NCBI RefSeq assembly: GCF_027622855.1
Contig: NZ_JAPZVR010000011.1
Location: forward strand, 24,881 to 88,880
Reading direction: 5' to 3'
DNA length: 64,000 bases
Source of the DNA: Glycomyces algeriensis
GTDB lineage: Bacteria; Actinomycetota; Actinomycetes; Mycobacteriales; Micromonosporaceae
Position numbers and translations under genes: made by a program. This document shows positions 1 through 64,000 of the stretch, in pieces. The notes beneath the pieces are model-generated. The model had not been told where the DNA came from. It saw only the letters and a list, made by a program, of their open reading frames with translations, and made no database searches. Each line of letters begins with the position of its first letter. The stretch's first letter is position 1.

Positions 1-78
1 GCCCCCGCGCCCCCCCCCCCCCCGCCTCCCCCCCCCCCCCCCCCCGGCGGCGCCCCCCCCCCCCCGGGGGCGCCCCCG
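1..78. repeat. Poly-C low-complexity run at window edge
   Basis: Almost uninterrupted C with a few G, unlike any other part of the window. No gene or structure can be read from it. A run like this at the extreme edge is most simply a contig end with poor-quality sequence, so nothing biological should be inferred from it. Confidence 0.7.
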
Positions 79-111
79 CCTCGTGCAATCCAGGAGGGAC
101 TTCGGGTCGGA

Positions 112-1776
112 CTACAGGTCGACCACCGCCCCGCCGATCGAGACCACCAGCACGCCGCTGGAGTTGAAGCTCCAGCTCAGGCTGCCGCCGTAGGCGGAGC
201 AGCGGGAGCCGTTGGCACCGGCGTCCCACTGGTTCGAGCTGTCGGTGTTCCCGACGATCCGGTCGTTCGAGCCGCTGTCGCACGAGGTGTTCCCGCGGAA
301 GACCGAGCTGCCGGCGTCGAAGTTGAAGTTGCGCTCGCCGTTGCGGACGCTCAGGTTGTTCGAGATGGTCATGTTGCCGGGGTTCGAGTTGTAAGTGAAC
401 CCGTGCTTGCCGTTCTCGAAGGCGATGGTGCGGACCACCGTGTGGTTGACGGCGATGTCCTCGCCCCCGAGCTTGAAGCCGTTGCGGTCGCCGTTGCCGG
501 CCTGGCCGCCGTTGGAGAGCGTGCCGTTGTCGTACGCGAGCGAGTCCTCAATGGTCACCGGGCCGATCGGACCGGTGTCGCCCTTGGTGTAGAGGTCCCA
601 GCCGTCGTCGATGTTGTTGTGGGCCAGGCAGAACCGGAAGACGTTCCCGGAACCGGAGGTGAGCTTCGCGGCGAAGCCGTCCGCGTCCTCGCCGTCGGAG
701 TCGACGTTGTCGTGCGACTCGGAGCTGAGGATGAGGTTGTTCGCCGGCCACTCGCTGGAGGGCGCGCCCGCCGTGTAGCGGGCGATCTGCAGACCGGTGT
801 CGGCGTTGTGGCGGGTCACGACCCGTTCGACGATGTTGTTGCTGCCGCCGACCAGGATGCCGTTGTCGCCGGCGTGCTCGACCGTGAAGCCCTTGAAGTG
901 CCACCAGTCGCCGCCGAGCGCGATGCCGCGGTTGGCGGTGTTCTCGGCCTGCGCCGAGAAGTTGAGCACCGGCTTCTCCGAACCGTACGCGAACAGCTCC
1001 GTGCGGTTGCCCGAGGCGCCGTCCTTGCCCGGCGGGATGTCGATCGTGGTCGACAGGTTGTAGGTGCCGCCGCGCAGGTAGATGGTGCCGCCGGCGTTGA
1101 TACGGCTGATCGCCGAGGCGAGGGTCGTCGGGCTGCCGATCGAGCCGTCGGCGCTCGCGGAGCCGTTGGGAGCGGCGTAGAGCGCGTCGGAGTTCGGCGG
1201 CGGGGTGGTGGTGCCCGGGTCGGTCGGGGTGGTCGGGGGCTCCTCGGTCGGGGGCCCGGTGGTGGTGCCGCCGTCGGGCGTGCCCGCGTAGGTCTCGAAC
1301 TCGGCGATCCGCGGGGTGCCGGTGGCGCTGGTGATGACGAAGTTGATCTTCTTGGTCGAGACCGCCGAGAAGGTGATGGTGCCCGCGCCCGTGCCGGAGG
1401 CCAGCACGGACCCGTTGTCGTTGTTGACGACCTGCCAGTTCCCGATGGTGCCGCCGCCGGAGGCCGACTTGATGATCACGGTGGACACGGTCTGGGCCGT
1501 GCCCCACTTGACGGACACGCGGCCGGTGCTCCCGGCGGGCGACCAGTAGGTGCTCGCGTTCCCGTCGATGACATTGCCGTAGCTGGTGCCGCTGGCCTTG
1601 CTGGTGCCGTCGGCGCCCGCGCCGAGGCTGAGGTTGGTGCCGAGGGCCATGGTCGAGTAGGACGGGCTGTCGTTGGTCTCGGCCGCGGCCATCGTCATCG
1701 ACATGGCGGTCCCGGCGATCACCACCGCCGCGGCGGCCAGCGCCGCGCCGATCCTGAGTCTCGCTGAACGTCTCAT
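112..1776 (-). CDS. Secreted pectate lyase, polysaccharide lyase family 9, with discoidin-like domain
   Basis: A 554-aa exported enzyme expected to cleave polygalacturonate by beta-elimination outside the cell. A signal peptide (RRSARLR then a hydrophobic stretch) covers about residues 1-33. A discoidin/F5-8C-like sugar-binding domain spans about 45-165. A Pro/Thr-rich linker covers 167-197. A right-handed beta-helix catalytic domain runs from about 200 to the end. Blocks typical of the PL9 family are visible, including DADGFAAK near 364-371 and DDGWDLYTK near 390-398. I chose the ATG at 1776 because GAGAGGTAG precedes it and the signal peptide starts there; an in-frame start further upstream would spoil the signal. 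The gene runs leftward toward the window edge and has its own promoter and a LacI-type operator upstream. The family call is firm; substrate is inferred. Confidence 0.88.
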   Translation of the reverse strand: MRRSARLRIGAALAAAAVVIAGTAMSMTMAAAETNDSPSYSTMALGTNLSLGAGADGTSKASGTSYGNVIDGNASTYWSPAGSTGRVSVKWGTAQTVSTVIIKSASGGGTIGNWQVVNNDNGSVLASGTGAGTITFSAVSTKKINFVITSATGTPRIAEFETYAGTPDGGTTTGPPTEEPPTTPTDPGTTTPPPNSDALYAAPNGSASADGSIGSPTTLASAISRINAGGTIYLRGGTYNLSTTIDIPPGKDGASGNRTELFAYGSEKPVLNFSAQAENTANRGIALGGDWWHFKGFTVEHAGDNGILVGGSNNIVERVVTRHNADTGLQIARYTAGAPSSEWPANNLILSSESHDNVDSDGEDADGFAAKLTSGSGNVFRFCLAHNNIDDGWDLYTKGDTGPIGPVTIEDSLAYDNGTLSNGGQAGNGDRNGFKLGGEDIAVNHTVVRTIAFENGKHGFTYNSNPGNMTISNNLSVRNGERNFNFDAGSSVFRGNTSCDSGSNDRIVGNTDSSNQWDAGANGSRCSAYGGSLSWSFNSSGVLVVSIGGAVVDL

Positions 1777-1821
1777 CTGTGGACTACCTCTCGTGAGGGT
1801 GATATTGAGGCATTTGAATGA

Positions 1822-1850
1822 ATCTAAGGCAAGGGCTTTCAAGGAGTCAA
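1822..1850 (-). promoter_or_regulatory. Promoter of the pectate lyase gene
   Basis: Reading leftward, TTGACT (1850-1845) and TTAGAT (1827-1822) are separated by exactly 17 bases, close to the sigma-70/HrdB consensus. They sit in an AT-rich patch about 45 bases before the start codon. No transcript evidence is available here. Confidence 0.55.
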
Positions 1851-1860
1851 TGGTTTCCCC

Positions 1861-1872
1861 GCAACCGATTGC
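1861..1872. promoter_or_regulatory. LacI-type operator upstream of the pectate lyase promoter
   Basis: GCAACCGATTGC is a near-perfect palindrome (GCAA-N4-TTGC) centred about 16 bases upstream of the -35 box. It matches the core of LacI/GalR-family operators, TGCAACCGGTTGCA, known from actinomycete carbohydrate genes. Its place beside a polysaccharide lyase promoter suggests substrate-controlled expression. The cognate regulator is not in the window. Confidence 0.45.
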
Positions 1873-2255
1873 CTAAATTTTTCGCCGCCCGCCCTCACAT
1901 CGGTCCGCGGGCTCGCAGGGCCGTCGGTGGTCATCACCCCCGCGTCGATCAACCTGAGGTGGCTGGTATCCGCCCTCGACCGGTCCACCTCCCTTGCCGT
2001 GCAAGGCGATCAACCGCGTTCCGATCCCGCTCGAGCGCACGGCCCCTCGTCGCCGGGGTCGCGGACATTCGGAACCGAACTCACCTTTTACGCTGGCGTG
2101 CAGTCGATCGCGTGAGTGACCGCGAACCGGCCGACGATACGACGACTCAAGCGCGGCGTATCGGACTTCCGAGAATTCCCTCCAATGCTTCGCATCCGCG
2201 TCAGCGTAGGGAAGGCGGCCGAACGAGTCGGCCGAACCGCAGCGAGGAGGATGCC

Positions 2256-2348
2256 GTGAACACCAAGGCGATCGAATTGCGTATCCCGCTCGGGTTGCGC
2301 CTCACCGAGGTTCGCCGACCGGCCCAAGGGAGGCGAATGAACCGATGA
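2256..2348 (+). CDS. Possible 30-aa leader peptide coupled to the NlpC/P60 gene
   Basis: A GTG start is preceded by a strong ribosome site (GAGGAGG at 2244-2250, short spacer). It opens a 30-codon reading frame beginning VNTKAIELRIPLG. Its stop overlaps the next gene's start as ATGA (2345-2348), so translation may be coupled. The peptide is basic and has no recognised domain. The longer frame it belongs to, extending upstream, does not look coding. It could be a regulatory leader or chance; the overlap and ribosome site are the only support. Confidence 0.35.
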   Translation: MNTKAIELRIPLGLRLTEVRRPAQGRRMNR

Positions 2349-3319
2349 CCGCATCCGTGTTGAAGCACAACGAATCCGACCTCGACTCACAACAGCGGCA
2401 GTTCCTGGCGCGCGCTGCGACGACCCACCGGTTGACCGCGCTGGCATTGGCCCACTTCGCGGCGGCGATGGTCGTCGCAGCGGCGGCCCCCGCGCAGGCC
2501 GCCGACATCGTTCTCGCCGAAGCGGACAGCTCCGAGATCCAGGCGCACGTCGACGACCTGGTGTCAGAGCGCGCTTCCGTAGACGGCGAGATCGAACGGC
2601 TCGAAGCCGAACGTTCCGAACTGAGCGCGCTGATCGAGCGGACCATTCTGGAATTCGGCACCGTCGAAGCTCAGCTCACTCGGGCTACCGAGGTGATCAG
2701 CGCCGCGGACGACGACCTCTCCAGCAAGATCGAGCCGCTGGCGGAGCTGCGGAACGAGCAGGCATTCCGATACGAGGCGTCCGAACGGGCCGGCGAGCGA
2801 CTCGACGTGATCGCGCCGAGGATCTCGCATCTCACCGACCGGTCGGAGGACCTGTCCGCGAACATCCGCACGGCCGAGCGCGCCCTCCAGGAGGCGGAAG
2901 AGCGCGAACGCGAACGCCAGGAGACGTCCTCCCGCTCCAGTACGACTGCAGTCGAGTCCGGACGGGCCCCCGCTTCGGCGGACTCGGTCGTCGGATTCGC
3001 GTACGACCAAATCGGGAAGCCGTACGGCTCGGGCATGACCGGCCCGGACGCCTATGACTGCTCGGGCCTGGTGGTGGCCGCCTTCTCGCAATCGGGAGTG
3101 CAACTGCCCCGCACCTCCCAATCGCAATGGGCCGAGACCGCACCGGTCGGCCGCAGCGAACTGGCGCCGGGCGATCTGGTCTTCTCGCACGGCCTGGGCC
3201 ATGTCGCGATCTACATCGGTGAGAACCAGGTCATCCACGCCACCAAACCCGGGGACACCGTGAAGACCGCCTCGATCGACCACCTGCCGGTCGACGGCTA
3301 CCGGCGCGTCCGAACTTGA
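2345..3319 (+). CDS. Secreted NlpC/P60 peptidoglycan endopeptidase
   Basis: A 324-aa cell-wall hydrolase of the RipA type, expected to cut peptide bonds in peptidoglycan stems at the cell surface. A long N-region followed by a hydrophobic segment (about 30-52, ending APAQAA) forms the export signal. Residues 60-195 are heptad-rich and charged, giving a coiled coil. A Ser-rich linker leads to the NlpC/P60 domain at about 210-324. Catalytic Cys239 lies in DCSGL, His286 in GHVAIY, and the third polar residue is His298 in VIHA. Domain order coiled coil-NlpC matches actinobacterial division hydrolases. It overlaps a small upstream ORF by ATGA and ends 44 bases from convergent ku. Confidence 0.92.
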   Translation: MTASVLKHNESDLDSQQRQFLARAATTHRLTALALAHFAAAMVVAAAAPAQAADIVLAEADSSEIQAHVDDLVSERASVDGEIERLEAERSELSALIERTILEFGTVEAQLTRATEVISAADDDLSSKIEPLAELRNEQAFRYEASERAGERLDVIAPRISHLTDRSEDLSANIRTAERALQEAEERERERQETSSRSSTTAVESGRAPASADSVVGFAYDQIGKPYGSGMTGPDAYDCSGLVVAAFSQSGVQLPRTSQSQWAETAPVGRSELAPGDLVFSHGLGHVAIYIGENQVIHATKPGDTVKTASIDHLPVDGYRRVRT

Positions 3320-3363
3320 CGCCGAAGCCGAAGTATCCCGGCGCCATCAGCGCTGAGGGCGGT

Positions 3364-4245
3364 TCACGAGCTGCTGCGCTTGCGGGCCGCGGCTTTCGTG
3401 GTCTTCTTCGCGGCCGTCCTCCGCGTGGCCTTCTTCGCCGCCTTCTTGGCGGTCCGCTTCCGCGCGGTCGCCGGAGGCTTGCGGCCGGGATCGGCGGCCT
3501 CCACCGACCGCTGCAGGGCATCCAGAATGTTCGTGACCTTCGCCTGCGGCTTCGGCTTCCCCTTCGGCACCGGACGACCAGCGGCTTTCGCTTCGATGAG
3601 TTCGTCCAGTGCCGCCTGGTACTCATCGGAGTACTGCTCCGGGTCCCAGTCGCCGGTGCGCATGTCGATGAGCATCTGCGCCATCTCAAGCTCGGCTTTG
3701 TCGGCCTTCGCGTCCGCGCCGGTGATCTCGGGTATGCGGACTTCATCGGCCCACAGCAGCCGGTCCAGAACGAGTACCTCACCGGCAGGTCTGATGATCG
3801 CGAGCGATTCGCGCTGGCGCAGCGTGATCGTCACGAGCGCGACCAGGCCCTTCTCGGCCATCGCGTCCCGCAGGACCAGGTACGGGCCGGTGCCTTCCGC
3901 TCCGGGGCCGAGGTAGTACGCCTTGTCGTAGAGGATCGGGTCGACCTGGCCTTCTTTGACGAACATGAGCACGTCGACATGCTTCGACGAGCGCACCGGC
4001 AGGGACGCCAGGTCGTCCTCGTCGAGGAGGACCAGGTTCCCGTCGCCGTCTTCGACACCTTTGCGGATTTCATCGGCGTCCACGGGTTCATCGTCGAGTT
4101 CGCAGACTTTCTCGTACCGGATGCGGCCGCCGTCGTCCGCGTGGAACTGGCGCATGGCGCGGTCATGGCTGCCTGTGGCCGCGTACACCTTGACGGGGAT
4201 CCTGACCAGGCCCATCTCGATCGTCGTGTTCAGCATCGACCGCAT
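3364..4245 (-). CDS. ku: Ku homodimer, end-binding protein of bacterial non-homologous end joining
   Basis: A 293-aa Ku-core protein that threads onto double-strand DNA ends and recruits LigD. The N-terminus (MRSMLNTTIEMGLVRIPVK) matches the family signature, so the ATG at 4245 is chosen over an 88-codon upstream extension that is Arg-rich shadow sequence. The core ends near residue 245. The tail is Lys/Ala/Arg-rich with AKKA-type repeats, the extended basic C-terminus seen in many actinobacterial Ku proteins. No ligase gene is adjacent; a LigD polymerase-domain gene lies at 36059-36967. It is convergent with the NlpC/P60 gene. Confidence 0.93.
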   Translation of the reverse strand: MRSMLNTTIEMGLVRIPVKVYAATGSHDRAMRQFHADDGGRIRYEKVCELDDEPVDADEIRKGVEDGDGNLVLLDEDDLASLPVRSSKHVDVLMFVKEGQVDPILYDKAYYLGPGAEGTGPYLVLRDAMAEKGLVALVTITLRQRESLAIIRPAGEVLVLDRLLWADEVRIPEITGADAKADKAELEMAQMLIDMRTGDWDPEQYSDEYQAALDELIEAKAAGRPVPKGKPKPQAKVTNILDALQRSVEAADPGRKPPATARKRTAKKAAKKATRRTAAKKTTKAAARKRSSS

Positions 4246-4358
4246 GAACCCAGGATGACAGCGGGACTGCAGGGGCGGAGGTGAAACATGAGTTTTCGTC
4301 GGCGGTGCGGTCCTATGAGCGGACTCAGGGCAGCGCGTCCCGGGCCGAGTGCCGGGAG

Positions 4359-4982
4359 TCAGGCTGGTGCGCCGCTGTGTGCCTGCACGAGGGTGCGGGC
4401 GCCGAGCGCGATGAGCACCGCGCCGCCGATCGTGTCGAAGGCCCTTCGCGGCAGGGCGAGTGCGCGTTTTCCAAGCGAGCGGAGCGCGGTCGCGCCGAGC
4501 GTCAGCCACAGCACCGTGAGCGCGGCGTGGACGGCGGCGAGGGCGATCAGGTTCGCGGCGGTGAAGGTCCGGTGGTCGAGGAACTGCGGCGCGAGTGTGA
4601 GGTAGACGGCCGCGGCCTTCGGGTTGAGCAGGTTGGCCAGATATGCGGTCCGGATGCGGAGCCGGGGGCCGGCCGAAGCCTCAGGTGCCGTCGCTGCGTG
4701 GTCCCGCCGGGCGATCGTCACGATGCCGAGCGCGATGAGATAGGCCGCCCCGGCGAACTGCACTGCGCGGTACAGCTCGGCGGACTGCATCACCAGCGCC
4801 GAGAGGCCGCAGGCCGCGAGGACCGCGTGGGTGAGGATGCCTGCTGCGGTCCCTGCCGCGACGCGGCGGACCACTCCGCGCTCGTCGCCGAGGACGTGCG
4901 TCGCCATGAGTGTGAAGCTGGCGCCGGGGGTGACCACGATGGGCACGATCGCCAGCGCGAAAGCGAACAGCGCCTCAGGCAT
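4359..4982 (-). CDS. LysE/RhtB-family amino-acid exporter
   Basis: A 207-aa integral membrane protein with about six hydrophobic helices. The N-terminal pattern PEALFAFALAIVPIVVTPGAS, carrying the TPG signature, and the NLLNPKAAAVYLTLAPQF segment are typical of LysE/RhtB transporters, which export amino acids or homoserine lactones. Its start overlaps the stop of the upstream metallophosphoesterase by one base (TGATG), so the two are probably co-transcribed. The substrate cannot be told from sequence. Confidence 0.85.
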   Translation of the reverse strand: MPEALFAFALAIVPIVVTPGASFTLMATHVLGDERGVVRRVAAGTAAGILTHAVLAACGLSALVMQSAELYRAVQFAGAAYLIALGIVTIARRDHAATAPEASAGPRLRIRTAYLANLLNPKAAAVYLTLAPQFLDHRTFTAANLIALAAVHAALTVLWLTLGATALRSLGKRALALPRRAFDTIGGAVLIALGARTLVQAHSGAPA

Positions 4983-5698
4983 CAGGACGCGAAGTGGAAG
5001 GAGGAGGTGACGGTCCCGTCTTGGTCGAACCGGTGCAGGGCCAGGCCGGGCGGGTGCTCGCGGTCGGTCAGCGGCGAGTGGTCGGGGTCGGTGCGGAGCG
5101 CGGAGACGATGCCCGGTGCCATCAGTAGCGGGACGCCTGCGAACGTGGAGGACACGGGCGTGTGGGCGTGTCCGCAGAGGATCGCGGCGACTGTGCCGAT
5201 GCGCGCGACGAGGTCGGCCAGCGCTTCCGGGTTGACCAGCGGCATCGAGTCGATGTAGGCGTGGCCGATCCGGATGGGCGGCTGATGGAAGGCGAGCACG
5301 GTGGCGCCGGCTCCTTCGGCGCGGGCCGCGGCGAGTTCGGCGGTCTCGGGGCGGAGCTCGCCGTGGTCGCTGCCGGGCACGGTGACGTCGATGCCGATGA
5401 TCCGCGCGTCGCCGACGTCGAGCGTGTTCACCGGGCGGCCGTCTGCGAAAGCGTCGGCGAAGCGGCCGGCGTGGTCGTGGTTGCCCGGTGCGGCGAGCCA
5501 GGGCTCGTGTCCGTCCAGCACCGCACGGAACTGGTCGTACGCCGCGGTGGTGCCGGTGTCGGCCACGTCGCCGGTGATCACGATCGCGTCGGGCCGCCGC
5601 GAGGCGGGCAGGAGCTCGAGGACGGCGCGGAGCCGTTCGGCGCGTTCAGGTTCGCCGTCGAGGTGAGGGTCGCTGAGGTGGAGGAGGGTGAGACTCAT
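4982..5698 (-). CDS. Calcineurin-like metallophosphoesterase (CpdA type)
   Basis: A 238-aa cytoplasmic phosphoesterase. The metal-binding motifs appear in order: DPHLDG near residue 10, GDVADTG near 43, GNHDHAG near 72, HQPP near 139 and GHAHTP near 177. This set matches the CpdA/class III cyclic-nucleotide phosphodiesterase branch; a cAMP role is possible but not shown. It is translationally coupled to the LysE-type exporter downstream. It is divergent from the CGNR gene, with an unusually AT-rich 47-base gap between them that must hold both promoters. Confidence 0.85.
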   Translation of the reverse strand: MSLTLLHLSDPHLDGEPERAERLRAVLELLPASRRPDAIVITGDVADTGTTAAYDQFRAVLDGHEPWLAAPGNHDHAGRFADAFADGRPVNTLDVGDARIIGIDVTVPGSDHGELRPETAELAAARAEGAGATVLAFHQPPIRIGHAYIDSMPLVNPEALADLVARIGTVAAILCGHAHTPVSSTFAGVPLLMAPGIVSALRTDPDHSPLTDREHPPGLALHRFDQDGTVTSSFHFAS

Positions 5699-5745
5699 GT
5701 GCGCTACGCTAACACTAAATCTTTATTTACCGTTAGGTGGTGCAT

Positions 5746-6324
5746 ATGCCCTCGCTTCCAAGTGGTGCCGACGGCAGGACCGCGCTCGCTCTCGTCGGCA
5801 CCATCGCGCACGACGGCGAGGGCGGGGTCGCCGACCACTTCGCCGAGGACCGGGAAGTCGACGCGTGGCTCGCCGAGCACTTCCCCGGACTGGCGCCGCG
5901 CCACCATGACGAGGCCGAGCGGCTGCGCGCCATCCGGTTCGCCGCGCGCTCGGCGTTCGCGGCCGCGGTGGCCCCGCACCCGGCCAGCCGGGTCGAGCGG
6001 CAGCGCCGCATGAGCGATCGCGAGGCGGGTGAGCTGCTCACCGCCGCCTTGGTGGCACTCGATGCCAAGCCGGCCTTCGTGATCGGCGAGAACGGCGTCA
6101 GCATGGCACTAGCGACCACGGCGACCGGTCAGACGTTGGTGGAGGGCAGCCTGGCGCTCGCTGTGTCCGACTTCCTCACTGGTCCGCTGGCGACGCGGCT
6201 GCGCTCGTGCCAAGCGCCGCGGTGCGTGCGGTACTTCGTGCAGGAACACGGACGCCAGCAGTGGTGCAAGGCCTCGTGCGGCAACCGCGCCCGCGCGGCC
6301 CGCTTCGCCGAACGGCGCCGCTGA
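5746..6324 (+). CDS. CGNR zinc-finger / ABATE-domain regulator
   Basis: A 192-aa protein. The C-terminal zinc finger reads CQAPRC, a spacer, then WCKASCGNRARAARF at about 160-188, the CGNR signature. The N-terminal part is a helical stress-sensor-like ABATE region. Members are presumed transcription regulators. I chose the ATG at 5746, with AGGTGG about 5 bases upstream; two GTG codons just before it are possible alternatives. It is divergent from the metallophosphoesterase gene, which it may control. Confidence 0.82.
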   Translation: MPSLPSGADGRTALALVGTIAHDGEGGVADHFAEDREVDAWLAEHFPGLAPRHHDEAERLRAIRFAARSAFAAAVAPHPASRVERQRRMSDREAGELLTAALVALDAKPAFVIGENGVSMALATTATGQTLVEGSLALAVSDFLTGPLATRLRSCQAPRCVRYFVQEHGRQQWCKASCGNRARAARFAERRR

Positions 6325-6719
6325 ACCCGCGCCGGCGTGACCGACCGCAAACCGGCGGGCCGCGCCGTTGCCAACCCAGCGCCATCCGCGTTGCGGCCCA
6401 GAGGACCCGGTCGCTGCGGGAACGGGACCTGGAGGCCGAGCGAGGTCTCGTCAGGCCCCAGGCCTGCAGGGAAGCGCTGCCCCTGATGGGCCGGAGGCGT
6501 GCCCGGCCTCGGTCGCCGCCACCGCACCCGTCGAGTTCGAAGCCCTGCACCGGCTAGAGTTCACCGGATCCGCAGGGCGAGCGCGACTCCTGTTCCGACC
6601 CCTCCAGGTTGCAGGTGTGCAAGGTGTTGTGGCGCCTCGCCCGCGGCGGTCGAGCGGTCCGTCACCTGGCCTTCCGGCTCACCGCTGCCTGCCGCGATGA
6701 CATGAAGAAGGAGCGTCGG
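6325..6719. other. Intergenic stretch without a recognisable gene
   Basis: About 395 bases. Frames on both strands give only Arg/Pro/Gly-rich shadow translations with no start and ribosome-site combination. The last 20 bases hold the ribosome site of the next gene. No RNA gene or repeat was recognised. Confidence 0.5.
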
Positions 6720-8642
6720 ATGAGTTCGGTCGAGTTCGCCCGCGAGAACCGGTGGCTGCCGCGCGTGCTGCGGCAGGACGGGGAGCTGGCCCTCGAGGTC
6801 GTCGGCGGCGCCGACGCGCTGCACGACCCGCGGGTCTTCACCTTCCCGGTAGGTGAGGCGCACCTCGCGGTGCTCCGCGACGACCTCGCCAGGCACCTGA
6901 TCCTCTTGAGCGCGCTGCTGCCGCTGTGCCATGCGGCCGGCGTCAGCGGTCCGCTCGATGAGGACGCGGCCGCCGCACTCCTCGACCCGATCCTCCTCGC
7001 CGATCCCGATGACGTGGACGCGTTCCTCGACCGGGCCGGATACGACCGGGTGCAGCTCGTCGCGTACGGCGCGGACGTCGTCCTGCTCGACGGCGGCCGG
7101 GTCCTCGCATCGATGGGCGCGGCCCGCGAGGCCGCCGACTGGAGCCGGGCGCAGGAGTACGAAGCGGACCGCGACCGCGCCCGGCGCGGCGTCGCGCTCT
7201 CCCCGCTCGACGCCGCCGTCCTGAAGTACACCGGCCAGTACCTGCACCGCTCGACGATCCCGCGCCGCAACCCGCAGACGGTCGACCCCGAACTGCTCCC
7301 CGAGGTGCTCGAGGTGATCGGCGCCGCGGAGCGGGCCTGCGCGGGGATGGCGATCGCCCGTGATGCGCGCAGGGGCAGCACCGGCACTGACAAGCAGGAC
7401 TGGAACCGGATGGAGGAGGCGGCCGGTGCGGCGGTGCGGGGAGCGCATCCCGGCCTCGCCGAAGACACGGTGCACACCGTGAGCTTCCTGATCTGCTCCG
7501 AGGCCGCCGCCGACGCCCGAAAGCGGCCCTTCGACGCCGAAGCCGACCGCCTCGACGGGGCCGCCGCGGCGCGGGCACTCGCCTTCTCCGATGACAAGGA
7601 CGCCGAGCAGACGTGGACCCCGGGCTCGCCCCGCGCCGCCGCCGAGGAGTTCTGGCAGTTCGTGGCCGAACGATACGGCTCCGGCAACCAGGTGTTCACC
7701 ATCGAGGACGAAGCGCAGGGCGAAGGGGTCCAGCTGTTCTTCTACGCCGACGCCATCGCCCGGATCACGACCGCCACGCCGGCCGACGGCGAGACGGAGG
7801 CGGTGTACCGGGCCGAGTACAGCCTGGTCGACGACCTCGGTCATTTCCGAGCCCTGGTGCGCGGGTTCGTGGACGGCGGATGCGCCGCACTGGACGGGCT
7901 CGGGCGCTGGCTGCCGGACGCCGAGGAGTTCGAGCAGGCCCGCCGGCGCCGCGACGAGGCGGCCCGGCAAGGCGCGAGCGGCGCAGGCGGCGAGCCCGCC
8001 CCCGGCGCCGAGACACACCGGTACGTCTTTCGCGACGATGCGGGCAACGAGGAGCAGGCGTCCGTGCGTCACCCCCAGGAGGGCTATGTCGCCTTCTCGG
8101 CGTTCTTCAAGGACCGCGCCGGCGAGGCCGTCACCATCGAGGACCGGACGTCGGGCGAAAGCCTCGTGCTCATGCCCGGGCGGAGCGTGATCGCCCGGAT
8201 CGAAGGGGGCGAAGGTTCTCGGACCGAATACCTCAAAGTCGACCGCGTCAACGCGTACATGCCCGCCGCGATGCGGTTCTTCGAGAACGGATTCGCAGGG
8301 CTGCGCCTTTTCGGACAGTGGATGCCCAGTCTCGAAGACCTCGAAGCCGCACCCGAGGCCCGCGGGCGGGCCCGGGCCGCAGCCATCACGACGGCGTCCG
8401 CAGCGATCGAGGAGGTAGCCCGGATCTGGGCCGATTCGGGCATCGTCGACCCGAGCGACCAGTGCTACGTCTTCTTCGAATCGGACAGCTTGGAGGAGCA
8501 CCAGGCTGAGCGGGCCGAGCTGCTCGAACTGATCGGGTTCCTCGACCTCGAGCGAGTCGACCCGCCCGCCGAGGCGGACGACGGCGAGGTCTGGGTGCGC
8601 ACCGACCCGCGCCTCGACACCGAGTTCGAGCGGTGGACGTGA
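6720..8642 (+). CDS. Unrecognised 640-aa cytoplasmic protein with an internal duplication
   Basis: An acidic soluble protein with no signal peptide or membrane segment, and no family I can name. Two repeat units are visible. One holds TIEDEAQGEGVQLFFYADAI near residue 325, followed by DGLGRWLPDAEEFEQA near 395. The other holds TIEDRTSGESLVLMPGRSVI near 470, followed by RLFGQWMPSLEDLEAA near 530. Each unit therefore pairs a beta-rich segment with a helical W-P-x-x-E-[DE]-x-E cap. The ATG at 6720 follows AAGAAGGAG with good spacing; the longer upstream frame lacks a ribosome site. Neighbours give no functional hint. Confidence 0.8.
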   Translation: MSSVEFARENRWLPRVLRQDGELALEVVGGADALHDPRVFTFPVGEAHLAVLRDDLARHLILLSALLPLCHAAGVSGPLDEDAAAALLDPILLADPDDVDAFLDRAGYDRVQLVAYGADVVLLDGGRVLASMGAAREAADWSRAQEYEADRDRARRGVALSPLDAAVLKYTGQYLHRSTIPRRNPQTVDPELLPEVLEVIGAAERACAGMAIARDARRGSTGTDKQDWNRMEEAAGAAVRGAHPGLAEDTVHTVSFLICSEAAADARKRPFDAEADRLDGAAAARALAFSDDKDAEQTWTPGSPRAAAEEFWQFVAERYGSGNQVFTIEDEAQGEGVQLFFYADAIARITTATPADGETEAVYRAEYSLVDDLGHFRALVRGFVDGGCAALDGLGRWLPDAEEFEQARRRRDEAARQGASGAGGEPAPGAETHRYVFRDDAGNEEQASVRHPQEGYVAFSAFFKDRAGEAVTIEDRTSGESLVLMPGRSVIARIEGGEGSRTEYLKVDRVNAYMPAAMRFFENGFAGLRLFGQWMPSLEDLEAAPEARGRARAAAITTASAAIEEVARIWADSGIVDPSDQCYVFFESDSLEEHQAERAELLELIGFLDLERVDPPAEADDGEVWVRTDPRLDTEFERWT

Positions 8643-8709
8643 CGCGGGAGCCCTGAACGAGCCGGACCCTCGCAGACCCGTAGCGACGAATTCGCGTCTC
8701 GCCGTGGGT

Positions 8710-8766
8710 ATGTACTCCTGAACCCCGAACGGGGTCCGCGAAAGCGCAAGCTGAACAGGAGTACAT
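8710..8766 (+). other. Three-way-junction-like structured element
   Basis: Perfect 11-base arms ATGTACTCCTG (8710-8720) and CAGGAGTACAT (8756-8766) close a loop containing a hairpin ACCCC-GAAC-GGGGT (8722-8735) and a shorter CGC-GAAA-GCG hairpin with a GNRA tetraloop (8737-8746). The element lies between two convergent genes and has no T-tract, so it is not a classical terminator. The right arm carries AGGAG before an ATG at 8769 that opens an 11-codon frame. Function unknown. Confidence 0.5.
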
Positions 8767-8857
8767 CGATGGACGCGAACCGCAGTGTCGACGCTCTCCA
8801 GTAGCCGCTGCCCAGGTCCTCCACAGTGCACAGGCTGCGGCCGGCCGGCGGTCCAGC

Positions 8858-9298
8858 TCAGCGTGCCGGTCGAGCGATCCTGGCGGACGCTCGCCGCGCG
8901 GCGATGGACGCGGCGGTGAGGAAGCCGACCGTGACGTAGAAGAACATGAAGCCGCTGGGCCCTGCCAGCCAGATGCAGCCCGAGCACCAGAGGAACAGCG
9001 CCGCCGCGATGCCGGCGTGCAGCGGCTCGCGCCGCCGTCCTGCCTTGATGATGAGCAGGCCCGCCAGCAGCCCGGGAACCACGAACCCGCCCGGCAGGGC
9101 CCAGAAGATCGCGACCGACTCCATGTCGGGCTCCGCGGTGCGTAGCGCCCCGCCGACCCAGTCGCCCCAGGGCGCCTGGGGAATGAAGACCAGGGTGTGG
9201 AGCACGGCGATGACGATGAGCGACCACCCTGCGAGGGAGGTCAGCCGCCCCGCGGCCTTGGAGGAAGTTCGAGTGCGCTGTGGTTCGATGTCGATCAT
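8858..9298 (-). CDS. Small four-helix membrane protein of unknown function
   Basis: A 146-aa protein with four hydrophobic helices at about 20-40, 65-85, 95-113 and 115-133, and charged ends. It carries no enzymatic motif that I recognise. The ATG at 9298 is chosen because the protein then begins with a short hydrophilic N-terminus; the 31-codon extension upstream is Gly/Arg-rich and lacks a start context. It stands alone between a structured intergenic element and tRNA-Pro. Confidence 0.65.
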   Translation of the reverse strand: MIDIEPQRTRTSSKAAGRLTSLAGWSLIVIAVLHTLVFIPQAPWGDWVGGALRTAEPDMESVAIFWALPGGFVVPGLLAGLLIIKAGRRREPLHAGIAAALFLWCSGCIWLAGPSGFMFFYVTVGFLTAASIAARRASARIARPAR

Positions 9299-9612
9299 GC
9301 CCCCGAACGTATTGGGGCCGATGCGAAGGCGCCTCCCCTTGCGGAGCCATCCGCCTCCCCCGCCAGGGGGAATCAGCACCGAGGCACGCATCGGAGCGCC
9401 ACTGCGCCGAGCGGCCTACGCTGCGAAGGCCTGAGGAGCCTCATCCAGCCTGCAACGCCTCCGGAAGCCCCCTCCGCCTGAGCCGGGCTGTCCGGGTTTG
9501 ACCAGGTCAGATCAGTAACCAAGCCTGGCGATCGGTACAGGACGGGGCGAATACCGGGCGGCGATTTGCGGCGGTAGTGCTGTACCCTGGCTGAGGCCGC
9601 TTCGGCGGCGTT

Positions 9613-9686
9613 CGGGACGTGGCGCAGCTTGGTAGCGCACCCGCTTTGGGAGTGGGGGGTCGCAGGTTCAAATCCTGTCGTCCCGA
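9613..9686 (+). tRNA. tRNA-Pro, anticodon TGG
   Basis: A 74-base cloverleaf. The acceptor stem CGGGACG pairs with CGTCCCG, the D arm holds GCGCAGCTTGGTAGCGC, and the anticodon loop TTTGGGA carries TGG at its centre, reading proline CCA. The T arm has GGTTCAAATCC. Discriminator base A is at 9686. The opposite strand yields an ORF that is often mis-annotated as protein. A strong terminator follows directly. Confidence 0.97.
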
Positions 9687-9693
9687 CAATCGG

Positions 9694-9728
9694 ACACCGG
9701 GGACATGATCCATGTTCCCGGTGTTTTC
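9694..9728 (+). terminator. Intrinsic terminator after tRNA-Pro
   Basis: A 14-bp stem (9694-9707 with 9711-9724, one G-T wobble) with a 3-base loop is followed by TTTTCGT. It begins eight bases after the tRNA and ends its transcript. Confidence 0.85.
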
Positions 9729-9781
9729 GTATGTGCACAGCAGTCTTGCGTTCTTAGGGCCCTGCTGGATCCGGTTCGACG

Positions 9782-10945
9782 CTACGCCACGGACGTGGCT
9801 CGCGCTGAAGGCGAATGGGCGGGGAGGTCGATCCTGATGTCCAGGCCGCCGCCAGTGGGAGCAGCGATCATGATGCTTCCTCGGTGGGCGTCGGCGATCG
9901 CGCGCACGATGGACAGGCCCAGTCCCAGTCCGCCGTCTGCCCGTACTCGGCTGCCGTCGCGGTGGACGAACGGTTCGAGCAGCGATTCGGCCTCGTGGGG
10001 CGGGATCTTTCGGCCGGAGTTGACGATCCGGAAGACGGCGTGGCCGTTCGTCGTCCCGGTGGTGATCCTGAGATCGCCGCCCGGATGGTTGTAGCGGATC
10101 GCGTTGTCGACCAGGTTGCCGACCATCTGCTCCAGGAGGACCGGTTCGCCGCAGACCGGCACCGGTCGAAGATCCGCGTTCACGGCGAGACCAAGGGTCC
10201 GTTCGCCGGCGGCGTCGAGGGCGACGGTCGCGATGGCGGCCAGGTCGGTCGGTTCGCGCGCGCTGAGTCCGGCCTGGCTGCGGGCGAGCAGCAGGAGGCC
10301 GTCGAGGATGCGCTGGAGGTGCTCGACTGCGTCGCGGACGTCATTGGCCATCGCGCGCAGTTCGTCGCGGTCGGGGTCGCCGTCCAGAGTCACGTCGATC
10401 GCCGTCCGCGCGGTGGTCAGCGGTGTGCGCAGCTCGTGGGCGGCGTTGGCGGTGAACAGCCGCTGGCTCTCGAGGATCCGGTCCCGCTCCTCGACGCCGC
10501 GCTGGATGCGGTCGAGCATGCCGTTGACGGTGCCCGCCAGACCGGACAGCTCGTCGGCGGGCGCAGTGACCGGCACCCGCTCGGTGAGGTTCTCGGCCGA
10601 CAATCGCCTTGCGGCGGAGGAGATCGCGCGGATCGGTCGCAGCACCCGGCCCGCGACGAGCCAGCCCAGTACGGCTGCCAGCACAGTCACCACTGCGAGT
10701 GACAGCGCGGCCTGGCTCAACAGCGCGGACAGGGTGTCCGCCACCAACCGGTCGGAGAGGTCGACCGCGTCTGCAGCCCACGGCGGCGGCGAAGGGGACG
10801 CGCCGGGGTCCAGGTCCACGAAGACCGACCGGTGCCGCAGGTTCTGCTTGGTCAGCACGTAGGTCAGGAAGGTCAGCGTTCCCCCGGCCGCCAGCACGAG
10901 CGCGGTGAGCAGCAGGGTCAATCGGGCTCGGGCGGTCATCTTCAC
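9782..10945 (-). CDS. Sensor histidine kinase, OmpR-partner type
   Basis: A 387-aa membrane kinase that phosphorylates the response regulator encoded just upstream. A transmembrane helix spans about 10-32, an extracytoplasmic segment 33-75, a second helix about 80-100, then HAMP to about 150. The phospho-acceptor His170 lies in the H-box TANAAHELRTPL. The ATPase domain follows, with N-box NLVDNAIRY near 285 and G-box GGLGLGLSIVR near 350. The GTG at 10945 overlaps the regulator's stop by four bases (GTGA); ATG at 10939 is an alternative. The extracytoplasmic signal is unknown. Confidence 0.93.
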   Translation of the reverse strand: MKMTARARLTLLLTALVLAAGGTLTFLTYVLTKQNLRHRSVFVDLDPGASPSPPPWAADAVDLSDRLVADTLSALLSQAALSLAVVTVLAAVLGWLVAGRVLRPIRAISSAARRLSAENLTERVPVTAPADELSGLAGTVNGMLDRIQRGVEERDRILESQRLFTANAAHELRTPLTTARTAIDVTLDGDPDRDELRAMANDVRDAVEHLQRILDGLLLLARSQAGLSAREPTDLAAIATVALDAAGERTLGLAVNADLRPVPVCGEPVLLEQMVGNLVDNAIRYNHPGGDLRITTGTTNGHAVFRIVNSGRKIPPHEAESLLEPFVHRDGSRVRADGGLGLGLSIVRAIADAHRGSIMIAAPTGGGLDIRIDLPAHSPSARATSVA

Positions 10946-11598
10946 TCGGCGATCCGGTAGCCGGCGCCGGTCACGGTCGCGATGATCGGCGGGTCGCCGA
11001 GTTTGCGGCGCAGTGTGCCGACCGTGATCCGGACGGCGTTGGTGAACGGATCGGCGTGCTCGTCCCACACCTTGTCGAGGAGGGTCTCGGCGCTGACCAC
11101 GGCGCCCGCGGCGGCCATGACCTGTTCGAGGACCCCGAACTCCTTGGGCGTCAGCGGCAGCAGCCGCCCATCCCGCTCAGCCGTGCGCCGGGCCGGGTCC
11201 AGCGTCACATCGGCGCAGTGCAGCACCGGGGGTCGTGCCGGTGCGGTGCGCCGCGCCAGCGCGTGGACTCGCGCGACGAGTTCGGAGAACGCGAACGGCT
11301 TGCCGAGGTAGTCGTCCGCGCCGAGCATCAGCCCGCCCACCCGGTCCTCGACCGTGTCGGACGCGGTCAGCATCAGCACTCGCGACGCGCCCTGATCCGC
11401 GAGTCGGCGGCATACCTTGTCGCCGTGCACGACCGGCAGGTCCCGGTCCAGCACCACCACGTCGTAGGGCGTGATCGAGCACTTGTCCAACGCGATCTGC
11501 CCGTCGAGGGCGAGGTCGACGGCGAAGCCGTGCTTGCGCAGCCCTGCGGCGATGTACCGGGCAAGGGGCTGTTCGTCTTCGACCAGGAGCACGCGCAT
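10942..11598 (-). CDS. OmpR-family response regulator
   Basis: A 218-aa DNA-binding regulator. The receiver domain carries acidic residues ED near 8-9, phospho-acceptor Asp51 (VVLDRDLP) and Lys in the GKPF motif. A winged-helix output domain spans about 125-218, ending TVTGAGYRIAE. It is translationally coupled to the histidine kinase. It is divergent from a Tat-exported serine hydrolase with a 117-base gap, so that gene is a natural candidate target. Confidence 0.94.
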   Translation of the reverse strand: MRVLLVEDEQPLARYIAAGLRKHGFAVDLALDGQIALDKCSITPYDVVVLDRDLPVVHGDKVCRRLADQGASRVLMLTASDTVEDRVGGLMLGADDYLGKPFAFSELVARVHALARRTAPARPPVLHCADVTLDPARRTAERDGRLLPLTPKEFGVLEQVMAAAGAVVSAETLLDKVWDEHADPFTNAVRITVGTLRRKLGDPPIIATVTGAGYRIAE

Positions 11599-11715
11599 CC
11601 ATTCAGTATCGCAACGGGCGCATATGGAATGGGTATGGAGCGACGATCGGCCGCCGATACGCGCCGGTCCGTAGCGTGCGATCCGTTGACATTCGTTGAA
11701 CGAAGGGGAACGACC

Positions 11716-12822
11716 ATGATCACGACTCGCCGATCGGCGCTGCGGCTGCTGGGCGTCACCGCGACCGCCGCGACCGCCGGACTGGCCGCCGGAACCGCGT
11801 ATTCGCAGCCGATCGTCGCCGACCGGATCAGGCTCTGCGACGTCCAGCAGGCCATCGAGAACGTGGCGGCGACTGCGGGCGTGGTGGGGGCCATCGGCAG
11901 GGCGTACGTCGACGGCAGGCTCGCCGGGGAGGGAACGGCGGGTTCGCGCCTGCTCGACGGCAAGGGCGGATGCATCCCTCCGGGCTCGCGGTACCGCATC
12001 GCCTCCCAGACCAAGATCATGGAAGCCGCGATCGTCGTGCAGCTGGTCGGGGAGGGCAGGCTCCGCTTGGAGGACACGCTCCGCGGCGTCCTGCCCGAGA
12101 CGGCCGAGAACGACTGGGTGGAACTGGCCGACCAGATCACCGTGCGGCACCTGATCCGCCACACGTCCGGCATTCCCGATTTCATCGAGAGCGGATGGTT
12201 CGACGTCTTCGATTTCACCACTGTGTACACACAGCTGGACCAGGTGAAGGCCGCGCGAAGCGTCGCCCGCAAGGTGGAGCTGGGGCAGTACTACTACTCC
12301 ACCACCAACTACGTCCTCCTGGGCATGATCATCGAGCGGGTGACGGGCAACGGGCGAGCAGGCGAGTTCGAGCGGCGCCTGTTCGAACCGCTGGGCATGC
12401 GCGACACCTATCTGGCCGTGAAGATCTCCGACCAGGTCAAGGGCCCGCACGGGCACGGCTACTACCCTGACGCCCAAGGCGTCCCGCGCGATGTCGACCG
12501 CATCAACGCCACCATCGGCTCCGAGGGCGCGATCTCCACCGCGCGCGACGTCAGCCGCTTCTATCGCGCGCTCAGCGAAGGCCGACTGGTCCCTGAGGAC
12601 CTGCGGCGGCAGGTGCCCCAGCCGATGCCCGGGCTGTGCGGGGGCACCGTCGGGTGGGCCGCTGGAAGCATGCCCGGGATCAACTCCACCACCTTCTTCT
12701 CGACCGACGGCCGCATCCAGTTCGCTGTGGCCGTCACCCTCGAGATCGACAACATGCAGGCAATGGGCATCGGCGACGCCACCACCGCAGCCGCCGAAGC
12801 CGTCCTGGGCTGTGCCGGATGA
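11716..12822 (+). CDS. Tat-exported beta-lactamase-fold serine hydrolase (class C / D-alanyl-D-alanine carboxypeptidase type)
   Basis: A 368-aa protein. The N-terminus TRRSALRLLG plus a hydrophobic stretch is a twin-arginine-type signal. The catalytic Ser-x-x-Lys reads SQTK near residue 96. The Tyr-x-Asn position is Tyr-Ser-Thr in YYSTTNYVLLG, so the usual Asn is replaced. The third-motif region reads GSMPG. Such proteins hydrolyse peptides, esters or cell-wall D-Ala bonds outside the cell; substrate unknown. AAGGGGAA precedes the ATG. It is divergent from the two-component pair, which may sense cell-envelope conditions and regulate it. Confidence 0.85.
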   Translation: MITTRRSALRLLGVTATAATAGLAAGTAYSQPIVADRIRLCDVQQAIENVAATAGVVGAIGRAYVDGRLAGEGTAGSRLLDGKGGCIPPGSRYRIASQTKIMEAAIVVQLVGEGRLRLEDTLRGVLPETAENDWVELADQITVRHLIRHTSGIPDFIESGWFDVFDFTTVYTQLDQVKAARSVARKVELGQYYYSTTNYVLLGMIIERVTGNGRAGEFERRLFEPLGMRDTYLAVKISDQVKGPHGHGYYPDAQGVPRDVDRINATIGSEGAISTARDVSRFYRALSEGRLVPEDLRRQVPQPMPGLCGGTVGWAAGSMPGINSTTFFSTDGRIQFAVAVTLEIDNMQAMGIGDATTAAAEAVLGCAG

Positions 12823-12901
12823 GCACCCGAGCAGATCCCGAACCGCGTGCGATCTGATCGGCCTGGATCGGATTGTCGGTGCGGTCCGGGAGTATGGCGA
12901 G

Positions 12902-13663
12902 ATGACAGCGAGATTCGAGCACACTGACGCCTTCCGCGGCGCGGTCTTCCAGTCCGTCGATCTGTCGGAGGCGGTGTTCCGCGACTGCGATCTGAGCCGG
13001 GTCCGCATCACCGGGTCGGCGATCCCGGCGTTGCGCGTGTCGGGCCACGCCGGCGAGATCGATCGACTGATGGTCAACGACGTCGATGTCACCGATTTCG
13101 TGCGGGACGAACTCGACCGGCGTTCTCCCGAACGCGTGGCGCTGCGGGCGGCCCGGACGCCGGACGACTTCCGATCGATGTGGGAGGTCCAGGAACGGCT
13201 CTGGGAGGACGCGATCGCCCGCGCCGAGCGGCTGCCGGAGGCGACCCGAAACGAGCGGGTCGATGATGAGTGGTCGTTCGCCGAGACGCTGCGCCACCTG
13301 ATCTTCGCCACCGACATCTGGGTCGGGCGCATGGCAAGAGGAGAGGCGCGGCCGTTCCACCGGATCGGCCTGCCGACCGGCGACTACCCGACCGACGCGG
13401 CCCGTGAGATCGGCGTCGACCGCGACGCGCAGCCGTCCTGGGACGAGATCCTAGAAGTCCGCGCCGGTCGCGCGACGATGATGCGCGACGCGGTCGCGGA
13501 GCTGACCCAAGCGGAATTCGAGCGGGTCGTCACCGCCGAGCCGGCCCCGACCTGGGGAGTGAAGACCCTGCCCGTGGGCAGGTGCCTTCGCGTGGTGCTC
13601 AACGAACACTGCGAGCACCGCCGCTTCGCCCTGCGAGACCTGGCGGTCCTCGAATCCCGCTGA
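12902..13663 (+). CDS. Pentapeptide-repeat plus DinB-like domain protein
   Basis: A 253-aa cytoplasmic protein. Residues about 8-45 contain pentapeptide-like units (AVFQS, VDLSE, AVFRD, CDLSR). From about 90 onward it resembles the DinB_2 four-helix family, with WSFAETLRHLIFATDIWVGR near 120 and a conserved His cluster (NEHCEHRRFALRDL) near the end, the usual metal-binding positions. DinB-like proteins include thiol-dependent transferases; no specific reaction can be assigned. GGGAG lies before the ATG. Confidence 0.8.
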   Translation: MTARFEHTDAFRGAVFQSVDLSEAVFRDCDLSRVRITGSAIPALRVSGHAGEIDRLMVNDVDVTDFVRDELDRRSPERVALRAARTPDDFRSMWEVQERLWEDAIARAERLPEATRNERVDDEWSFAETLRHLIFATDIWVGRMARGEARPFHRIGLPTGDYPTDAAREIGVDRDAQPSWDEILEVRAGRATMMRDAVAELTQAEFERVVTAEPAPTWGVKTLPVGRCLRVVLNEHCEHRRFALRDLAVLESR

Positions 13664-13882
13664 ACACGGAGTTCCTGCCGGTACCCCGCCGGTTTCCCGC
13701 CTTGAAAACGGCACCCTCCCGGACCAGAATGCATCGAGGACGCCTCGGGAAATCTCGATCCCGGCGCCTTCCCGATCGCTCAACGTACTGCGTCGGGCCT
13801 GTGCAAGAACTGCGGGAGAGCCGCGCGGCGAACGCCGCAGCGCCCTGGCCTGCAAGCTCACTCGATCTCCAAGGAGTCGGAA

Positions 13883-14911
13883 ATGACCTCGCTCAACCGC
13901 CGGCAATTCAACCGTTCGCTCCTCGCCCTTCCAGCCGCCGCGCTGGTCGGCACGGGCCTGGGATCGCTCGCCGCCGGTACGGCCTCGGCCGCCCCCGCCG
14001 ACTGGAACACGCAGTTTCTCGCGGGCACCCTGGGCAGCAACATCATGCGTCAAACGCGATATGGAGGCGGCAGCTGGAACGCGCGCTGGAATGAAATCGC
14101 CCCTGATCCCGTTCACAAGGCTCTCTACTCCATCTCTGCCGCGGGCATCTCCAGCGCTCTCCACATCGTCGCCTGCATCGGTGAGGAAGGTCCGAAGCAC
14201 GCCGTCCGGAACACCGCCGACGGCTCGTCGACGCCGTTCAGTCCCATTCCCTCGCAATCGGGCCCCACGGGCATTGTCCTGGTCGCGGCGGCATCTGTCG
14301 GCACTCAGCTGCATGTTTTCGCCTCGATCCGCGACAGCGGCGACCTGTACCACACTGTCCGCAACGGGGACGGCACCTGGTGGGCCAGTTGGAAGCGGCT
14401 CCGGAGCTTCGCGAACGGCATCGAACACATCGCCACGGCCAAGGTCGGCACCACGATCGACACCGCCGTCGTCTCCAACGGCGAAATCCTCCACGCGATC
14501 CGATCCTCGGGCGGGACTTGGACCGGCTGGGGCAACATCGAGGGCGCGGCCGGCGAGATCGGCGACGTCAATGAGGTGACCTTGGCGGGGATCGGCTCGA
14601 GTCTTCATGTCGTGGCAATGACCACTCGCTACGGCCTGCACCACGCCATCCGTAGAGCGGACGCAACCTGGCAGCGGTTCCAGGAGCCGGCTGTACTCGA
14701 AGGCAGGATTCCTTTCAGTGCAAGTGCCGCCAACGCCGGCGGCGAACTGCAGTTGGGGATCCTCGAACTGTCCGACGGCAAGCAGGTCGCCTCACACACC
14801 ATCCGTCGCGCCGACGGAACATGGCAGCCGGTCAGGTTCATCTCCACCGCAGGTCTGACTGATACCGACGACGACCTTGCGAACCTGGTATTGGCCGTCA
14901 CTCCTCGCTAA
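13883..14911 (+). CDS. Tat-secreted repeat protein, likely beta-propeller lectin-like
   Basis: A 342-aa exported protein. The signal RRQFNRSLLALPAAALVG is twin-arginine type, with AAGTASAAPA as the likely cleavage region near 37. The mature part consists of repeats of about 45-50 residues with the pattern [HS]xxRxxDGTWxxW, for example RNGDGTWWASW, RSSGGTWTGWG and RRADGTWQPV. These alternate with HVFAS-like strands, resembling PLL/fucose-lectin-type propellers. CTCCAAGGAG lies before the ATG. It is monocistronic; 219 bases upstream are free of genes and should hold its promoter. Ligand unknown. Confidence 0.72.
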   Translation: MTSLNRRQFNRSLLALPAAALVGTGLGSLAAGTASAAPADWNTQFLAGTLGSNIMRQTRYGGGSWNARWNEIAPDPVHKALYSISAAGISSALHIVACIGEEGPKHAVRNTADGSSTPFSPIPSQSGPTGIVLVAAASVGTQLHVFASIRDSGDLYHTVRNGDGTWWASWKRLRSFANGIEHIATAKVGTTIDTAVVSNGEILHAIRSSGGTWTGWGNIEGAAGEIGDVNEVTLAGIGSSLHVVAMTTRYGLHHAIRRADATWQRFQEPAVLEGRIPFSASAANAGGELQLGILELSDGKQVASHTIRRADGTWQPVRFISTAGLTDTDDDLANLVLAVTPR

Positions 14912-15169
14912 CGGTTCATCCGGTAGCTTCGGCTGGTAATTGGCGGATCTTGGAGTTGACCGCGAGTCCCGTTCTGGGGCTTGGGTTCCGGTTCGCCAGG
15001 AACGCGCCGCCGGTGTGGCCGCGGTCTTCGGCTTCTTCGCGATGTCCTGGTTCGGGCGCATTCCGGGCACGCAGTCGGGTACCGCGTCCAGGTAGTGCCG
15101 GGCCGTCGCCGCTCTTCTCCGCAATCGAAGAGCGGCACCGACTCGTGCCCATTCGCGCAAACGACCAGG

Positions 15170-15670
15170 TCAGCCGCCGAGGGCCTTTAGCGCGGCATCG
15201 CTGAGTCGGTAGCCGACCCATTCGTCCATGGGCACCGCACCGATTGATTCGTAGAAGCCGATGGCGGGCTCGTTCCACTTGAGCACCGACCAGTCGATTC
15301 GCTGGTAGCCGTTCACCTCGCAAATGCGGGCGAGTTCGCGCAGGAGCGCCGCGCCGTATCCGCTTCCCCGGGAGGCGGGGTCGACGTAGAGGTCTTCGAG
15401 GTAGATGCCGTGCTTGCCGGTCCAGGTCGAGAAGTTGAGGAACCAGACGGCGATACCGGCGATGCGGCCGCCTGCCTCGACGACATGGGCGAAGACCGCG
15501 GGCTCGGGTCCGAACAGGGCGGCGTCGAGGTCGTCGACGGTGGTCTCGACCGCGTCGGGTTCGCGTTCGTATGCCGCGAGGTCGCTGATCCGCCGCAGGA
15601 TCTCGGGGAGGTCGTTCGGGTGGGCGCGGCGCAGGATCGCGCCGTCGGCTAGGACGGTGTGCTCGCTCAT
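15170..15670 (-). CDS. GNAT acetyltransferase, diamine acetyltransferase-like
   Basis: A 166-aa acetyl-CoA-dependent N-acetyltransferase. The core motif GIYLEDLYVDPASRGSGYGA near 100-120 includes the acetyl-CoA pyrophosphate loop (RGSGYG). The following DWSVLKWNEPAIGFYESIGA and EW..YRLS match the spermidine/spermine acetyltransferase (SSAT) subgroup. A polyamine or diamine substrate is likely but not proven. The ATG at 15670 is used; an upstream GTG two codons earlier is possible. It is transcribed in the same direction as the SDR gene, 46 bases downstream of it. Confidence 0.88.
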   Translation of the reverse strand: MSEHTVLADGAILRRAHPNDLPEILRRISDLAAYEREPDAVETTVDDLDAALFGPEPAVFAHVVEAGGRIAGIAVWFLNFSTWTGKHGIYLEDLYVDPASRGSGYGAALLRELARICEVNGYQRIDWSVLKWNEPAIGFYESIGAVPMDEWVGYRLSDAALKALGG

Positions 15671-15715
15671 CAGCACGAGTCTAGGACCGGCGCGACGACC
15701 ATCGGTCGTGGCCGG

Positions 15716-16633
15716 TCAGAGTGCATCGAGGCCCGGAGCGGCGGTGAGGTCGGCGGCGATCGACCAGAGCGACGCGGCGTAGTCGGGGCCGCTGCGGGCG
15801 CTGCGCGGGAGGTCGATCCGCCTGGTCGGGCCGGTGAGCATGCGCTTAGGGCCGTAGTAGGCGCCTTGGGCGGCAGCCGGGTCGGCGGCGGCGAAGAGGA
15901 TCGGCTCGGCGCCATGCGCGACGTCCTGGGAGGGCAGGAGCGTGCGCCGGATCGGCGGTTTCGCGGCCTCTGGGCTGCGGGCGAGGTTCAGGCCGGCGGT
16001 CTGGAGATTGGTGCGCGTGTACCCGGGATGCGCGAGGGTGCTCAGCAGGGGCCAGCCGCGCGCCTCGGCGATCTGGGCGAGGCGGATGCCCATCAGCATG
16101 TTCCCGAGCTTGGACTGTCCATAAGCCGCGAACGGCCGGTAGGAGGCGCGCCATTGCAAGTCCGTGAAGCGGATCGCGGCATTGTGGGCGACGCCGCTGG
16201 TCATCGTGGCGATCCGGCCGCCGCCTGATTCGACGAGGCGGTGCAGGAGCAGGTTGGTGAGCAGGAACGGGCCGAGGAAGTTGGTGCCGAACTGGAGCTC
16301 GAAGCCGTCGGCGGTCTCCAGTCGCTTGGGCGGGCGCATGATCCCGGCGTTGTTGATCAGCGTGTGGATCGGTTCGCCGTCGGCGAGCAGGTCCTCGGCG
16401 AAGAGCCGCACCGAATTGAGATCGGCCAGGTCGAGGCGGCGAACGTCGAGGCGCGCCTCCGGAACGGCCGCGGCGATCTCGGCCCGGGCGGCCTCGCCGC
16501 GCTCGGGCGAGCGCACCGCCATGACGACCTCGGCCCCGGCGGCGGCGAGCCGCTTGGCCGCCTCCTTGCCGGTGCCGCTGTTGGCCCCGGTGACGACGAT
16601 CCGCTTGCCCGACTGGTCCGGTACCCGGTACAT
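15716..16633 (-). CDS. Short-chain dehydrogenase/reductase (WWOX/retinol dehydrogenase-like)
   Basis: A 305-aa NAD(P)-dependent oxidoreductase. The nucleotide-binding motif TGANSGTG lies near 15, NNAG near 93, catalytic Ser in the TMTSGVAH region and Tyr/Lys in YGQSK near 171. Length and the [11 protein letters not shown] block match the SDR subgroup that includes protochlorophyllide-reductase-like enzymes. It faces a TetR regulator across a 97-base gap that carries two identical 13-bp palindromes, so repression by that regulator is expected. Confidence 0.9.
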
Positions 16634-16658
16634 GAGTCACTCCCTGCGGTAGATTAAG

Positions 16659-16671
16659 AGACCGACGGTCT
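16659..16671. promoter_or_regulatory. TetR-type operator 1 (SDR side)
   Basis: AGACCGACGGTCT is a perfect palindrome about one central base, lying between the divergent SDR and TetR genes. It is the reverse complement of the second copy, 30 bases away (about three helical turns), and both share a TAA[GC] prefix. Confidence 0.85.
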
Positions 16672-16688
16672 ACTACTTGGAAGATAAC

Positions 16689-16701
16689 AGACCGTCGGTC
16701 T
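16689..16701. promoter_or_regulatory. TetR-type operator 2 (regulator side)
   Basis: AGACCGTCGGTCT, a perfect 13-bp palindrome, lies 30 bases ahead of the regulator's GTG start. With operator 1 it suggests two dimers controlling both divergent promoters, including autoregulation. Confidence 0.85.
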
Positions 16702-16730
16702 TTTAACAAGCGACGGCAGTGAGGAACGCA

Positions 16731-17423
16731 GTGAACGACGGATTCCGACGCGCCCGGACCGAGGAGCAGCGGGCCGAGCGGCGCGAGGCCATCGTCGCGG
16801 CAGCGCTCGAACTGCTCGACGAGGTACGCGTGAACGACCTGACGCTCACCGAACTGGCCCGCCGCTCGGGCCTGGCGAAGTCGAACGTGCTCCGCTACTT
16901 CGAGTCCCGCGAAGCGGTCCTCCTGGACGTCTACAACCGCGAGTTCCGCGACTGGCTCGACGAGCTCGAACGCGAACTGCCGCCTACGGCCGACGCCGAC
17001 ATCGAGTCGGTCGCCGCGGCGCTGGCCGGCACCGCCGCCCGGCGGCCCCGGCTGTGCGAGCTGGCCGCGACCTCGCAAGCGGTCCTCGAACGGAACCTCT
17101 CCGCCGGAGTCGCCGCGACCTACAAGCTCGCATTCGTCGCCAACGCCCGCCGCTTCGCCGCGATCGTCGGCGGCCGACTCGGCGGATTCAGCGAGAACGC
17201 GTCGATCGCCTTGGCGGGCATGGTCATCCTCGGCATCGGGGGCATCTGGGCCGGCACCCGGCCCTCCCCCGGGATGGAGGCCGCCTACGAGCTGCTCCCC
17301 GAACTCGCGGCCATGCGCCATGACCTGAACGCGTCGCTGCACGAGTTCGTGGCGACCACCCTGACGGGCCTGGTCCACCGCGAACCGAACCCGATCGCCG
17401 CCCAAGCGAGCAAGACGACCTGA
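16731..17423 (+). CDS. TetR-family repressor, likely of the divergent SDR gene
   Basis: A 230-aa regulator. The N-terminal helix-turn-helix at about 20-65 includes LTELARRSGLAKSNVLRYFESREAV. The C-terminal ligand domain resembles the TetR_C group typical of AcrR proteins and has several hydrophobic helices. The GTG at 16731 has GAGGA five bases upstream; GTG at 16719 is an alternative. It should bind the two AGACCG-N-CGGTCT palindromes in the 97-base divergent gap and respond to a substrate of the SDR. Confidence 0.9.
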   Translation: MNDGFRRARTEEQRAERREAIVAAALELLDEVRVNDLTLTELARRSGLAKSNVLRYFESREAVLLDVYNREFRDWLDELERELPPTADADIESVAAALAGTAARRPRLCELAATSQAVLERNLSAGVAATYKLAFVANARRFAAIVGGRLGGFSENASIALAGMVILGIGGIWAGTRPSPGMEAAYELLPELAAMRHDLNASLHEFVATTLTGLVHREPNPIAAQASKTT

Positions 17424-17569
17424 CCCAGCGCCTTGGAGGCGAGGAGCAGCCGGCGGTCGCCCAACCCGGCACAGTCTCCAACGCCGACGGCACCTACATC
17501 ATTCAAGCCTTCGAACGACACGACGCAACGGCCTAGGGCCGCAGCGGTAATGACGACGTGAGTGCGCGC

Positions 17570-18115
17570 TCAGCCCAGGGCCACGTGGAGGGTCACGCTG
17601 TCCCCGTCCAGTTCCAGCAGGTGTGCCACGAATCCTCCGGCCTCGGGTGCCGGCGGTTCCGCTCCCGCGTCGGCGCATGCGAGACCGCCGCCGCCGTCGC
17701 CGCGGATCTGCAGGGTGCACCCGGGCTCGTACAGCAGGCCGCCGCCTCCGCCCATGCCGTCAGGGTCGGTCAGGTCCACTTTGACGCCGCCCTCTTCGAC
17801 GGCGGCGGCCACCGTCCACTGGCCGTCGTTCCCATCGAGGGGGAACTCGACCGAACCGGAGAAGGACACCTCGCACTCGCCGTCGCCGCACGACTCGTAG
17901 TCGGCGCTCTCCGGTTCCGGCGCTTCAGTAGTGGGCGCGGAGGAGGTGGTGGCTTCGGGACTCGGGGAAGCGGACTCGCTCGCGGTGGCGCCGGGGCTCG
18001 AGGCCGCAGCGTCGGTGTCCGGCTCCGTTTCGGTGCCGCAGCCGGCCGCGGTAAGGATCACGAGCAACGCCCCGATTGCCATGTGCCGTTTGGGAAGAGC
18101 TCGCGAAGTCGTCAT
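17570..18115 (-). CDS. Small secreted lipoprotein
   Basis: A 181-aa lipoprotein. After a positively charged start, a hydrophobic segment ends in the lipobox LTAAGC with Cys near residue 26. A Ser/Thr/Pro/Glu-rich linker covers about 30-72. The rest is a compact, acidic domain with four Cys (CGDGEC, GCTLQI, LACAD) that could form disulfides. The mature domain belongs to no family that I can name. A ligand or cell-surface role is only inferred. It is encoded downstream of and convergent with the TetR gene. Confidence 0.75.
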   Translation of the reverse strand: MTTSRALPKRHMAIGALLVILTAAGCGTETEPDTDAAASSPGATASESASPSPEATTSSAPTTEAPEPESADYESCGDGECEVSFSGSVEFPLDGNDGQWTVAAAVEEGGVKVDLTDPDGMGGGGGLLYEPGCTLQIRGDGGGGLACADAGAEPPAPEAGGFVAHLLELDGDSVTLHVALG

Positions 18116-18194
18116 GCGCTGATTCTAGGGGCGGCCCGGAAACGCCTTCCACAGCGGACAGAACCGCGGCCCGGGTCGACTGGTCCGACGGGGT

Positions 18195-20417
18195 CTATGC
18201 GGGAGTGAGCTTCGCGCTGAGTCGTTCCGCCTCGGGGTGGCCGAGGGCGCGGTATATCGCTTCGGCGGCACGCCAGGATTCGCGGGCTTCGTCAGGCCGG
18301 TCGCCGTCGTGGTGGACGTCCCCGATCATGGCGAGGACCTCGGCCTCCAAGTACCGGCTCCCCAGCTCGACCGTGACCGCGAGCGATCGCCGGAGATACT
18401 CCAGCGCTTCGTCGAGCCGGTCGAGCCCGTGGTGGGCCCGGCCGATGTTGGCCAGAATGTTGGCGGTGCCCGCCTTGCTGCCGGCCTGCTCCCAGATCTC
18501 GAGTGCCTGACGGCCGTACTCCACGGCATCGGCATAAGCGCCCACGAGTATGGACGTCCACGCGAGTGCGTTGAAGGCCATCGCCTTCCCGCGCTCGTTG
18601 CCCGCCGATCGGAGGGCGCTCCGCGCATGCTCCAGCGCCGCGTCGAAACGGCCGGCGGCCTCGGCGAGCGAGGCCAGGTACACCTCTGTCGTGCCCGTCC
18701 CTTCGTGGTCTCCCAGTTCCCGGGACAGCGCGAGTGACTCGAGGAGGTGCGTTTCCGCCGCGTCGAACTGGCGAAGGCGGGTGAGCGCCACGCCGATGTT
18801 GCGGTGAGCGTAGGCGGTCATCGCCCGGTCGTCCAGCGTCTCGGCGGCCTGCAGCGCCGCCGCATGGATGCTCGCCATGAATCGCCAATGTCCCTGCTGG
18901 TGAAGGAAGTCCCGGAGGTTCCAGGCGAGATGGCAGGTGTGCGCGTGGAGACCGGCCGCGGCGGCGTGCTCGGCGATCAGGCGTATCGACTGGTACTCGG
19001 CGCGGAACCACGCCACTGCGGCCGCGGAGTCCTCGATGTGCTCCGGCTCGATGGAGGTCGGTGGCGGCGGCGCGAGCGTGCGCCGACTCGGGTTCAGCCG
19101 CAGAGCGGCATCGCGCGATGTCAGTACATAGTGGTCGGTCATGCGGAGGACGGCCCGTCGGCGCTCCTCGGCGCTCTCCTCGGACGTCGCGAGCTCTGCG
19201 GCGTAGGCGCGGAGCAGGTCGTGCAGCACGTAGCGCCCCGGAGCCGGTTCGCTGAGCAGGTTCACGCGGCACAGGCGGCCCAGGTACGTGCGGGCGTGCG
19301 ACGCCGAAATACCGGCCAGACCGGCCACGGCGGATACCGACATCGCCGGGCCGGGGTGCAGACCGAGCAGGCGGAACGTCCGCGCGGTCGCGGCGTCCAG
19401 TTCCCGGTAGGACCAGGAGAACACCGCCCGGAGGTCCACCGAGGCCTCGTCGACCGCGAGGGCGTCCAGCCGTGCGGCTTCCAGCTCGTCGGCGATGGCG
19501 CTCAGAGCATGGTCGGGCCGGGTCGAGGCCTTGGCGCCGATGATGGCCAGTGCCAGCGGGAGGCCGGCGCACGCGGTCAGGATCCGCTCCACGGACGCCG
19601 GTTCGGCCGCGAGTCGCGCCTTGCCCAATTGCCGTTCGAGGAAAGCGCTCGATTCGGCCCGGTCGAACGCCCCGATCTCGATGATCTTCGCCCCGTGCGA
19701 GGCCGCGAGCCCGATGAGTTGGTTGCGGCTGATGACGACCGTGTGCACCTGAGAGGAGTTCGGCAGCAGCGGCCGCACCTGCGCGGCGTCTCGCGCGTTG
19801 TCCAGGACCAGCAGGCGGCACTCGCTGCCGATGACGCTGCGGTAGAACGTGAACAGGGCATCGGTGTCGGCCGGGATCCGGGGCGGCTCCACCCCCATGG
19901 AACCGAGCAGTTGACGCGCCGCTTCGGCGGGCTCCATCACGGCCCCGCTGGAACTGAAGCCGCGCAGGTCGATGTAGATCTGCCCGCCGGGGAACTGGTC
20001 GCCCGACCGGTGGCCCCAGTGCAGGGCCAGCATCGTCTTGCCGATGCCGCCGACCCCGGTCAGGACGGTGAGCCGGCAGGATGCCTCATCGAACGATTCG
20101 TCGAGCCTGGTCAGCAGCTCGCTTCTGCCGGTGAAGACCGTGGTTCCCGAGGGAAGCGTCACCGGGGGGACGTTTCGAGACGCCGCCGCAGGCTGATCCG
20201 ACGCCCCGGTCAGCAGGGCTCGATCGTCCTCGTCCAGGTTCAGCGCCTCGATCAGCAGCCGCAGGGTTCGCGGCTGCGGCCGCACCTTCCCGGTCTCGAT
20301 GTCCCGGATCGTGCGGGTTCCCAGGCCCGCTTTGAGGGCGAGTTCTTCCTGCGTCATCATCGCCCGGAGCCGCAGTGGCCGCAGGTTGATGCGGGCGTCG
20401 GACGCTCGGTCGGCCAT
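18195..20417 (-). CDS. XRE-STAND-TPR transcriptional regulator
   Basis: A 740-aa multi-domain regulator. An XRE helix-turn-helix spans about 10-65 (MTQEELALKAGLGTRTIRDI). An NB-ARC/STAND ATPase follows, with Walker A GVGGIGKT at 121-128 and Walker B LLVLDNA near 220. A winged-helix linker lies around 385-430, and TPR repeats run from about 530 to the end. This layout matches the AfsR/SARP-related regulators that control secondary metabolism or development in actinomycetes, but the BTAD domain is absent and XRE replaces the OmpR-type output. No biosynthetic genes lie beside it. The ATG at 20417 starts just before the HTH; the 23-codon extension is not needed. Confidence 0.9.
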   Translation of the reverse strand: MADRASDARINLRPLRLRAMMTQEELALKAGLGTRTIRDIETGKVRPQPRTLRLLIEALNLDEDDRALLTGASDQPAAASRNVPPVTLPSGTTVFTGRSELLTRLDESFDEASCRLTVLTGVGGIGKTMLALHWGHRSGDQFPGGQIYIDLRGFSSSGAVMEPAEAARQLLGSMGVEPPRIPADTDALFTFYRSVIGSECRLLVLDNARDAAQVRPLLPNSSQVHTVVISRNQLIGLAASHGAKIIEIGAFDRAESSAFLERQLGKARLAAEPASVERILTACAGLPLALAIIGAKASTRPDHALSAIADELEAARLDALAVDEASVDLRAVFSWSYRELDAATARTFRLLGLHPGPAMSVSAVAGLAGISASHARTYLGRLCRVNLLSEPAPGRYVLHDLLRAYAAELATSEESAEERRRAVLRMTDHYVLTSRDAALRLNPSRRTLAPPPPTSIEPEHIEDSAAAVAWFRAEYQSIRLIAEHAAAAGLHAHTCHLAWNLRDFLHQQGHWRFMASIHAAALQAAETLDDRAMTAYAHRNIGVALTRLRQFDAAETHLLESLALSRELGDHEGTGTTEVYLASLAEAAGRFDAALEHARSALRSAGNERGKAMAFNALAWTSILVGAYADAVEYGRQALEIWEQAGSKAGTANILANIGRAHHGLDRLDEALEYLRRSLAVTVELGSRYLEAEVLAMIGDVHHDGDRPDEARESWRAAEAIYRALGHPEAERLSAKLTPA

Positions 20418-20502
20418 GCCGCAATGATAGGTCAACCCGACGAACGAGATCGAGCACCGACAACCGCCGGGCATCGCCCGCTTCACGGCAGCGGCCGGTC
20501 TC

Positions 20503-20628
20503 CTAGCGCGGGAGAAGTGTCGTGCGGAGGTGTTCGGCCCAAGCGCGGGGGTATGTGGTGTTGCCGTTGTGGCCGCCGGGGAAGACCGTGACCGGCTGGT
20601 TGAGGAGTTCGCCGAGGTGTTGGGCGGC
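20503..20628 (-). pseudogene. Remnant of an alpha/beta hydrolase C-terminus
   Basis: Reading leftward, about 40 codons give HLGELLNQPVTVFPGGHNGN followed by YPRAWAEHLRTTLLPR and a stop. This resembles the end of an alpha/beta hydrolase, with the catalytic His in PGGHNG. An in-frame stop (TAG at 20631-20629) separates it from about 38 further open codons upstream that match nothing I know. There is no start codon or ribosome site, so it is a decayed fragment. Confidence 0.4.
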
Positions 20629-20740
20629 CTAGTGGTCGTAGACGGCGCTCACGGCACCAGCGAGCAGGCGGCCGGCATCAAGGCCCATCTCGGCGCGCCG
20701 ATCGACGATTCGCTTGCGCTCGCCGCCGACCTGGGTAGGG

Positions 20741-21049
20741 TCAGAGATCTAGCGGCCATCCCTCCGGGCCTGCGGCGCGAAGCTGCACGACCTCGTCGCC
20801 TTCGCTCACGACGCCACCGACTTCGAGCGCTTCGGGACCGAGCTCGATCTCCGTGTCCCCGTGCAGCAACGACAGGGTCAGCCCGCCGTCGTTGATGGTG
20901 GCCGCTTGCTCCTGCGTGAGGGGTTCCGTGTGGAATTCGGCGCCCTTGTAGTTCTGTTTGCCGGGCTGGAACTGCACTCGCCCGTCGACAGGGTGTTCGC
21001 CGTCGACGTGGAGCGTGCCGGCATCAAGGCTTGCATAGTCGCTGAGCAT
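20741..21049 (-). CDS. Small acidic protein of unknown function (102 aa)
   Basis: A 102-aa acidic, soluble protein with amino-acid composition typical of a real gene (few Arg/Pro, many Glu/Gly/Leu). It has no signal, membrane helix or known motif. A repeated pattern of short beta-like segments (GTLHVDGE, RVQFQPGKQ, LSLLHGD, EIELG) suggests a small barrel or sandwich. It is separated by 54 bases from the gene upstream, so the two may form an operon. Confidence 0.55.
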   Translation of the reverse strand: MLSDYASLDAGTLHVDGEHPVDGRVQFQPGKQNYKGAEFHTEPLTQEQAATINDGGLTLSLLHGDTEIELGPEALEVGGVVSEGDEVVQLRAAGPEGWPLDL

Positions 21050-21103
21050 GGTGCTGATCGTATGACGCGGTAAATGGCGGCGACGCGAAATCGCGGACGA
21101 GGT

Positions 21104-21469
21104 TTACGAACGTCCGGCGGCTCTCCAGGACCGGCGCGGCCTGAGCTCGATGTCGGGTGCGGCCGGCGGGTACGGCGGGTACTGCTCGACGAGGTCTTCC
21201 CGGACCTCGTGGGGGATCGCGAGTCCCGCATCGATCATGGCCGCACCGTGCCACAGCCCGATTCCTTTGAGGGCCTTCGCGGTGCTGCGGCAGATCTCTT
21301 CGTTCAGGGACGCGAACCGCTCTTCGACCACGTCCCGCTCCTCCAGCTCAGCTGGATCGGTCGCGTCCTCCAGCCGGTCCAGCTCCGCTCCCAACCGCTC
21401 GCACTCCTCCACGAGCGCCAGCACCGGCCGGAACCCCGCAGCGATCTCCCCATCGGTCACCTTGTCCAT
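21104..21469 (-). CDS. Small helical protein of unknown function (121 aa)
   Basis: A 121-aa cytoplasmic protein, acidic and helical over residues 1-75 (ECERLGAELDRLEDATDPAE), with a Pro-rich, basic tail. A strong ribosome site (GGAAGGGGTGGGG) precedes the ATG at 21469. It has no recognised domain. It is probably the first gene of a two-gene unit with the 102-aa ORF. Confidence 0.6.
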   Translation of the reverse strand: MDKVTDGEIAAGFRPVLALVEECERLGAELDRLEDATDPAELEERDVVEERFASLNEEICRSTAKALKGIGLWHGAAMIDAGLAIPHEVREDLVEQYPPYPPAAPDIELRPRRSWRAAGRS

Positions 21470-21735
21470 GCCCCACCCCTTCCGAGACAGACTCTAGGTC
21501 TGCCGCTTTGGTGGCGGCGAAGCCGGTCGTACGGGCAGGCATCGAGGTTCTATGCCTCGTAGCCGATATAACCTGCAAGCAGTGTCGGGGCGCAGTCTTT
21601 GCGGTCGGCGGCTTCGCGGAAACTGCGAACCCGTCTAGCCGGGAATCAGGTCCCGGGCTCTCGCCGGGGGCCCGGCAGTTTCGGGCGCCCGGCCCGCACC
21701 CGTTGAAAGGGCGAACGCCGTGCCAGACTGGCCCG

Positions 21736-22545
21736 GTGAACCCGCCCCGCGTCATCGCCACGGATCTGGACGGCACCCTCCTCGCCCCCGGGCGCATCCT
21801 CACCGAACGCTCCCGCCTGGCGCTGCACGCCGCTCGGGCCCAAGGGATCGCCGTCGTCGCGGTCACCGCCCGCCCGTCTCGGGTCTTCGCGGAGTGGCCC
21901 GAACTCGCCGCCTGCCTCGACGCCGCGATCTGCGCGAACGGGGCGATCGTCTACGACCCCGCCCGTCGTGTGATCGAGACCGCCCACACCATCGAACCCG
22001 AGACCGCCGCCGCCACGGCGAAGATCCTCCGCTCCGCGCTCCCCGGCACCAGGATCGCGGTCGAGACCGGTGCCCTGGTCGTCGCCGAGCCCGGATACCG
22101 CAAAGTGGACACCGTCGGCGACAACCGCCTCTTCGTCGACACCTTCGACGAGGTCTTCACCGCCGCCGACAGCATCGTGAAACTCCTCGTCCACGATCCT
22201 GACGGCCGAGCCGACGCCATGCTCGCCGCCGCACGCGCCGTCGTACTCCCCGGCGTGCACCTCTCCCACTCGGGAGGCGAAGGCCTCCTGGAGATCACCG
22301 CCCCCGACGTCTCGAAGTCCACTGCGCTCGCCGCCTGGTGCGCCGCGCGCGGCATCGGTCCGGCCGAGGTGACCGCGTTCGGGGACATGCCGAACGATGT
22401 GCCGATGCTGCGCTGGGCGGGCCGGTCCTTCGCCGTCGCCGGAGCCCATCCTGAGGCGGCCGCAGCCGCCACGGACCGCTGCGGAGCGAGTGATGAGGAC
22501 GGGGTCGCCGAGGTGATCGAGGGATTCCTGGCCGCCCCAAGGTGA
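21736..22545 (+). CDS. Cof-type HAD-superfamily phosphatase
   Basis: A 269-aa hydrolase. HAD motif I DLDGTLL is near residue 9, with nucleophile and acid aspartates DxD. Motif II is ALHAARAQGIAVVAVTAR. Motif III Lys is in SIVKLLV or VSKSTALAAW. Motif IV is FGDMPNDVPML near 227. The Cof/IIB cap lies between. These enzymes dephosphorylate sugar phosphates or cofactors; the substrate is not predictable. GTG at 21736 is the only start giving the canonical N-terminus; no clear ribosome site precedes it. It ends 17 bases from the convergent kinase-like gene. Confidence 0.88.
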   Translation: MNPPRVIATDLDGTLLAPGRILTERSRLALHAARAQGIAVVAVTARPSRVFAEWPELAACLDAAICANGAIVYDPARRVIETAHTIEPETAAATAKILRSALPGTRIAVETGALVVAEPGYRKVDTVGDNRLFVDTFDEVFTAADSIVKLLVHDPDGRADAMLAAARAVVLPGVHLSHSGGEGLLEITAPDVSKSTALAAWCAARGIGPAEVTAFGDMPNDVPMLRWAGRSFAVAGAHPEAAAAATDRCGASDEDGVAEVIEGFLAAPR

Positions 22546-22562
22546 ACCGCGACGCCGGTGGG

Positions 22563-23462
22563 TCATCCGCTGCCGGAAACGATGCCGGCGAGCCCGCGGT
22601 GGGCGTCGTCGAGACCTTTCTCGTTCTCGGCGTGGTCGGCGATGCCGGTGAGGTCGTGGGCGGCGATGCGACGGGCGAAGTAGTCGGCCTGGACGGCCCA
22701 TCGGAAGCGGAGGAGTGTGAGCAGGCCGCGTTCCGTTTCGGCGCGCGTGAGAACGCCCTGGGCGAGGTAGGCCTCGACCAGGGGCCCGGCGTTGCCGGAC
22801 CCTCCGACGTACATCACCGCGGAGGCGAGGTCGTACAGGTAGGGGCCGCGCATGGCGGTGGACCAGTCGATGAGCCCGCAAATGCCGGTGTCCGGGTCGA
22901 GTCGGAACGCTTCGGGCGCGGGGTCGGTGTGGAGGGGACCCCAGGTCAAGGTCGCGGGGTCGAGGTCGTCAAGGGCGGTGAGCGCGGCCGCGACGGCAGG
23001 ACGGACCCAGTCGCGGACGTCGAGATGCCCGGCCGCCGGGTCGACCCAGTGGAACCGGTCGGCGGTAGGGATGTCGGCATCGTGAAGCGCCGCATGGGCT
23101 CGCGCGAGCGTGGTGCCGATGATGCGTTGTTCGGCCGGGCCGTCGGTGGCGATGCCGTCGCCGGGAACCCAGGCCAGCAGCGCGAGCATGACGTCATCGG
23201 CGGCCACGGCGAGGCGGCCGCCGCGGCTGCGTTCGGGGGCTCCGGTCGGGAGATCGGGCCGGTCGAGCACGGCCGCGGCGGCCAGGCCGCCGGCGTAGTC
23301 GAAGAGCGTGTCCGGGTCCACCGCTTTGGCGACCCAGCGACGCGGCCCCGCGGTGACGAACCACGTGCCGGAGTTCATGCCCCCATGGTGCGGCTCGATC
23401 CGAGCATTGTGGAGTCCCCAGTGGTGGCCGAGGGAGGCGCGCAAGACGTCCTCGCTGATCAT
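22563..23462 (-). CDS. Aminoglycoside-phosphotransferase-like (APH) kinase
   Basis: A 299-aa kinase-fold protein. The N-lobe holds GGMNSGTWFV and the ATP-anchoring Lys in RRWVAKAV. The catalytic loop reads LHTDPAPEAF, where HGDxxxxN is usual, so the catalytic Asp is kept but the Asn is changed. The metal motif is IDWSTAMRG. Members phosphorylate small molecules such as choline, sugars or antibiotics. The altered loop makes the substrate, and perhaps activity, uncertain. It is convergent with the HAD phosphatase. Confidence 0.82.
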   Translation of the reverse strand: MISEDVLRASLGHHWGLHNARIEPHHGGMNSGTWFVTAGPRRWVAKAVDPDTLFDYAGGLAAAAVLDRPDLPTGAPERSRGGRLAVAADDVMLALLAWVPGDGIATDGPAEQRIIGTTLARAHAALHDADIPTADRFHWVDPAAGHLDVRDWVRPAVAAALTALDDLDPATLTWGPLHTDPAPEAFRLDPDTGICGLIDWSTAMRGPYLYDLASAVMYVGGSGNAGPLVEAYLAQGVLTRAETERGLLTLLRFRWAVQADYFARRIAAHDLTGIADHAENEKGLDDAHRGLAGIVSGSG

Positions 23463-23546
23463 GCGCCTCAGTCAACCACCGGTCCGGTTGCCGGGCAACG
23501 GTTTATCACGCCCGCATGCGGTCGCGACGGCCCCGCTGCGCCGGGC

Positions 23547-24785
23547 TCACCAGTCGTGGACCGTGCCGTCGGCCAGGCGGTTGTACGGCAGGTACGCCTG
23601 CACGTACGGGTACTTGCCCGCCTCGTCGGTGTCGAGCTCGACGCCGAGGCCCGGCCGGTCGCCGGGGTGGAGGTACCCGTCGGCCCAGGTGAAGGACTGC
23701 TGGAAGACCTGGTCGGTCTTCGCGCCGTGCCGCATGTACTCCTGGATGCCGAAGTTGTGGATGCTCAGGCCCAGGTGCATCGCGGCGGCCATGCCGACCG
23801 GGGAGATGTCCGTGGGGCCGTGCATGCCCGACTTGACCTGGTACTGGGCGGCGTAGTCGAGGACCTTCCGCAAATGGCTGATGCCGCCGGTGTGGGTCAC
23901 GGCCGAGCGCACGTAGTCGATCAGCTGCTCGCGGATGATCTGCTGGTAGTCCCACACGGTGTTGAAGATTTCGCCGATCGCCAGCGGCGTCGTGGTGTGC
24001 TGCCGGACCAGGCGCAGCGCCTCCTGGTTCTCCGCCGGCGTGACGTCCTCGAGCCAGAACAGGTCGTACGGTTCAAGGGATTTGCCGAGCTGCGCGGCCT
24101 GGATCGGCGTGAGCCGGTGGTGCGCGTCGTGCAGCAGCGGCAGCTCCGGGCCGAACTCGTTCCTGACCGCCTCGAACACGGTCGGGACGTGCCGCAGGTA
24201 CGAGCGGGTGTCCCAGTCCTCCTCATTGGGCAGTGCGCCGCGCTGGGCGGGCTCGTGGTCGTAGCGGACGCCTTCCATCGCTTCGTAAGTGGCGTTCGAG
24301 GCGATCCCGTAGATGGACTTCAGACCGGGGACGCCGGTCTGGACGCGGATCGCCCGGTACCCCTGCTCCTGGTGGGAGCGGATGGAGTCGAAGAGTTCCT
24401 CGGTGGTCTTGCCCGAGGCGTGGCCGTACGCGAGGAGGCCGGAGCGGGAGGCGCCGCCGAGGAGCTGGTAGACGGGGAGCCCCGCGGCCTTGCCCTTGAT
24501 GTCCCACAGCGCCATGTCGACCGCGGCGATGGCGGCCATCGTGACGGGGCCCCGCCGCCAGTACGCGGAGCGGTAGAGGAACTGCCAGGTGTCCTCGATC
24601 CGGTGGGCGTCGCGGCCCAGCAGGAGCGGGACGACGTGGTCCTTGAGGTAGGCGACGACGGCGAGTTCGCGGCCGTTCAAGGTGGCGTCGCCCAGGCCCG
24701 TGAGGCCGTCGTCGGTGGTGAGCTTGAGGGTGACGAAGTTTCGATCGGGGCTGGTGACGACGACTTCGGCTCTGTCGATGATCAT
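23547..24785 (-). CDS. manD: D-mannonate dehydratase, enolase superfamily (ManD)
   Basis: A 412-aa enzyme converting D-mannonate to 2-keto-3-deoxygluconate in hexuronate breakdown. Conserved blocks include the N-terminal cap ending [12 protein letters not shown], the loop [35 protein letters not shown] and a metal-binding/catalytic [11 protein letters not shown]. The length equals that of ManD proteins. GAAGGA lies eight bases before the ATG at 24785; another ATG six codons upstream is less well placed. It stands alone without uxu partner genes but fits with the window's pectate lyase in uronate use. A GTATAC-centred palindrome upstream (near 24940) could be a GntR site. Confidence 0.88.
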
Positions 24786-24983
24786 CAGATCGTTCCTTCC
24801 CATGCGGCTGCGCGATGCAACCGCTCCGTCGTACGCGGCGCCGCATCGGCGCGGCGTTCCGGGCCCGTGCGGCCGACCGGGCCCGCCGCCGTCCGGAGGA
24901 GGGCGGGGCGTGAAAACGCTCGCCGTGCGGCTCGGAAGAACTGTATACGGTGCGGGCCGCGGGCCCGATTGCTCAGGACGGCC

Positions 24984-27900
24984 TCAGCGCCGGACCGCGG
25001 CAGTGAGATCGGCGAGGAGTTCGGAGGCGGTCACGGGATCGAGTCGGTCGCCGCGCAAAGGCTTGGCGGCCTTGCGGTTGCGGGTGGTCACAAGCCGGAC
25101 CGCGTGCACCCGGTGCCACTCGCCGAGCTCGCTGTCCGTCACGGGCGCACCGGTGCTCGCGTCGGCCAGGAGGTACCCGCCGGGGACCCGCCGCTCGAAA
25201 CCCCGCCGCTGCGTGCCCCAATCCCCGTACTGGGGGTAGCGGTTCACCCATGACATATGGCCGCGCAGGGTCCCGGTGTGCATCTCGACCCCTTCGAAGC
25301 GGGTCAGCTGCCCGGTCGCGGCCTCAGCCGCGGTGAAGGGCGGTCGGCCCAGCTGCTCGATCGGCTGCAGGATCGCGTAGTCGTTGAAGATCTCGTTCCA
25401 CGCGGGCAGCTCCTCCCCCAGCAGCGCCGGGTGGGCCAGGCGGATCGTCGCCGCGTCGGGAAGGCCGACGAGTTTCTCGTGCGCGTCGGCGAAGCCGCCG
25501 TCCTCGGCGGTGCGGAAGCCGAAGCGGGTGCCGTCGTGGTCGGCCAGCCAGACCAGGCGGCTCACCAGGGATCCGAGCACGGGATGCCGTGCGATCAGCC
25601 GGAACTCGGGGACCGTCCAGGTTCGGCCGCTGTACATCGCGTCGTCCAGGCGCTCGGTCTGCTCGGCGACCAGCCGCTCCAGGTCCTTCGCGAGGCGCTG
25701 GTACCGAGTCTTGGCGGCCGCGGCCAGGTCGGCGTCGTCGCGCACGCCCGGCTGGGGAAGTCGCAGCCGCTGCTTGCCGGCGCCGTCGACCAGGCTCGGG
25801 CGCAGCCGCTCGTCGAACCGGACGTGGAAGCGCCTGGGCCCGTAGTCGAGTGCGAGCGATTCGGGATCGCCCACGCCCAGGTCGGGGACGAGCCTGTCGG
25901 CCAGCGTCTCGACGTCCTCACCGAATCCACTTGCGACCTGTGCCGCCAGCTTTCGGGCCAGCGCCGTCGTGACGGGGTATTTCCGCAGGCGGGACATCCG
26001 GTGCAGCACGTTGAAGGCGGTCTCGGTCCCGATGGCGGCCAGTGCGTACAGGGCGTAGCCGGCTCTGTCCGACTGGTCGCCGCCCGGCCAGGTGAGGACC
26101 AGCGGCTCCAGGAGCGCTGCGGTCGCGTCGGTGCCGAAGCGCGCCAGCTGGTCGACGGCCCAGGTGTCGGCCGGGGGTGCGCCGGCGGAGAGCCAGAGCT
26201 GGAACAGCGCGTGGGAGAACTGGGTGAGGGATTCGGCGTCGCAGTGCTGGGCGACGATGTCGGTGCCGGGGTGGTGCACGCGCGGGGCGCTGAGCGCGAG
26301 GATCGTGATGAGGTGGGTGACGGCGCCGGGCGGCAGCACTGCGTCGCGTTCCCGCAGCAGCACCGGAGGCAGGTGCTGGGGGTCGGCCCAGGCTCCCGGT
26401 CGGGGCGGGTCGCCGAGGGGCATCAGGGGATCGGTGGCCAGGAGTGCCTGGACGCGCTGGACCGCGTCGGGGCCGTAGCGTTCGGCGGATCGCACTACGG
26501 CCTCGGGGCCGAGCTGCCCGGCGAGGTGGCGCAGGGCGGCCTGTCCGCCTGCGTGGTACCGCTTGGACGAGCCGAACGCCGCGGGGATCAGCAGGGTCGC
26601 TCCGACCTCGCCGTGGCGGTCGAGCCAGTCGAGGGCGTGGGCGCGCGTCGATTTGAGGCGGAGGAACCAGTCCGCGACGACCGTGGCTGCGGTGGCACTG
26701 CGGATCGGGACCAGTGCGCTGCCGTATCGGTGCTTGGTCCGCAGGCGCTCGGCGACCGCGTCGGCCGCGGCGGGGCCGTGGCGTGCGAGTCGGCTCCAGA
26801 TGCCGGCTTCCAGGCTCAGGTCGACCCGGTTGACGACCTCGCCTTTGACGGATGCCCAGTACTCGTCGTCGTCCCATGACCAGAAGTTCGGTTCGACGGA
26901 CAGGGCCCGCTCGTGTTCCTCTGGTGCCCAGATGATCTCGATGTCCGCGGGTGGTTCGAGGCCGCGCAGGGGCGCGGGTGCCGGGCGCTCGGTGTTCGTC
27001 CAGGGAGGTGCGACGAGGATCTGCGGGAGCCGTGCCGCATCGGCGACGGGGAGGGCGGTCGAGGAGGTCAGGTCGGTGATGGCGGCGCGGGCGGTGTCGT
27101 TCAGGTGCGGGAGGGCGGCGTCGAGCCCGGCGGGGTCTGATCGGACGATCACCGCGAGCCGGGTCCGGTCCAGGGGTGCGAGGCGCGGTGCCCGTTCGGC
27201 GGCGATCCTGGCGGTGCGCAGCGGGAACCGTGCAGCCGAGCGGAGTGCGGCGGGGAGGACCTGGGGTTCGCCGCTGCGGTCGATGAGGAGCGCTGTCGCG
27301 TCGTCGCTGGGCAGGAGCGCGATGCCGTCGAGCAGGGCGGTGCGCTGCGCGGCGGTGAGGCTCTTGTATGCGAGGGTGGCCTCCAGGACCGGGAGGGCCG
27401 CGACGCCGAGGTGGCAGACCAGTTCGGCGACGTCCTGCGCGGTCAGCCGCGCCGCTTCGATGGCTTTGCGGCCCAGGCGTTCGCGATGGTCGACGCTGCT
27501 GATGGCCGACCACATCAGGTGCTGCAGGCCGGAGGCGTGCTCGGTGCGGGCGAGTTCCTCGCAGGTCGCGGCGACCCATGCGGTCTCGTCGGGCAGCAGG
27601 AGTGCGGCGGCGGCGCGCTGGAGGAGGGCCTCGCGGTGCGCGGCGGCCGCGGCGACCACCGCTTCGTACTCGTCCGGTTCTGCGGCGGCGGTGAGCTCGC
27701 GCGAGAGTTCGAGCTCGCCGAGGAACCGCGAGCCCGTCCAGTGCGCGGCGTGCGGGTCGGCGGCGGTGACGAACGGCAGGGGGTCGGCCTTCGTGGCGCC
27801 GCCGGGGTGGTCCCAGCCGGTGGTGATCCCGGCACCCGCGGCGGCGGCCCCGATCGCGAACGGCAGCCCGAACTCGATCACCCAGGCGCTGAACAACTCT

Positions 27901-28235
27901 CGGTCCAATGGCGTCCCGGCCCTGCTCTTGGACCAGTCGCGGTAGCGGTCGGTGTGCCGCAGCAGCCTGGTCACGGCGGCGGCTCCGGTCGGGCTCGGCG
28001 CGTCGGCGAGGAAGTCGAGGCCCGCCTGCGCGAGCACGGGGTCGCCGCTGGGCTTCTCCAGTGCCGACGTCAACTCGGCGCGGCACCGCTCGATCTGCTC
28101 GCGCACGAGGTCCGACGCGTCGGCGGCGAGCACGAACCGGCCGCGGACGCCGTTGCTCCGGCGCGGCAGCACGTTCGCCGTCCACTCGGGGGGCGGGTTG
28201 AGGCGGTCTTCTTGCGGCGCGGTGCGATCGGTCAT
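24984..28235 (-). CDS. Giant DUF4132-domain protein A
   Basis: A 1083-aa cytoplasmic protein, mainly helical (HEAT-like, Ala/Leu-rich) through about residue 780. A conserved C-terminal DUF4132 region includes LDYGPRRFHVRFDERLRPSL, LPQPGVRDDADLA, a FRTAEDGGFAD block and VPGGYLLADAS. The family includes E. coli MolR/YehI; no biochemical role is established. It is divergent from a paralogue of nearly equal size, and both share GSALVPIRSA and DWLDRHGE. The 173-base gap must hold both promoters. No ribosome site is obvious before the ATG, which fits a leaderless message. Confidence 0.85.
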   Translation of the reverse strand: MTDRTAPQEDRLNPPPEWTANVLPRRSNGVRGRFVLAADASDLVREQIERCRAELTSALEKPSGDPVLAQAGLDFLADAPSPTGAAAVTRLLRHTDRYRDWSKSRAGTPLDRELFSAWVIEFGLPFAIGAAAAGAGITTGWDHPGGATKADPLPFVTAADPHAAHWTGSRFLGELELSRELTAAAEPDEYEAVVAAAAAHREALLQRAAAALLLPDETAWVAATCEELARTEHASGLQHLMWSAISSVDHRERLGRKAIEAARLTAQDVAELVCHLGVAALPVLEATLAYKSLTAAQRTALLDGIALLPSDDATALLIDRSGEPQVLPAALRSAARFPLRTARIAAERAPRLAPLDRTRLAVIVRSDPAGLDAALPHLNDTARAAITDLTSSTALPVADAARLPQILVAPPWTNTERPAPAPLRGLEPPADIEIIWAPEEHERALSVEPNFWSWDDDEYWASVKGEVVNRVDLSLEAGIWSRLARHGPAAADAVAERLRTKHRYGSALVPIRSATAATVVADWFLRLKSTRAHALDWLDRHGEVGATLLIPAAFGSSKRYHAGGQAALRHLAGQLGPEAVVRSAERYGPDAVQRVQALLATDPLMPLGDPPRPGAWADPQHLPPVLLRERDAVLPPGAVTHLITILALSAPRVHHPGTDIVAQHCDAESLTQFSHALFQLWLSAGAPPADTWAVDQLARFGTDATAALLEPLVLTWPGGDQSDRAGYALYALAAIGTETAFNVLHRMSRLRKYPVTTALARKLAAQVASGFGEDVETLADRLVPDLGVGDPESLALDYGPRRFHVRFDERLRPSLVDGAGKQRLRLPQPGVRDDADLAAAAKTRYQRLAKDLERLVAEQTERLDDAMYSGRTWTVPEFRLIARHPVLGSLVSRLVWLADHDGTRFGFRTAEDGGFADAHEKLVGLPDAATIRLAHPALLGEELPAWNEIFNDYAILQPIEQLGRPPFTAAEAATGQLTRFEGVEMHTGTLRGHMSWVNRYPQYGDWGTQRRGFERRVPGGYLLADASTGAPVTDSELGEWHRVHAVRLVTTRNRKAAKPLRGDRLDPVTASELLADLTAAVRR

Positions 28236-28408
28236 GGCAGTCGTTTCAGGAGGCGGCGTTTCCGCGTCGAGGATATGCGGCGGGCGCGAGCCGCTGTCGG
28301 AAGCGCGACACCACCGGGTTCTTGCAGCAAGGCGCCGACGAGTCCGGCGGCGCGTCGCACCCTGCCTCTAGGATCTTGAGGGAACCGCACGCCCCGCGAA
28401 GGACCGAG

Positions 28409-31400
28409 ATGACCGAACCCGTTGCCATGCAAGAAGAGCAACTGCGTCTTCCTGTCGATTGGGCGGAGTGGCTCCTGCCGCGGCGCGGCAGCGGAGCGGG
28501 CATTCCGGTCGAACCGGACGCCGCGGCGTCCCGGAAGGTGGCCGCGGCGGTCGACGCGAGGCGCGACGACCTCATCGCCTCCCTTGAGCGGCCCGAATGC
28601 GACCCGGACCTGTCCCGGGCCGGCCTCGCCCACCTCGGCGGTGCGCCGAACCCGACCGGTGCCGCAGCCGTGCTCACGATGCTCCGGTTCATCGAGCCCT
28701 ACCGGGCTTCGCTGTTCCAGCCGGGCGGGGAGCGCGCCCTCGCGAACCGCGAGCTGTTCGCCGCGGTGGTCGCCGACTTCGGCCTGCCGTTCGCCGTGAG
28801 CACCGGCATCGAGGACCTCGTTATCGGGTTCCGCTGGGCCGCAACGGGAAGCGCGGGCCCGGCCGACGTGCCCGCCGTGGTGGTCGACGACGCGTCGAAC
28901 CTGAAGTGGAGGGTCTGGGCGGACCGCGAAGGCGTGCTGCCCTTCGTCCGCGCGCTGATCGCCGCCGCGGACGACGCCGAGTACCGGCGCATCGTCGACC
29001 TCGCCGCCCAGTACCGCGCCACCCCGCTCAAGCGCGTCGCCGCAGCGCTCCTGCTGCCCGGCGAGCGCGAGTGGGTCGCGGCCGCATGCGAAGCGCGCGA
29101 CGCCTACCGCGGGGACCCCGCGGTCGAGGAGCTCGTCTGGGCGATCGTGTCCGATGAGGACCATCTGCGGCTCCTCGGAGTCCCCCGGCTCGCCGCCGAC
29201 ATGGTCCGGCACCGCCTCGTCCCCGAACTCGTGCGCAACCTCGGCGTCGCCGCGCTCCCGGTCCTCGCCAAGACCCTCGACCAGAAGAGCCTCGACCTCG
29301 CCCAGCGCACCCTGCTGTTCCAGGCGATCGCGCTCCTGCCCGACGACGCCGCCGCGGACCTCCTCGTCGAACGCGCCGCCGAGCCCGGCGCGCTCGCCGC
29401 CGTCAAACCCGCCGCCGCCCGGTTCCCGCACCGCTTCGCGCGCGCCGTCGCCGCCCGCGCCGCCGACACCGCTCCGGCCGACCGGGTCCGCCTCGCCGGG
29501 GCGCTCCGCCAGGAAGGCGTCCCGCTCGAGTCCGTCCTGAAGGGACTCAATGACACTGCTAGGGCCGCAGTCGAAGCGCTCCTCGCCGAGACTGCCCCGT
29601 TGGTCGCGGCGTCCGACCGGCTTCCCGCGGTCCTCCTCACGCCGTCGTGGGCCGAACGCCGGCGCCGTCGCGCCCCCGAGCCGGTCCCGGGCCTCACCGC
29701 TCCCGCCGGTGTCGAGCTCCGCTGGGGCCCAGGCGAACTCGACGCGGCCCTGGCCCTCGAACCGGCCTTCGCCGAGTGGGACGAAGCCGAGTTCTGGGTC
29801 TCCGACAGCGTGACCGGCCTCGGCCTCGCCGAACGGCTCCTCGGCCGCCTCGCCCGCGGCGGCGACCCCGGCGCCGTCATCGAGAAACTGCGCGATTCGC
29901 CCAAACACGGGAGCGCCCTCGTCCCCATTCGCAGTGCTGAGGCCGCCGCACTCGCCGCGGACTGGTTCGCGCGTCTCAAGTCCGCGCGCGTCCACGCCGC
30001 CGACTGGCTCGACCGCCACGGCGAGCACGCCGTGCCGCACCTCGTCCCCTGCGCCCTCGGCGCCGACAAGCGCCTGCGCGACGGCGGCGAAGCCGCCCTC
30101 CGGTATCTCGCCCGCCGCCTCGGCGACCAGCCCGTCCTCGACGCCGCCGCGTCCTTCGGCCCTGACGCCCTCGCCCGCATCACCGGCCTCCTCGCCACCG
30201 ACCCGCGCGTTCCCCTCGCCGGGACCGTGAACCCCGGCGACTGGGCCGACCCTGACATGCTTCCTCCGGTCATGTTGCGCGGCAAAGAGACCGCCCTGCC
30301 CGCGGTCTCGGTGCGGCACCTCATCGGCGCACTCGCGCTCTGGTCGCCGCGCCTGCAATTCCCCGGCGTGGACGACTTCGCCGCCCACTGCGACCCCGTT
30401 TCACTCCAACGGTTCTCGCTCGCCCTGTTCGACCTGTGGCTGCGCTCCGAGGCCCCCAGCAAGGACTCCTGGGCCGTCGACCAGCTCGGCGCGTTCGGGA
30501 ACGACGACACCGTCGCCGTCCTCGGCCCCCTCGTCGCCCAATGGCCCGGCCGCAGCCAGAACGAACGCGCCCACACCGGCCTCGAAGTGCTCGCCCACAT
30601 CGGCACCGATGCCGCGTTCACGGCGCTGCGCGACATCTCCCGGGCCTTCAAGTTCCCCAACTCGACCACCGAACGTGCCCGCGGACTCGCGGACCGCCTC
30701 GCCGCCGCCCGCGGTCTCACGTTCGAAGGGCTCGCCGACCGCCTCACCCCCGACCACGGGGCGGCCGAGACCGTCTCGTTCGACTACGGCCCCAGGCGCT
30801 TCCACCTCACCTTCGACCGGCTCCTCACCCCGCACCTCACCGACGACGCCGGCAAGCCCCGCAAAGCCCTCCCCAAACCCGGCGTCCGCGACGACGCGGC
30901 CAGCGCCAAGGCCGCCGTCGCCCGCTACAAGGCCCTCGTCAAGAGCGTCGGCGACACCGCCGAAACGCAGGTCGAACTCCTCTGCGCCGCGATGCTGGAC
31001 GGCCGCGTCTTCACCCTCGACGACCTCCGCGTCCTCGACGCCCACCCCATCAGCGGCGTCTTCACCCGGCGCCTCGCCTGGTTCAGCCGCGGCGCCGGAT
31101 TCCGCATCGCCGAGGACGGCGGTTTCGCCGACGTCGACGACCGCGAGTTCCGGCCCGACCCGGACGCGATCCGCCTCGCCCACCCCGCGCTCCTGCGCGA
31201 CGAGACCCCCGCCTGGACCGCCCTGTTCGCCGACTACGAGCTCCTCCAGCCGTTCGACCAGCTCGCGCGCCCGCGGCTCCACTTCACCGAGGAGGAGCTC
31301 GAGACCGGTCGCCTCCCCCGCTTCGACGGCCTCCGATGCGGCTACGCCGACCTCGGCGCGCGCATCGGCTGGACCCAGACCTTCCTCGCCCCCGGGCCCG

Positions 31401-31645
31401 ACCTCTCCTGGGTCTGGCGGCTCCAGCAGCGGCTCCCCGGCGGCTGGCTGCTCGCCGACGCCGACCCCGAGCCCGACCGCCACAACCCCGACCCCGACGG
31501 CGTCCACACCGTGACCGCCCTCCGCCTCCAAGCCAACCGCAACCGCCGGCCCGAACACGCCCGCCCGCTCCCCGGCCGCGCGATCGACCCTGTGGCGGCC
31601 TCAGAGCTCCTCGCCCGCCTCACCGGCGTCCAGACGACGAGCTGA
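28409..31645 (+). CDS. Giant DUF4132-domain protein B, paralogue of A
   Basis: A 1078-aa soluble protein aligned along its length with the divergent paralogue. The two share the N-terminal pattern of an LPRR box, GDP/CDP-type helices and PNPTGAAAV. They also share the mid-region GSALVPIRSAEAAALAADWF and the DUF4132 C-terminus (FDYGPRRFHLTFDRLLTP, LPKPGVRDD, FRIAEDGGFAD, LPGGWLLADAD). AAGGA sits seven bases before the ATG. Divergent duplication suggests a two-subunit assembly or functional specialisation. Function unknown. Confidence 0.85.
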   Translation: MTEPVAMQEEQLRLPVDWAEWLLPRRGSGAGIPVEPDAAASRKVAAAVDARRDDLIASLERPECDPDLSRAGLAHLGGAPNPTGAAAVLTMLRFIEPYRASLFQPGGERALANRELFAAVVADFGLPFAVSTGIEDLVIGFRWAATGSAGPADVPAVVVDDASNLKWRVWADREGVLPFVRALIAAADDAEYRRIVDLAAQYRATPLKRVAAALLLPGEREWVAAACEARDAYRGDPAVEELVWAIVSDEDHLRLLGVPRLAADMVRHRLVPELVRNLGVAALPVLAKTLDQKSLDLAQRTLLFQAIALLPDDAAADLLVERAAEPGALAAVKPAAARFPHRFARAVAARAADTAPADRVRLAGALRQEGVPLESVLKGLNDTARAAVEALLAETAPLVAASDRLPAVLLTPSWAERRRRRAPEPVPGLTAPAGVELRWGPGELDAALALEPAFAEWDEAEFWVSDSVTGLGLAERLLGRLARGGDPGAVIEKLRDSPKHGSALVPIRSAEAAALAADWFARLKSARVHAADWLDRHGEHAVPHLVPCALGADKRLRDGGEAALRYLARRLGDQPVLDAAASFGPDALARITGLLATDPRVPLAGTVNPGDWADPDMLPPVMLRGKETALPAVSVRHLIGALALWSPRLQFPGVDDFAAHCDPVSLQRFSLALFDLWLRSEAPSKDSWAVDQLGAFGNDDTVAVLGPLVAQWPGRSQNERAHTGLEVLAHIGTDAAFTALRDISRAFKFPNSTTERARGLADRLAAARGLTFEGLADRLTPDHGAAETVSFDYGPRRFHLTFDRLLTPHLTDDAGKPRKALPKPGVRDDAASAKAAVARYKALVKSVGDTAETQVELLCAAMLDGRVFTLDDLRVLDAHPISGVFTRRLAWFSRGAGFRIAEDGGFADVDDREFRPDPDAIRLAHPALLRDETPAWTALFADYELLQPFDQLARPRLHFTEEELETGRLPRFDGLRCGYADLGARIGWTQTFLAPGPDLSWVWRLQQRLPGGWLLADADPEPDRHNPDPDGVHTVTALRLQANRNRRPEHARPLPGRAIDPVAASELLARLTGVQTTS

Positions 31646-31701
31646 GCGGGCGCCTTCGCACCGTGCCGGTGTGCCGCTGCGGCGGTCGCTGGCCGCATCG
31701 G

Positions 31702-31718
31702 GGACTTACGTTGTACGG
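31702..31718. promoter_or_regulatory. Degenerate operator before the TetR gene (possible autoregulation)
   Basis: GACTTAC-GTT-GTACGGT keeps the left half of the GACTTAC-N3-GTAAGTC palindrome found downstream and part of the right half. It lies 26 bases before the regulator's start. Confidence 0.45.
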
Positions 31719-31743
31719 TACGTTCGCCGGGAAGGGGTGGACG

Positions 31744-32424
31744 ATGGCTGGCAAGCGCGCGGCGGGACCGCAGGTCGGGTTGAGCCGGGAACGGGTGCTG
31801 CGGGGCGCGGCGGCGATCGCCGACGAGCGCGGCCTGGCGGCGCTGACGATGCGGAGCCTGGCCGAGGCCCTCGGGGTCGAGGCGATGTCGCTGTACCACC
31901 ATGTGGCCAACAAGGAGGCGGTCCTCGACGGGCTGGTCGAGGTCGTCATGGCCGAGATCGAGGCGGCCGTGGCCGACCTCGATGCGCCTGAGCCCGAGGA
32001 CGACTGGCGGACGGCGATGCGGATGCGGGTGCTCGCGGCCCGCGAGGTGCTGGTGCGCCATCCGTGGGCGCCGCGGGTGTTCGAGACGCGGACCGGCACG
32101 AGCCTGGCGGTGGCGCGGTACTTCGACGGGGTGCTCGGCCTGATGCGGCGCGGCGGGTTCAGTTACGAATTGGGCCATCGCGCCCTGCACGCCTTGGGGA
32201 GCCGGGCGCTGGGGTTCTCGCAGGAGCTGTTCGAGCCCGACGGGATCGAGGCCCCTGAGGAGGCGCTGGCGGCGATGGCCGAGCAGGTGCCGCACCTGGT
32301 GGCGATGATCAGGGACGCGACGCACGGCGGCGCGGTGCTCGGCTGGTGCGACTACCAGGCCGAGTTCGAGTTCGGGCTGGACTTGATCCTGGACGGCCTG
32401 GAGCGGTTGCGCACCAAGCCTTAA
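31744..32424 (+). CDS. TetR-family repressor with tetracycline-repressor-like C-terminus
   Basis: A 226-aa regulator. The HTH spans about 18-62 (LTMRSLAEALGVEAMSLYHHVANKEAVLDGL), where the MSLYHHV recognition helix is typical of TetR proteins with the TetR_C_1 ligand domain. The C-terminal part is helical. AAGGGGTGG precedes the ATG. It is followed after 105 bases by a quinone oxidoreductase whose promoter contains two GACTTAC-type palindromes, so it is the likely repressor. Confidence 0.9.
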   Translation: MAGKRAAGPQVGLSRERVLRGAAAIADERGLAALTMRSLAEALGVEAMSLYHHVANKEAVLDGLVEVVMAEIEAAVADLDAPEPEDDWRTAMRMRVLAAREVLVRHPWAPRVFETRTGTSLAVARYFDGVLGLMRRGGFSYELGHRALHALGSRALGFSQELFEPDGIEAPEEALAAMAEQVPHLVAMIRDATHGGAVLGWCDYQAEFEFGLDLILDGLERLRTKP

Positions 32425-32468
32425 CACCGATTTTGCCCCTGTTTGCGCAGGTGGGCACCGCGCTGCAC

Positions 32469-32497
32469 TTGACAGACTTACAATGTAAGTCTATCGT
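32469..32497 (+). promoter_or_regulatory. Promoter of the quinone oxidoreductase gene
   Basis: TTGACA (32469-32474) and TATCGT (32492-32497) are separated by 17 bases. Operator 1 fills the spacer, so a bound repressor would block RNA polymerase directly. Confidence 0.75.
32474..32492. promoter_or_regulatory. TetR operator 1 in the promoter spacer
   Basis: AGACTTAC-AAT-GTAAGTCT is a perfect 8-bp-arm palindrome lying between the -35 and -10 boxes of the oxidoreductase promoter. Confidence 0.85.
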
Positions 32498-32514
32498 GAC
32501 TTACAACGTAAGAC
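32498..32514. promoter_or_regulatory. TetR operator 2 downstream of the -10 box
   Basis: GACTTAC-AAC-GTAAGAC repeats operator 1 with one altered position in the right arm. It is centred 23 bases from operator 1 and overlaps the expected transcription start. Confidence 0.75.
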
Positions 32515-32529
32515 TGCGAAGGAGTCGCC

Positions 32530-33543
32530 ATGAGGGCCATCGTTCAGGACCGCTACGGACCGCCAGGGGAAGTGCTCGCGCTCAAGGAGATCGACCGGCC
32601 GGCGCCCGGCCCGGGCGAAGTGCTCGTCCGCGTGCGGGCCAGCAGCGTCAACACCCCGGACTGGATCGCGATCACCGGCGTGCCGTACGTGCTGCGGTTC
32701 CAGGGCCGCGTCCGCTCAGGGTCGAACGTCGTGCGCGGCACCGATGTCGCGGGCGTCGTGGAGGAGCTCGGCCCGGAGGGCGCGGACCGCGGTATCGGCG
32801 ATCGCGTGTTCGGATCGCTGTGGACGAGCACGTTCGTGACGGCCGGGGCCTTCGCCGAATTCGCCGTCGTGCCCGCCGAGCGGCTCGCGCCGATCCCGGC
32901 CGGGGTGGGGTTCGAGGAGGCGGCGGCCTCGGTCATGTCGGGAGTGACCGCGCTGTGCGCCATGCGCGACACCGTCCAGGTCCATGAAGGCATGAAGGTG
33001 CTCGTGAACGGCGCCTCCGGCGGCGTCGGGACCTTCGCGGTCCAGCTCGCCGCGCACTTCGGCGCGGAGGTCACCGGCGTCTGCGGGACCGCGAACGCCG
33101 CGATGGTGCGCGATCTCGGTGCGCACCATGTCATCGACTACACCCGCACGGACTTCACGAAGGGGAGCGAACGCTACGACGTCGTCCTCGACAACGTCCT
33201 GAACCACCCGCCGCGCCGCACGGCCCGCGTACTGGCCCCCGGCGGGGTCCTCATCCCCAACAGCGTCGGGAACAGCGGCGGCCTGCTCGCCGGGCTCGGG
33301 CGCATGGCGAGCGCCAGAATGCTGGGATCGCTGGGCCGGGCCGACGTGCGGTTCTCCCCTTCGGAGGCGAACCGCGAGAACCTCACGGCCGTAAGCGAAC
33401 TGCTGGCCTCAGGGGTGATCAAAGCGGTGATCGACCGCGTGTACCCGCTGCAGGAGACGGCGCAGGCCGTGGCCCACATGCTCGGCCACCACGCCCGCGG
33501 CAACATCGTCATCAGCGTGGCGAAAGGACCCCGGACACCATGA
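32530..33543 (+). CDS. MDR-superfamily quinone oxidoreductase / zinc-independent alcohol dehydrogenase-like
   Basis: A 337-aa NAD(P)H-dependent reductase. The GroES-like N-terminal fold (residues 1-125) includes PAPGPGEVLVRVRASSVNTPDW. The Rossmann domain begins at VLVNGASGGVGTFAVQ near 158. Zinc ligands of classical alcohol dehydrogenases are absent, which points to a quinone-oxidoreductase or reticulon-4-interacting type. GAAGGAG precedes the ATG. Expression is probably repressed by the upstream TetR protein through tandem operators. A hairpin overlapping the stop codon ends the unit. Confidence 0.9.
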   Translation: MRAIVQDRYGPPGEVLALKEIDRPAPGPGEVLVRVRASSVNTPDWIAITGVPYVLRFQGRVRSGSNVVRGTDVAGVVEELGPEGADRGIGDRVFGSLWTSTFVTAGAFAEFAVVPAERLAPIPAGVGFEEAAASVMSGVTALCAMRDTVQVHEGMKVLVNGASGGVGTFAVQLAAHFGAEVTGVCGTANAAMVRDLGAHHVIDYTRTDFTKGSERYDVVLDNVLNHPPRRTARVLAPGGVLIPNSVGNSGGLLAGLGRMASARMLGSLGRADVRFSPSEANRENLTAVSELLASGVIKAVIDRVYPLQETAQAVAHMLGHHARGNIVISVAKGPRTP

Positions 33544-33576
33544 AAGCCGCTGTCCTTCAATGAAGGGCAGCGGCTT
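33544..33576. terminator. Hairpin terminator between the oxidoreductase and cspA
   Basis: A 15-bp stem (33544-33558 with 33562-33576, one T-G wobble) with a 3-base loop sits between two convergent genes and probably serves both. The rightward exit is CGTGTTTAAG. Confidence 0.75.
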
Positions 33577-33598
33577 CGTGTTTAAGAGCTGTGGGGGC

Positions 33599-33802
33599 TT
33601 AGAGCGCGCGCAGGTTAGCGGCCTGCGGACCCTTGTTGCCCTGCTCGATGTCGAACTCGACGCGCTGGTTCTCTTCGAGCGACTTGTAGCCGTTGCCGGT
33701 GATCGCGGAGAAGTGAACGAAGATGTCGGGGCCGTCGCCCTCCGGAGCGATGAAGCCGAAGCCCTTCTCCGAGTTGAACCACTTAACGGTGCCTTGCGCC
33801 AT
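33599..33802 (-). CDS. cspA: Cold-shock protein, CspA family
   Basis: A 67-aa single-OB-fold RNA chaperone. RNP1 KGFGFI and RNP2 DIFVHFS are intact, and the ends [10 protein letters not shown] and [10 protein letters not shown] match actinobacterial CspA proteins. AAGGA lies ten bases before the ATG. The stretch upstream is long and gene-free, as expected for the structured 5' leader of cold-shock messages. It also carries a near match to the 13-bp TetR palindrome from 16659. Confidence 0.96.
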
Positions 33803-34188
33803 ACTAAAATATCCTTGGTGTTGATGCTCAGACCGACGGTTTGCAGCCCGGGTTTTTGACGCCCGTGGTGCGCATCCGCCATGCGGTCTGATATTGCCGC
33901 CATTGCTGGCGCTTCACCACTCCGATTCGCATTGCTGTGAATCGAGGTGACCCCTGGACACTACAGCACTCCCGCCGGATTGCACCGGGCCAGCGCGGAA
34001 ATTCTTCTCGCATTCAACTGTTTGCCCCTGAATGTCCCGGGTTTTTGGGCAGATTGGTGCCGAAGGTCATGACCTCCGGGGCGCAGCACCCGAATCGGCG
34101 GCGCCATGGCCGGGCGGTGGCGAACGTCCCGATCATCCGAAACGGCGACGGCCCGATCGCCTCGGCGGGGCGATCGGGCCGCTTGCCG
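33803..34188. other. Gene-free leader region of cspA
   Basis: About 386 bases between the cspA start and the end of the antirepressor gene. It likely contains the cspA promoter and a long 5' untranslated leader. AGACCGACGGTTT at 33830-33842 matches 12 of 13 positions of the upstream TetR operator. No ORF has a convincing start. Confidence 0.5.
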
Positions 34189-34704
34189 CTACGGGCGGTT
34201 GTCGTCCGGGCGGGCCCGGTCGTTCTCGCGTTTGAGCGAGAGGGCCGCCGACGTGCCGAGGCGCTGCCGCAGCTCGGAGAGACCCTTCAGGGTGATGCGC
34301 AGCTGCGGTGCGTCCAAGAGGAGCTCGCCGGTGCGCGGGTGGTGGTGGGACTGGGGGATCTCGGTGAGCCAGCCAGCGTCGACGGCGGACTGGCGGGCGC
34401 GCCAGGCGTGGTCGCGCCGTTGGCGGTAGGCCCAGCGGAGATCGCCCAGCGTCCTGAACAGACGGTTCTGGCCGAGGTCGATGGCCGGGTCGCGGGAGAG
34501 GATCTTCGCCGCGTCGGCGGCGGAGAACGTGCCGCGCGCCGAGGCGAGGCGGTGCCAGGACTCGGCGGCGGGCGCGAGGGCCTCGAGGTGGGATTCGGCG
34601 GTGTCGGCGCGGTCGGCCTCCTCCAGCACCATCAGGGCGAGGTCGCGGTTGGTGAGACCGCGGGGGTCGCTGTGCGCAGTGCGCGGGCTTGGGGTGATGT
34701 GCAT
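34189..34704 (-). CDS. Phage-type antirepressor, KilAC domain
   Basis: A 171-aa protein. Its C-terminal 110 residues match the KilAC/phage antirepressor family: the segment GQNRLFRTLGDLRWAYR, then GWLTEIPQSHHHPRTGEL and RITLKGLSELRQRLG. KilAC proteins act as DNA-binding partners of phage antirepressors. The N-terminal DNA-binding domain usually found ahead of it is shortened. GGAG lies eight bases before the ATG at 34704. No other phage gene is nearby, so it is an orphan, possibly captured from a prophage and now a host regulator. Confidence 0.8.
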   Translation of the reverse strand: MHITPSPRTAHSDPRGLTNRDLALMVLEEADRADTAESHLEALAPAAESWHRLASARGTFSAADAAKILSRDPAIDLGQNRLFRTLGDLRWAYRQRRDHAWRARQSAVDAGWLTEIPQSHHHPRTGELLLDAPQLRITLKGLSELRQRLGTSAALSLKRENDRARPDDNRP

Positions 34705-34814
34705 GCATCCACTCCGTTCGTCGTGCTCTCCCCCGATTCTATGCGGGGGGTACGACATTCCCTGCCGCGCGCGAACTCGCGGATGCACTGGTCAACGGCG
34801 GCGTTTCAGGTCGT

Positions 34815-35978
34815 TCAGAGACCCGCCAGATAGGACTCGAGGGTCGCGGCGTAGGCGGCCGGGTCCTCGTTCCAGGACGCGGTGTGGCCCGAGGCGGTCT
34901 CCATGACGGTGGTCTGCGCGGGGTCGAGCATCTCGGCGAAGTCGAGGGTCGCGGTGTGGTCCACGGTCTCGTCGGCGGTGTCCACGTAGAGCAGGATCGG
35001 CAGGTCGAACTCGTCCGCGAAGTTGCGCTGGTCGAGGTCGTCGAAGTCGATGTCGGCGCGGAACTCGACGATGCGCTTGGCGGCCCAGGTGATCGGGGCG
35101 ATGACGTCGCGGTCGGCGGCCTGCATGTCGAGGGTCGAGTTCCAGTCCATGACGGGCGAGTCGAAGACGAGGCCCTTGACGGCGGACGGGTCGTCGAGGC
35201 CGCGGTAGGCGGTGGCGATGACCGCGCCGCCCATGGACCAGCCGTGGAGGATCACGGATTCCGCGCCGTTCGCGAGCGCGTAGTCGACGGCGGCGGTCAC
35301 GTCCTCGTTCTCGTGCGCGCCGAGGGCGTGCATCCCGTTGGGGGCCTTGGGGGCGCCTTCGTCGTTGCGGTAGGTGACGGCGAGGACGGAGTAGCCGAGG
35401 CCGGCGTAGAGGCCGACGCCGCGCAGGGTCTCGGCGGGGGCGGCGTTGCGGCCGTGGACGGTGACGACCCAGGTGCCCGAGTTGGGCGAGGCGGGGTCGC
35501 CCGGGATCTTCCAGGCGGGGAAGTCGCCCAGGTCGGCGGGGACCGCCACGTCCTCGAACTCGAGGCCGAGCCCCGTGGCGGGGTCGTCGCGGAAGGTCCA
35601 CTTGTCGATGCGGGCCTTGGTGCCCGCGGCGAGGTCGCCGAAGAGGACCGCGTCGACCGCGCGGGTCACGGTCTCGTCGTCGCTGGTGAAGACCTCGCCG
35701 AGGACGGCCTGGCCGTCCTCCCACTGGAGTCCCCAGGTGCCGGGCTGCGCGGAGGCCTCGGTGAGCGGGAGGGTCACCGTGGCGCCGTCGGCGGCGACGA
35801 CCTCGAGCCCGTACGGGTCCTCCCCGTGCGTGACGTCGATGACCTCGCCGGAGAAGTACCAGCCGGCCGCGCCGAGGCCGCCGAGGGCGAGCACGAGCAG
35901 CACGGCGAGGGTGACGGCGACCGGGCGCAGCCAGCGTCGCCTGCGGGCCGGGGCGTCGGTTTCCAGGGTGGTCTTCAC
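34815..35978 (-). CDS. Membrane-anchored alpha/beta hydrolase
   Basis: A 387-aa protein with one N-terminal transmembrane helix at about 20-42 that anchors an extracellular or periplasm-facing hydrolase. After an Ig-like linker region, the hydrolase core begins near 165 with VVTVHGRNA. The nucleophile Ser is in GWSMGG near 245, the acid in LLYVDTADETV near 330, and His in SGHTASW near 365. It resembles the serine aminopeptidase S33/lysophospholipase type. It is expressed as a single gene; the start ATG at 35978 has moderate GAGG-like context. Substrate unknown. Confidence 0.85.
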   Translation of the reverse strand: MKTTLETDAPARRRRWLRPVAVTLAVLLVLALGGLGAAGWYFSGEVIDVTHGEDPYGLEVVAADGATVTLPLTEASAQPGTWGLQWEDGQAVLGEVFTSDDETVTRAVDAVLFGDLAAGTKARIDKWTFRDDPATGLGLEFEDVAVPADLGDFPAWKIPGDPASPNSGTWVVTVHGRNAAPAETLRGVGLYAGLGYSVLAVTYRNDEGAPKAPNGMHALGAHENEDVTAAVDYALANGAESVILHGWSMGGAVIATAYRGLDDPSAVKGLVFDSPVMDWNSTLDMQAADRDVIAPITWAAKRIVEFRADIDFDDLDQRNFADEFDLPILLYVDTADETVDHTATLDFAEMLDPAQTTVMETASGHTASWNEDPAAYAATLESYLAGL

Positions 35979-36058
35979 GTGGCGTCCTCGGAGGTCAAGC
36001 GGGAGGGTGACCGCTCGATCCTAGTGCGATGCCGCTCGGGTCGCCTCGCACGCGGGTG

Positions 36059-36967
36059 CTACCCGCCCAGGGCGAGGAGGCGCTTGCGGGCTTCGGCAGC
36101 GGAGGCGGCGTGGGCGTCCATGTCGGCCCACGGGTCGGCCTTGCGGGCGAGGCGCCGGCGCATGGACGCGGGGTCCTGGCCGTTCGGGGTGGCGCGGCCG
36201 AGCTCGTTCCAGTCGAGGGGCGTGGCGACGGGCGCGCCGGGGCGGGCGCGGAGCGAGTACGGGCAGACGAACGTCTGGCCGTAGGCGTTCCGGTTGCAGT
36301 CCAGGAAGATCCGGTCGCCGCGCTGCGCCTTGCGCTGGGCGGTGGTGAGGCGGTCGGGGTCGGCGGCCGCGAGGCGGTCGGCGAGCTCGGTGGCGAATTC
36401 GCGCACGGTGTCGAAGTCGGTGGAGCGGTCGAGCGGGGCGGCCACGTGGAAGCCGCGGCCGCCGGTGGCCTGCACGAACGGCGTCAAGCCGACCTCGGCG
36501 TAGAGGTCGCGGGCCCGGCGGGCGGTCTCGCGCAGGGCGGCGACCGGGGTGCCGTCGGGCGGGTCGAGGTCGATGACGAGCCGGTCCGGATGGTCCGGTT
36601 TGTCTACTGTGGAGAGCCAGACGTGGAACTCGACGGCGGCCTGGTTCGCGAGGTAGACCAGGCTCGCCTCGTCCTCGCACACGACGTAGTCGACCGTGCC
36701 CTCCTCCGCGTCCATCGTCTCGGTCCGGAGCCAGTCGGGGAAGTAGTCGGCGGCGTGCTTCTGAAAGAACCCTGACCCGCCGATGCCGTCGGGGAAGCGG
36801 CGCAGCGTCAATGGCCGCGAGGCCAGGTGCGGGAGCATCGCCGCCGCGACCGCACGGTAGTGCCCGACCATGTCGCCCTTGCTCACATGGTCCTCAGGGA
36901 ACAGCTCCTTCTCGACCTTCGAGAGCTTGAGATCGTGGCCGTTGATCTGGATCGTCTGCGTCGACAT
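36059..36967 (-). CDS. LigD polymerase domain, non-homologous end-joining primase-polymerase
   Basis: A 302-aa stand-alone archaeo-eukaryotic primase-type polymerase that fills gaps and adds ribonucleotides at broken ends. The catalytic metal ligands lie in VIDLDPPDG (Asp133, Asp135), with the RRFPDGIGG and GGRGFHVAAPL blocks of the family. No ligase or phosphoesterase domain is fused. It belongs functionally with Ku at 3364-4245, 32 kb away. It precedes the NarL kinase gene but is read in the same direction; the 37-base gap may mean readthrough. Confidence 0.9.
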   Translation of the reverse strand: MSTQTIQINGHDLKLSKVEKELFPEDHVSKGDMVGHYRAVAAAMLPHLASRPLTLRRFPDGIGGSGFFQKHAADYFPDWLRTETMDAEEGTVDYVVCEDEASLVYLANQAAVEFHVWLSTVDKPDHPDRLVIDLDPPDGTPVAALRETARRARDLYAEVGLTPFVQATGGRGFHVAAPLDRSTDFDTVREFATELADRLAAADPDRLTTAQRKAQRGDRIFLDCNRNAYGQTFVCPYSLRARPGAPVATPLDWNELGRATPNGQDPASMRRRLARKADPWADMDAHAASAAEARKRLLALGG

Positions 36968-37004
36968 GCGCGGGAGGTACCCGCGGCGGGACGCGCGGAA
37001 ACTG

Positions 37005-38108
37005 TCAGACGGGGAGCGTGAGCGTGTTGCGCCAGCCGCCGTCAGGGGTCGCGGCCCAGGTCAGCGTGCCGCCGAGGAGCGCGGCGCGCTGATGGAGGCC
37101 GAGGAGGCCGTGCCGGGAGCTCGGCAGCGGCACCGCGGGCCGGGTGGGCGCCGTGCTGTGCACGGTGACCGTGACGCCGCCGCCCTCGTGGGCGAGCACG
37201 ACCTTCGCGCTCGCGCCCGGGGCGTGCTTGCGGACGTTCGTCAGCGACTCCTGCACCGTGCGGTAGATCGCGCGCTCGGCGGGCGGGCCGAGCTCCGGGT
37301 GCGGGCCGATGCGCAGCGTCGCCTCGATGCCGCTGCCGGCCACGAGGTCCGCCAGCTGCGCCAGCGTCGGCTGCGGGGCGAGGTCCGTGGGGCCCGAACC
37401 GCCCGCGCGCAGCACGTTCACCATGTGCCGCAACTCGTCCAGGGTCCGCACGCTCAGCGTGCGGATCGTCCCGGCCGCCTCCTTCGCCTCCGCGTCCGCG
37501 GTGCTCACCTGCAGCGCTCCGGCCCGGACCGCGATCAGGCTGACCTGGTGCGACACCACATCGTGCATTTCGCGGGCGAGCTGCGCGCGCTCCTCGGAGA
37601 GGACCTTCTGCGTCGCCATCAGCTGCTCGTGCTCGCGCGCCTCGGTGATCTCCACCAGCCGCGCCGAGAGCTCCCGGCGGACCTGCACGAGCTGGCCGAG
37701 GAACGCCGCCGCCGCGGCCGGGGCCAGCGCGTACGCCGCGTCGGCGAGGATCCACGAGTCGAGCGGGTACTCCGAGAGCTGAACGCCGACCGGCCAGACC
37801 ATGCAGGTCGCCAGGACCAAGGTCGCCACGGCGAGGAGCCGGCGGCGGTGGGTGCGGCTCGCGAGCGTGAACAGGGCGATGAGCGGGGCCGCGGCCTGCC
37901 CCATGAACAGGGCGGTCGGCAGCGTCACGAGGAAGACCGCCATGGGCCGGCGGCGGCGCAGCAGCAGCGCGAGGACGCCCGCGCCGATGAGCCACATGTC
38001 CCAGGTCGGCTCGCCCCACCAGAACACGACCCACACGTCGAGGGCGCTCACCACGACGAGCGCCATGTCGGTCATCCACGGGCGCCACCAGCGCCGCAGC
38101 CGGTTCAC
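37005..38108 (-). CDS. Sensor histidine kinase, NarL-partner (HisKA_3) type
   Basis: A 367-aa membrane kinase. Five or so transmembrane helices cover residues 12-140. The dimerization/phospho-acceptor helix carries His182 in LAREMHDVVSHQVSLI, the HisKA_3 signature. The ATPase domain follows, ending HGLLGLHQRAALLGGTL. The GTG at 38108 overlaps the regulator's stop by four bases (GTGA), so both proteins are made together. The membrane region may sense envelope stress. Confidence 0.93.
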   Translation of the reverse strand: MNRLRRWWRPWMTDMALVVVSALDVWVVFWWGEPTWDMWLIGAGVLALLLRRRRPMAVFLVTLPTALFMGQAAAPLIALFTLASRTHRRRLLAVATLVLATCMVWPVGVQLSEYPLDSWILADAAYALAPAAAAAFLGQLVQVRRELSARLVEITEAREHEQLMATQKVLSEERAQLAREMHDVVSHQVSLIAVRAGALQVSTADAEAKEAAGTIRTLSVRTLDELRHMVNVLRAGGSGPTDLAPQPTLAQLADLVAGSGIEATLRIGPHPELGPPAERAIYRTVQESLTNVRKHAPGASAKVVLAHEGGGVTVTVHSTAPTRPAVPLPSSRHGLLGLHQRAALLGGTLTWAATPDGGWRNTLTLPV

Positions 38109-38749
38109 CGGCGCTCCCGCAGGAGCCCGGCGCGCTCGGCGGCGAGCGCGGCCTGGACCCGGCCGGAGACCTCGAGCTTGGTGAGGATCGCGCTCACGTG
38201 GTCCTTCACGGTGCCCACGCCGAGGTACAGCCTGGAGGCGATCTCGGCATTGGAGAGGCCGTCGGCGAGCAGGACCAGGATCTCCCGCTCGCGGGCGCTC
38301 AGGCGCTCCACGGGGCCGCCTGCGGGGGCACGCCCGGCGAGGTACCCGTCGACCACCGCGGAGGTGACCTTCGGGGAGAGGACCACGCCGTCCGCCGCGA
38401 GCGTGCGCACCTGCAGGGCGAGGTGCTCGGGGTCGGTGTCCTTGAGGAGGAACCCGGCCGCGCCCATGCGCAGCGCGGCGGCCACGTACTCGTCCGTGTC
38501 GAAGGTCGTGAGCATCGCGACGACCGGCGGCCTCGGCAGCGCGCGGAGCCGCTCGAGCACCGTGAGGCCGTCCACGTCGGGCATGCGGATGTCGAGCAGC
38601 ACGATGTCCGGGTGCAGCCGCCCGACCTCGGCGAGCGCCTCGCGGCCCGAGACCGCGGCGACCACCTCGATGTGGCCGGCGGCGTTGAGGATGTGCCGGA
38701 AGCCGGTGCGGATGAGCGCCTCGTCGTCGACCACCAGTACCCGGATCAT
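38105..38749 (-). CDS. NarL/LuxR-family response regulator
   Basis: A 214-aa DNA-binding regulator. The receiver has DD near 8-9, phospho-acceptor Asp53 (LLDIRMPDVDG) and Lys in LLKDTDP. The LuxR-type HTH lies at about 150-205 (LSAREREILVLLADGLSNAEIASRLYLGVGTVKDHVS). It forms a translationally coupled pair with the histidine kinase and is divergent from a membrane acyltransferase-like gene, a plausible target. Confidence 0.94.
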   Translation of the reverse strand: MIRVLVVDDEALIRTGFRHILNAAGHIEVVAAVSGREALAEVGRLHPDIVLLDIRMPDVDGLTVLERLRALPRPPVVAMLTTFDTDEYVAAALRMGAAGFLLKDTDPEHLALQVRTLAADGVVLSPKVTSAVVDGYLAGRAPAGGPVERLSAREREILVLLADGLSNAEIASRLYLGVGTVKDHVSAILTKLEVSGRVQAALAAERAGLLRERR

Positions 38750-38956
38750 GCGTGCGGCCTCCTCGTGACGGTGTCTCCGACGATTGGTAGCACGCCCGCG
38801 CCACCTCCCGCCGCCCCCGGAGCGGGGCCTGTGGGCAAACCCGCCGATCGGCGGGTGCGTTCCGGCCGGGCGGCGGATCGGACGCCGCCCGGCGGCGGGT
38901 CGACCTCCGCGCATCGCCGGATGGGAAGGGTCCCCGCGCCGCCGCACGCTGGCGTC

Positions 38957-40387
38957 ATGAGCAATGTCATCGACTGCAAGCCGCGCGAGACCGCGCCCGC
39001 GCCGACAGAGGGCCCGCCCGCCCGGGCGGCGTCCCTGGGCCGCCTCCTCGGCATCGACGCCGCCCGCGCCCTGGCCGTGTTCGGCATGTACTACGCGCAC
39101 GTCGGGCCGTTCCCTGAAGAGACGGGGACGTGGAAGAGCTTCCTCATGGAGATCCCCCACGGCCGCTCGTCGGCGCTGTTCGCGACCCTCGCCGGGCTCT
39201 CGCTCGTCCTCCTTGCGGGCGGCAGCCGCCCCAAGACCGGCCGCCCGATGCGCCAGACCGTGGTGCGCATCGTGATCCGCTCGCTCCTGCTGCTGGCCCT
39301 CGGCTCCTGGCTGGTCGCATTGGGCACCTCGATCGTGGTGATCCTGGCGTACTACGGCCTGTTCTTCCTGCTCGCGCTGCCGTTCATCAAACTGCGGGCG
39401 CGGACGCTCGCGATCATCGCGGTCGGCGTCGGCATCGGCGGACCGCTCCTCATCCAGTGGCTGTGGAGCACCGACACCTCATGGCTGGACGCGTTCACCG
39501 CGAAGGACCCGCTCGCGATGTGGAGCGGCGAAGGGCTGGCCGCGCTGCTGTTCAACGGGACGTACCCGGGGCTGGCGTGGATGGCGTACGTGTTCGCGGG
39601 CATGGCGGTCGGCAAGCTCGACCTCACCGGGCGCGCGATCCAGGTGCGGCTGCTGATCGTCGGCCCGGCGCTGGCCCTCCTCGGCTACGGCGGCGCGTGG
39701 CTCCTCGGCAAGCTCCTGCAAACGGCCGGGACCGCGGGTTCCTCGGTCGCGGACGCGAGCTGGAACTCCTTCGACCAGGCCATGTCGAAGGCGTTGGAGG
39801 GCACGGACTCAGCGAACTGGGACGAGGAGGAGTGGAAGGCGTTCGACGCCGAGCACGCCTCGATCTGGGAGCTGGCGCCCGACGAGAAGGCCGTGAGCGG
39901 CGGCTTCGACTGGACGGGCCTGGCATCGGCGAGCCCGCACTCCAACATGCCGCTCGAACTTGCCGGGAACATCGGCGTCGCGCTCACCGTGATCGCCGGG
40001 CTCGTGCTCCTGCTGGGCCGCTTCGGCCGGCTCCGGTTCTGGCTCGCGCCCCTGATCGCGGTCGGCTCGATGTCGCTGACGGCGTACGTCGCGCACATCG
40101 CGGCCGTCTGGTACCTCGTCGACCACCCCGCCGACGGGGTCGGCTACGCGACCGGCTGGCGCATGTGGGCGGTCTTCGTCGTCGCCATGCTGGTCTTCGC
40201 CCCGATCTGGAGGCGGTTCTGCAAGCGAGGCCCGCTCGAGTACCCGATGTACTGGGCGACCCTGCCCGCGAAGCTCCTCAAATCGCGCCCCGAACCGGGA
40301 GCCGCGGACCGGCCCGACCGGGGGGCCAGGGCCGGTCCGCGGTTCCCCCGAACCGCCCCCTGCGACGCGATAGCGTTGCGGCCGTGA
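38957..40387 (+). CDS. Multi-helix membrane protein, DUF418 / DUF1624 acyltransferase-like
   Basis: A 476-aa integral membrane protein with about ten helices. The N-terminal block LGIDAARALAVFGMYYAHVGP, followed by GRSSALFATLAGLSLVLLAG, matches the DUF1624/heparan-alpha-glucosaminide N-acetyltransferase-like group. The second half resembles DUF418, with MSLTAYVAHIAAVWYL near 390. An acidic loop (about residues 255-315) separates the two. Acylation of a cell-envelope sugar is inferred, not shown. It is divergent from the NarL pair. The last codons are Pro/Arg-rich and poorly conserved. Confidence 0.8.
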   Translation: MSNVIDCKPRETAPAPTEGPPARAASLGRLLGIDAARALAVFGMYYAHVGPFPEETGTWKSFLMEIPHGRSSALFATLAGLSLVLLAGGSRPKTGRPMRQTVVRIVIRSLLLLALGSWLVALGTSIVVILAYYGLFFLLALPFIKLRARTLAIIAVGVGIGGPLLIQWLWSTDTSWLDAFTAKDPLAMWSGEGLAALLFNGTYPGLAWMAYVFAGMAVGKLDLTGRAIQVRLLIVGPALALLGYGGAWLLGKLLQTAGTAGSSVADASWNSFDQAMSKALEGTDSANWDEEEWKAFDAEHASIWELAPDEKAVSGGFDWTGLASASPHSNMPLELAGNIGVALTVIAGLVLLLGRFGRLRFWLAPLIAVGSMSLTAYVAHIAAVWYLVDHPADGVGYATGWRMWAVFVVAMLVFAPIWRRFCKRGPLEYPMYWATLPAKLLKSRPEPGAADRPDRGARAGPRFPRTAPCDAIALRP

Positions 40388-40421
40388 ACACTCCGATGAA
40401 CGGCCTCCTGCACCACGTCAA

Positions 40422-41754
40422 ATTGCAGTGGTGAGTCTTCGAACACAGTTAGCAATTGAGAAAGATTCGGATTATAATGTAGAAATGGCTCGTTTTCGGA
40501 TGTACCCGACTCCGGTACAGGAACAGCAGATGTTGCTGCATTGTGCGCAGGCTCGGTACGTGTGGAATCTCGCCGTCGAACAGCGCTCCTACTGGGCCAG
40601 GCACAAGGGCGCAACCCCCCGGTATGTGGAGCTGGCTCGGCAGTTGACCGAGGCCCGAGCGGCGAGCAAGTGGCTGCGTGAGGGTAACGCGGAGGTGCAG
40701 CAACAGGCGCTGCGTGACTTCGACCAAGCAGTCAGCCAGCGCTTTGTCTCGGGCCGTGGCGAACCGACATGGCGCAAGCGCCACCAACACGAGGGCTTCA
40801 GGGTGATCGGCACCGACCGCCTCCCCGCCTTCGCGGCGGACGGTTCCCCGAAGCTGAACACCAAAGGCCAACAGGTGATGTCGCGATCGGTTCGGGTCGA
40901 GCGACTGAACCGCCGTTGGGCGCAGGTGAACGTGCCCGGGTGCGGACAGGTCCGGTTCCGCCTCACCAAGGGCCGGGGCCTTCCGGAGGCGAAGACCTTC
41001 CGCGTCACCTTCCGCAATGGCCAGTGGCATGCGGCGTTCGCGATCGTGCCGGACCCGAAACCCACGCCCGGCAATGGCGCGGTCGTCGGTGTCGATCGGG
41101 GCGTGGTGATCACGGCCGCGCTCTCAGACGGCCGCATCCTCAACTGCCCGCAGCTCACCGCGGCCGAGCACGCCCGGCACCGCAAGCACCAGCGCCGGGC
41201 CGCCCGCGCACCTAAAGGCTCGGACCGACGCGCCGCCGAGTACGCCAAGGCCGCGAAGATCAAAGCCAAGGAAGCGGCTCGGCGCAAGGACTGGGTCGAG
41301 AAAACCTCGACGATGCTCGCGACCGGGTTCGATGTGATCCGGTTCGAGAAGCTCAACATCAGGAACATGACCGCCTCTGCCAAAGGCACGGCGGATGAAC
41401 CGGGCCGGAATGTCGCGGGCAAGGCCGGGCTCAACCGGGCGATCCTCGCCCAGGGCTGGGGCCAGCTCCGGTCGCGCACCGAGCAGAAGGCCCCCGGCCG
41501 CGTCGAAGACGTCCCCGCTCCGTACACCAGTCTCCGTTGCTCCGCCTGCGGATGGATTGAGAAGCACTCGCGCAAGAGCCAAGCCGAGTTCTCCTGTGTT
41601 ACCTGCGGGTTCACCTGCAACGCCGACACCAACGCCAGCATCAACATCTCGGCAGGACATGCCGGAGGGGCGACCCCGAATCCTCGGGCGAGCGTCCGTG
41701 AACCACAGCCAGCAATGGCCGAAATCCCCTGCGTCCTGCAGGGGAGGATGTCAA
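40422..41754 (+). mobile_element. IS200/IS605-family element carrying only tnpB
   Basis: The left boundary is set after GTCAA (40417-40421), and the right boundary at TCAA (41751-41754) after the hairpin-GGGGAGGATG right end. This is the usual layout of IS605-type single-strand transposons. No TnpA transposase is present, so mobility needs help from elsewhere. Boundaries are inferred from end motifs. Confidence 0.6.
40449..40478 (+). promoter_or_regulatory. tnpB promoter (leaderless)
   Basis: TTAGCA, 18 bases, then a perfect TATAAT (40473-40478) lie six bases before the tnpB ATG. The transcript would therefore begin at or next to the start codon, and no ribosome site is visible. Confidence 0.65.
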
Positions 41755-41795
41755 AACCGCAGGTTAACGATTCAACAATTGGACAGCACGCATAG
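40485..41795 (+). CDS. tnpB: TnpB RNA-guided endonuclease
   Basis: A 436-aa programmable nuclease of the IS605 OrfB family. The N-terminal REC/WED part starts RFRMYPTPVQEQQML. The RuvC catalytic acids are intact: Asp204 (GVDRGV), Glu288 (FEKLNI) and Asp381 (NADTNAS). The zinc finger uses Cys352, Cys355, Cys371 and Cys374. The reading frame continues about 14 codons beyond the element's right end into flanking DNA, so the last residues are not native. A longer N-terminus starting at 40428 exists, but family alignment and the promoter favour the ATG at 40485. All active-site residues suggest a working nuclease. Confidence 0.92.
   Translation: MARFRMYPTPVQEQQMLLHCAQARYVWNLAVEQRSYWARHKGATPRYVELARQLTEARAASKWLREGNAEVQQQALRDFDQAVSQRFVSGRGEPTWRKRHQHEGFRVIGTDRLPAFAADGSPKLNTKGQQVMSRSVRVERLNRRWAQVNVPGCGQVRFRLTKGRGLPEAKTFRVTFRNGQWHAAFAIVPDPKPTPGNGAVVGVDRGVVITAALSDGRILNCPQLTAAEHARHRKHQRRAARAPKGSDRRAAEYAKAAKIKAKEAARRKDWVEKTSTMLATGFDVIRFEKLNIRNMTASAKGTADEPGRNVAGKAGLNRAILAQGWGQLRSRTEQKAPGRVEDVPAPYTSLRCSACGWIEKHSRKSQAEFSCVTCGFTCNADTNASINISAGHAGGATPNPRASVREPQPAMAEIPCVLQGRMSKPQVNDSTIGQHA
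41620..41774 (+). ncRNA. Putative omega RNA (reRNA) with 20-nt guide
   Basis: In TnpB systems the guide RNA derives from the 3' part of tnpB plus the right end. Here the right end contains a hairpin CCCCTGC-GTCCT-GCAGGGG (41726-41744), then GAGGATGTCAA. The guide should be the flanking bases directly after TCAA, starting AACCGCAGGTTAACG at 41755. The 5' limit of the RNA is uncertain. Confidence 0.55.
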
Positions 41796-41846
41796 GGGCC
41801 TCGGAGACTTGCGGAGTCAACCGTAGCCACTCGAGAAAGCCGTCCC

Positions 41847-42253
41847 ATGGTCATCGCGCTCGTCGCCGTCACCTTCGTCAACGTCCTGTTCAACGCGATC
41901 GAATCCGTCGCGAACTTCATGAAGGCCGACTGGGGCAAGGCCAATTCGCACGCCGTCAACGTGCCGGACTCGTGGCTGCCGCTCCTCGGCCTCGTCAAGG
42001 GCGCGGCCGCGGTCGGGCTGGCGGTCGGGCTGTTCTGGCGGCCGCTGGGGATCGCCGCCGGGGTCGGGCTCGTGGTGTTCTTCGTCCTCGCCACTGGGCT
42101 CCACATTCGACACCGGGTCTACCACAACTTCTACGGCCCGCTCGTGTTCCTGGCGCTCAGCGTCGCCGTGCTGTGGCTGATGATCGCGGCCCGACACGGC
42201 AGCGGTCGGCGGGACCTCGCGGTCCCGCCGACCTGGTGGGTCAGCCTATGGAG

Positions 42254-42257
<4 letters not shown>
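41847..42257 (+). CDS. DoxX-family membrane protein
   Basis: A 136-aa protein with four transmembrane helices at about 3-22, 42-62, 64-84 and 90-112, including the motif KGAAAVGLAVGLFWRPLG. DoxX-like proteins accompany redox or membrane functions; the specific role is unknown. It begins about 90 bases after the TnpB element's right end. Its stop codon overlaps by four bases the stop of the convergent chitinase gene. Confidence 0.8.
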
Positions 42258-43711
<1,454 letters not shown>

Positions 43712-43755
43712 TGTTCCTCCCAAAAGTAAAGAGACTTAACTGATAGGTATCTTTA

Positions 43756-43783
43756 TTTTTACGGGAACGCGGATTGAAGTCAA
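43756..43783 (-). promoter_or_regulatory. Promoter of the chitinase gene
   Basis: Leftward TTGACT (43783-43778) and TAAAAA (43761-43756) with a 16-base spacer lie about 45 bases before the TTG start in an AT-rich patch. The same TTGACT -35 occurs at the pectate lyase promoter. The rest of the roughly 300-base gap up to corA shows nothing else recognisable. Confidence 0.5.
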
Positions 43784-44033
43784 GGATTTACATCGAAAAA
43801 TTTCAATGGCCCGATAGGCCCTGAAATGGGAGCGTTCTATTGCGACGCAGCGCGACGATCGCCTCCACACTTGCGCGTTGCACGGCCCCGCTACAGTGGT
43901 CGGCGAAGGCAGGCAGGGCCAGAGGGGCGGCACCTTCGCGTCAGCACTCGCGAGTCGGGAGCGGACGCGATGGCACCGCCCCTCACTCGTCCCCATTGGA
44001 AACCTGGCCCGAATACCGTTGGGCCGCTTGGTC

Positions 44034-44996
44034 TCAGAGCCAGCCGTTGCGACGGAAACCGCGGTACAGCAGCACGCAGACCAGGGCCATGAGCACCAGT
44101 GCGAACGGGTATCCGACCGCCCAGTGCAGCTCGGGCATGTCGTCGAAGTTCATGCCGTAGATCCCCGCGATGATGGTGGGCGCGATGGCGATCGCCGCCC
44201 ACGCCGAGATCTTCTTCGTGTCCTCGTTCTGCCAGGTGCCGATCTGGCCCTGATGGGCGGTGAGCACGGTGGTCAGCAGGCTCATGCAGGTCGCGATCGC
44301 CGCGTCCACGCGGAGGAGGTGCCCGGCGACCGCGCCGAAACCGGGGTGCTGCACCACCGTGTTGCCGTGCCGCTGCTTGAGCGAGCGGGCGAACGGCACG
44401 AGCGGGCTCACCGCGTTCTGGAACTCGAGGGTCTCGCGGATGAGGAAGTAGATCTCCTGGTTGCGATCGACGCGTTCGCCGGAGAAGATCGCGCGCTCGA
44501 GGTCGCTCACGTCGTCGGCGAGGTCCTCGACCGCGCCGTCGTACTGCTCGACGATCGCGTCGAAGAGGGCGTGGACGACGCCGGCGAGGCCCTCGGCCCG
44601 GAAGTCGGGCTCGGCCGCGAGGCGCTCGCGGATGGCCGGAACGGGGTCGACGACCCCGCGGCGCAAGGTGACCAGTGAGCGGCCGTCGGTGTAGAACGCG
44701 AGGTCACCGGTCTCGACCTGGCGGGTCGCCTCGATGTACCAGACGGTCTTGACGAGGATGAGCACGGCGCCGTCGACGGTCTCGACCTTCGGACGGCGGT
44801 GGGTCGTGTGCGCGGGGTCGATGCTGAAGCGGTTGAGGCCGAAGGCGTCGAGCGCGGTCGCGAGGAGTTCGGGGGCGGGCGCGTCGAGCTCGACCCAGAC
44901 GAAGGCGTCCTCGGCGGCGGCCGCCGCACGGAGGTCGTCGCCGCTGCCGCGGCCGTCCTCGGTCCCGCCGGAACCGATCACGGTGTAGTCGATCAT
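44034..44996 (-). CDS. corA: CorA-type magnesium/cobalt transporter
   Basis: A 320-aa pentameric divalent-metal channel. The large cytoplasmic N-terminal domain (1-255) includes VWVELDAPAPE and FSIDPAHTTHRRPK. Two transmembrane helices lie near 265-285 and 295-315. The selectivity motif GMNFDDMPE follows the first helix. GGAGG lies six bases before the ATG at 44996; a start seven codons upstream is less likely. It is single-gene and not coupled to its neighbours. Confidence 0.93.
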   Translation of the reverse strand: MIDYTVIGSGGTEDGRGSGDDLRAAAAAEDAFVWVELDAPAPELLATALDAFGLNRFSIDPAHTTHRRPKVETVDGAVLILVKTVWYIEATRQVETGDLAFYTDGRSLVTLRRGVVDPVPAIRERLAAEPDFRAEGLAGVVHALFDAIVEQYDGAVEDLADDVSDLERAIFSGERVDRNQEIYFLIRETLEFQNAVSPLVPFARSLKQRHGNTVVQHPGFGAVAGHLLRVDAAIATCMSLLTTVLTAHQGQIGTWQNEDTKKISAWAAIAIAPTIIAGIYGMNFDDMPELHWAVGYPFALVLMALVCVLLYRGFRRNGWL

Positions 44997-45049
44997 CCGT
45001 ACCTCCGTCTTCGGCAATGGCTTCGGCTCGGCCGCGTCCGCCCGACCGC

Positions 45050-45216
45050 GTTCGCCCGGCTTCAGCCCCGGCCTCGGCTTTGACCCCGGCCTCGGCTTTG
45101 ACCCCGGCCCTCGCCCTGGCCTCGGCTTTGGCCCGTGCCCCGGCTCGGCTTCGGACCTGGCCTCAGCCCCCGCCCCGGCCCCGGCCCCGGCCCCGGCCCC
45201 GGCCCCGGCCCCGGCT
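45050..45216. repeat. GC-rich tandem repeat (CCGGCC hexamer and CTCGGCTTTGAC units)
   Basis: About seven copies of a CCGGCC-type hexamer run from 45172 to 45215, preceded by imperfect copies of a CTCGGCTTTGACCCCGGC unit. A Pro/Arg/Ala ORF can be read across it but is an artefact of repetition. The block lies in the roughly 495-base gap between the corA start and the glnE end. Confidence 0.75.
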
Positions 45217-45302
45217 CTGACTTCCGGCGATTACCCGTCCACTAGCCCCCACCCACCACTAGAGGGGAAAGTACTGCCGCGATCATCCCGCGCCCGGCCG
45301 AC

Positions 45303-45339
45303 AAGAACCGCCGCCAAACGAACCTTAGCGGCAGTTCTT
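45303..45339 (-). terminator. Possible terminator downstream of glnE
   Basis: Arms AAGAAC-C-GCCGC (45303-45314) and GCGGC-A-GTTCTT (45328-45339) form a 12-position stem with one mismatch and a 13-base loop. Leftward exit begins TTG. It sits about 150 bases beyond the glnE stop. Confidence 0.4.
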
Positions 45340-45491
45340 CACCGGATCGGGTGAACGATCGGGATCTGCGATCGAAGGGGCGGGCCGCCGCGGTCGGCTG
45401 CCGACGAACGCGGCCGATAGGGTCGGCCCGCAGGAAGGACCGCAGTGCCACAAGGCCGGCGCTCCATATCGAAACCCACCGCGTCGCGTGC

Positions 45492-48107
45492 TCAGTTCTC
45501 GTAGACGATCCGGTGCGCCGCATCGTGGGCGAGGCGCGTGACCCTGCGGTAGTGGTTGAGGAACCGCTCGGTGTCCTCCCCGAAACCGAGGGTCTGCGCC
45601 AGCCCCGCGAGCTCGGGCCCCGACCGCGGCAGGTCGTCGCGCGGCACACCGCGCGCGAGCGTCATGTCGTTGCGCACCCGCGACACGAACTCCCACGCCT
45701 CGCGCAGCGCCGCGAGATCGTCCCGGCTCAGGTACCCGGCCGCCGCAGCGGCCTCCAGCGCGGGCACGGTGCGGGTCGTGTGGAGCGTGGCGTCGCCGCC
45801 GTGTTCGAGCTGCAGCAGCTGCGCGGTCCACTCGATGTCGACGAGCCCTCCGCGCCCGAGTTTGGTGTGGCCGTTCGGGTCCGCGCCCCGCGGCAGCCGC
45901 TCGGAGTCGACCCGGGCCTTCACCCGCCGGAACTCGATCCGCTCGGCCTCGGTGAGCCCGCCGGGCCGGTAGCGCACGTCGTCGGCGAACGCGGTCCAGG
46001 CCTCGCACAGCGCCGGGTCGCCGGCCACGGGCCGCGCCCGCAGCAGCGCCTGGCGCTCCCACAGCCGCGCCCGGTCGGCGTAATACCGCTGGTACGCGGC
46101 GAAACTCGGCACGATCGACCCGCCTTTGCCCTCCGGCCGCAGGTCGAGGTCCAGCTGCAGCGGCGGGTCGGCGGTCGGGGCCGCGAGGAGGGTGCGCACC
46201 GCTTCGACGATCTTGGTGGAGGCCTTGCGCCCCGGGTCGCCGTCGCCGGCGTGGACGAACACGGCGTCCGCGTCGGAGCCGAACCCGGTCTCGCGTCCTC
46301 CCAAGCGGCCCATGCCGATCACGGCGATCGGCGGCGCGTCCGGGACGTCGCGCGAGGCGATGTGGAGCGCCGAGTCGAGCACGGCGTCGGTGAGGTCGGA
46401 GAGCGCGAGGCCCACGGCCTGGTCGTCCAGGAGGCCCAGAAGATCCGCGGCGGCGATGCGGATGAGTTCGCGGCGGCGGATCGCGCGCACCGCGCCGATC
46501 GCGGCGGCCGGCTCGGCGTGCCGCGCGGCGGCCTGGCTCATGCCCGCCGTGAGCTCGGCGCGCGAGCGCGGCGTGAGGTCGGCGTTGTCCGAGAGGTACC
46601 GCAGCGACTGCGGCTCATGGAGCAGGAGGCCCGTGAAGTAGCGCGAGGTGCCGAGGAGCCGGGCCAGGCGCACCGCCGCCGGGCCGCCGTCCCGCAGCAG
46701 CCGCAGGTACCAAGGGGTGGAGCCGAGCTTGTCGGAGACCTGCCGGTACGCGAGGAGCCCGCGGTCGGGCTCGGGCGAGTCGGCGAGCTCGTGCAGCACC
46801 ACCGGCAGGAGGGCCTTCTGCACTGTGGCCGTGCGCGAGACGCCCGCGGTGAGCTTCTTGATGTGCGTGAGCGCGCTCGCGGGGTCGTTGAAGCCGAGCA
46901 CGGCCAGTCGCGAGGCGGCCTCGGACTCGGTCATGCGCAGCTCGTGCGTGGGCACGCGCGTCACGGCGTCGAGCAGCGGTTTGTAGAGGAGCTTCTCGTG
47001 GAGGCGTCGCGCGGTGGTCGCGTGCGCGCGCCAAGCGGTGTGGAAGGCCTCGTCGGTCTTGTAGCCGAGGGTGCGGGCGAGGTGGTGGAGCGGTTCGCCG
47101 CCGTCGGGGACGCGGTGGGTGCGCAGCAGCCGCTGGAGCTGCAGCCGGTGCTCGACGGTGCGCAGGAAGACGTACGTGTCGGCGAGCTCGTCGCCGTCGC
47201 GGCGGGCCAGGTAGCCCGCGGCGACGAGGACGTCGAGTGCCTCCAATGTGGATCGCACGCGGAGGGTCGCGTCGCCGCGGCCGTGCACGAGCTGGAGCAG
47301 CTGCACCGCGAACTCGATGTCGCGCAGGCCGCCGGGGCCGAGTTTGATCTCGTAGCGCCGCTCGGCGCGCGGCACGGACTCGGCGACCTTGCGGCGCATG
47401 TCGCGGATGTCGGCCACCACGCCGGGCCGGTCGGCCGCGCCCCAGATGAAGGGCTGCACCGCCGCGAGCCAGTCGAGCCCCAGCTGCAGGTCCCCCGCGG
47501 CGGGCCGGGCCTTCAAGAGCGCCTGGAACTCCCAGGTGCGGGCCCAGTCCTTGAGGTACGAGAGGTACGCGTCGACCGAGCGCACGAGCGCGCCGTGGCG
47601 CCCCTCGGGCCGCAGCCCGGCGTCGACGGGCCACGTCGCGGGTCCGACGATCTGGATCATGCGGGCGGCCTGGCGGGTGGCGAGGTCGAGGTCGCCTTCG
47701 GCGACGAACACGACGTCCACGTCGGAGACGTAGTTGAGCTCTTCGGCGCCGGTCTTGCCCATCGCGACGACCGCGAGCCTGGTCTCACCGGGGATGTCCT
47801 CGCGGGCGAGCTCCAGGCCCCGGGCCAGGACCGCGTCCGCCAAGCGGGACAAGGCGGCCGAGGTCGCGCGCAGGTCCCACTGGCCGGTGAGGTCGTGCGC
47901 GGCGATCCGCAGCAGGTTCGCCTTCCACGCGGCGTTCAGCTCGAACGGGCCCGCGTCCCGGAGGCGGGCGAGCCCGGTGTCCTCGTCCTCGGTGAGCGCA
48001 GACTCCTGGTCGGGGTGGGCGCGCATGAAGTCGCCCAGCGCGTTGCTCGCCTCGACCACGGCGAGGCGGGCCGCATCGGCCCCGGTGCTCTTCTCCGGCT
48101 CAGACAT
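45492..48107 (-). CDS. glnE: Bifunctional glutamine-synthetase adenylyltransferase / adenylyl-removing enzyme
   Basis: An 871-aa enzyme that adds or removes AMP on glutamine synthetase in response to nitrogen status. Two nucleotidyltransferase domains are clear: the N-terminal one with GKTGAEELNYVSDVDVVFV near 115 and the C-terminal one with GRLGGRETGFGSDADAVFV near 610. Both GLRPEGRHG- and DLRPEGKGG-type blocks are intact. Family members are usually about 950-1000 aa; this one lacks roughly 60 N-terminal residues ahead of the first catalytic domain. The ATG at 48107 overlaps the upstream stop by eight bases. It forms an operon with the glutamine-amidotransferase-like gene and glnA2. Confidence 0.92.
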   Translation of the reverse strand: MSEPEKSTGADAARLAVVEASNALGDFMRAHPDQESALTEDEDTGLARLRDAGPFELNAAWKANLLRIAAHDLTGQWDLRATSAALSRLADAVLARGLELAREDIPGETRLAVVAMGKTGAEELNYVSDVDVVFVAEGDLDLATRQAARMIQIVGPATWPVDAGLRPEGRHGALVRSVDAYLSYLKDWARTWEFQALLKARPAAGDLQLGLDWLAAVQPFIWGAADRPGVVADIRDMRRKVAESVPRAERRYEIKLGPGGLRDIEFAVQLLQLVHGRGDATLRVRSTLEALDVLVAAGYLARRDGDELADTYVFLRTVEHRLQLQRLLRTHRVPDGGEPLHHLARTLGYKTDEAFHTAWRAHATTARRLHEKLLYKPLLDAVTRVPTHELRMTESEAASRLAVLGFNDPASALTHIKKLTAGVSRTATVQKALLPVVLHELADSPEPDRGLLAYRQVSDKLGSTPWYLRLLRDGGPAAVRLARLLGTSRYFTGLLLHEPQSLRYLSDNADLTPRSRAELTAGMSQAAARHAEPAAAIGAVRAIRRRELIRIAAADLLGLLDDQAVGLALSDLTDAVLDSALHIASRDVPDAPPIAVIGMGRLGGRETGFGSDADAVFVHAGDGDPGRKASTKIVEAVRTLLAAPTADPPLQLDLDLRPEGKGGSIVPSFAAYQRYYADRARLWERQALLRARPVAGDPALCEAWTAFADDVRYRPGGLTEAERIEFRRVKARVDSERLPRGADPNGHTKLGRGGLVDIEWTAQLLQLEHGGDATLHTTRTVPALEAAAAAGYLSRDDLAALREAWEFVSRVRNDMTLARGVPRDDLPRSGPELAGLAQTLGFGEDTERFLNHYRRVTRLAHDAAHRIVYEN

Positions 48108-48798
48108 CGAGGACCGGCAGCGCCTTCCGCTCGCCCGCGGCGACGCGCGCGAACCGCTGGAGGATGGGCTTCCAGGTGGCGACGATGTGCTCGTCCACCT
48201 CGGCGGCCTTGGCCAGCGCGCGCTCGTCGAAGACCCCGAACCCGGCGAGCTGCTCGGGCGTGAACTCGAAGTGGGACTGGACGCCCCACGCGGTCTCACG
48301 GATGCGGAAGACCTCGAGGGCCCCCTGCGGGGAGGCGGCGAGAAGGGTCGCCTCGGGCGGGAGTTCGACGAGTTCCTGGCGCCGCCAGCGGATCACGTCG
48401 AGGGTCATCGGCGCGGGGCCGAAGATGAGGTCGCGTCCGGCGGCGTCGCGCTTGGCGAGCATCCGGGGCCCGAACGGCTCGTCGCGGTCCTCGACCGCGC
48501 CGCCGAAGGCGGTGGCGAGCATCCGCGCGGAGGAGCAGATCGCGAGCACGGGCGTGGTGTCGGCGACGGCGGTCTCGAGGAGCCCGGCGAGGTCGTCGGC
48601 CCAGTCCTTGCCGCGCCCGCCCCCGAGGGCGATGAGGGCGTCGTGCCCTCCGGCGGAGTTCGGTACGGCCTCACCGAGGTGGGGCCGTACCGTGTCGAAT
48701 TCCATACGTGCTTCGGCGAGCCAGTCGGCGGCCCGTCCGAGGCCTTGCGCGGGGTCGTTCTCGATCACGAGAGCAGTTCTGCCGAGTGCGGTGGTCAC
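48100..48798 (-). CDS. Class-I glutamine amidotransferase-like protein
   Basis: A 232-aa protein with a GATase1 fold. The nucleophile Cys88 sits in AICSSARML; a His in WGVQSHFEF completes the usual catalytic pair near residue 185. The oxyanion region GGGRGKDW is present. The Cys elbow differs from the standard GxCxGxQ, as in many GMP-synthase-like stand-alone proteins. It lies between glnA2 and glnE and overlaps glnE, so a link to glutamine handling is inferred from position. Confidence 0.8.
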   Translation of the reverse strand: MTTALGRTALVIENDPAQGLGRAADWLAEARMEFDTVRPHLGEAVPNSAGGHDALIALGGGRGKDWADDLAGLLETAVADTTPVLAICSSARMLATAFGGAVEDRDEPFGPRMLAKRDAAGRDLIFGPAPMTLDVIRWRRQELVELPPEATLLAASPQGALEVFRIRETAWGVQSHFEFTPEQLAGFGVFDERALAKAAEVDEHIVATWKPILQRFARVAAGERKALPVLDV

Positions 48799-48815
48799 TC
48801 CCCCATGCTAATCGG

Positions 48816-50168
48816 TCACAGGTTGATGTACCGCTTGCGTTCGAACGCCGTCACCTGGGTGCGGTAGTCCTCCCACTCCTGGCGCTTGTTCTTCAGGAAG
48901 TAGTCGAAGACGTGCTCGCCCAGGACCTCGGCGACGAGGTCGGAGGACTCCATCTTGTCGAGGGCCTCTGAGAGGTTGCCCGGGAGCGGCTGGTAGCCGG
49001 CGGCGATGCGCTCGGCGCTGGTGAGCGCGGAGACGTCGTCCTCGGTGCCCGGGGGCAGCTCGTAGCCCTCTTCGATGCCCTTGAGGCCGGCGCCGAGGAG
49101 CACGGCGTAGGCGAGGTACGGGTTGGTCGCGGAGTCGAGCGAGCGGATCTCGACGCGGGCCGAGTTCGGCTTGCCGTAGGCCGGGACGCGCACGAGCGCG
49201 GAGCGGTTGGCCTTGCCCCAGGAGACGTACGAGGGCGCCTCGGAGATCTGGCCGGGCTGCGGGCTGGTGAAGAGCCGCTTGTAGGAGTTGACCCACTGGT
49301 TGGTGATCGCGGTGAACTCGGGCGCGTGGCGCAGGAGCCCGGCGATGAAGGCCTTCGCGGTCTTGGAGAGGCGCTGCTCGTCGCCCGGGTCGTGGAAGGC
49401 GTTGTCCTCGCCCTCGAAGAGCGAGAGGTGCGAGTGCATGCCGGAGCCGGGCTGCGTGTTGTACGGCTTGGGCATGAAGGAGGCGGTGACGCCGGAGGTG
49501 AGCGCGACCTCCTTGATGGTGTGCCGGAACGTCATGATGTTGTCGGCGGTGGTGAGCGCGTCCGCGTAGCGGAGGTCGATCTCCTGCTGGCCGGGGGCGA
49601 CCTCGTGGTGGGAGAACTCGACGGAGATGCCGATGCGCTCGAGGGCGAGGATCGCCTGGCGGCGGAAGTCGCGGGCCACGGAGTGCGTGGTGTGGTCGAA
49701 GTAGCCGCCGTCGTCGACGGGCTCGGGCTTGTCGCCGGTCTCCGGGAAGATGTCCTTGAACAGGAAGAACTCGATCTCGGGGTGCACGTAGAACGTGAAT
49801 CCGCGGTCGGCGGCCTTGGAGAGCGCGCGGCGCAGCACGTGGCGCGGGTCGGCCCAGGACGGTGCGCCTTCGGGGGTGAGGATGTCGCAGAACATGCGGG
49901 CGGACTCGCCGATGCCGCGGCCCTCGAACGGGAAGACCTGGAACGTGGTCGGGTCGGGCATGGCGACCATGTCCGACTCGTAGACGCGGGCGAAGCCCTC
50001 GATGGCGGAGCCGTCGAAGCCGATGCCCTCGTCGAACGCGGATTCGAGCTCGGCGGGGGCGACGCTCACCGACTTGAGCGTGCCGAGGACGTCCGTGAAC
50101 CAGAGCCGCACGAAGCGGATGTCGCGTTCTTCGAGCGTGCGAAGCACGAACTCCTTCTGGCGTTCCAT
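48816..50168 (-). CDS. glnA2: Type-I glutamine synthetase, GlnA2 type
   Basis: A 450-aa dodecameric ligase (glutamate + NH3 + ATP to glutamine). Start MERQKEFVLRTLEERDIRFV is nearly the mycobacterial GlnA2 N-terminus. Catalytic blocks GSGMHSHLSLF, NSYKR and EIRSLDS are intact. The adenylylation loop reads EEGYELPPGTEDD, where the target Tyr in NLYDLPP of GlnA1 is not matched in the usual context; GlnA2 enzymes are not known targets of GlnE. AGGAGG lies eight bases before the ATG at 50168. It heads the glnA2-amidotransferase-glnE cluster. Confidence 0.93.
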   Translation of the reverse strand: MERQKEFVLRTLEERDIRFVRLWFTDVLGTLKSVSVAPAELESAFDEGIGFDGSAIEGFARVYESDMVAMPDPTTFQVFPFEGRGIGESARMFCDILTPEGAPSWADPRHVLRRALSKAADRGFTFYVHPEIEFFLFKDIFPETGDKPEPVDDGGYFDHTTHSVARDFRRQAILALERIGISVEFSHHEVAPGQQEIDLRYADALTTADNIMTFRHTIKEVALTSGVTASFMPKPYNTQPGSGMHSHLSLFEGEDNAFHDPGDEQRLSKTAKAFIAGLLRHAPEFTAITNQWVNSYKRLFTSPQPGQISEAPSYVSWGKANRSALVRVPAYGKPNSARVEIRSLDSATNPYLAYAVLLGAGLKGIEEGYELPPGTEDDVSALTSAERIAAGYQPLPGNLSEALDKMESSDLVAEVLGEHVFDYFLKNKRQEWEDYRTQVTAFERKRYINL

Positions 50169-50308
50169 GGTGTGTCCTCCTAGGTCCTGGGGCCGCAATT
50201 GTCTCACCTGTTTATGTCATCGACGTTAACCGGCCTTGGCGTGCTTGCGAGCCGGAACTGAATGTGGTAGATGGCGGCAGGAACGTGAGCCTAGGTACAT
50301 TTGCAGGC

Positions 50309-51013
50309 ATGTTTGCTGGCGAGATCAAAGAGTTGTGGCGCTACCCCGTGAAGGGCCTGCGGGGCGAGTCGCTCCGGTCGACCGTGGTCGACTTCGACGG
50401 GCTGGCGGGCGACCGCCTGCTCGGCCTGTTCGAGCCGGGTTCGGACAAGGCGGTGTGGGGCGGCAGCCACCCGAAGATGATGGGCTGGGAGGCCGCTTGG
50501 CCGGCGCAGTGCGGCTGCGCCGACGCGGTGTCGGGCGAGCCGGTGCTGTACGAGCCGGGCGGGGCCGCCTGGGGCGGCGACGAGTCGGGGCTCCCGGAGC
50601 GGCTGGCCGAGACGATCGACGCCGAGAAGGGCGTGGAGCTGCGGAAGGTCAAGCGCGACTACGGGCGCATCCTGGTGGTCTTCGAGTCCAGCGTGCGCCG
50701 GTTGGGCGAGCGGCTGGGCCGCGAGGTCGAGGCCTCTCGGTTCCGGCCGAACGTGGTCGTGGACGCCGACCTGGAGCCGTACGCCGAGTACGGGATCGAG
50801 CCGGGTACGGCGATCACCTTGGGCGGCCACGAGTTCACGCTGCAGAAGCCGTGCGAGCGGTGCGTGCTTCCGAGCTGGGACCCCCAGGGCGCCAACGTGC
50901 GCGACAAGGAGCTGCACAAGTTCATCATCAACGAGCTCGACAACCACTTCGGGATCTACCTGCGCATCAGCGACCCGGTGACGATCAAGGTCGGCGATCC
51001 GATCGCCGCGTAG
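50309..51013 (+). CDS. MOSC-domain protein
   Basis: A 234-aa protein with an N-terminal beta-barrel (FAGEIKELWRYPVKGLRGES) and a MOSC core. The conserved Cys lies in KPCERCVLPSWDPQG. MOSC proteins handle molybdenum cofactor-bound sulfur, as in mARC/YiiM-type enzymes. The ATG at 50309 is chosen at the family start. TACATT seven bases upstream could be the -10 box of a leaderless message, as no ribosome site is seen. It is divergent from glnA2. Confidence 0.85.
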   Translation: MFAGEIKELWRYPVKGLRGESLRSTVVDFDGLAGDRLLGLFEPGSDKAVWGGSHPKMMGWEAAWPAQCGCADAVSGEPVLYEPGGAAWGGDESGLPERLAETIDAEKGVELRKVKRDYGRILVVFESSVRRLGERLGREVEASRFRPNVVVDADLEPYAEYGIEPGTAITLGGHEFTLQKPCERCVLPSWDPQGANVRDKELHKFIINELDNHFGIYLRISDPVTIKVGDPIAA

Positions 51014-51021
51014 CGGAGACG

Positions 51022-51066
51022 GTAGGACGCCCTGAGCCGGGGATCGGTCGGCTCAGGGCGCACTAC
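51022..51066. terminator. Bidirectional hairpin between MOSC and HAD genes
   Basis: CGCCCTGAGCC (51028-51038) pairs with GGCTCAGGGCG (51050-51060), extended by GTAG/CTAC across a small internal loop. It sits between convergent genes; no U-tract follows. Confidence 0.7.
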
Positions 51067-51097
51067 CAGCATAAAGCGTGCGTGCGACAACCTGGGT

Positions 51098-51784
51098 TCA
51101 CGCGGTGCGTTCAGTCACCCAGCGGTGGATGAACGGGTACAGCTCCTCAAGGGACGTACCGGAGACCGTGGCCCGCGGCCACGGCCGCCCGTAGTGGTCG
51201 ATGTACGCGGTCGCGCAGCCGCGGTCGGCGGCGGGGGCGAGGTCGTTGCGGGGGATGTCGCCGACGCTCAGCAGCGCTTCGGCCGGGCGCTCCTCGAGCA
51301 GCTCGTCGATGATCGAGTCCATGCTCTCGGGCTTGCCCGCGTCCCCGATCACGTGGTCGAACAGGCCGTCCAGGCCGAGGCGCTCGAGCGACGGCTCGAG
51401 GCTCGAGGCGGGGGCGTTGGTCGCGAGCGCCACTTCGATGCCGCGCGGCAGGCTCCAGATGAACTCCTGGAAGCCCTTGGGGGCCCAGATGTCGAACTCG
51501 CCGGCCGCCATGCGCTTGCGGGTCTCGGTGTACGCCTCGGCGCGGATCAGGTCGTCGACGCCGAACTCCCCCGCGAGGCGGCGCACCGCGTTGTCGGCGT
51601 CGTAGGCGTCGAAAGTGGAGGCGGTCGTGGGCTTGCCGGCGACGAATGCCGCGTGCGCGGCCAGGAAGGCGCGCTCGTCCGCGGCGTCGAGGTGGGCTGC
51701 CACGAGACGGGCGTAATGGGTCGCGTGCTCGGAGCCGAGCCGCACGGTGCCGTCGTAGTCGAACAGCAGGATGGCGTCGTTCAC
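51098..51784 (-). CDS. HAD-superfamily hydrolase (beta-phosphoglucomutase-like/phosphatase)
   Basis: A 228-aa phosphatase. Motif I FDYDGTVRLG carries the aspartate nucleophile and acid; motif II Thr/Ser lies in LATNAPASS, motif III Lys in AGKPESM, and motif IV GDIPRNDLAPA. A helical cap follows motif I. The GTG at 51784 precedes the first strand; other starts are less convincing. It ends 32 bases from the shared hairpin and is convergent with the MOSC gene. Substrate unknown. Confidence 0.82.
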   Translation of the reverse strand: MNDAILLFDYDGTVRLGSEHATHYARLVAAHLDAADERAFLAAHAAFVAGKPTTASTFDAYDADNAVRRLAGEFGVDDLIRAEAYTETRKRMAAGEFDIWAPKGFQEFIWSLPRGIEVALATNAPASSLEPSLERLGLDGLFDHVIGDAGKPESMDSIIDELLEERPAEALLSVGDIPRNDLAPAADRGCATAYIDHYGRPWPRATVSGTSLEELYPFIHRWVTERTA

Positions 51785-51805
51785 GTACTGAGACGCTACG
51801 CGAAA

Positions 51806-51834
51806 GGTCGCCCCGCCCAAAGGGCAAGGCGACC
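51806..51834 (-). terminator. Terminator of panB
   Basis: GGTCGCC (51806-51812) pairs with GGCGACC (51828-51834) and encloses an inner GCCC-AAA-GGGC hairpin. Leftward exit is TTTCG. It lies between panB and the HAD gene. Confidence 0.65.
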
Positions 51835-51845
51835 AGACTCACGAC

Positions 51846-52718
51846 TTATTCGAAGCTGTGGGCCTTCGTGGGGAACTCGCCCGCGCGCACCTCGTCGGCG
51901 AAGGCCTTGGCGGCGTTCTGGAGCACGTCGGCGACCTCCGCGTAGCGCTTGACGAACCGCTGCGGGCGGCCGCGGCGGAGCCCGGCCATGTCCTGCCAGA
52001 CGAGGACCTGCGCGTCCGTGTCGGGCCCGGCGCCGATGCCCACGGTGGGAATGGGCAGCTGCTTGGTGATCTCGGCGGCGACGGCGGCGGTGACCATCTC
52101 CAGGACCACGGCGAACGCCCCGGCCTCCGCGACGGCGTGCGCATCGGCCTCGACCTCCGCGGCCTGGGCGTCGCGGCCTTGGACGCGGTAGCCGCCGACG
52201 GCGTGCTCGCTCTGCGGGGTGAACCCGATGTGGCCCATGACGGGGATGCCCGCGTTGGTGAGGGCCCGGATCTGCTCGGCCATGCGGCGGCCGCCTTCGA
52301 GCTTGACGGCGTGGGCGCCGGCCTTCATGAACCGCACCGCGGTCTCGAGGGCCTGGGCCGGCCCGGCCTCGTAGGAGCCGAACGGCAGGTCGGCGATGAC
52401 GAGGGTCCGCTCGGTGGAGCGGGCGACGGCCGCGACCAGCGGTACGAGTTCCTCGACCGATACCTGGAGGGTGGTCTCGTAGCCGTAGACGTTGTTGGCG
52501 GCCGAGTCGCCGACGAGCAGCGCCGGGATGCCGGCCTCGTCGAAGAGGGCGGCCGTGTACTGGTCGTAGGAGGTGAGCATCGCCCACTTCTCACCGCGCT
52601 CTTTGGCTTCGATGAGGTGGCGGGTGCGGACGCGCTTGACGTTCTTGCCCGGCCCGTACAGGCTCGGGATCTCGTCAGCGCCGCTGGTGCTGGGGGAAGG
52701 GTTCGATGTTGACGCCAT
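51846..52718 (-). CDS. panB: 3-Methyl-2-oxobutanoate hydroxymethyltransferase
   Basis: A 290-aa enzyme of pantothenate synthesis that adds a hydroxymethyl group from methylene-tetrahydrofolate to ketoisovalerate to give ketopantoate. The family blocks are clear: [59 protein letters not shown] and [17 protein letters not shown]. An Ala/Ser-rich extension of about 20 residues precedes the core. AGGAG is nine bases from the ATG at 52718. No other pan gene is adjacent. Confidence 0.95.
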
Positions 52719-52830
52719 CGTCGTTGCTCCTGAATCTCCTCGTGGCCGGCCGCGCCGGTCCCCGGGCATTACTGATCCAAACTAACGCTCATCGATGTCC
52801 TTGTCATCCGGCGAAGCGCTTGCTGTGACA

Positions 52831-52860
52831 AATCACCCGGCCCCGGAGGGCCGGGTGATT
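52831..52860. terminator. Strong hairpin terminator after nadE
   Basis: A perfect 13-bp stem (52831-52843 with 52848-52860) with a 4-base loop lies six bases beyond the nadE stop. Confidence 0.85.
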
Positions 52861-52866
52861 CACGCA

Positions 52867-54609
52867 CTAACTCGGCTTTCCCCTGAAGTGGTTCGTGATC
52901 GGCAGGCGGCGGTCGCGGCCGAAGGACTTCACGGTGATCTTCGTGCCGGGCGCGGACTGGCGGCGCTTGTACTCGGCGCGGTCCACGAGCCCGGCGATGC
53001 GGTCGACGACCTCGGCCGGGTAGCCCTGCTCGACGAGGTCCTCGCGGCCGGCGTCGCCGTCGACGTAGCCGACGAGGATCCCGTCGAGGACCGCGTAGTC
53101 GGGCAGCGAGTCGGAGTCGAGCTGGTCGGGGCGCAGCTCGGCGCTCGGCGGCTTCATGATGATGTTCTCCGGGATCGGCTCGGTCTCGCCGAGGCTGCGG
53201 GCCTTCTCGTTCCGCCAGTTCGCGAGCTCGTAGACGAGGGTCTTGAGCACGTCCTTGATCGGCGCGAAGCCGCCGCACGAATCGCCGTACAGGGTCGAGT
53301 AGCCCACCGCGTACTCGCTCTTGTTGCCGGCCGCGAGCACGAGGTGCCCGTGCTGGTTCGACAGGGACATCCAGATGACGCCGCGCACGCGGGCCTGCAG
53401 GTTCTCCAAGGCGAGGCCCGAGACCGCGATCTCGGAGAGGTACGCGTCGACGATCGGCTGGATCGGCTCGACCACGTGGTTGAGGCCGCAGCGCTCGGCC
53501 AGGTCGGCGGCGTCGTCGAGCGAGTGCTGCGACGAGTACTGGCTGGGGTTGGCGACGGTGTAGACGCGCTCGCCCCCGATCGCGTCGCGGGCCAGCACGG
53601 CGGTGACCGCCGAGTCGATGCCGCCCGAGAGGCCGAGGAGCACCGAGGGGAACCCGTTCTTCTCCACATAGTCGTGCAGGCCGAGACGCAGGGCCTCCCA
53701 GACCTCCTCGTGGCGGCTCAGCTCGGGCGCGAACGACGGCTCGACGCGCGTCTCCACGGTCGCCGGCTCCTCGGAGAGGACGTGCAGCGACGCGCTCATC
53801 AGCGCCGACGAGTGGTTCGCGATGTCGCGGCCCGTCGAGGCGGCGCACTCGACGTCGGTGACGAGCAGTTCGGCCGCGAAGCGGCGGGCGCTGGCGAGGA
53901 TCGAGCCGTCCGCGGCGACGATCATCGACCCGCCGTCGAAGACCAGGTCGTCCTGGCCGCCCACGGTGTTGAGGTACGCGATCGGGGCGCCGAGCCCGGC
54001 GGCCCGGTTCTTGACGACCGTGAGGCGGCGCTCGTGCTTGCCCTGCTCGTACGGCGAAGCGTTGATGTTGACGACGAGGCCCGCCCCGGCTTCCGCGGCG
54101 ACGCCGAAGGGCACGCCGCCCCACACGTCCTCGCAGACGGTGAACGCCACATCCACCCCGCCGATGCGCGCGAGGTGCAGTTCGTGGCCCGCGACGAACC
54201 AGCGGTCCTCATCGAAGACCCCGTAGTTAGGGAGGTGGTGCTTGTAGTAGCGGAACAGGACCTTGCCGTCCTGAAGCAGCGCCAAGGCGTTGCGGATGCC
54301 GTGACCTGTGGTGGAACCGATCGGTCCGTCCGCGTCCAGATATCCGACGGCGACGGGCAACGATCCGTTCCCGTCCGCGGCGAGTTCTTCGGCGAGCCGG
54401 AGCAGGCGGTCGCGGCTGGCCTCCACGAAGGAGTGGCGCATCGCGAGGTCCTCGACCGGGTAGCCGGTGAGGGACTGCTCGCCGGTGGCGAGCAGGTGCG
54501 CCCCGGCGGCCGTGGCCGCGGAGGCGGCACGGCGGATGAGGTCGGCGTTGTGGTCGAGGTCGCCCACGACGGGGTTGTCCTGGGCGAGTGCGATTCGGAG
54601 CGTCGGCAT
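52867..54609 (-). CDS. nadE: Glutamine-dependent NAD+ synthetase
   Basis: A 580-aa enzyme that amidates nicotinate adenine dinucleotide to NAD+. The N-terminal nitrilase-type glutaminase domain has Glu44 (GEQSLTGYP), Lys123 (YYKHHLPNYG) and Cys159 (FTVCEDVW) as the catalytic triad. The C-terminal synthetase domain begins near 320 with the ATP-binding LGLSGGIDSA motif. Length is shorter than the ~680-aa mycobacterial type and matches the shorter bacterial form. It is monocistronic with a strong terminator. ATG at 54609 starts the family N-terminus. Confidence 0.95.
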   Translation of the reverse strand: MPTLRIALAQDNPVVGDLDHNADLIRRAASAATAAGAHLLATGEQSLTGYPVEDLAMRHSFVEASRDRLLRLAEELAADGNGSLPVAVGYLDADGPIGSTTGHGIRNALALLQDGKVLFRYYKHHLPNYGVFDEDRWFVAGHELHLARIGGVDVAFTVCEDVWGGVPFGVAAEAGAGLVVNINASPYEQGKHERRLTVVKNRAAGLGAPIAYLNTVGGQDDLVFDGGSMIVAADGSILASARRFAAELLVTDVECAASTGRDIANHSSALMSASLHVLSEEPATVETRVEPSFAPELSRHEEVWEALRLGLHDYVEKNGFPSVLLGLSGGIDSAVTAVLARDAIGGERVYTVANPSQYSSQHSLDDAADLAERCGLNHVVEPIQPIVDAYLSEIAVSGLALENLQARVRGVIWMSLSNQHGHLVLAAGNKSEYAVGYSTLYGDSCGGFAPIKDVLKTLVYELANWRNEKARSLGETEPIPENIIMKPPSAELRPDQLDSDSLPDYAVLDGILVGYVDGDAGREDLVEQGYPAEVVDRIAGLVDRAEYKRRQSAPGTKITVKSFGRDRRLPITNHFRGKPS

Positions 54610-54669
54610 GGCCCTATTCTTCCGCGCCCGCGCACCCTCCGTCACGGGAGTTCCGGGAAGTGGTCTGGA

Positions 54670-55428
54670 TCAGAGGGAACGGACCAGCAGGACGGCCGAC
54701 AGCACGAGGCCGTAGACGACGATCGCGATCCGCAACGGCCGCTCCGGGATCTTCTGGAACACGCGCGCGCCGATGTACCCGCCGATGAACGTGGCGGGCA
54801 CGAGCACGCCGATCGCCCACCAGGCCACATCGGCCCAGACGCCGTACATGACGCTGGTGACGACGCCGACGAGCATCGTGCAGAAGTTCTTCAGCGCGCC
54901 CACCCGGACGAGCTTCTCGGAGACGCTCATCGCGATCACCGCGATGAGGATCAGCCCCAGCGCGGCGTTGAAGTAGGAGCCGTAGAGGCAGCCCGCGAAC
55001 ACGCCGATGTGGAGGACCACCGGGTGGAGGGCGCGGCCGCCGTTGAGCTTGGTCACCGTCCGGTTGACCCACGGGCCGACCGCCATGAGCACGGTCGCCG
55101 CCAGGACCAGGAACGGCACGATCGCCTCGAAGACCGAGTGCGGCGTGTTGAGCAGCAGCAGCGCGCCGCAGACCGACGCGGCGAGCGCGGTGGGGATGAG
55201 CAGCAGGGCCCGGCGCCGCTGGCCGCGGAGGTTCTCGCGGGATCCGAATGCGGCGGCCGCGTAGGCGGGCGCGACGGCGATGCCGTTGGTGGCGTTCGCC
55301 TGGAGCGGCGGTACCCCCACGGCCATGAGGGTCGGGTACGTGATAAGCGAGCCGCCCCCGGCCACGGCGTTGAGGCCGCCGCCGACGAGGCCGGCGAGCA
55401 GCAGTGCGGAGACCTGGAGCAGATTCAT
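54670..55428 (-). CDS. TauE/SafE-family membrane transporter
   Basis: A 252-aa permease with about seven or eight helices. The N-terminal LLLAGLVGGGLNAVAGGGSL and mid-protein GCLYGSYFNAALGLI motifs match the TauE/SafE (sulfite/organosulfonate exporter) family. It ends in RPLRIAIVVYGLVLSAVLLV. Substrate is not predictable. Its start lies 31 bases from the divergent rnpB gene, so both promoters are close together. Confidence 0.87.
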   Translation of the reverse strand: MNLLQVSALLLAGLVGGGLNAVAGGGSLITYPTLMAVGVPPLQANATNGIAVAPAYAAAAFGSRENLRGQRRRALLLIPTALAASVCGALLLLNTPHSVFEAIVPFLVLAATVLMAVGPWVNRTVTKLNGGRALHPVVLHIGVFAGCLYGSYFNAALGLILIAVIAMSVSEKLVRVGALKNFCTMLVGVVTSVMYGVWADVAWWAIGVLVPATFIGGYIGARVFQKIPERPLRIAIVVYGLVLSAVLLVRSL

Positions 55429-55459
55429 GGCTCCGGCAGCGTACGCTTGGCCGCTGGAA

Positions 55460-55840
55460 CGAGTCGGCCAGGCGGTCGCGGCGGATGCGGGAGACCACAT
55501 CCGGCGAGGAACGTCCGGGCTCCTCAGGGCAGGGTGGTTGCTAACGGCAACCCGGGGCGACCCGCGGGACAGTGCCACAGAAAAGAGACCGCCGGCTTCG
55601 GCCGGTAAGGGTGAAACGGTGGTGTAAGAGACCACCAGCGCCGCCGGTGACGGCGGCGGCTCGGTAAACCCCACCCGGAGCAAGGTCAAAAGGAGCCGCG
55701 AGGCTCTGCGTGAAGGCCCGAGGGCGGCCCGCCCGAGCCCGCAAGGGCGCCTTCACGGGTAGACCGCTCGAGCACGCCGGCAACGGCGCGCCTAGATGGA
55801 TGACCGCTCAACGACAGAACCCGGCGTATCGGTCGGCTCG
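55460..55840 (+). ncRNA. rnpB: RNase P RNA (bacterial type A)
   Basis: The catalytic RNA that trims tRNA 5' ends. The P1 arms CGAGTCGGCC and GGTCGGCTCG pair with two wobbles. The universally conserved core strings are present: GAGGAACGTCCGGGCTC, ACAGTGCCACAGAAA, TAAGGGTGAAACGGTGGTG, TAAGAGACCACCAGCG and, near the 3' end, AACCCGGCGTAT. The ends fit the actinobacterial consensus at about 381 bases. A TACGCT -10-like box is at 55442-55447. The 3' end is immediately followed by an integrative element. Confidence 0.96.
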
Positions 55841-55862
55841 TTCCCCAGCATCGAAAGCAAGA

Positions 55863-55905
55863 AGGGTGTTCACCTGCGGATACACAGGTGAACACCCTCC
55901 CTTTT
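55863..55905. terminator. Strong hairpin between rnpB and the integrase
   Basis: A 14-bp stem (55863-55876 with 55885-55898) with an 8-base loop CGGATACA, followed rightward by CCCTTTT. It can end rnpB transcription; leftward it faces the integrase end (TTCTTGC), so it may serve both. Confidence 0.8.
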
Positions 55906-55941
55906 AGATCAGAGCTTGCCCTCTGGGCCGTGGCGGGGCCG

Positions 55942-57129
55942 TCAGCCGCCCCAAGCGTCATCGAGGATCTGACGGGCCCGGCCCCGACTGTTCGGCATCA
56001 GATGCCCGTACACGCGGAGCGTGAAGCCGGGATCTTTGTGACCGAGGAATTCCGCGAGGGCCCGGATATTGCCGCCGTTTTCCAGGATCGTGCTCGCGTA
56101 GTAGTGCCGAAGCGCGTGCGTCCCGGTGTTCTGCTCAGGCCCGAACGCCGTCGTCCCGATCCCCTTGCGCCAAGCGCCCGGCTCGTACATGAACGAGCTG
56201 CGGTGAATGGCAGCCTTCCGGACATTCGTAAAGACGAGGTTGAACGTCACCTCCTCCCCGTCGAGCTCTCCCCAGGGAAGCGTCACCGGCTGCGGCGGGA
56301 ACCGCTCCATGTGCGCCCGGAGTGCTTCAGCAACGAACCGCGGCAGCGGCACGACCCGCGTCGAATCCCGCTTCGGCGGGGCAAAGAGCCGCTTCGAGCT
56401 GAGCAGCTTCACCTGGCGCCGGAGGTGGATCTCCTCCGCGCCGAAGTCGATGTCGTCAACGTCGAGGCCGAAGATCTCGCCGATGCGGAAGCCGCAGCCC
56501 GCGCCGACCGGCACCATGGCCTGATAGCGCGGGGCGAGCTTCGACTGCACCGAATCCAGCTGCGCCCGGTTCCACGGGACCACGAGCCGGTTCGCCGCCC
56601 GCGGCTTCTTCAGGCTCTTCGCCTGGCACGGATTCGAGCGGATCAGCTTGTCATCGACCGCCGCGTCGAACATTGAATTGACGTAGACGAAGAGCACCGC
56701 CTTGGTGGATTCCTCGAGCGCCAGCCCAGCGAGCCAGGTGCGAATCGTGCTGGTCAGGCACGCCTCGAGCGGGCGCCCGGTGAAGTAGGGAATGAAGTGC
56801 TTCCCCAGTTGCCGGTTGACCTGCTCTTTCGTCGCCGAGTCACCGCCGAGGCCCTTGAGCCATTCCTTCGTGAAGGCGCCCGTGTCGGTCTTGCCGGCGT
56901 CCGGGTCGATGAAGGTCCCGGCTTTCAGGTCCTTCTGGACATCGGTGAGGAAGTCCTTCGCGTCCTCCTTCTTGCCGTCCTCGAACGACTTGGAACGCTC
57001 CAGGCCCTCGGCGTTGAAGTAGCGGACCCGGTAGCGCATCCCGATGCCGTGGCGGTCGGACTTGATCCGCTTCCGCTTTCCGTCCTCGTAGACGACCTTC
57101 CACCAGCGATCCTCGACATGACCCGCCAT
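55942..57129 (-). CDS. int: Site-specific tyrosine integrase of the AICE
   Basis: A 395-aa tyrosine recombinase. The arm-binding/core N-terminal part covers about 1-180. The catalytic residues are Arg215 (GFRIGE), His338-x-x-Arg341 (HALRH), His364 (FLGHKD) and Tyr374 (RVYGHL). It inserts and excises the element between attP and attB. The ATG at 57129 overlaps the excisionase stop by one base (TGATG); the 22-codon extension upstream is discarded. The 3' end is 101 bases from rnpB. Confidence 0.95.
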   Translation of the reverse strand: MAGHVEDRWWKVVYEDGKRKRIKSDRHGIGMRYRVRYFNAEGLERSKSFEDGKKEDAKDFLTDVQKDLKAGTFIDPDAGKTDTGAFTKEWLKGLGGDSATKEQVNRQLGKHFIPYFTGRPLEACLTSTIRTWLAGLALEESTKAVLFVYVNSMFDAAVDDKLIRSNPCQAKSLKKPRAANRLVVPWNRAQLDSVQSKLAPRYQAMVPVGAGCGFRIGEIFGLDVDDIDFGAEEIHLRRQVKLLSSKRLFAPPKRDSTRVVPLPRFVAEALRAHMERFPPQPVTLPWGELDGEEVTFNLVFTNVRKAAIHRSSFMYEPGAWRKGIGTTAFGPEQNTGTHALRHYYASTILENGGNIRALAEFLGHKDPGFTLRVYGHLMPNSRGRARQILDDAWGG

Positions 57130-57308
57130 CAGGCCACCTCCCCGCCGCACTCTTTGAACCATGCGAGAACGTGCTGCGGGTGATACCGGAGGCACCGGCC
57201 CATCCGAGCGGCCTTCGGGCCGGTCTTCTTCTTCCGCCAGTAGCGCAGCGTCTCAACCGGGATGTTCAGGAACTCCGAGACCTGCTCGATTGTCCAGAGC
57301 GGTTCCAT
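57129..57308 (-). CDS. xis: Excisionase, MerR-like helix-turn-helix
   Basis: A 59-aa recombination-directionality factor. A winged HTH (PLWTIEQVSEFLNIPVETLR then YWRKKKTGP) matches HTH_17 excisionases of actinomycete elements; the WR and RY residues contact DNA. The ATG overlaps the repSA stop by one base (TGATG) and its own stop overlaps int, so repSA-xis-int form one transcript. Confidence 0.92.
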   Translation of the reverse strand: MEPLWTIEQVSEFLNIPVETLRYWRKKKTGPKAARMGRCLRYHPQHVLAWFKECGGEVA

Positions 57309-58666
57309 CACCGCACCTCCCGGTTGCTGTTGTCGCGGTTGAGTTTTCGTTCGAGTAGCGCTTCGGCGATGGCTTGGGCGTACTCGCGTTCGGCGTCGGT
57401 GTCGTGGCCGAAGCCGACCGCTTCCCAGTCGTTGACGATCAGCACGTCGTCCTCGGCGACCTCGAGCGCAGCGAGGGTTTCGGCGAGGCGGAAGCGAGCG
57501 CGGATGTTCCGCAGCTCACCGAGCGTGGTCGACCAGGCGCGGGACTTGGTGAGGAAGTGGCCGCGGAAGCCGAGCATGTGCGCCCAGCGGCGCAGGTTGA
57601 GATCGGCATAGGCTTCGAGGCCGCCGAGCTCCCAGGCGGTGCGCATCATGGCCTTGTGGTGCGCCGAGACCGTGAGAAGGTCGATGTCCTCTGCGCTGCG
57701 GATCTTGCGGTCCGGCCCGTCGTGGGCGCCGGTGGACTTGGTGGCGTACTTGGCGATGTAGGAGGCCAGCCGCGAGGACTTGATGTCGGCCTCCTCCCCC
57801 ACCTCCCCGGAGCCAGCCGCGGCGGCGGTGATGTCGCGCAGATCGAGCTGGGAACCGAAGCGGAGCTCGAGTGCTTCCCCGGTCCGGCGGGCGACGGTGA
57901 TGACCGTGTTCTCGGCGGCGGTGCGGATGGCGTCGGCGAGTCGTTCCTTCGTGGCCCACACCGGAGCACGAGTCGCCGCACCTTCGGGGCCGTCGAGCCG
58001 GATGACGGCGTGGAAGTGGACCAGGCCGCGCCGCTGGTACTCGGCGACCTTGGCGTAGGAGAGCCGGGCGGCGTCTTTGAACTCGGCGACCTTCAGGCCG
58101 GCAGCGTGCGCGAGCTGGCGGCGCAGGGCGATGGTGAACCGGTGCCACAGCTTCCCCGCGTGCGCCTGCCACAGGACCGCGGCTTCATAGTCGTACGCCG
58201 CTAGGTCGATGGCCTGCCCGAGACGCGTGTCGGCCTCCTTGTGCCACTCGCCGCAGGAGCACGGCCGGGTGAGACGACCACCGGCACCGACGACGCGGGA
58301 GTGGACCGGCCCGAACGAAGGCGGCGTGAGCGTGGCGAAGTAGCGGGGCCGGTCGGCGACCTCAGGCGTGATGCCCTTCGAGGCGTCCCCGTCGAGCCCG
58401 GCGCGGATGAGGTGGAAGGCGTCCTCGGCGTACCACTGGGCGCATGCAGGGCAGAGCGCTTCGCGGCGAGTTCCGCACGGCACCCACACCGAGCCCACGG
58501 TGTCCTTCAGGACCGCGCCGGTTGCTTTGTGCGTGATGGTCGAGGAGCCGCGCAGCTTGATCGGGGCGGCGCAGCCGTGGACGGACTTGACTTTGGTCTT
58601 CCAGATGCGGAAACCCGGTCGGGTGACGAGGGCGCGGAGTCCTGCGTCGGGATCGATATGGTGCAT
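57308..58666 (-). CDS. repSA: RepSA-type replication initiator
   Basis: A 452-aa rolling-circle initiator of AICE/pSAM2 type that nicks the origin of the excised circle. N-terminal Cys pairs (CPACAQWY and PCSCGEW) may bind zinc. The HUH-like motif RRGLVHFHAVIRLDG, the Tyr-containing LASYIAKYATKS block and the C-terminal LGFRGHFLTKSR block are typical of RepSA. The ATG at 58666 is taken; a 12-codon upstream extension lacks support. A terminator hairpin sits just upstream and insulates it from the next gene. Confidence 0.92.
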   Translation of the reverse strand: MHHIDPDAGLRALVTRPGFRIWKTKVKSVHGCAAPIKLRGSSTITHKATGAVLKDTVGSVWVPCGTRREALCPACAQWYAEDAFHLIRAGLDGDASKGITPEVADRPRYFATLTPPSFGPVHSRVVGAGGRLTRPCSCGEWHKEADTRLGQAIDLAAYDYEAAVLWQAHAGKLWHRFTIALRRQLAHAAGLKVAEFKDAARLSYAKVAEYQRRGLVHFHAVIRLDGPEGAATRAPVWATKERLADAIRTAAENTVITVARRTGEALELRFGSQLDLRDITAAAAGSGEVGEEADIKSSRLASYIAKYATKSTGAHDGPDRKIRSAEDIDLLTVSAHHKAMMRTAWELGGLEAYADLNLRRWAHMLGFRGHFLTKSRAWSTTLGELRNIRARFRLAETLAALEVAEDDVLIVNDWEAVGFGHDTDAEREYAQAIAEALLERKLNRDNSNREVR

Positions 58667-58700
58667 GGTGAGATACCTGCTTTCTGCTAGCGGAGCGCAC

Positions 58701-58735
58701 AAAGCCCGGACCAGGGTTCAGCTGGTCCGGGCTTT
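58701..58735. terminator. Strong hairpin terminator upstream of repSA
   Basis: A perfect 14-bp stem (58701-58714 with 58722-58735) with a 7-base loop separates repSA from the 117-aa gene. It starts with AAA and ends with TTT, so it can act in both directions. Confidence 0.85.
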
Positions 58736-58765
58736 CGCGTGTTCGTGACGGGTTCGGTTGGCGGC

Positions 58766-59119
58766 CTAAGCGGTGCCGGCCTGGCGGCGGAACTGGTCGA
58801 TTTCTTCCTCGATCTCGGCGATGCCTTGGTGGCCCCAGCCTTCGAGGTGGGCACGGATGACTCTGGCGGCGAGTGCGCCGTCGAGGGACCCGTCAGAAGC
58901 GACGGGGAGGTTAATGATTCGCGGGTTGACCGATGGGAAGTCCTCGATGATGGCGGTGTCGCCGCCGCGGTAGGTGATGGCGGCGTACTCGCCGGAGTCG
59001 ATGGCCGCTTCCGCCTCGGAGGACTCGGGCCGGAGGAAGGCGTAGCCCTCGGCCTCGAAGTCATCACGGATCGCGTCGCGCAGGTCGGTGAGACCGGTGT
59101 AGATCATCGGGTAGTACAT
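58766..59119 (-). CDS. Small acidic AICE protein (117 aa), unknown
   Basis: A 117-aa acidic protein with no membrane helix or known motif. The start MYYPMIYTGLTDLRDAIRDD is helical; the middle (AITYRGGDTAIIEDF) is beta-rich. AAGGA lies eight bases before the ATG at 59119. It lies in the position where many AICEs carry small regulatory or maintenance genes. Confidence 0.6.
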   Translation of the reverse strand: MYYPMIYTGLTDLRDAIRDDFEAEGYAFLRPESSEAEAAIDSGEYAAITYRGGDTAIIEDFPSVNPRIINLPVASDGSLDGALAARVIRAHLEGWGHQGIAEIEEEIDQFRRQAGTA

Positions 59120-59210
59120 AGTAGAATCCTTTCGCTGAGTCGCGTTGTTGTGGAATCGAATTGGGACCGGTAGGGAGCGGATCAGCGATGCTCCCGCCTG
59201 GTAGCGCGGT

Positions 59211-60128
59211 CTACGCCGGGGTGTTGGCGGCGGCGTAGTACTTGGCGGCCTGCTCGGCCATGGCGGCGGGCAGGTTGATGACGGCTTGCACGTCGGCGGC
59301 GGTGATGGTGCGGCCGGCGTCGGCGAGTTCAGCGGCCCGGGTTTCGAGCTGTTGGAGCATCGGCGCCGGGAGCTTCGGGGGCCGCATCGTGGCCGGCGGG
59401 GTCGGCGAGGTCGAGGCGGCGACGGGCGGCAGGCTCGGTGAGACTGGCGCCGGGGACCGGCCGAAGTCGGCTTCGAAGTCCGCGACCGTGACCGGTGAGG
59501 AGACCGGAGCCGGGGTCGGCTTGACCGGGACCTCGCGTGCGGCCCGCTGCTCGGCTTCGGCGTTGAGCGCGGCGATCTGGGCGAGGACCTTTGCCCGTGC
59601 GATCGCGAAGCGGTCTTGGACGACGGGCATGACCTCGGCGAGGCAGAACACCAGGCCCGGGAAGGCCACATGCAAGACCTTCTCGACCGTCGTTCCGTCG
59701 AGGGAAGAGAGCACGTTCATCGCGAGTGTGGATCCGAGCAGGGCCCACTTGGTGAAGGTGACCCAGTTTGACTCGATGGCGATGCCGCGCATGAGCATGG
59801 CCGCTTCCCACCGCAGTACGGTGATGAGCATTCCGGCGAGAGCAGGTTCGACGGCCCACGCGCCCCACCACATCGGGTCAGTGATGTGCAGGCCCTCGGC
59901 GATGAAGTCGTGAACGCCGACCGTGGTGTAGCCGAGCCCGACCGCCAGAAAGAACCACAGTGACCCCGTGATCGAGGCCCGGAACCGGTCCAGCTCCACG
60001 ACCTTCAAGTACGGGTCGTCAGCGATCCGATGGACCTGGCGAGCCTCCCCGACCTTCTTCCGGAGCTTCGCGACCTTCTTCGCCTCCTCCTCGGCCTCCT
60101 CGGATGCTTTCCCTTGTCTTGCAACCAT
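59211..60128 (-). CDS. SpdB-like membrane protein, DUF2637
   Basis: A 305-aa membrane protein of the intramycelial-spread group. The N-terminus is charged (residues 1-45, coiled coil EEAEEEAKKVAKLRKKV). Four transmembrane helices lie at about 55-75, 90-110, 125-145 and 150-170. The Pro/Ala/Thr-rich C-terminal tail is cytoplasmic. The pattern matches DUF2637 proteins encoded next to TraB in AICEs. AGGAGG precedes the ATG. Confidence 0.85.
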   Translation of the reverse strand: MVARQGKASEEAEEEAKKVAKLRKKVGEARQVHRIADDPYLKVVELDRFRASITGSLWFFLAVGLGYTTVGVHDFIAEGLHITDPMWWGAWAVEPALAGMLITVLRWEAAMLMRGIAIESNWVTFTKWALLGSTLAMNVLSSLDGTTVEKVLHVAFPGLVFCLAEVMPVVQDRFAIARAKVLAQIAALNAEAEQRAAREVPVKPTPAPVSSPVTVADFEADFGRSPAPVSPSLPPVAASTSPTPPATMRPPKLPAPMLQQLETRAAELADAGRTITAADVQAVINLPAAMAEQAAKYYAAANTPA

Positions 60129-60184
60129 CTTCGTCTCCTCCTTTCAGGAGTCATGTCGGTTCGACGATTCGGTGAGTCGCGGGG

Positions 60185-60634
60185 TTAGAGGCGGTCGTCC
60201 AGGAGCAGGTTGTAGGCGTCGGCCAGGATCGTGTTGTGGTCGAAGCCGAGCCGGTCGCGCAGGGCCGCTTCGATGTCAAACCACCCGGCAGCGGCGGCAT
60301 CGTCTCCGGCTGTGAGGTTTCCGGGCAGGTTGGTGAGGTGAGCGGCGTAGACGGCCGTGATCACGCGGGCCCGGGGATCGCGGTCGAGATCGTCGTAGAG
60401 GTTGACCGCGCGGAGCGCATCCGGGTGGAGGTCGAGGCCGGTCTCTTCGCGCAGCTCGCGGACAGCGGCGTCCTTGGCCGTCTCGTGGGGCTCGACATGG
60501 CCGCCGGGGAAGACCTTGCATCCCTTGAACGGGGCCTTGCCACGTTCGACCAGGAGCACGTTGCCGTCATAGAAGACGACGACATCGGCAGCGAACCGGT
60601 AGGACTCGCGGTCATCAGTTTTGTTGGTGGACAT
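60185..60634 (-). CDS. Nudix hydrolase carried by the AICE
   Basis: A 149-aa pyrophosphatase. The Nudix box runs from GGHVEPHET to LREETGLDL, with the catalytic RE and EE acids in place. Nudix genes are common in AICEs and are thought to influence element excision through a signalling nucleotide. AAGGAG precedes the ATG. It lies between spdB and traB. The target is unknown. Confidence 0.87.
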   Translation of the reverse strand: MSTNKTDDRESYRFAADVVVFYDGNVLLVERGKAPFKGCKVFPGGHVEPHETAKDAAVRELREETGLDLHPDALRAVNLYDDLDRDPRARVITAVYAAHLTNLPGNLTAGDDAAAAGWFDIEAALRDRLGFDHNTILADAYNLLLDDRL

Positions 60635-60667
60635 GGGTTCTCCTTCGCAATGGTGGATAGTGGATGG

Positions 60668-62062
60668 TCAGGCGACGAGGCGCAGGTGCGATCCGCCCTG
60701 CTCTTCGTGGCCGTCGCGTTCGGCGAGGACGTGCTTGACGAGGCCTTCAAGATCGGCGTCGGTGGCGTAGGCGGCCCGGACTCGCAACGGCGTGCGGGTG
60801 CGCTCGGCGACCTTGAAGCCGATGCCGGCCGTGGCCGGGATGTTCGGGATCTCGTCAGCGAGAGCGCCACGCATCCGGGCGCCGTCGCCCAGGACCATCT
60901 CGGGGTGGACAGCTGCGGTGACCCGCAGGCAGATCCGGAGCGTGAACAGGTCGCGGACCGGCACGGTGTCTTTCGTGGGTTCCTGGACGGCGCCCCACAT
61001 CAGGTGGCCGGTCGCGCGGCCTTGGGAGCCGACGAGGGCCATGCCCTGGCGGTTGCGCATCATGCGCGTGCGGTCCGAGCCGTAAGCCAGGACCGCGCCC
61101 AGCTCATCCACGATCAAGATGTTGAGCGGCGTTTCCACGCTGGGCGTGAACTTCCGAAGTCCCTGCTCGTGGAGCTTCGCCTGGGTGGCCTGCTGGTCTT
61201 CCAGGAACTCCGAGACGACCTCAGCGGAAGCCTCTTCGCCGGAGGCGTAGCGGTGGGCGATCGGAGCGGCGGCGTTCAGCTCGACCTGCTTGGGGTCGCA
61301 CAGCCACAGCCGGACCGAGCCCTCGGCGATCATCGGCGCGAGCGTGAACAGCGGCGCCCACAGCACCGAGTTCTTCCCCGAACCAGTCGCGCCCGAGACC
61401 AGCATGTGCTTGTCGGACATGTCCTCGGTCCACTCCCGGCCGAACTCGTCGAAGCCAAAGTGCACGCGAGCCAGGTCGACCTCCTCGACCGTCGCCGGGA
61501 TCTCCGGAGCCGGGATCGTGTACGTGAACGGCTCCCGCCGCTGGACGATGAGCGCGATCTTCCGCGGGGCGAGCTTCTCAACGGTGACCCGCTCGGCGTT
61601 GAAGCACGCGGCCAAGACCTCGGCGGCGTCCATCCAGTGCTTGACCGTCTGGCCCTTGAGGATCTTGATCCACACCGTCTCCACAGCCGAGGAGTACGAG
61701 CGCAGCCGCAGAATCCGAGGAACCAGGAGTTCGCCGGTCGAGGGATGCTCGCGGACCAGGTTGGCTTCGCGCATGTTCCGTCGCCAGGCAGGGCCGGTGT
61801 AGGTGGCCGACAGCCAGCGGCGGCGCAGATTCCGCAGATGCGGCAGCACGAGCTGGTCGAAGGAGTCGGGGTGCGCCCGGCCCCAGGCGACGGCAGCGGC
61901 GAGTGTCGAACCAGCGGCCCAAGCGGTGACCTCAGGAGCGGTCGCGGCGGCGTAGCCCAGTGCCGGCACGGTCGTGGTGATGAGCGGGTGGCGACCGACC
62001 CAGGCGGCGGCCTTCCATTCCAGACCAGTCTTGCGTTTGGACTTCGAGTGGTTTTCGGACAT
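60668..62062 (-). CDS. traB: FtsK/SpoIIIE-like DNA translocase TraB
   Basis: A 464-aa hexameric motor moving double-stranded DNA between cells. Two transmembrane helices lie near 25-60. The Walker A motif is GATGSGKN at 224-231, with Asn where Ser/Thr is usual; AICE TraB proteins often vary here. Walker B is NILIVDELGAV near 314-324. The C-terminus is the gamma-like DNA-contact region. GGAGG precedes the ATG at 62062. It is the main transfer gene of the element. Confidence 0.92.
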   Translation of the reverse strand: MSENHSKSKRKTGLEWKAAAWVGRHPLITTTVPALGYAAATAPEVTAWAAGSTLAAAVAWGRAHPDSFDQLVLPHLRNLRRRWLSATYTGPAWRRNMREANLVREHPSTGELLVPRILRLRSYSSAVETVWIKILKGQTVKHWMDAAEVLAACFNAERVTVEKLAPRKIALIVQRREPFTYTIPAPEIPATVEEVDLARVHFGFDEFGREWTEDMSDKHMLVSGATGSGKNSVLWAPLFTLAPMIAEGSVRLWLCDPKQVELNAAAPIAHRYASGEEASAEVVSEFLEDQQATQAKLHEQGLRKFTPSVETPLNILIVDELGAVLAYGSDRTRMMRNRQGMALVGSQGRATGHLMWGAVQEPTKDTVPVRDLFTLRICLRVTAAVHPEMVLGDGARMRGALADEIPNIPATAGIGFKVAERTRTPLRVRAAYATDADLEGLVKHVLAERDGHEEQGGSHLRLVA

Positions 62063-62187
62063 GACAAGTACCTCCCGCCTAGTGGCGTGATTTGTTGAGT
62101 AGCAATAGGATTCGTGCAATTCGGCGGATGTGACCGCCCCCTCGGACCCCGTAGTGCCGAGGGAGGATCAGACCGGCCGAAGCGGGT

Positions 62188-62400
62188 CTAGAGCAGGTCG
62201 AACAGGTCTTCCCCGTCAGGGGTGAAGCGGGCCGCTTCATCGAGCAGGACCGCGAGGACCGCGACCGAGCCCGCGAAGCGGGTGTGCGCAGCATTGAGGC
62301 CCAGCCCCTTGTCGGGGACCTTCTTCATCGCGTCGCGCAGGTTCGACATGGCGACGTTCAGCGTCGCGTTGATCTCATCGACCTTGGCAGTGGTCAGCAT
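62188..62400 (-). CDS. Small AICE protein (70 aa), unknown
   Basis: A 70-aa, Ala/Leu-rich helical protein (NLRDAMKKVPDKGLGLNAAH, then RFAGSVAVLAVLLDEAARF). GGGAG lies before the ATG at 62400. It is encoded between traB and the 90-aa gene, in the usual location of small transfer-associated proteins. Confidence 0.6.
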   Translation of the reverse strand: MLTTAKVDEINATLNVAMSNLRDAMKKVPDKGLGLNAAHTRFAGSVAVLAVLLDEAARFTPDGEDLFDLL

Positions 62401-62428
62401 GCGTTGTCTCCCTTGATTTCTCGGAGCC

Positions 62429-62701
62429 TTAGAGGCTCCACTCCCAGGTCTTGAGCTTCGATTCGTGGCGGACGATCGCGACCCGCAGTGAGGCGAGGTC
62501 GCCGAAGGCGTCCTGGAGGGCCTTCTTCAAGACCTCCTTCTCCACCGCCTGCCACGCACCCGAGGAGCCCTCGGGGACGTAATCGGTGATGGCCTTGTCG
62601 ACGTCCTCGAACGCGAACCGGACGCCGTCGAGGTTGCCCATCAAGGCCGCGTACTTCTTGGCGGATCGGGCGTTCGTCCCGAACCAGTCGATCTTCTCCA
62701 T
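62429..62701 (-). CDS. Small AICE protein (90 aa), unknown
   Basis: A 90-aa helical protein (MEKIDWFGTNARSAKKYAAL). GGAGG precedes the ATG at 62701. No known domain. It shares its transcript with the 70-aa and TM peptide genes. Confidence 0.6.
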   Translation of the reverse strand: MEKIDWFGTNARSAKKYAALMGNLDGVRFAFEDVDKAITDYVPEGSSGAWQAVEKEVLKKALQDAFGDLASLRVAIVRHESKLKTWEWSL

Positions 62702-62813
62702 CGGCGTTGACCTCCAGATGTGTTGGTGCCGAAGCAGATCACCAGGCGGTGACCACAAACCCCCACCAGCCCGGACCCCGGGTTGATGGAGGAATGACGC
62801 CACCGATCAGCGT

Positions 62814-62918
62814 CTAGGCGCGGAAGATGAACCGCGCCCACGCCCGGCGAAGAAACCAGACGTTCAGCAGGACCGAACCCAGCAGCGCCAGAACCAGCAC
62901 CACAACAAACAGCTCCAC
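62814..62918 (-). CDS. 34-aa single-pass membrane peptide
   Basis: A tiny gene with GTG start at 62918 and a strong GAGGAGG ribosome site eight bases upstream. The product is ELFVVVLVLALLGSVLLNVW followed by FLRRAWARFIFRA: one hydrophobic helix and a short basic tail. Single-pass peptides of this type often accompany conjugation or toxin systems. The overlapping frame on the same strand is Gly-rich and lacks a good start, so this frame is preferred. Confidence 0.6.
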   Translation of the reverse strand: MELFVVVLVLALLGSVLLNVWFLRRAWARFIFRA

Positions 62919-62953
62919 CCACACTCACCTCCTCTCGTTTCCGTTGGGGCCGT

Positions 62954-63379
62954 TCACATTGACCAGCCCTGGACCAGCTTCGGGATGCAGTCGGCCTCGT
63001 AGGCGTCGACGTAGCCCCAGACCGTGAACCGCTGCCCGAACTTCAGGCAGTCGGCTTGGATCTTCACTTCCCCGGTACCGGCGGGTTCGGCTTCGACCGT
63101 GCCGTCACCGCAGATCTCGGCCCACTCGCAGACCGAATAGCGGACCATCGCCAGCAGGTAGCCCCTAGGGCATCCGTAGGCCCACCGCCATTCCGAAGGG
63201 AGCGGCAGGCCGGGGCACTCGCGGGCGAAGAAGTCGTTCAGCTGGTGCGTGGCGAACTGGTCCGCCTCGCTCCGGCCGGGCCGGTTGCGTTCCTGCTTGA
63301 TGAGGCTCGACATCCGCGATTCAGCGTCAGCCCATGCCTTCACTTCGCGCTGTTCCTTGGCGTGCAACGTCTCTCGCAT
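62954..63379 (-). CDS. AICE protein (141 aa), unknown
   Basis: A 141-aa soluble protein rich in charged residues and Trp. Residues 1-55 are helical (KEQREVKAWADAESRMSSLI); the C-terminal half has four Cys (CPGLP, CPRGYL, CEWAEICG) and may bind metal. AGGAG precedes the ATG at 63379. No recognised domain. Confidence 0.65.
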   Translation of the reverse strand: MRETLHAKEQREVKAWADAESRMSSLIKQERNRPGRSEADQFATHQLNDFFARECPGLPLPSEWRWAYGCPRGYLLAMVRYSVCEWAEICGDGTVEAEPAGTGEVKIQADCLKFGQRFTVWGYVDAYEADCIPKLVQGWSM

Positions 63380-63411
63380 AACCTCAGCTCCTTTCAGGGT
63401 TGAAGGGCTGC

Positions 63412-63771
63412 TCACAGCAGCCCGGAGGGATTGAGCCGGAACCACGGCTCGACATCGTGTTGATCGGCGACGCATTCGACGTGGACGACATGGCCGGCAA
63501 GCAGGTGCCGGGCGTACAGGACGACCTCAGGGGGCGGGCCGAACTCGAAACCGGGGTCGGCGCCGGTGGCATCGCACCAGTCGGCGAAGTCGCGCACCGA
63601 CCCGTAGCCCTCGAAGACGCCGATCAGCTCGCGATCGGCGATCCACCGCGGTTGGACCGTCCCGTCAGGCAGCACCTCGGTGAGGGCCTGACGGAACAGT
63701 GCGTTCACGGCGTGCGGTTCTCGCGAGGCCGCGACCTTGGCGACCTCGGCGGCGAGCACGTTCGCCTTCAC
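63412..63771 (-). CDS. AICE protein (119 aa), unknown
   Basis: A 119-aa protein with a GTG start at 63771 that overlaps the upstream stop as GTGA, so it is translationally coupled. It has an acidic helical N-terminus and a beta-rich centre ending HVECVADQHDVEPWFRLNPS. No recognised domain. Confidence 0.65.
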   Translation of the reverse strand: MKANVLAAEVAKVAASREPHAVNALFRQALTEVLPDGTVQPRWIADRELIGVFEGYGSVRDFADWCDATGADPGFEFGPPPEVVLYARHLLAGHVVHVECVADQHDVEPWFRLNPSGLL

Positions 63772-64000
63772 AGCCCGTGGGCCTCGAGATCTTCTTCGGA
63801 GGCGAAGGCGCAGAGGTAGACCTTGATGCCCTGGATCTCGATGATCGTGAAGACCTTCGAGTCCCGGCTGTAGAAGGAACCGGCCTCGTGGTCGACCTCG
63901 ATCTCCCCGCCGTACTGGTCGGCGAACTCCCGCAGGTCCCGGAACGAGTCGAGCGTGCCCTTCAGCTCGAACTGGCCGAAGTAGTAGCGCGGTTCGACCA
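63768..64000 (-). CDS. Partial AICE protein, C-terminal 77 aa
   Basis: An open frame entering from the right edge and ending at 63768. The visible part reads VEPRYYFGQFELKGTLDSFR through VFTIIEIQGIKVYLC to the end EEDLEAHGL. It is beta-strand-rich and acidic, of unknown family. It is coupled to the next gene by GTGA. Confidence 0.6.
   Translation of the reverse strand, partial: VEPRYYFGQFELKGTLDSFRDLREFADQYGGEIEVDHEAGSFYSRDSKVFTIIEIQGIKVYLCAFASEEDLEAHGL

Follow-up and report, generated by a model that had tools for sequence, protein, structure and literature searches.

A 14.4-kb pSAM2-like actinomycete integrative and conjugative element (AICE) of Glycomyces algeriensis has very probably used the 3' end of rnpB, which encodes RNase P RNA, as its attachment site, where its own tyrosine integrase inserted it. 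This reading is based on an exact direct repeat of the rnpB end (27 of 27 positions), cores that track the integrase among related genomes, empty sites, arm-type repeats and a set of AICE genes, together with the occurrence of the same site at 46 of 83 related integrases and of this integrase type beside the core in 22 of 26 viral stretches that carry it. Among structured RNA genes, those for tRNA and tmRNA are known to serve as attachment sites. RNase P RNA belongs to a tRNA-processing enzyme, and because its gene is usually single-copy and essential, an inserted element must leave it whole. The window, that is, the whole 64,000-nt stretch analysed here, corresponds to C3:24881-88880 within a 5.59-Mb genome; its features are collected in Table 1.

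Table 1. Features of the rnpB locus and of the element integrated beside it (window coordinates)
Feature	Position	Strand	Evidence and remarks
rnpB, RNase P RNA class A	55460..55844	+	RF00010, 269.9 bits, full length, model 1-367
attL core, 27 nt	55819..55845	+	Exact second copy; core pattern search of 17 genomes
Terminator-like hairpin (14-bp arms, 8-nt loop, then CCCTTTT)	55863..55898	.	Between rnpB and int, element-borne; arms 100% complementary
Putative arm-type repeat GGGCCGT, copy 1, int side	55925..55931	+	Heptamer at the same core offset in 5/5 Glycomyces elements (GGGCCGT in three, GGGGCGC in two)
Putative arm-type repeat GGGCCGT, copy 2	55936..55942	+	11 bp after copy 1
Tyrosine integrase (int), 395 aa	55942..57129	-	PF00589, E 1.1e-18
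Excisionase-like HTH_17 protein	57129..57311	-	PF12728, E 9e-10 for 57135-57311; stop overlaps int start
RepSA replication initiator, pSAM2 type	57308..58702	-	PF20199, E 3.4e-141; NF041486, 440.8 bits, below cut-off 700
ORF, 301 aa, putative gene	58766..59671	-	No family
NUDIX protein, perhaps Pif-like	60185..60634	-	PF00293, E 3.1e-22
FtsK/SpoIIIE-type transfer protein (Tra)	60668..62119	-	PF01580, E 5.1e-11
ORF, 173 aa, putative gene in element	62954..63475	-	No family; element continues past window end
Cargo: GntR/UTRA regulator, EamA transporter, 657-aa DUF4365-TPR protein	64915-68627 (L004:10796-14508)		Outside window

The attachment gene at this locus is rnpB, through its 3' end. The original observation that the integrase stops shortly after rnpB held, although the gap from the rnpB end to the int stop codon measures 97 nt and not the claimed 101 bases. 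Residues R215, K253, H338, R341, H364 and Y374, which we take to be the catalytic residues of the integrase, occupy invariant columns in the 18 rows of alignment A3, the window integrase included; NCBIfam provided no specific name for the protein. The absence of any tRNA between or near the two genes was likewise confirmed with ARAGORN and Rfam, the only one reported in the window being a tRNA-Pro at 9613-9687, 46 kb away, and no tRNA was detected in the 19.5 kb that span the whole element (G000:C3:79000-98500). A tRNA-type attB was ruled out, since neither the element nor its flanks contain a tRNA.

The proposal that the rnpB end recurs as a direct repeat at the other junction was borne out by a copy on the same strand, identical to attL at all 27 positions and 14,383 bp downstream of it (attR; G000:C3:95082-95108, equivalent to window coordinate 70202-70228, outside the window), which places the right end of the element 6.2 kb past the window end. 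A whole-genome BLAST search with 55700-55950 returned, beyond the query itself and a local hairpin, this single match (E 1.2e-6). As anticipated, the core lies inside the last helix of RNase P RNA, covering the whole 3' strand of P1 and the preceding CCCGGC stretch, a block that is presumably part of P4. The expectation that rnpB is restored on integration also agrees with the data, given the full RF00010 match at attL and a P1 helix with 10 of 10 pairs. The P1 helix pairs 10 of 10 in the five integrated and 12 other genomes, which is a weak test because most strands swapped between genomes pair too (mean 9.24 of 10).

The presence of a second core follows the presence of the integrase within the genus. 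Seventeen rnpB loci were compared, comprising 15 of the same genus, that of G. xiaoerkulensis (G150, NZ_PGGV01000029) and the window's own, with G209 and G150 counted as one genome; the core pattern, allowing up to two mismatches, was run on these 17 genomes and then on five further Glycomyces genomes (G069 being repeated). The integrase is present in 5 of 22 Glycomyces genomes, each time directly after rnpB, with identities of 100, 83, 83, 69 and 68%. All five carry two cores matching the pattern at every position; over this length the two copies are the same in four genomes, and those of G135 differ at 1 of 24 bases. Among the genomes without the integrase, 16 of 17 have a single core at no more than one mismatch, and a looser pattern gave one extra match in G069, which also has no integrase. 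A second core by chance was ruled out by a reversed-pattern control, which had 0 matches in all 17 genomes and in all six of the further run; under the looser pattern, 5 of 354 genomes and 2 of 6 viral records had a control match. Two-mismatch matches in G124, G148 and G205 are located elsewhere and look like chance, and the second rnpB BLAST pieces in G011, G069, G085 and G148 are split alignments or stray short matches.

Relatives without the element, a comparison that had been proposed originally, provided the empty sites: in them rnpB is followed directly by the right-flank genes. A PP2C gene lies directly right of attR, and a PP2C homologue (62-64% identity) stands immediately after rnpB in G145, G108 and G099, which, judged from these flanks, are empty sites for the window element. 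Over 895 nt, the right flank of G132 shares 91% identity with the empty G128, in an alignment whose start lies 7 and 14 nt past the core, and the empty site for G132 and G135 is seen in G128 and G142. Decayed left ends were recognized by eye after attR in G011 and G150 and after rnpB in G117 and G049; therefore, the site has been struck repeatedly. G208, a genome without the integrase, contains two one-mismatch cores and a third copy 166 bp on, with 23 of 24 bases the same. The two one-mismatch copies look like one rnpB end present at two overlapping contig ends. A hairpin and an arm-type repeat lie between the core copies, the sequence beyond resembles by eye the post-rnpB sequence of G148, and the 166-bp stretch looks like the scar of a collapsed insertion.

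The DNA on both sides of the element's core is organized in a regular manner. On the int side, two heptamers lie 107 and 118 bp from the core start in all five Glycomyces elements, and in the window element five more GGGCCGT copies start 142-183 bp from the right end, outside the window. The opposite arm contains four or five heptamer copies, spaced by 11, 11, 8 and 11 in the three five-copy elements and by 11, 8, 11 and 11, 7, 11 in the two four-copy elements. The heptamer reads GGGCCGT in G000, G011 and G135 and GGGGCGC in G132 and G150; each element has one motif in both arms, and the motif split follows the integrase split on the tree. In G000, 7 of 9 forward heptamers are in the arms, two forward and two reverse copies being found elsewhere in the element, and the distribution is similar in the other two elements contained in one stretch; in G135 and G132 the element ends are on two contigs and each end was read separately. 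The layout is that of arm-type integrase sites, and the heptamers would thus be candidates for this role. Arm-type repeats of this sort are described for pACPL and pSAM2 in the accessible text of PMC3364876.

These data bear on the possibility that the second rnpB fragment arose by segmental duplication or was acquired through homologous recombination, and is no attachment site. The repeat is short and sequence is the sole evidence for it, but the copy stops at the gene end, sits at the other AICE junction, recurs in five elements, tracks integrase presence and is framed by arm repeats, which makes such an origin extremely improbable. The hairpin between the core and int is probably a terminator. 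It is kept in all five elements, with 90% of cells paired versus 31-47% in slid controls, and has four pairs changed on both sides, a result reached in 4 of 500 shuffles.

The gene content of the element is that of an AICE. An integrase beside one att site (PF00589), a replication initiator (PF20199), a single FtsK/SpoIIIE-type transfer protein (PF01580) and flanking attL and attR direct repeats are present, whereas the usual integration in a tRNA 3' end is absent, rnpB being used instead. Exceptions to tRNA use are known, and therefore the lack of a tRNA site is compatible with AICE membership. No Pfam match to intramycelial spread genes (spd) was found in the element, several ORFs of which have no family. 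The element at rnpB could be a relic that is no longer able to excise, as would be suggested by the decayed left ends at other Glycomyces loci and by stop codons in some related integrases (G003 and G241). We consider this unlikely, since the window element has uninterrupted reading frames for its integrase, HTH protein, RepSA and Tra, retains the catalytic columns and has identical cores at its two ends. On the favoured reading, the element would bring its own copy of the rnpB end, and its integrase would bind the core quasi-palindrome CCGGC...GTCGG together with the two sets of arm repeats phased at about 11 bp. The HTH protein may direct excision, the excised circle would replicate via RepSA and transfer via the FtsK-type Tra, and after integration the element-borne hairpin would end rnpB transcription.

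Use of the rnpB site extends well beyond Glycomyces. The integrase profile matched at E<=1e-60 in 91 of 354 genomes of the GTDB family searched, which we take to be Micromonosporaceae in GTDB's sense. For the 83 non-Glycomyces places with E<=1e-100, 3 kb downstream of int was examined, and more for some. An rnpB-end core was found downstream of int on the same strand at 46 of them, was absent at 36 (over 3 kb, or 8 kb at four of them), and one place (G297) is at a contig edge; therefore, the integrase group as a whole is not tied to rnpB. No opposite-strand core was detected at any of the 83 places. The presence of rnpB at the other end of the element was confirmed for 14 of the 46 places (12 genomes), where the same stretch also includes an rnpB match, with a direct repeat of its 3' end following int, over at least 24 exact nucleotides except in G067 (37 of 38 nt). 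Three of these 14 belong to an array in G050 (G050:C1:3882500-3982400; L147-L151), in which six cores about 16 kb apart form a tandem array of five units, three of them with a full-length int match. This array should be useful for the study of accretion, and its stacked elements and remnants resemble the AICE accretion described at a Streptomyces tRNA-Arg hot spot in the accessible text of PMC9513070, although the site is tRNA-Arg there and rnpB here. The integrase stop codons of G003 and G241 are in-frame stops in rnpB elements (L137 and L115, respectively) and are signs of decay.

The relative orientation of core and integrase differs between the two sets. In Glycomyces the integrase abuts rnpB, whereas at the 46 other places the core is flipped relative to int and the integrase is at the end far from rnpB. 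On these layouts, it is one site used in two orientations, both of which would be permitted because the core is near-symmetric. Outside the family, the Glycomyces-like layout was found in G647, with an exact 26-nt repeat whose copies are 25.2 kb apart. Among the class-wide integrase relatives, rnpB was placed in 33 genomes, and the listed integrase match is beside rnpB in G439 and G647 only; in G439 the integrase is 75 bp from rnpB and no second core was found in 35 kb. In family f21, presumably Streptomycetaceae, the integrases on the rnpB contig are at least 96 kb from rnpB. At the more distant integrase loci in other families (L160-L186), no tRNA was present within 1.5 kb (27 of 27), and 26 of them (G503 was left out) had nothing closer than six mismatches to their own rnpB end within 1.5 kb. 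The Streptomyces plasmid NZ_CP107792, whose integrase is 41% identical, was rejected as a further case, with no rnpB core in the 12.3 kb examined.

Viral sequences contain the same core. An exact-match search of IMG/VR with two common rnpB ends retrieved 26 stretches from 25 contigs, one of which includes a full rnpB. An integrase ORF of this profile lies beside the core in 22 of the 26, with the Glycomyces-like orientation in 21 and the flipped one in a single case; three of these 22 integrases were already in the profile (L130, L132 and L133), and the set includes stretches that are nearly duplicates. In many f21 genomes the rnpB end has the same bases as the viral-stretch cores. No isolated phage with such a core was found: 80% coverage of the core queries was reached by only 2 of 50,697 records, and both were rejected as unverified faecal scaffolds, each with a whole rnpB.

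Two quick integrase trees (86 and 103 rows) were examined for the history of the site. With their long branches and open forks, they are compatible with either a common origin or convergence, and we assign an even chance to rnpB targeting having arisen independently in Glycomyces and in the other family elements, the flip then reflecting convergence and not the inversion of one ancestral attP. The long stem of the Glycomyces clade (1.1), the core-less integrases between rnpB groups and the 8 and 7 changes that the rnpB label needs on the two trees argue for independent origins, while the shared core bases, the need for only two orientation changes among rnpB integrases per tree and the fact that site losses are as easy as gains argue against them. 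Taken together, the expectation of rnpB as attachment target was upheld, with the refinement that the site is frequent in related integrases and is no one-off. It seems probable that rnpB is a major and so far undescribed hot spot at which mobile DNA integrates in actinobacteria, used by related tyrosine integrases of AICEs and temperate phages in both orientations relative to the integrase gene, with repeated replacement of the rnpB 3' end and terminator.

Comparison with known systems supports the AICE assignment and sets the site apart. The AICEs pSAM2, SLP1, pMR2 and Actinoplanes pACPL likewise have int, an xis-like gene and repSA next to att, and they share with the window element an FtsK-type Tra, a NUDIX protein, a GntR-type regulator and arm-type repeats beside the core. 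According to the accessible text of PMC3364876, pACPL has a 43-nt identity at a tRNA-Pro site and repeats like the pSAM2 arm sites, and the AICEs treated there use the 3' end of a tRNA gene, in contrast to the rnpB of the window element. The vast majority of tyrosine-integrase AICEs are integrated in tRNA 3' ends, with the exception of the pSLS subfamily, as stated in the available part of Ghinet 2011 (PMC3218068). Integration of the Islander/TIGER class also places the core at the 3' end of a structured RNA, leaves the gene intact and has int beside attL, but its targets are tRNA and tmRNA, whereas here it is RNase P RNA. In the accessible text on TIGER/Islander sites (PMC12424338), 33.8% are assigned to tRNA/tmRNA, 43.4% to coding and 22.8% to intergenic sequence, and rnpB and RNase P are absent from that text. 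None of the papers listed in the literature searches reports attachment at rnpB, although subscription papers or supplements might do so; candidate papers that mention rnpB or RNase P do so, in their accessible parts, for other reasons. In kind, the element is an AICE whose RNA-gene attachment site is of a new variety, and the breadth of use and the two orientations are the point of interest.

Integrating vectors for actinobacteria could use the rnpB end as a conserved attB, and targeting of rnpB may explain some elements classed as intergenic by island tools. The two layouts amount to a natural experiment on the reading of a single core by an integrase in either orientation, and past mobile-element insertions may have shaped the rnpB 3' ends and terminators seen in this group. 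As separate observations on rnpB copies, two long matches (to query base 348 of 386) were seen in G105 at C9:1359481 and 3714055, 2.35 Mb apart, and second partial rnpB copies are present in G110 and G137.
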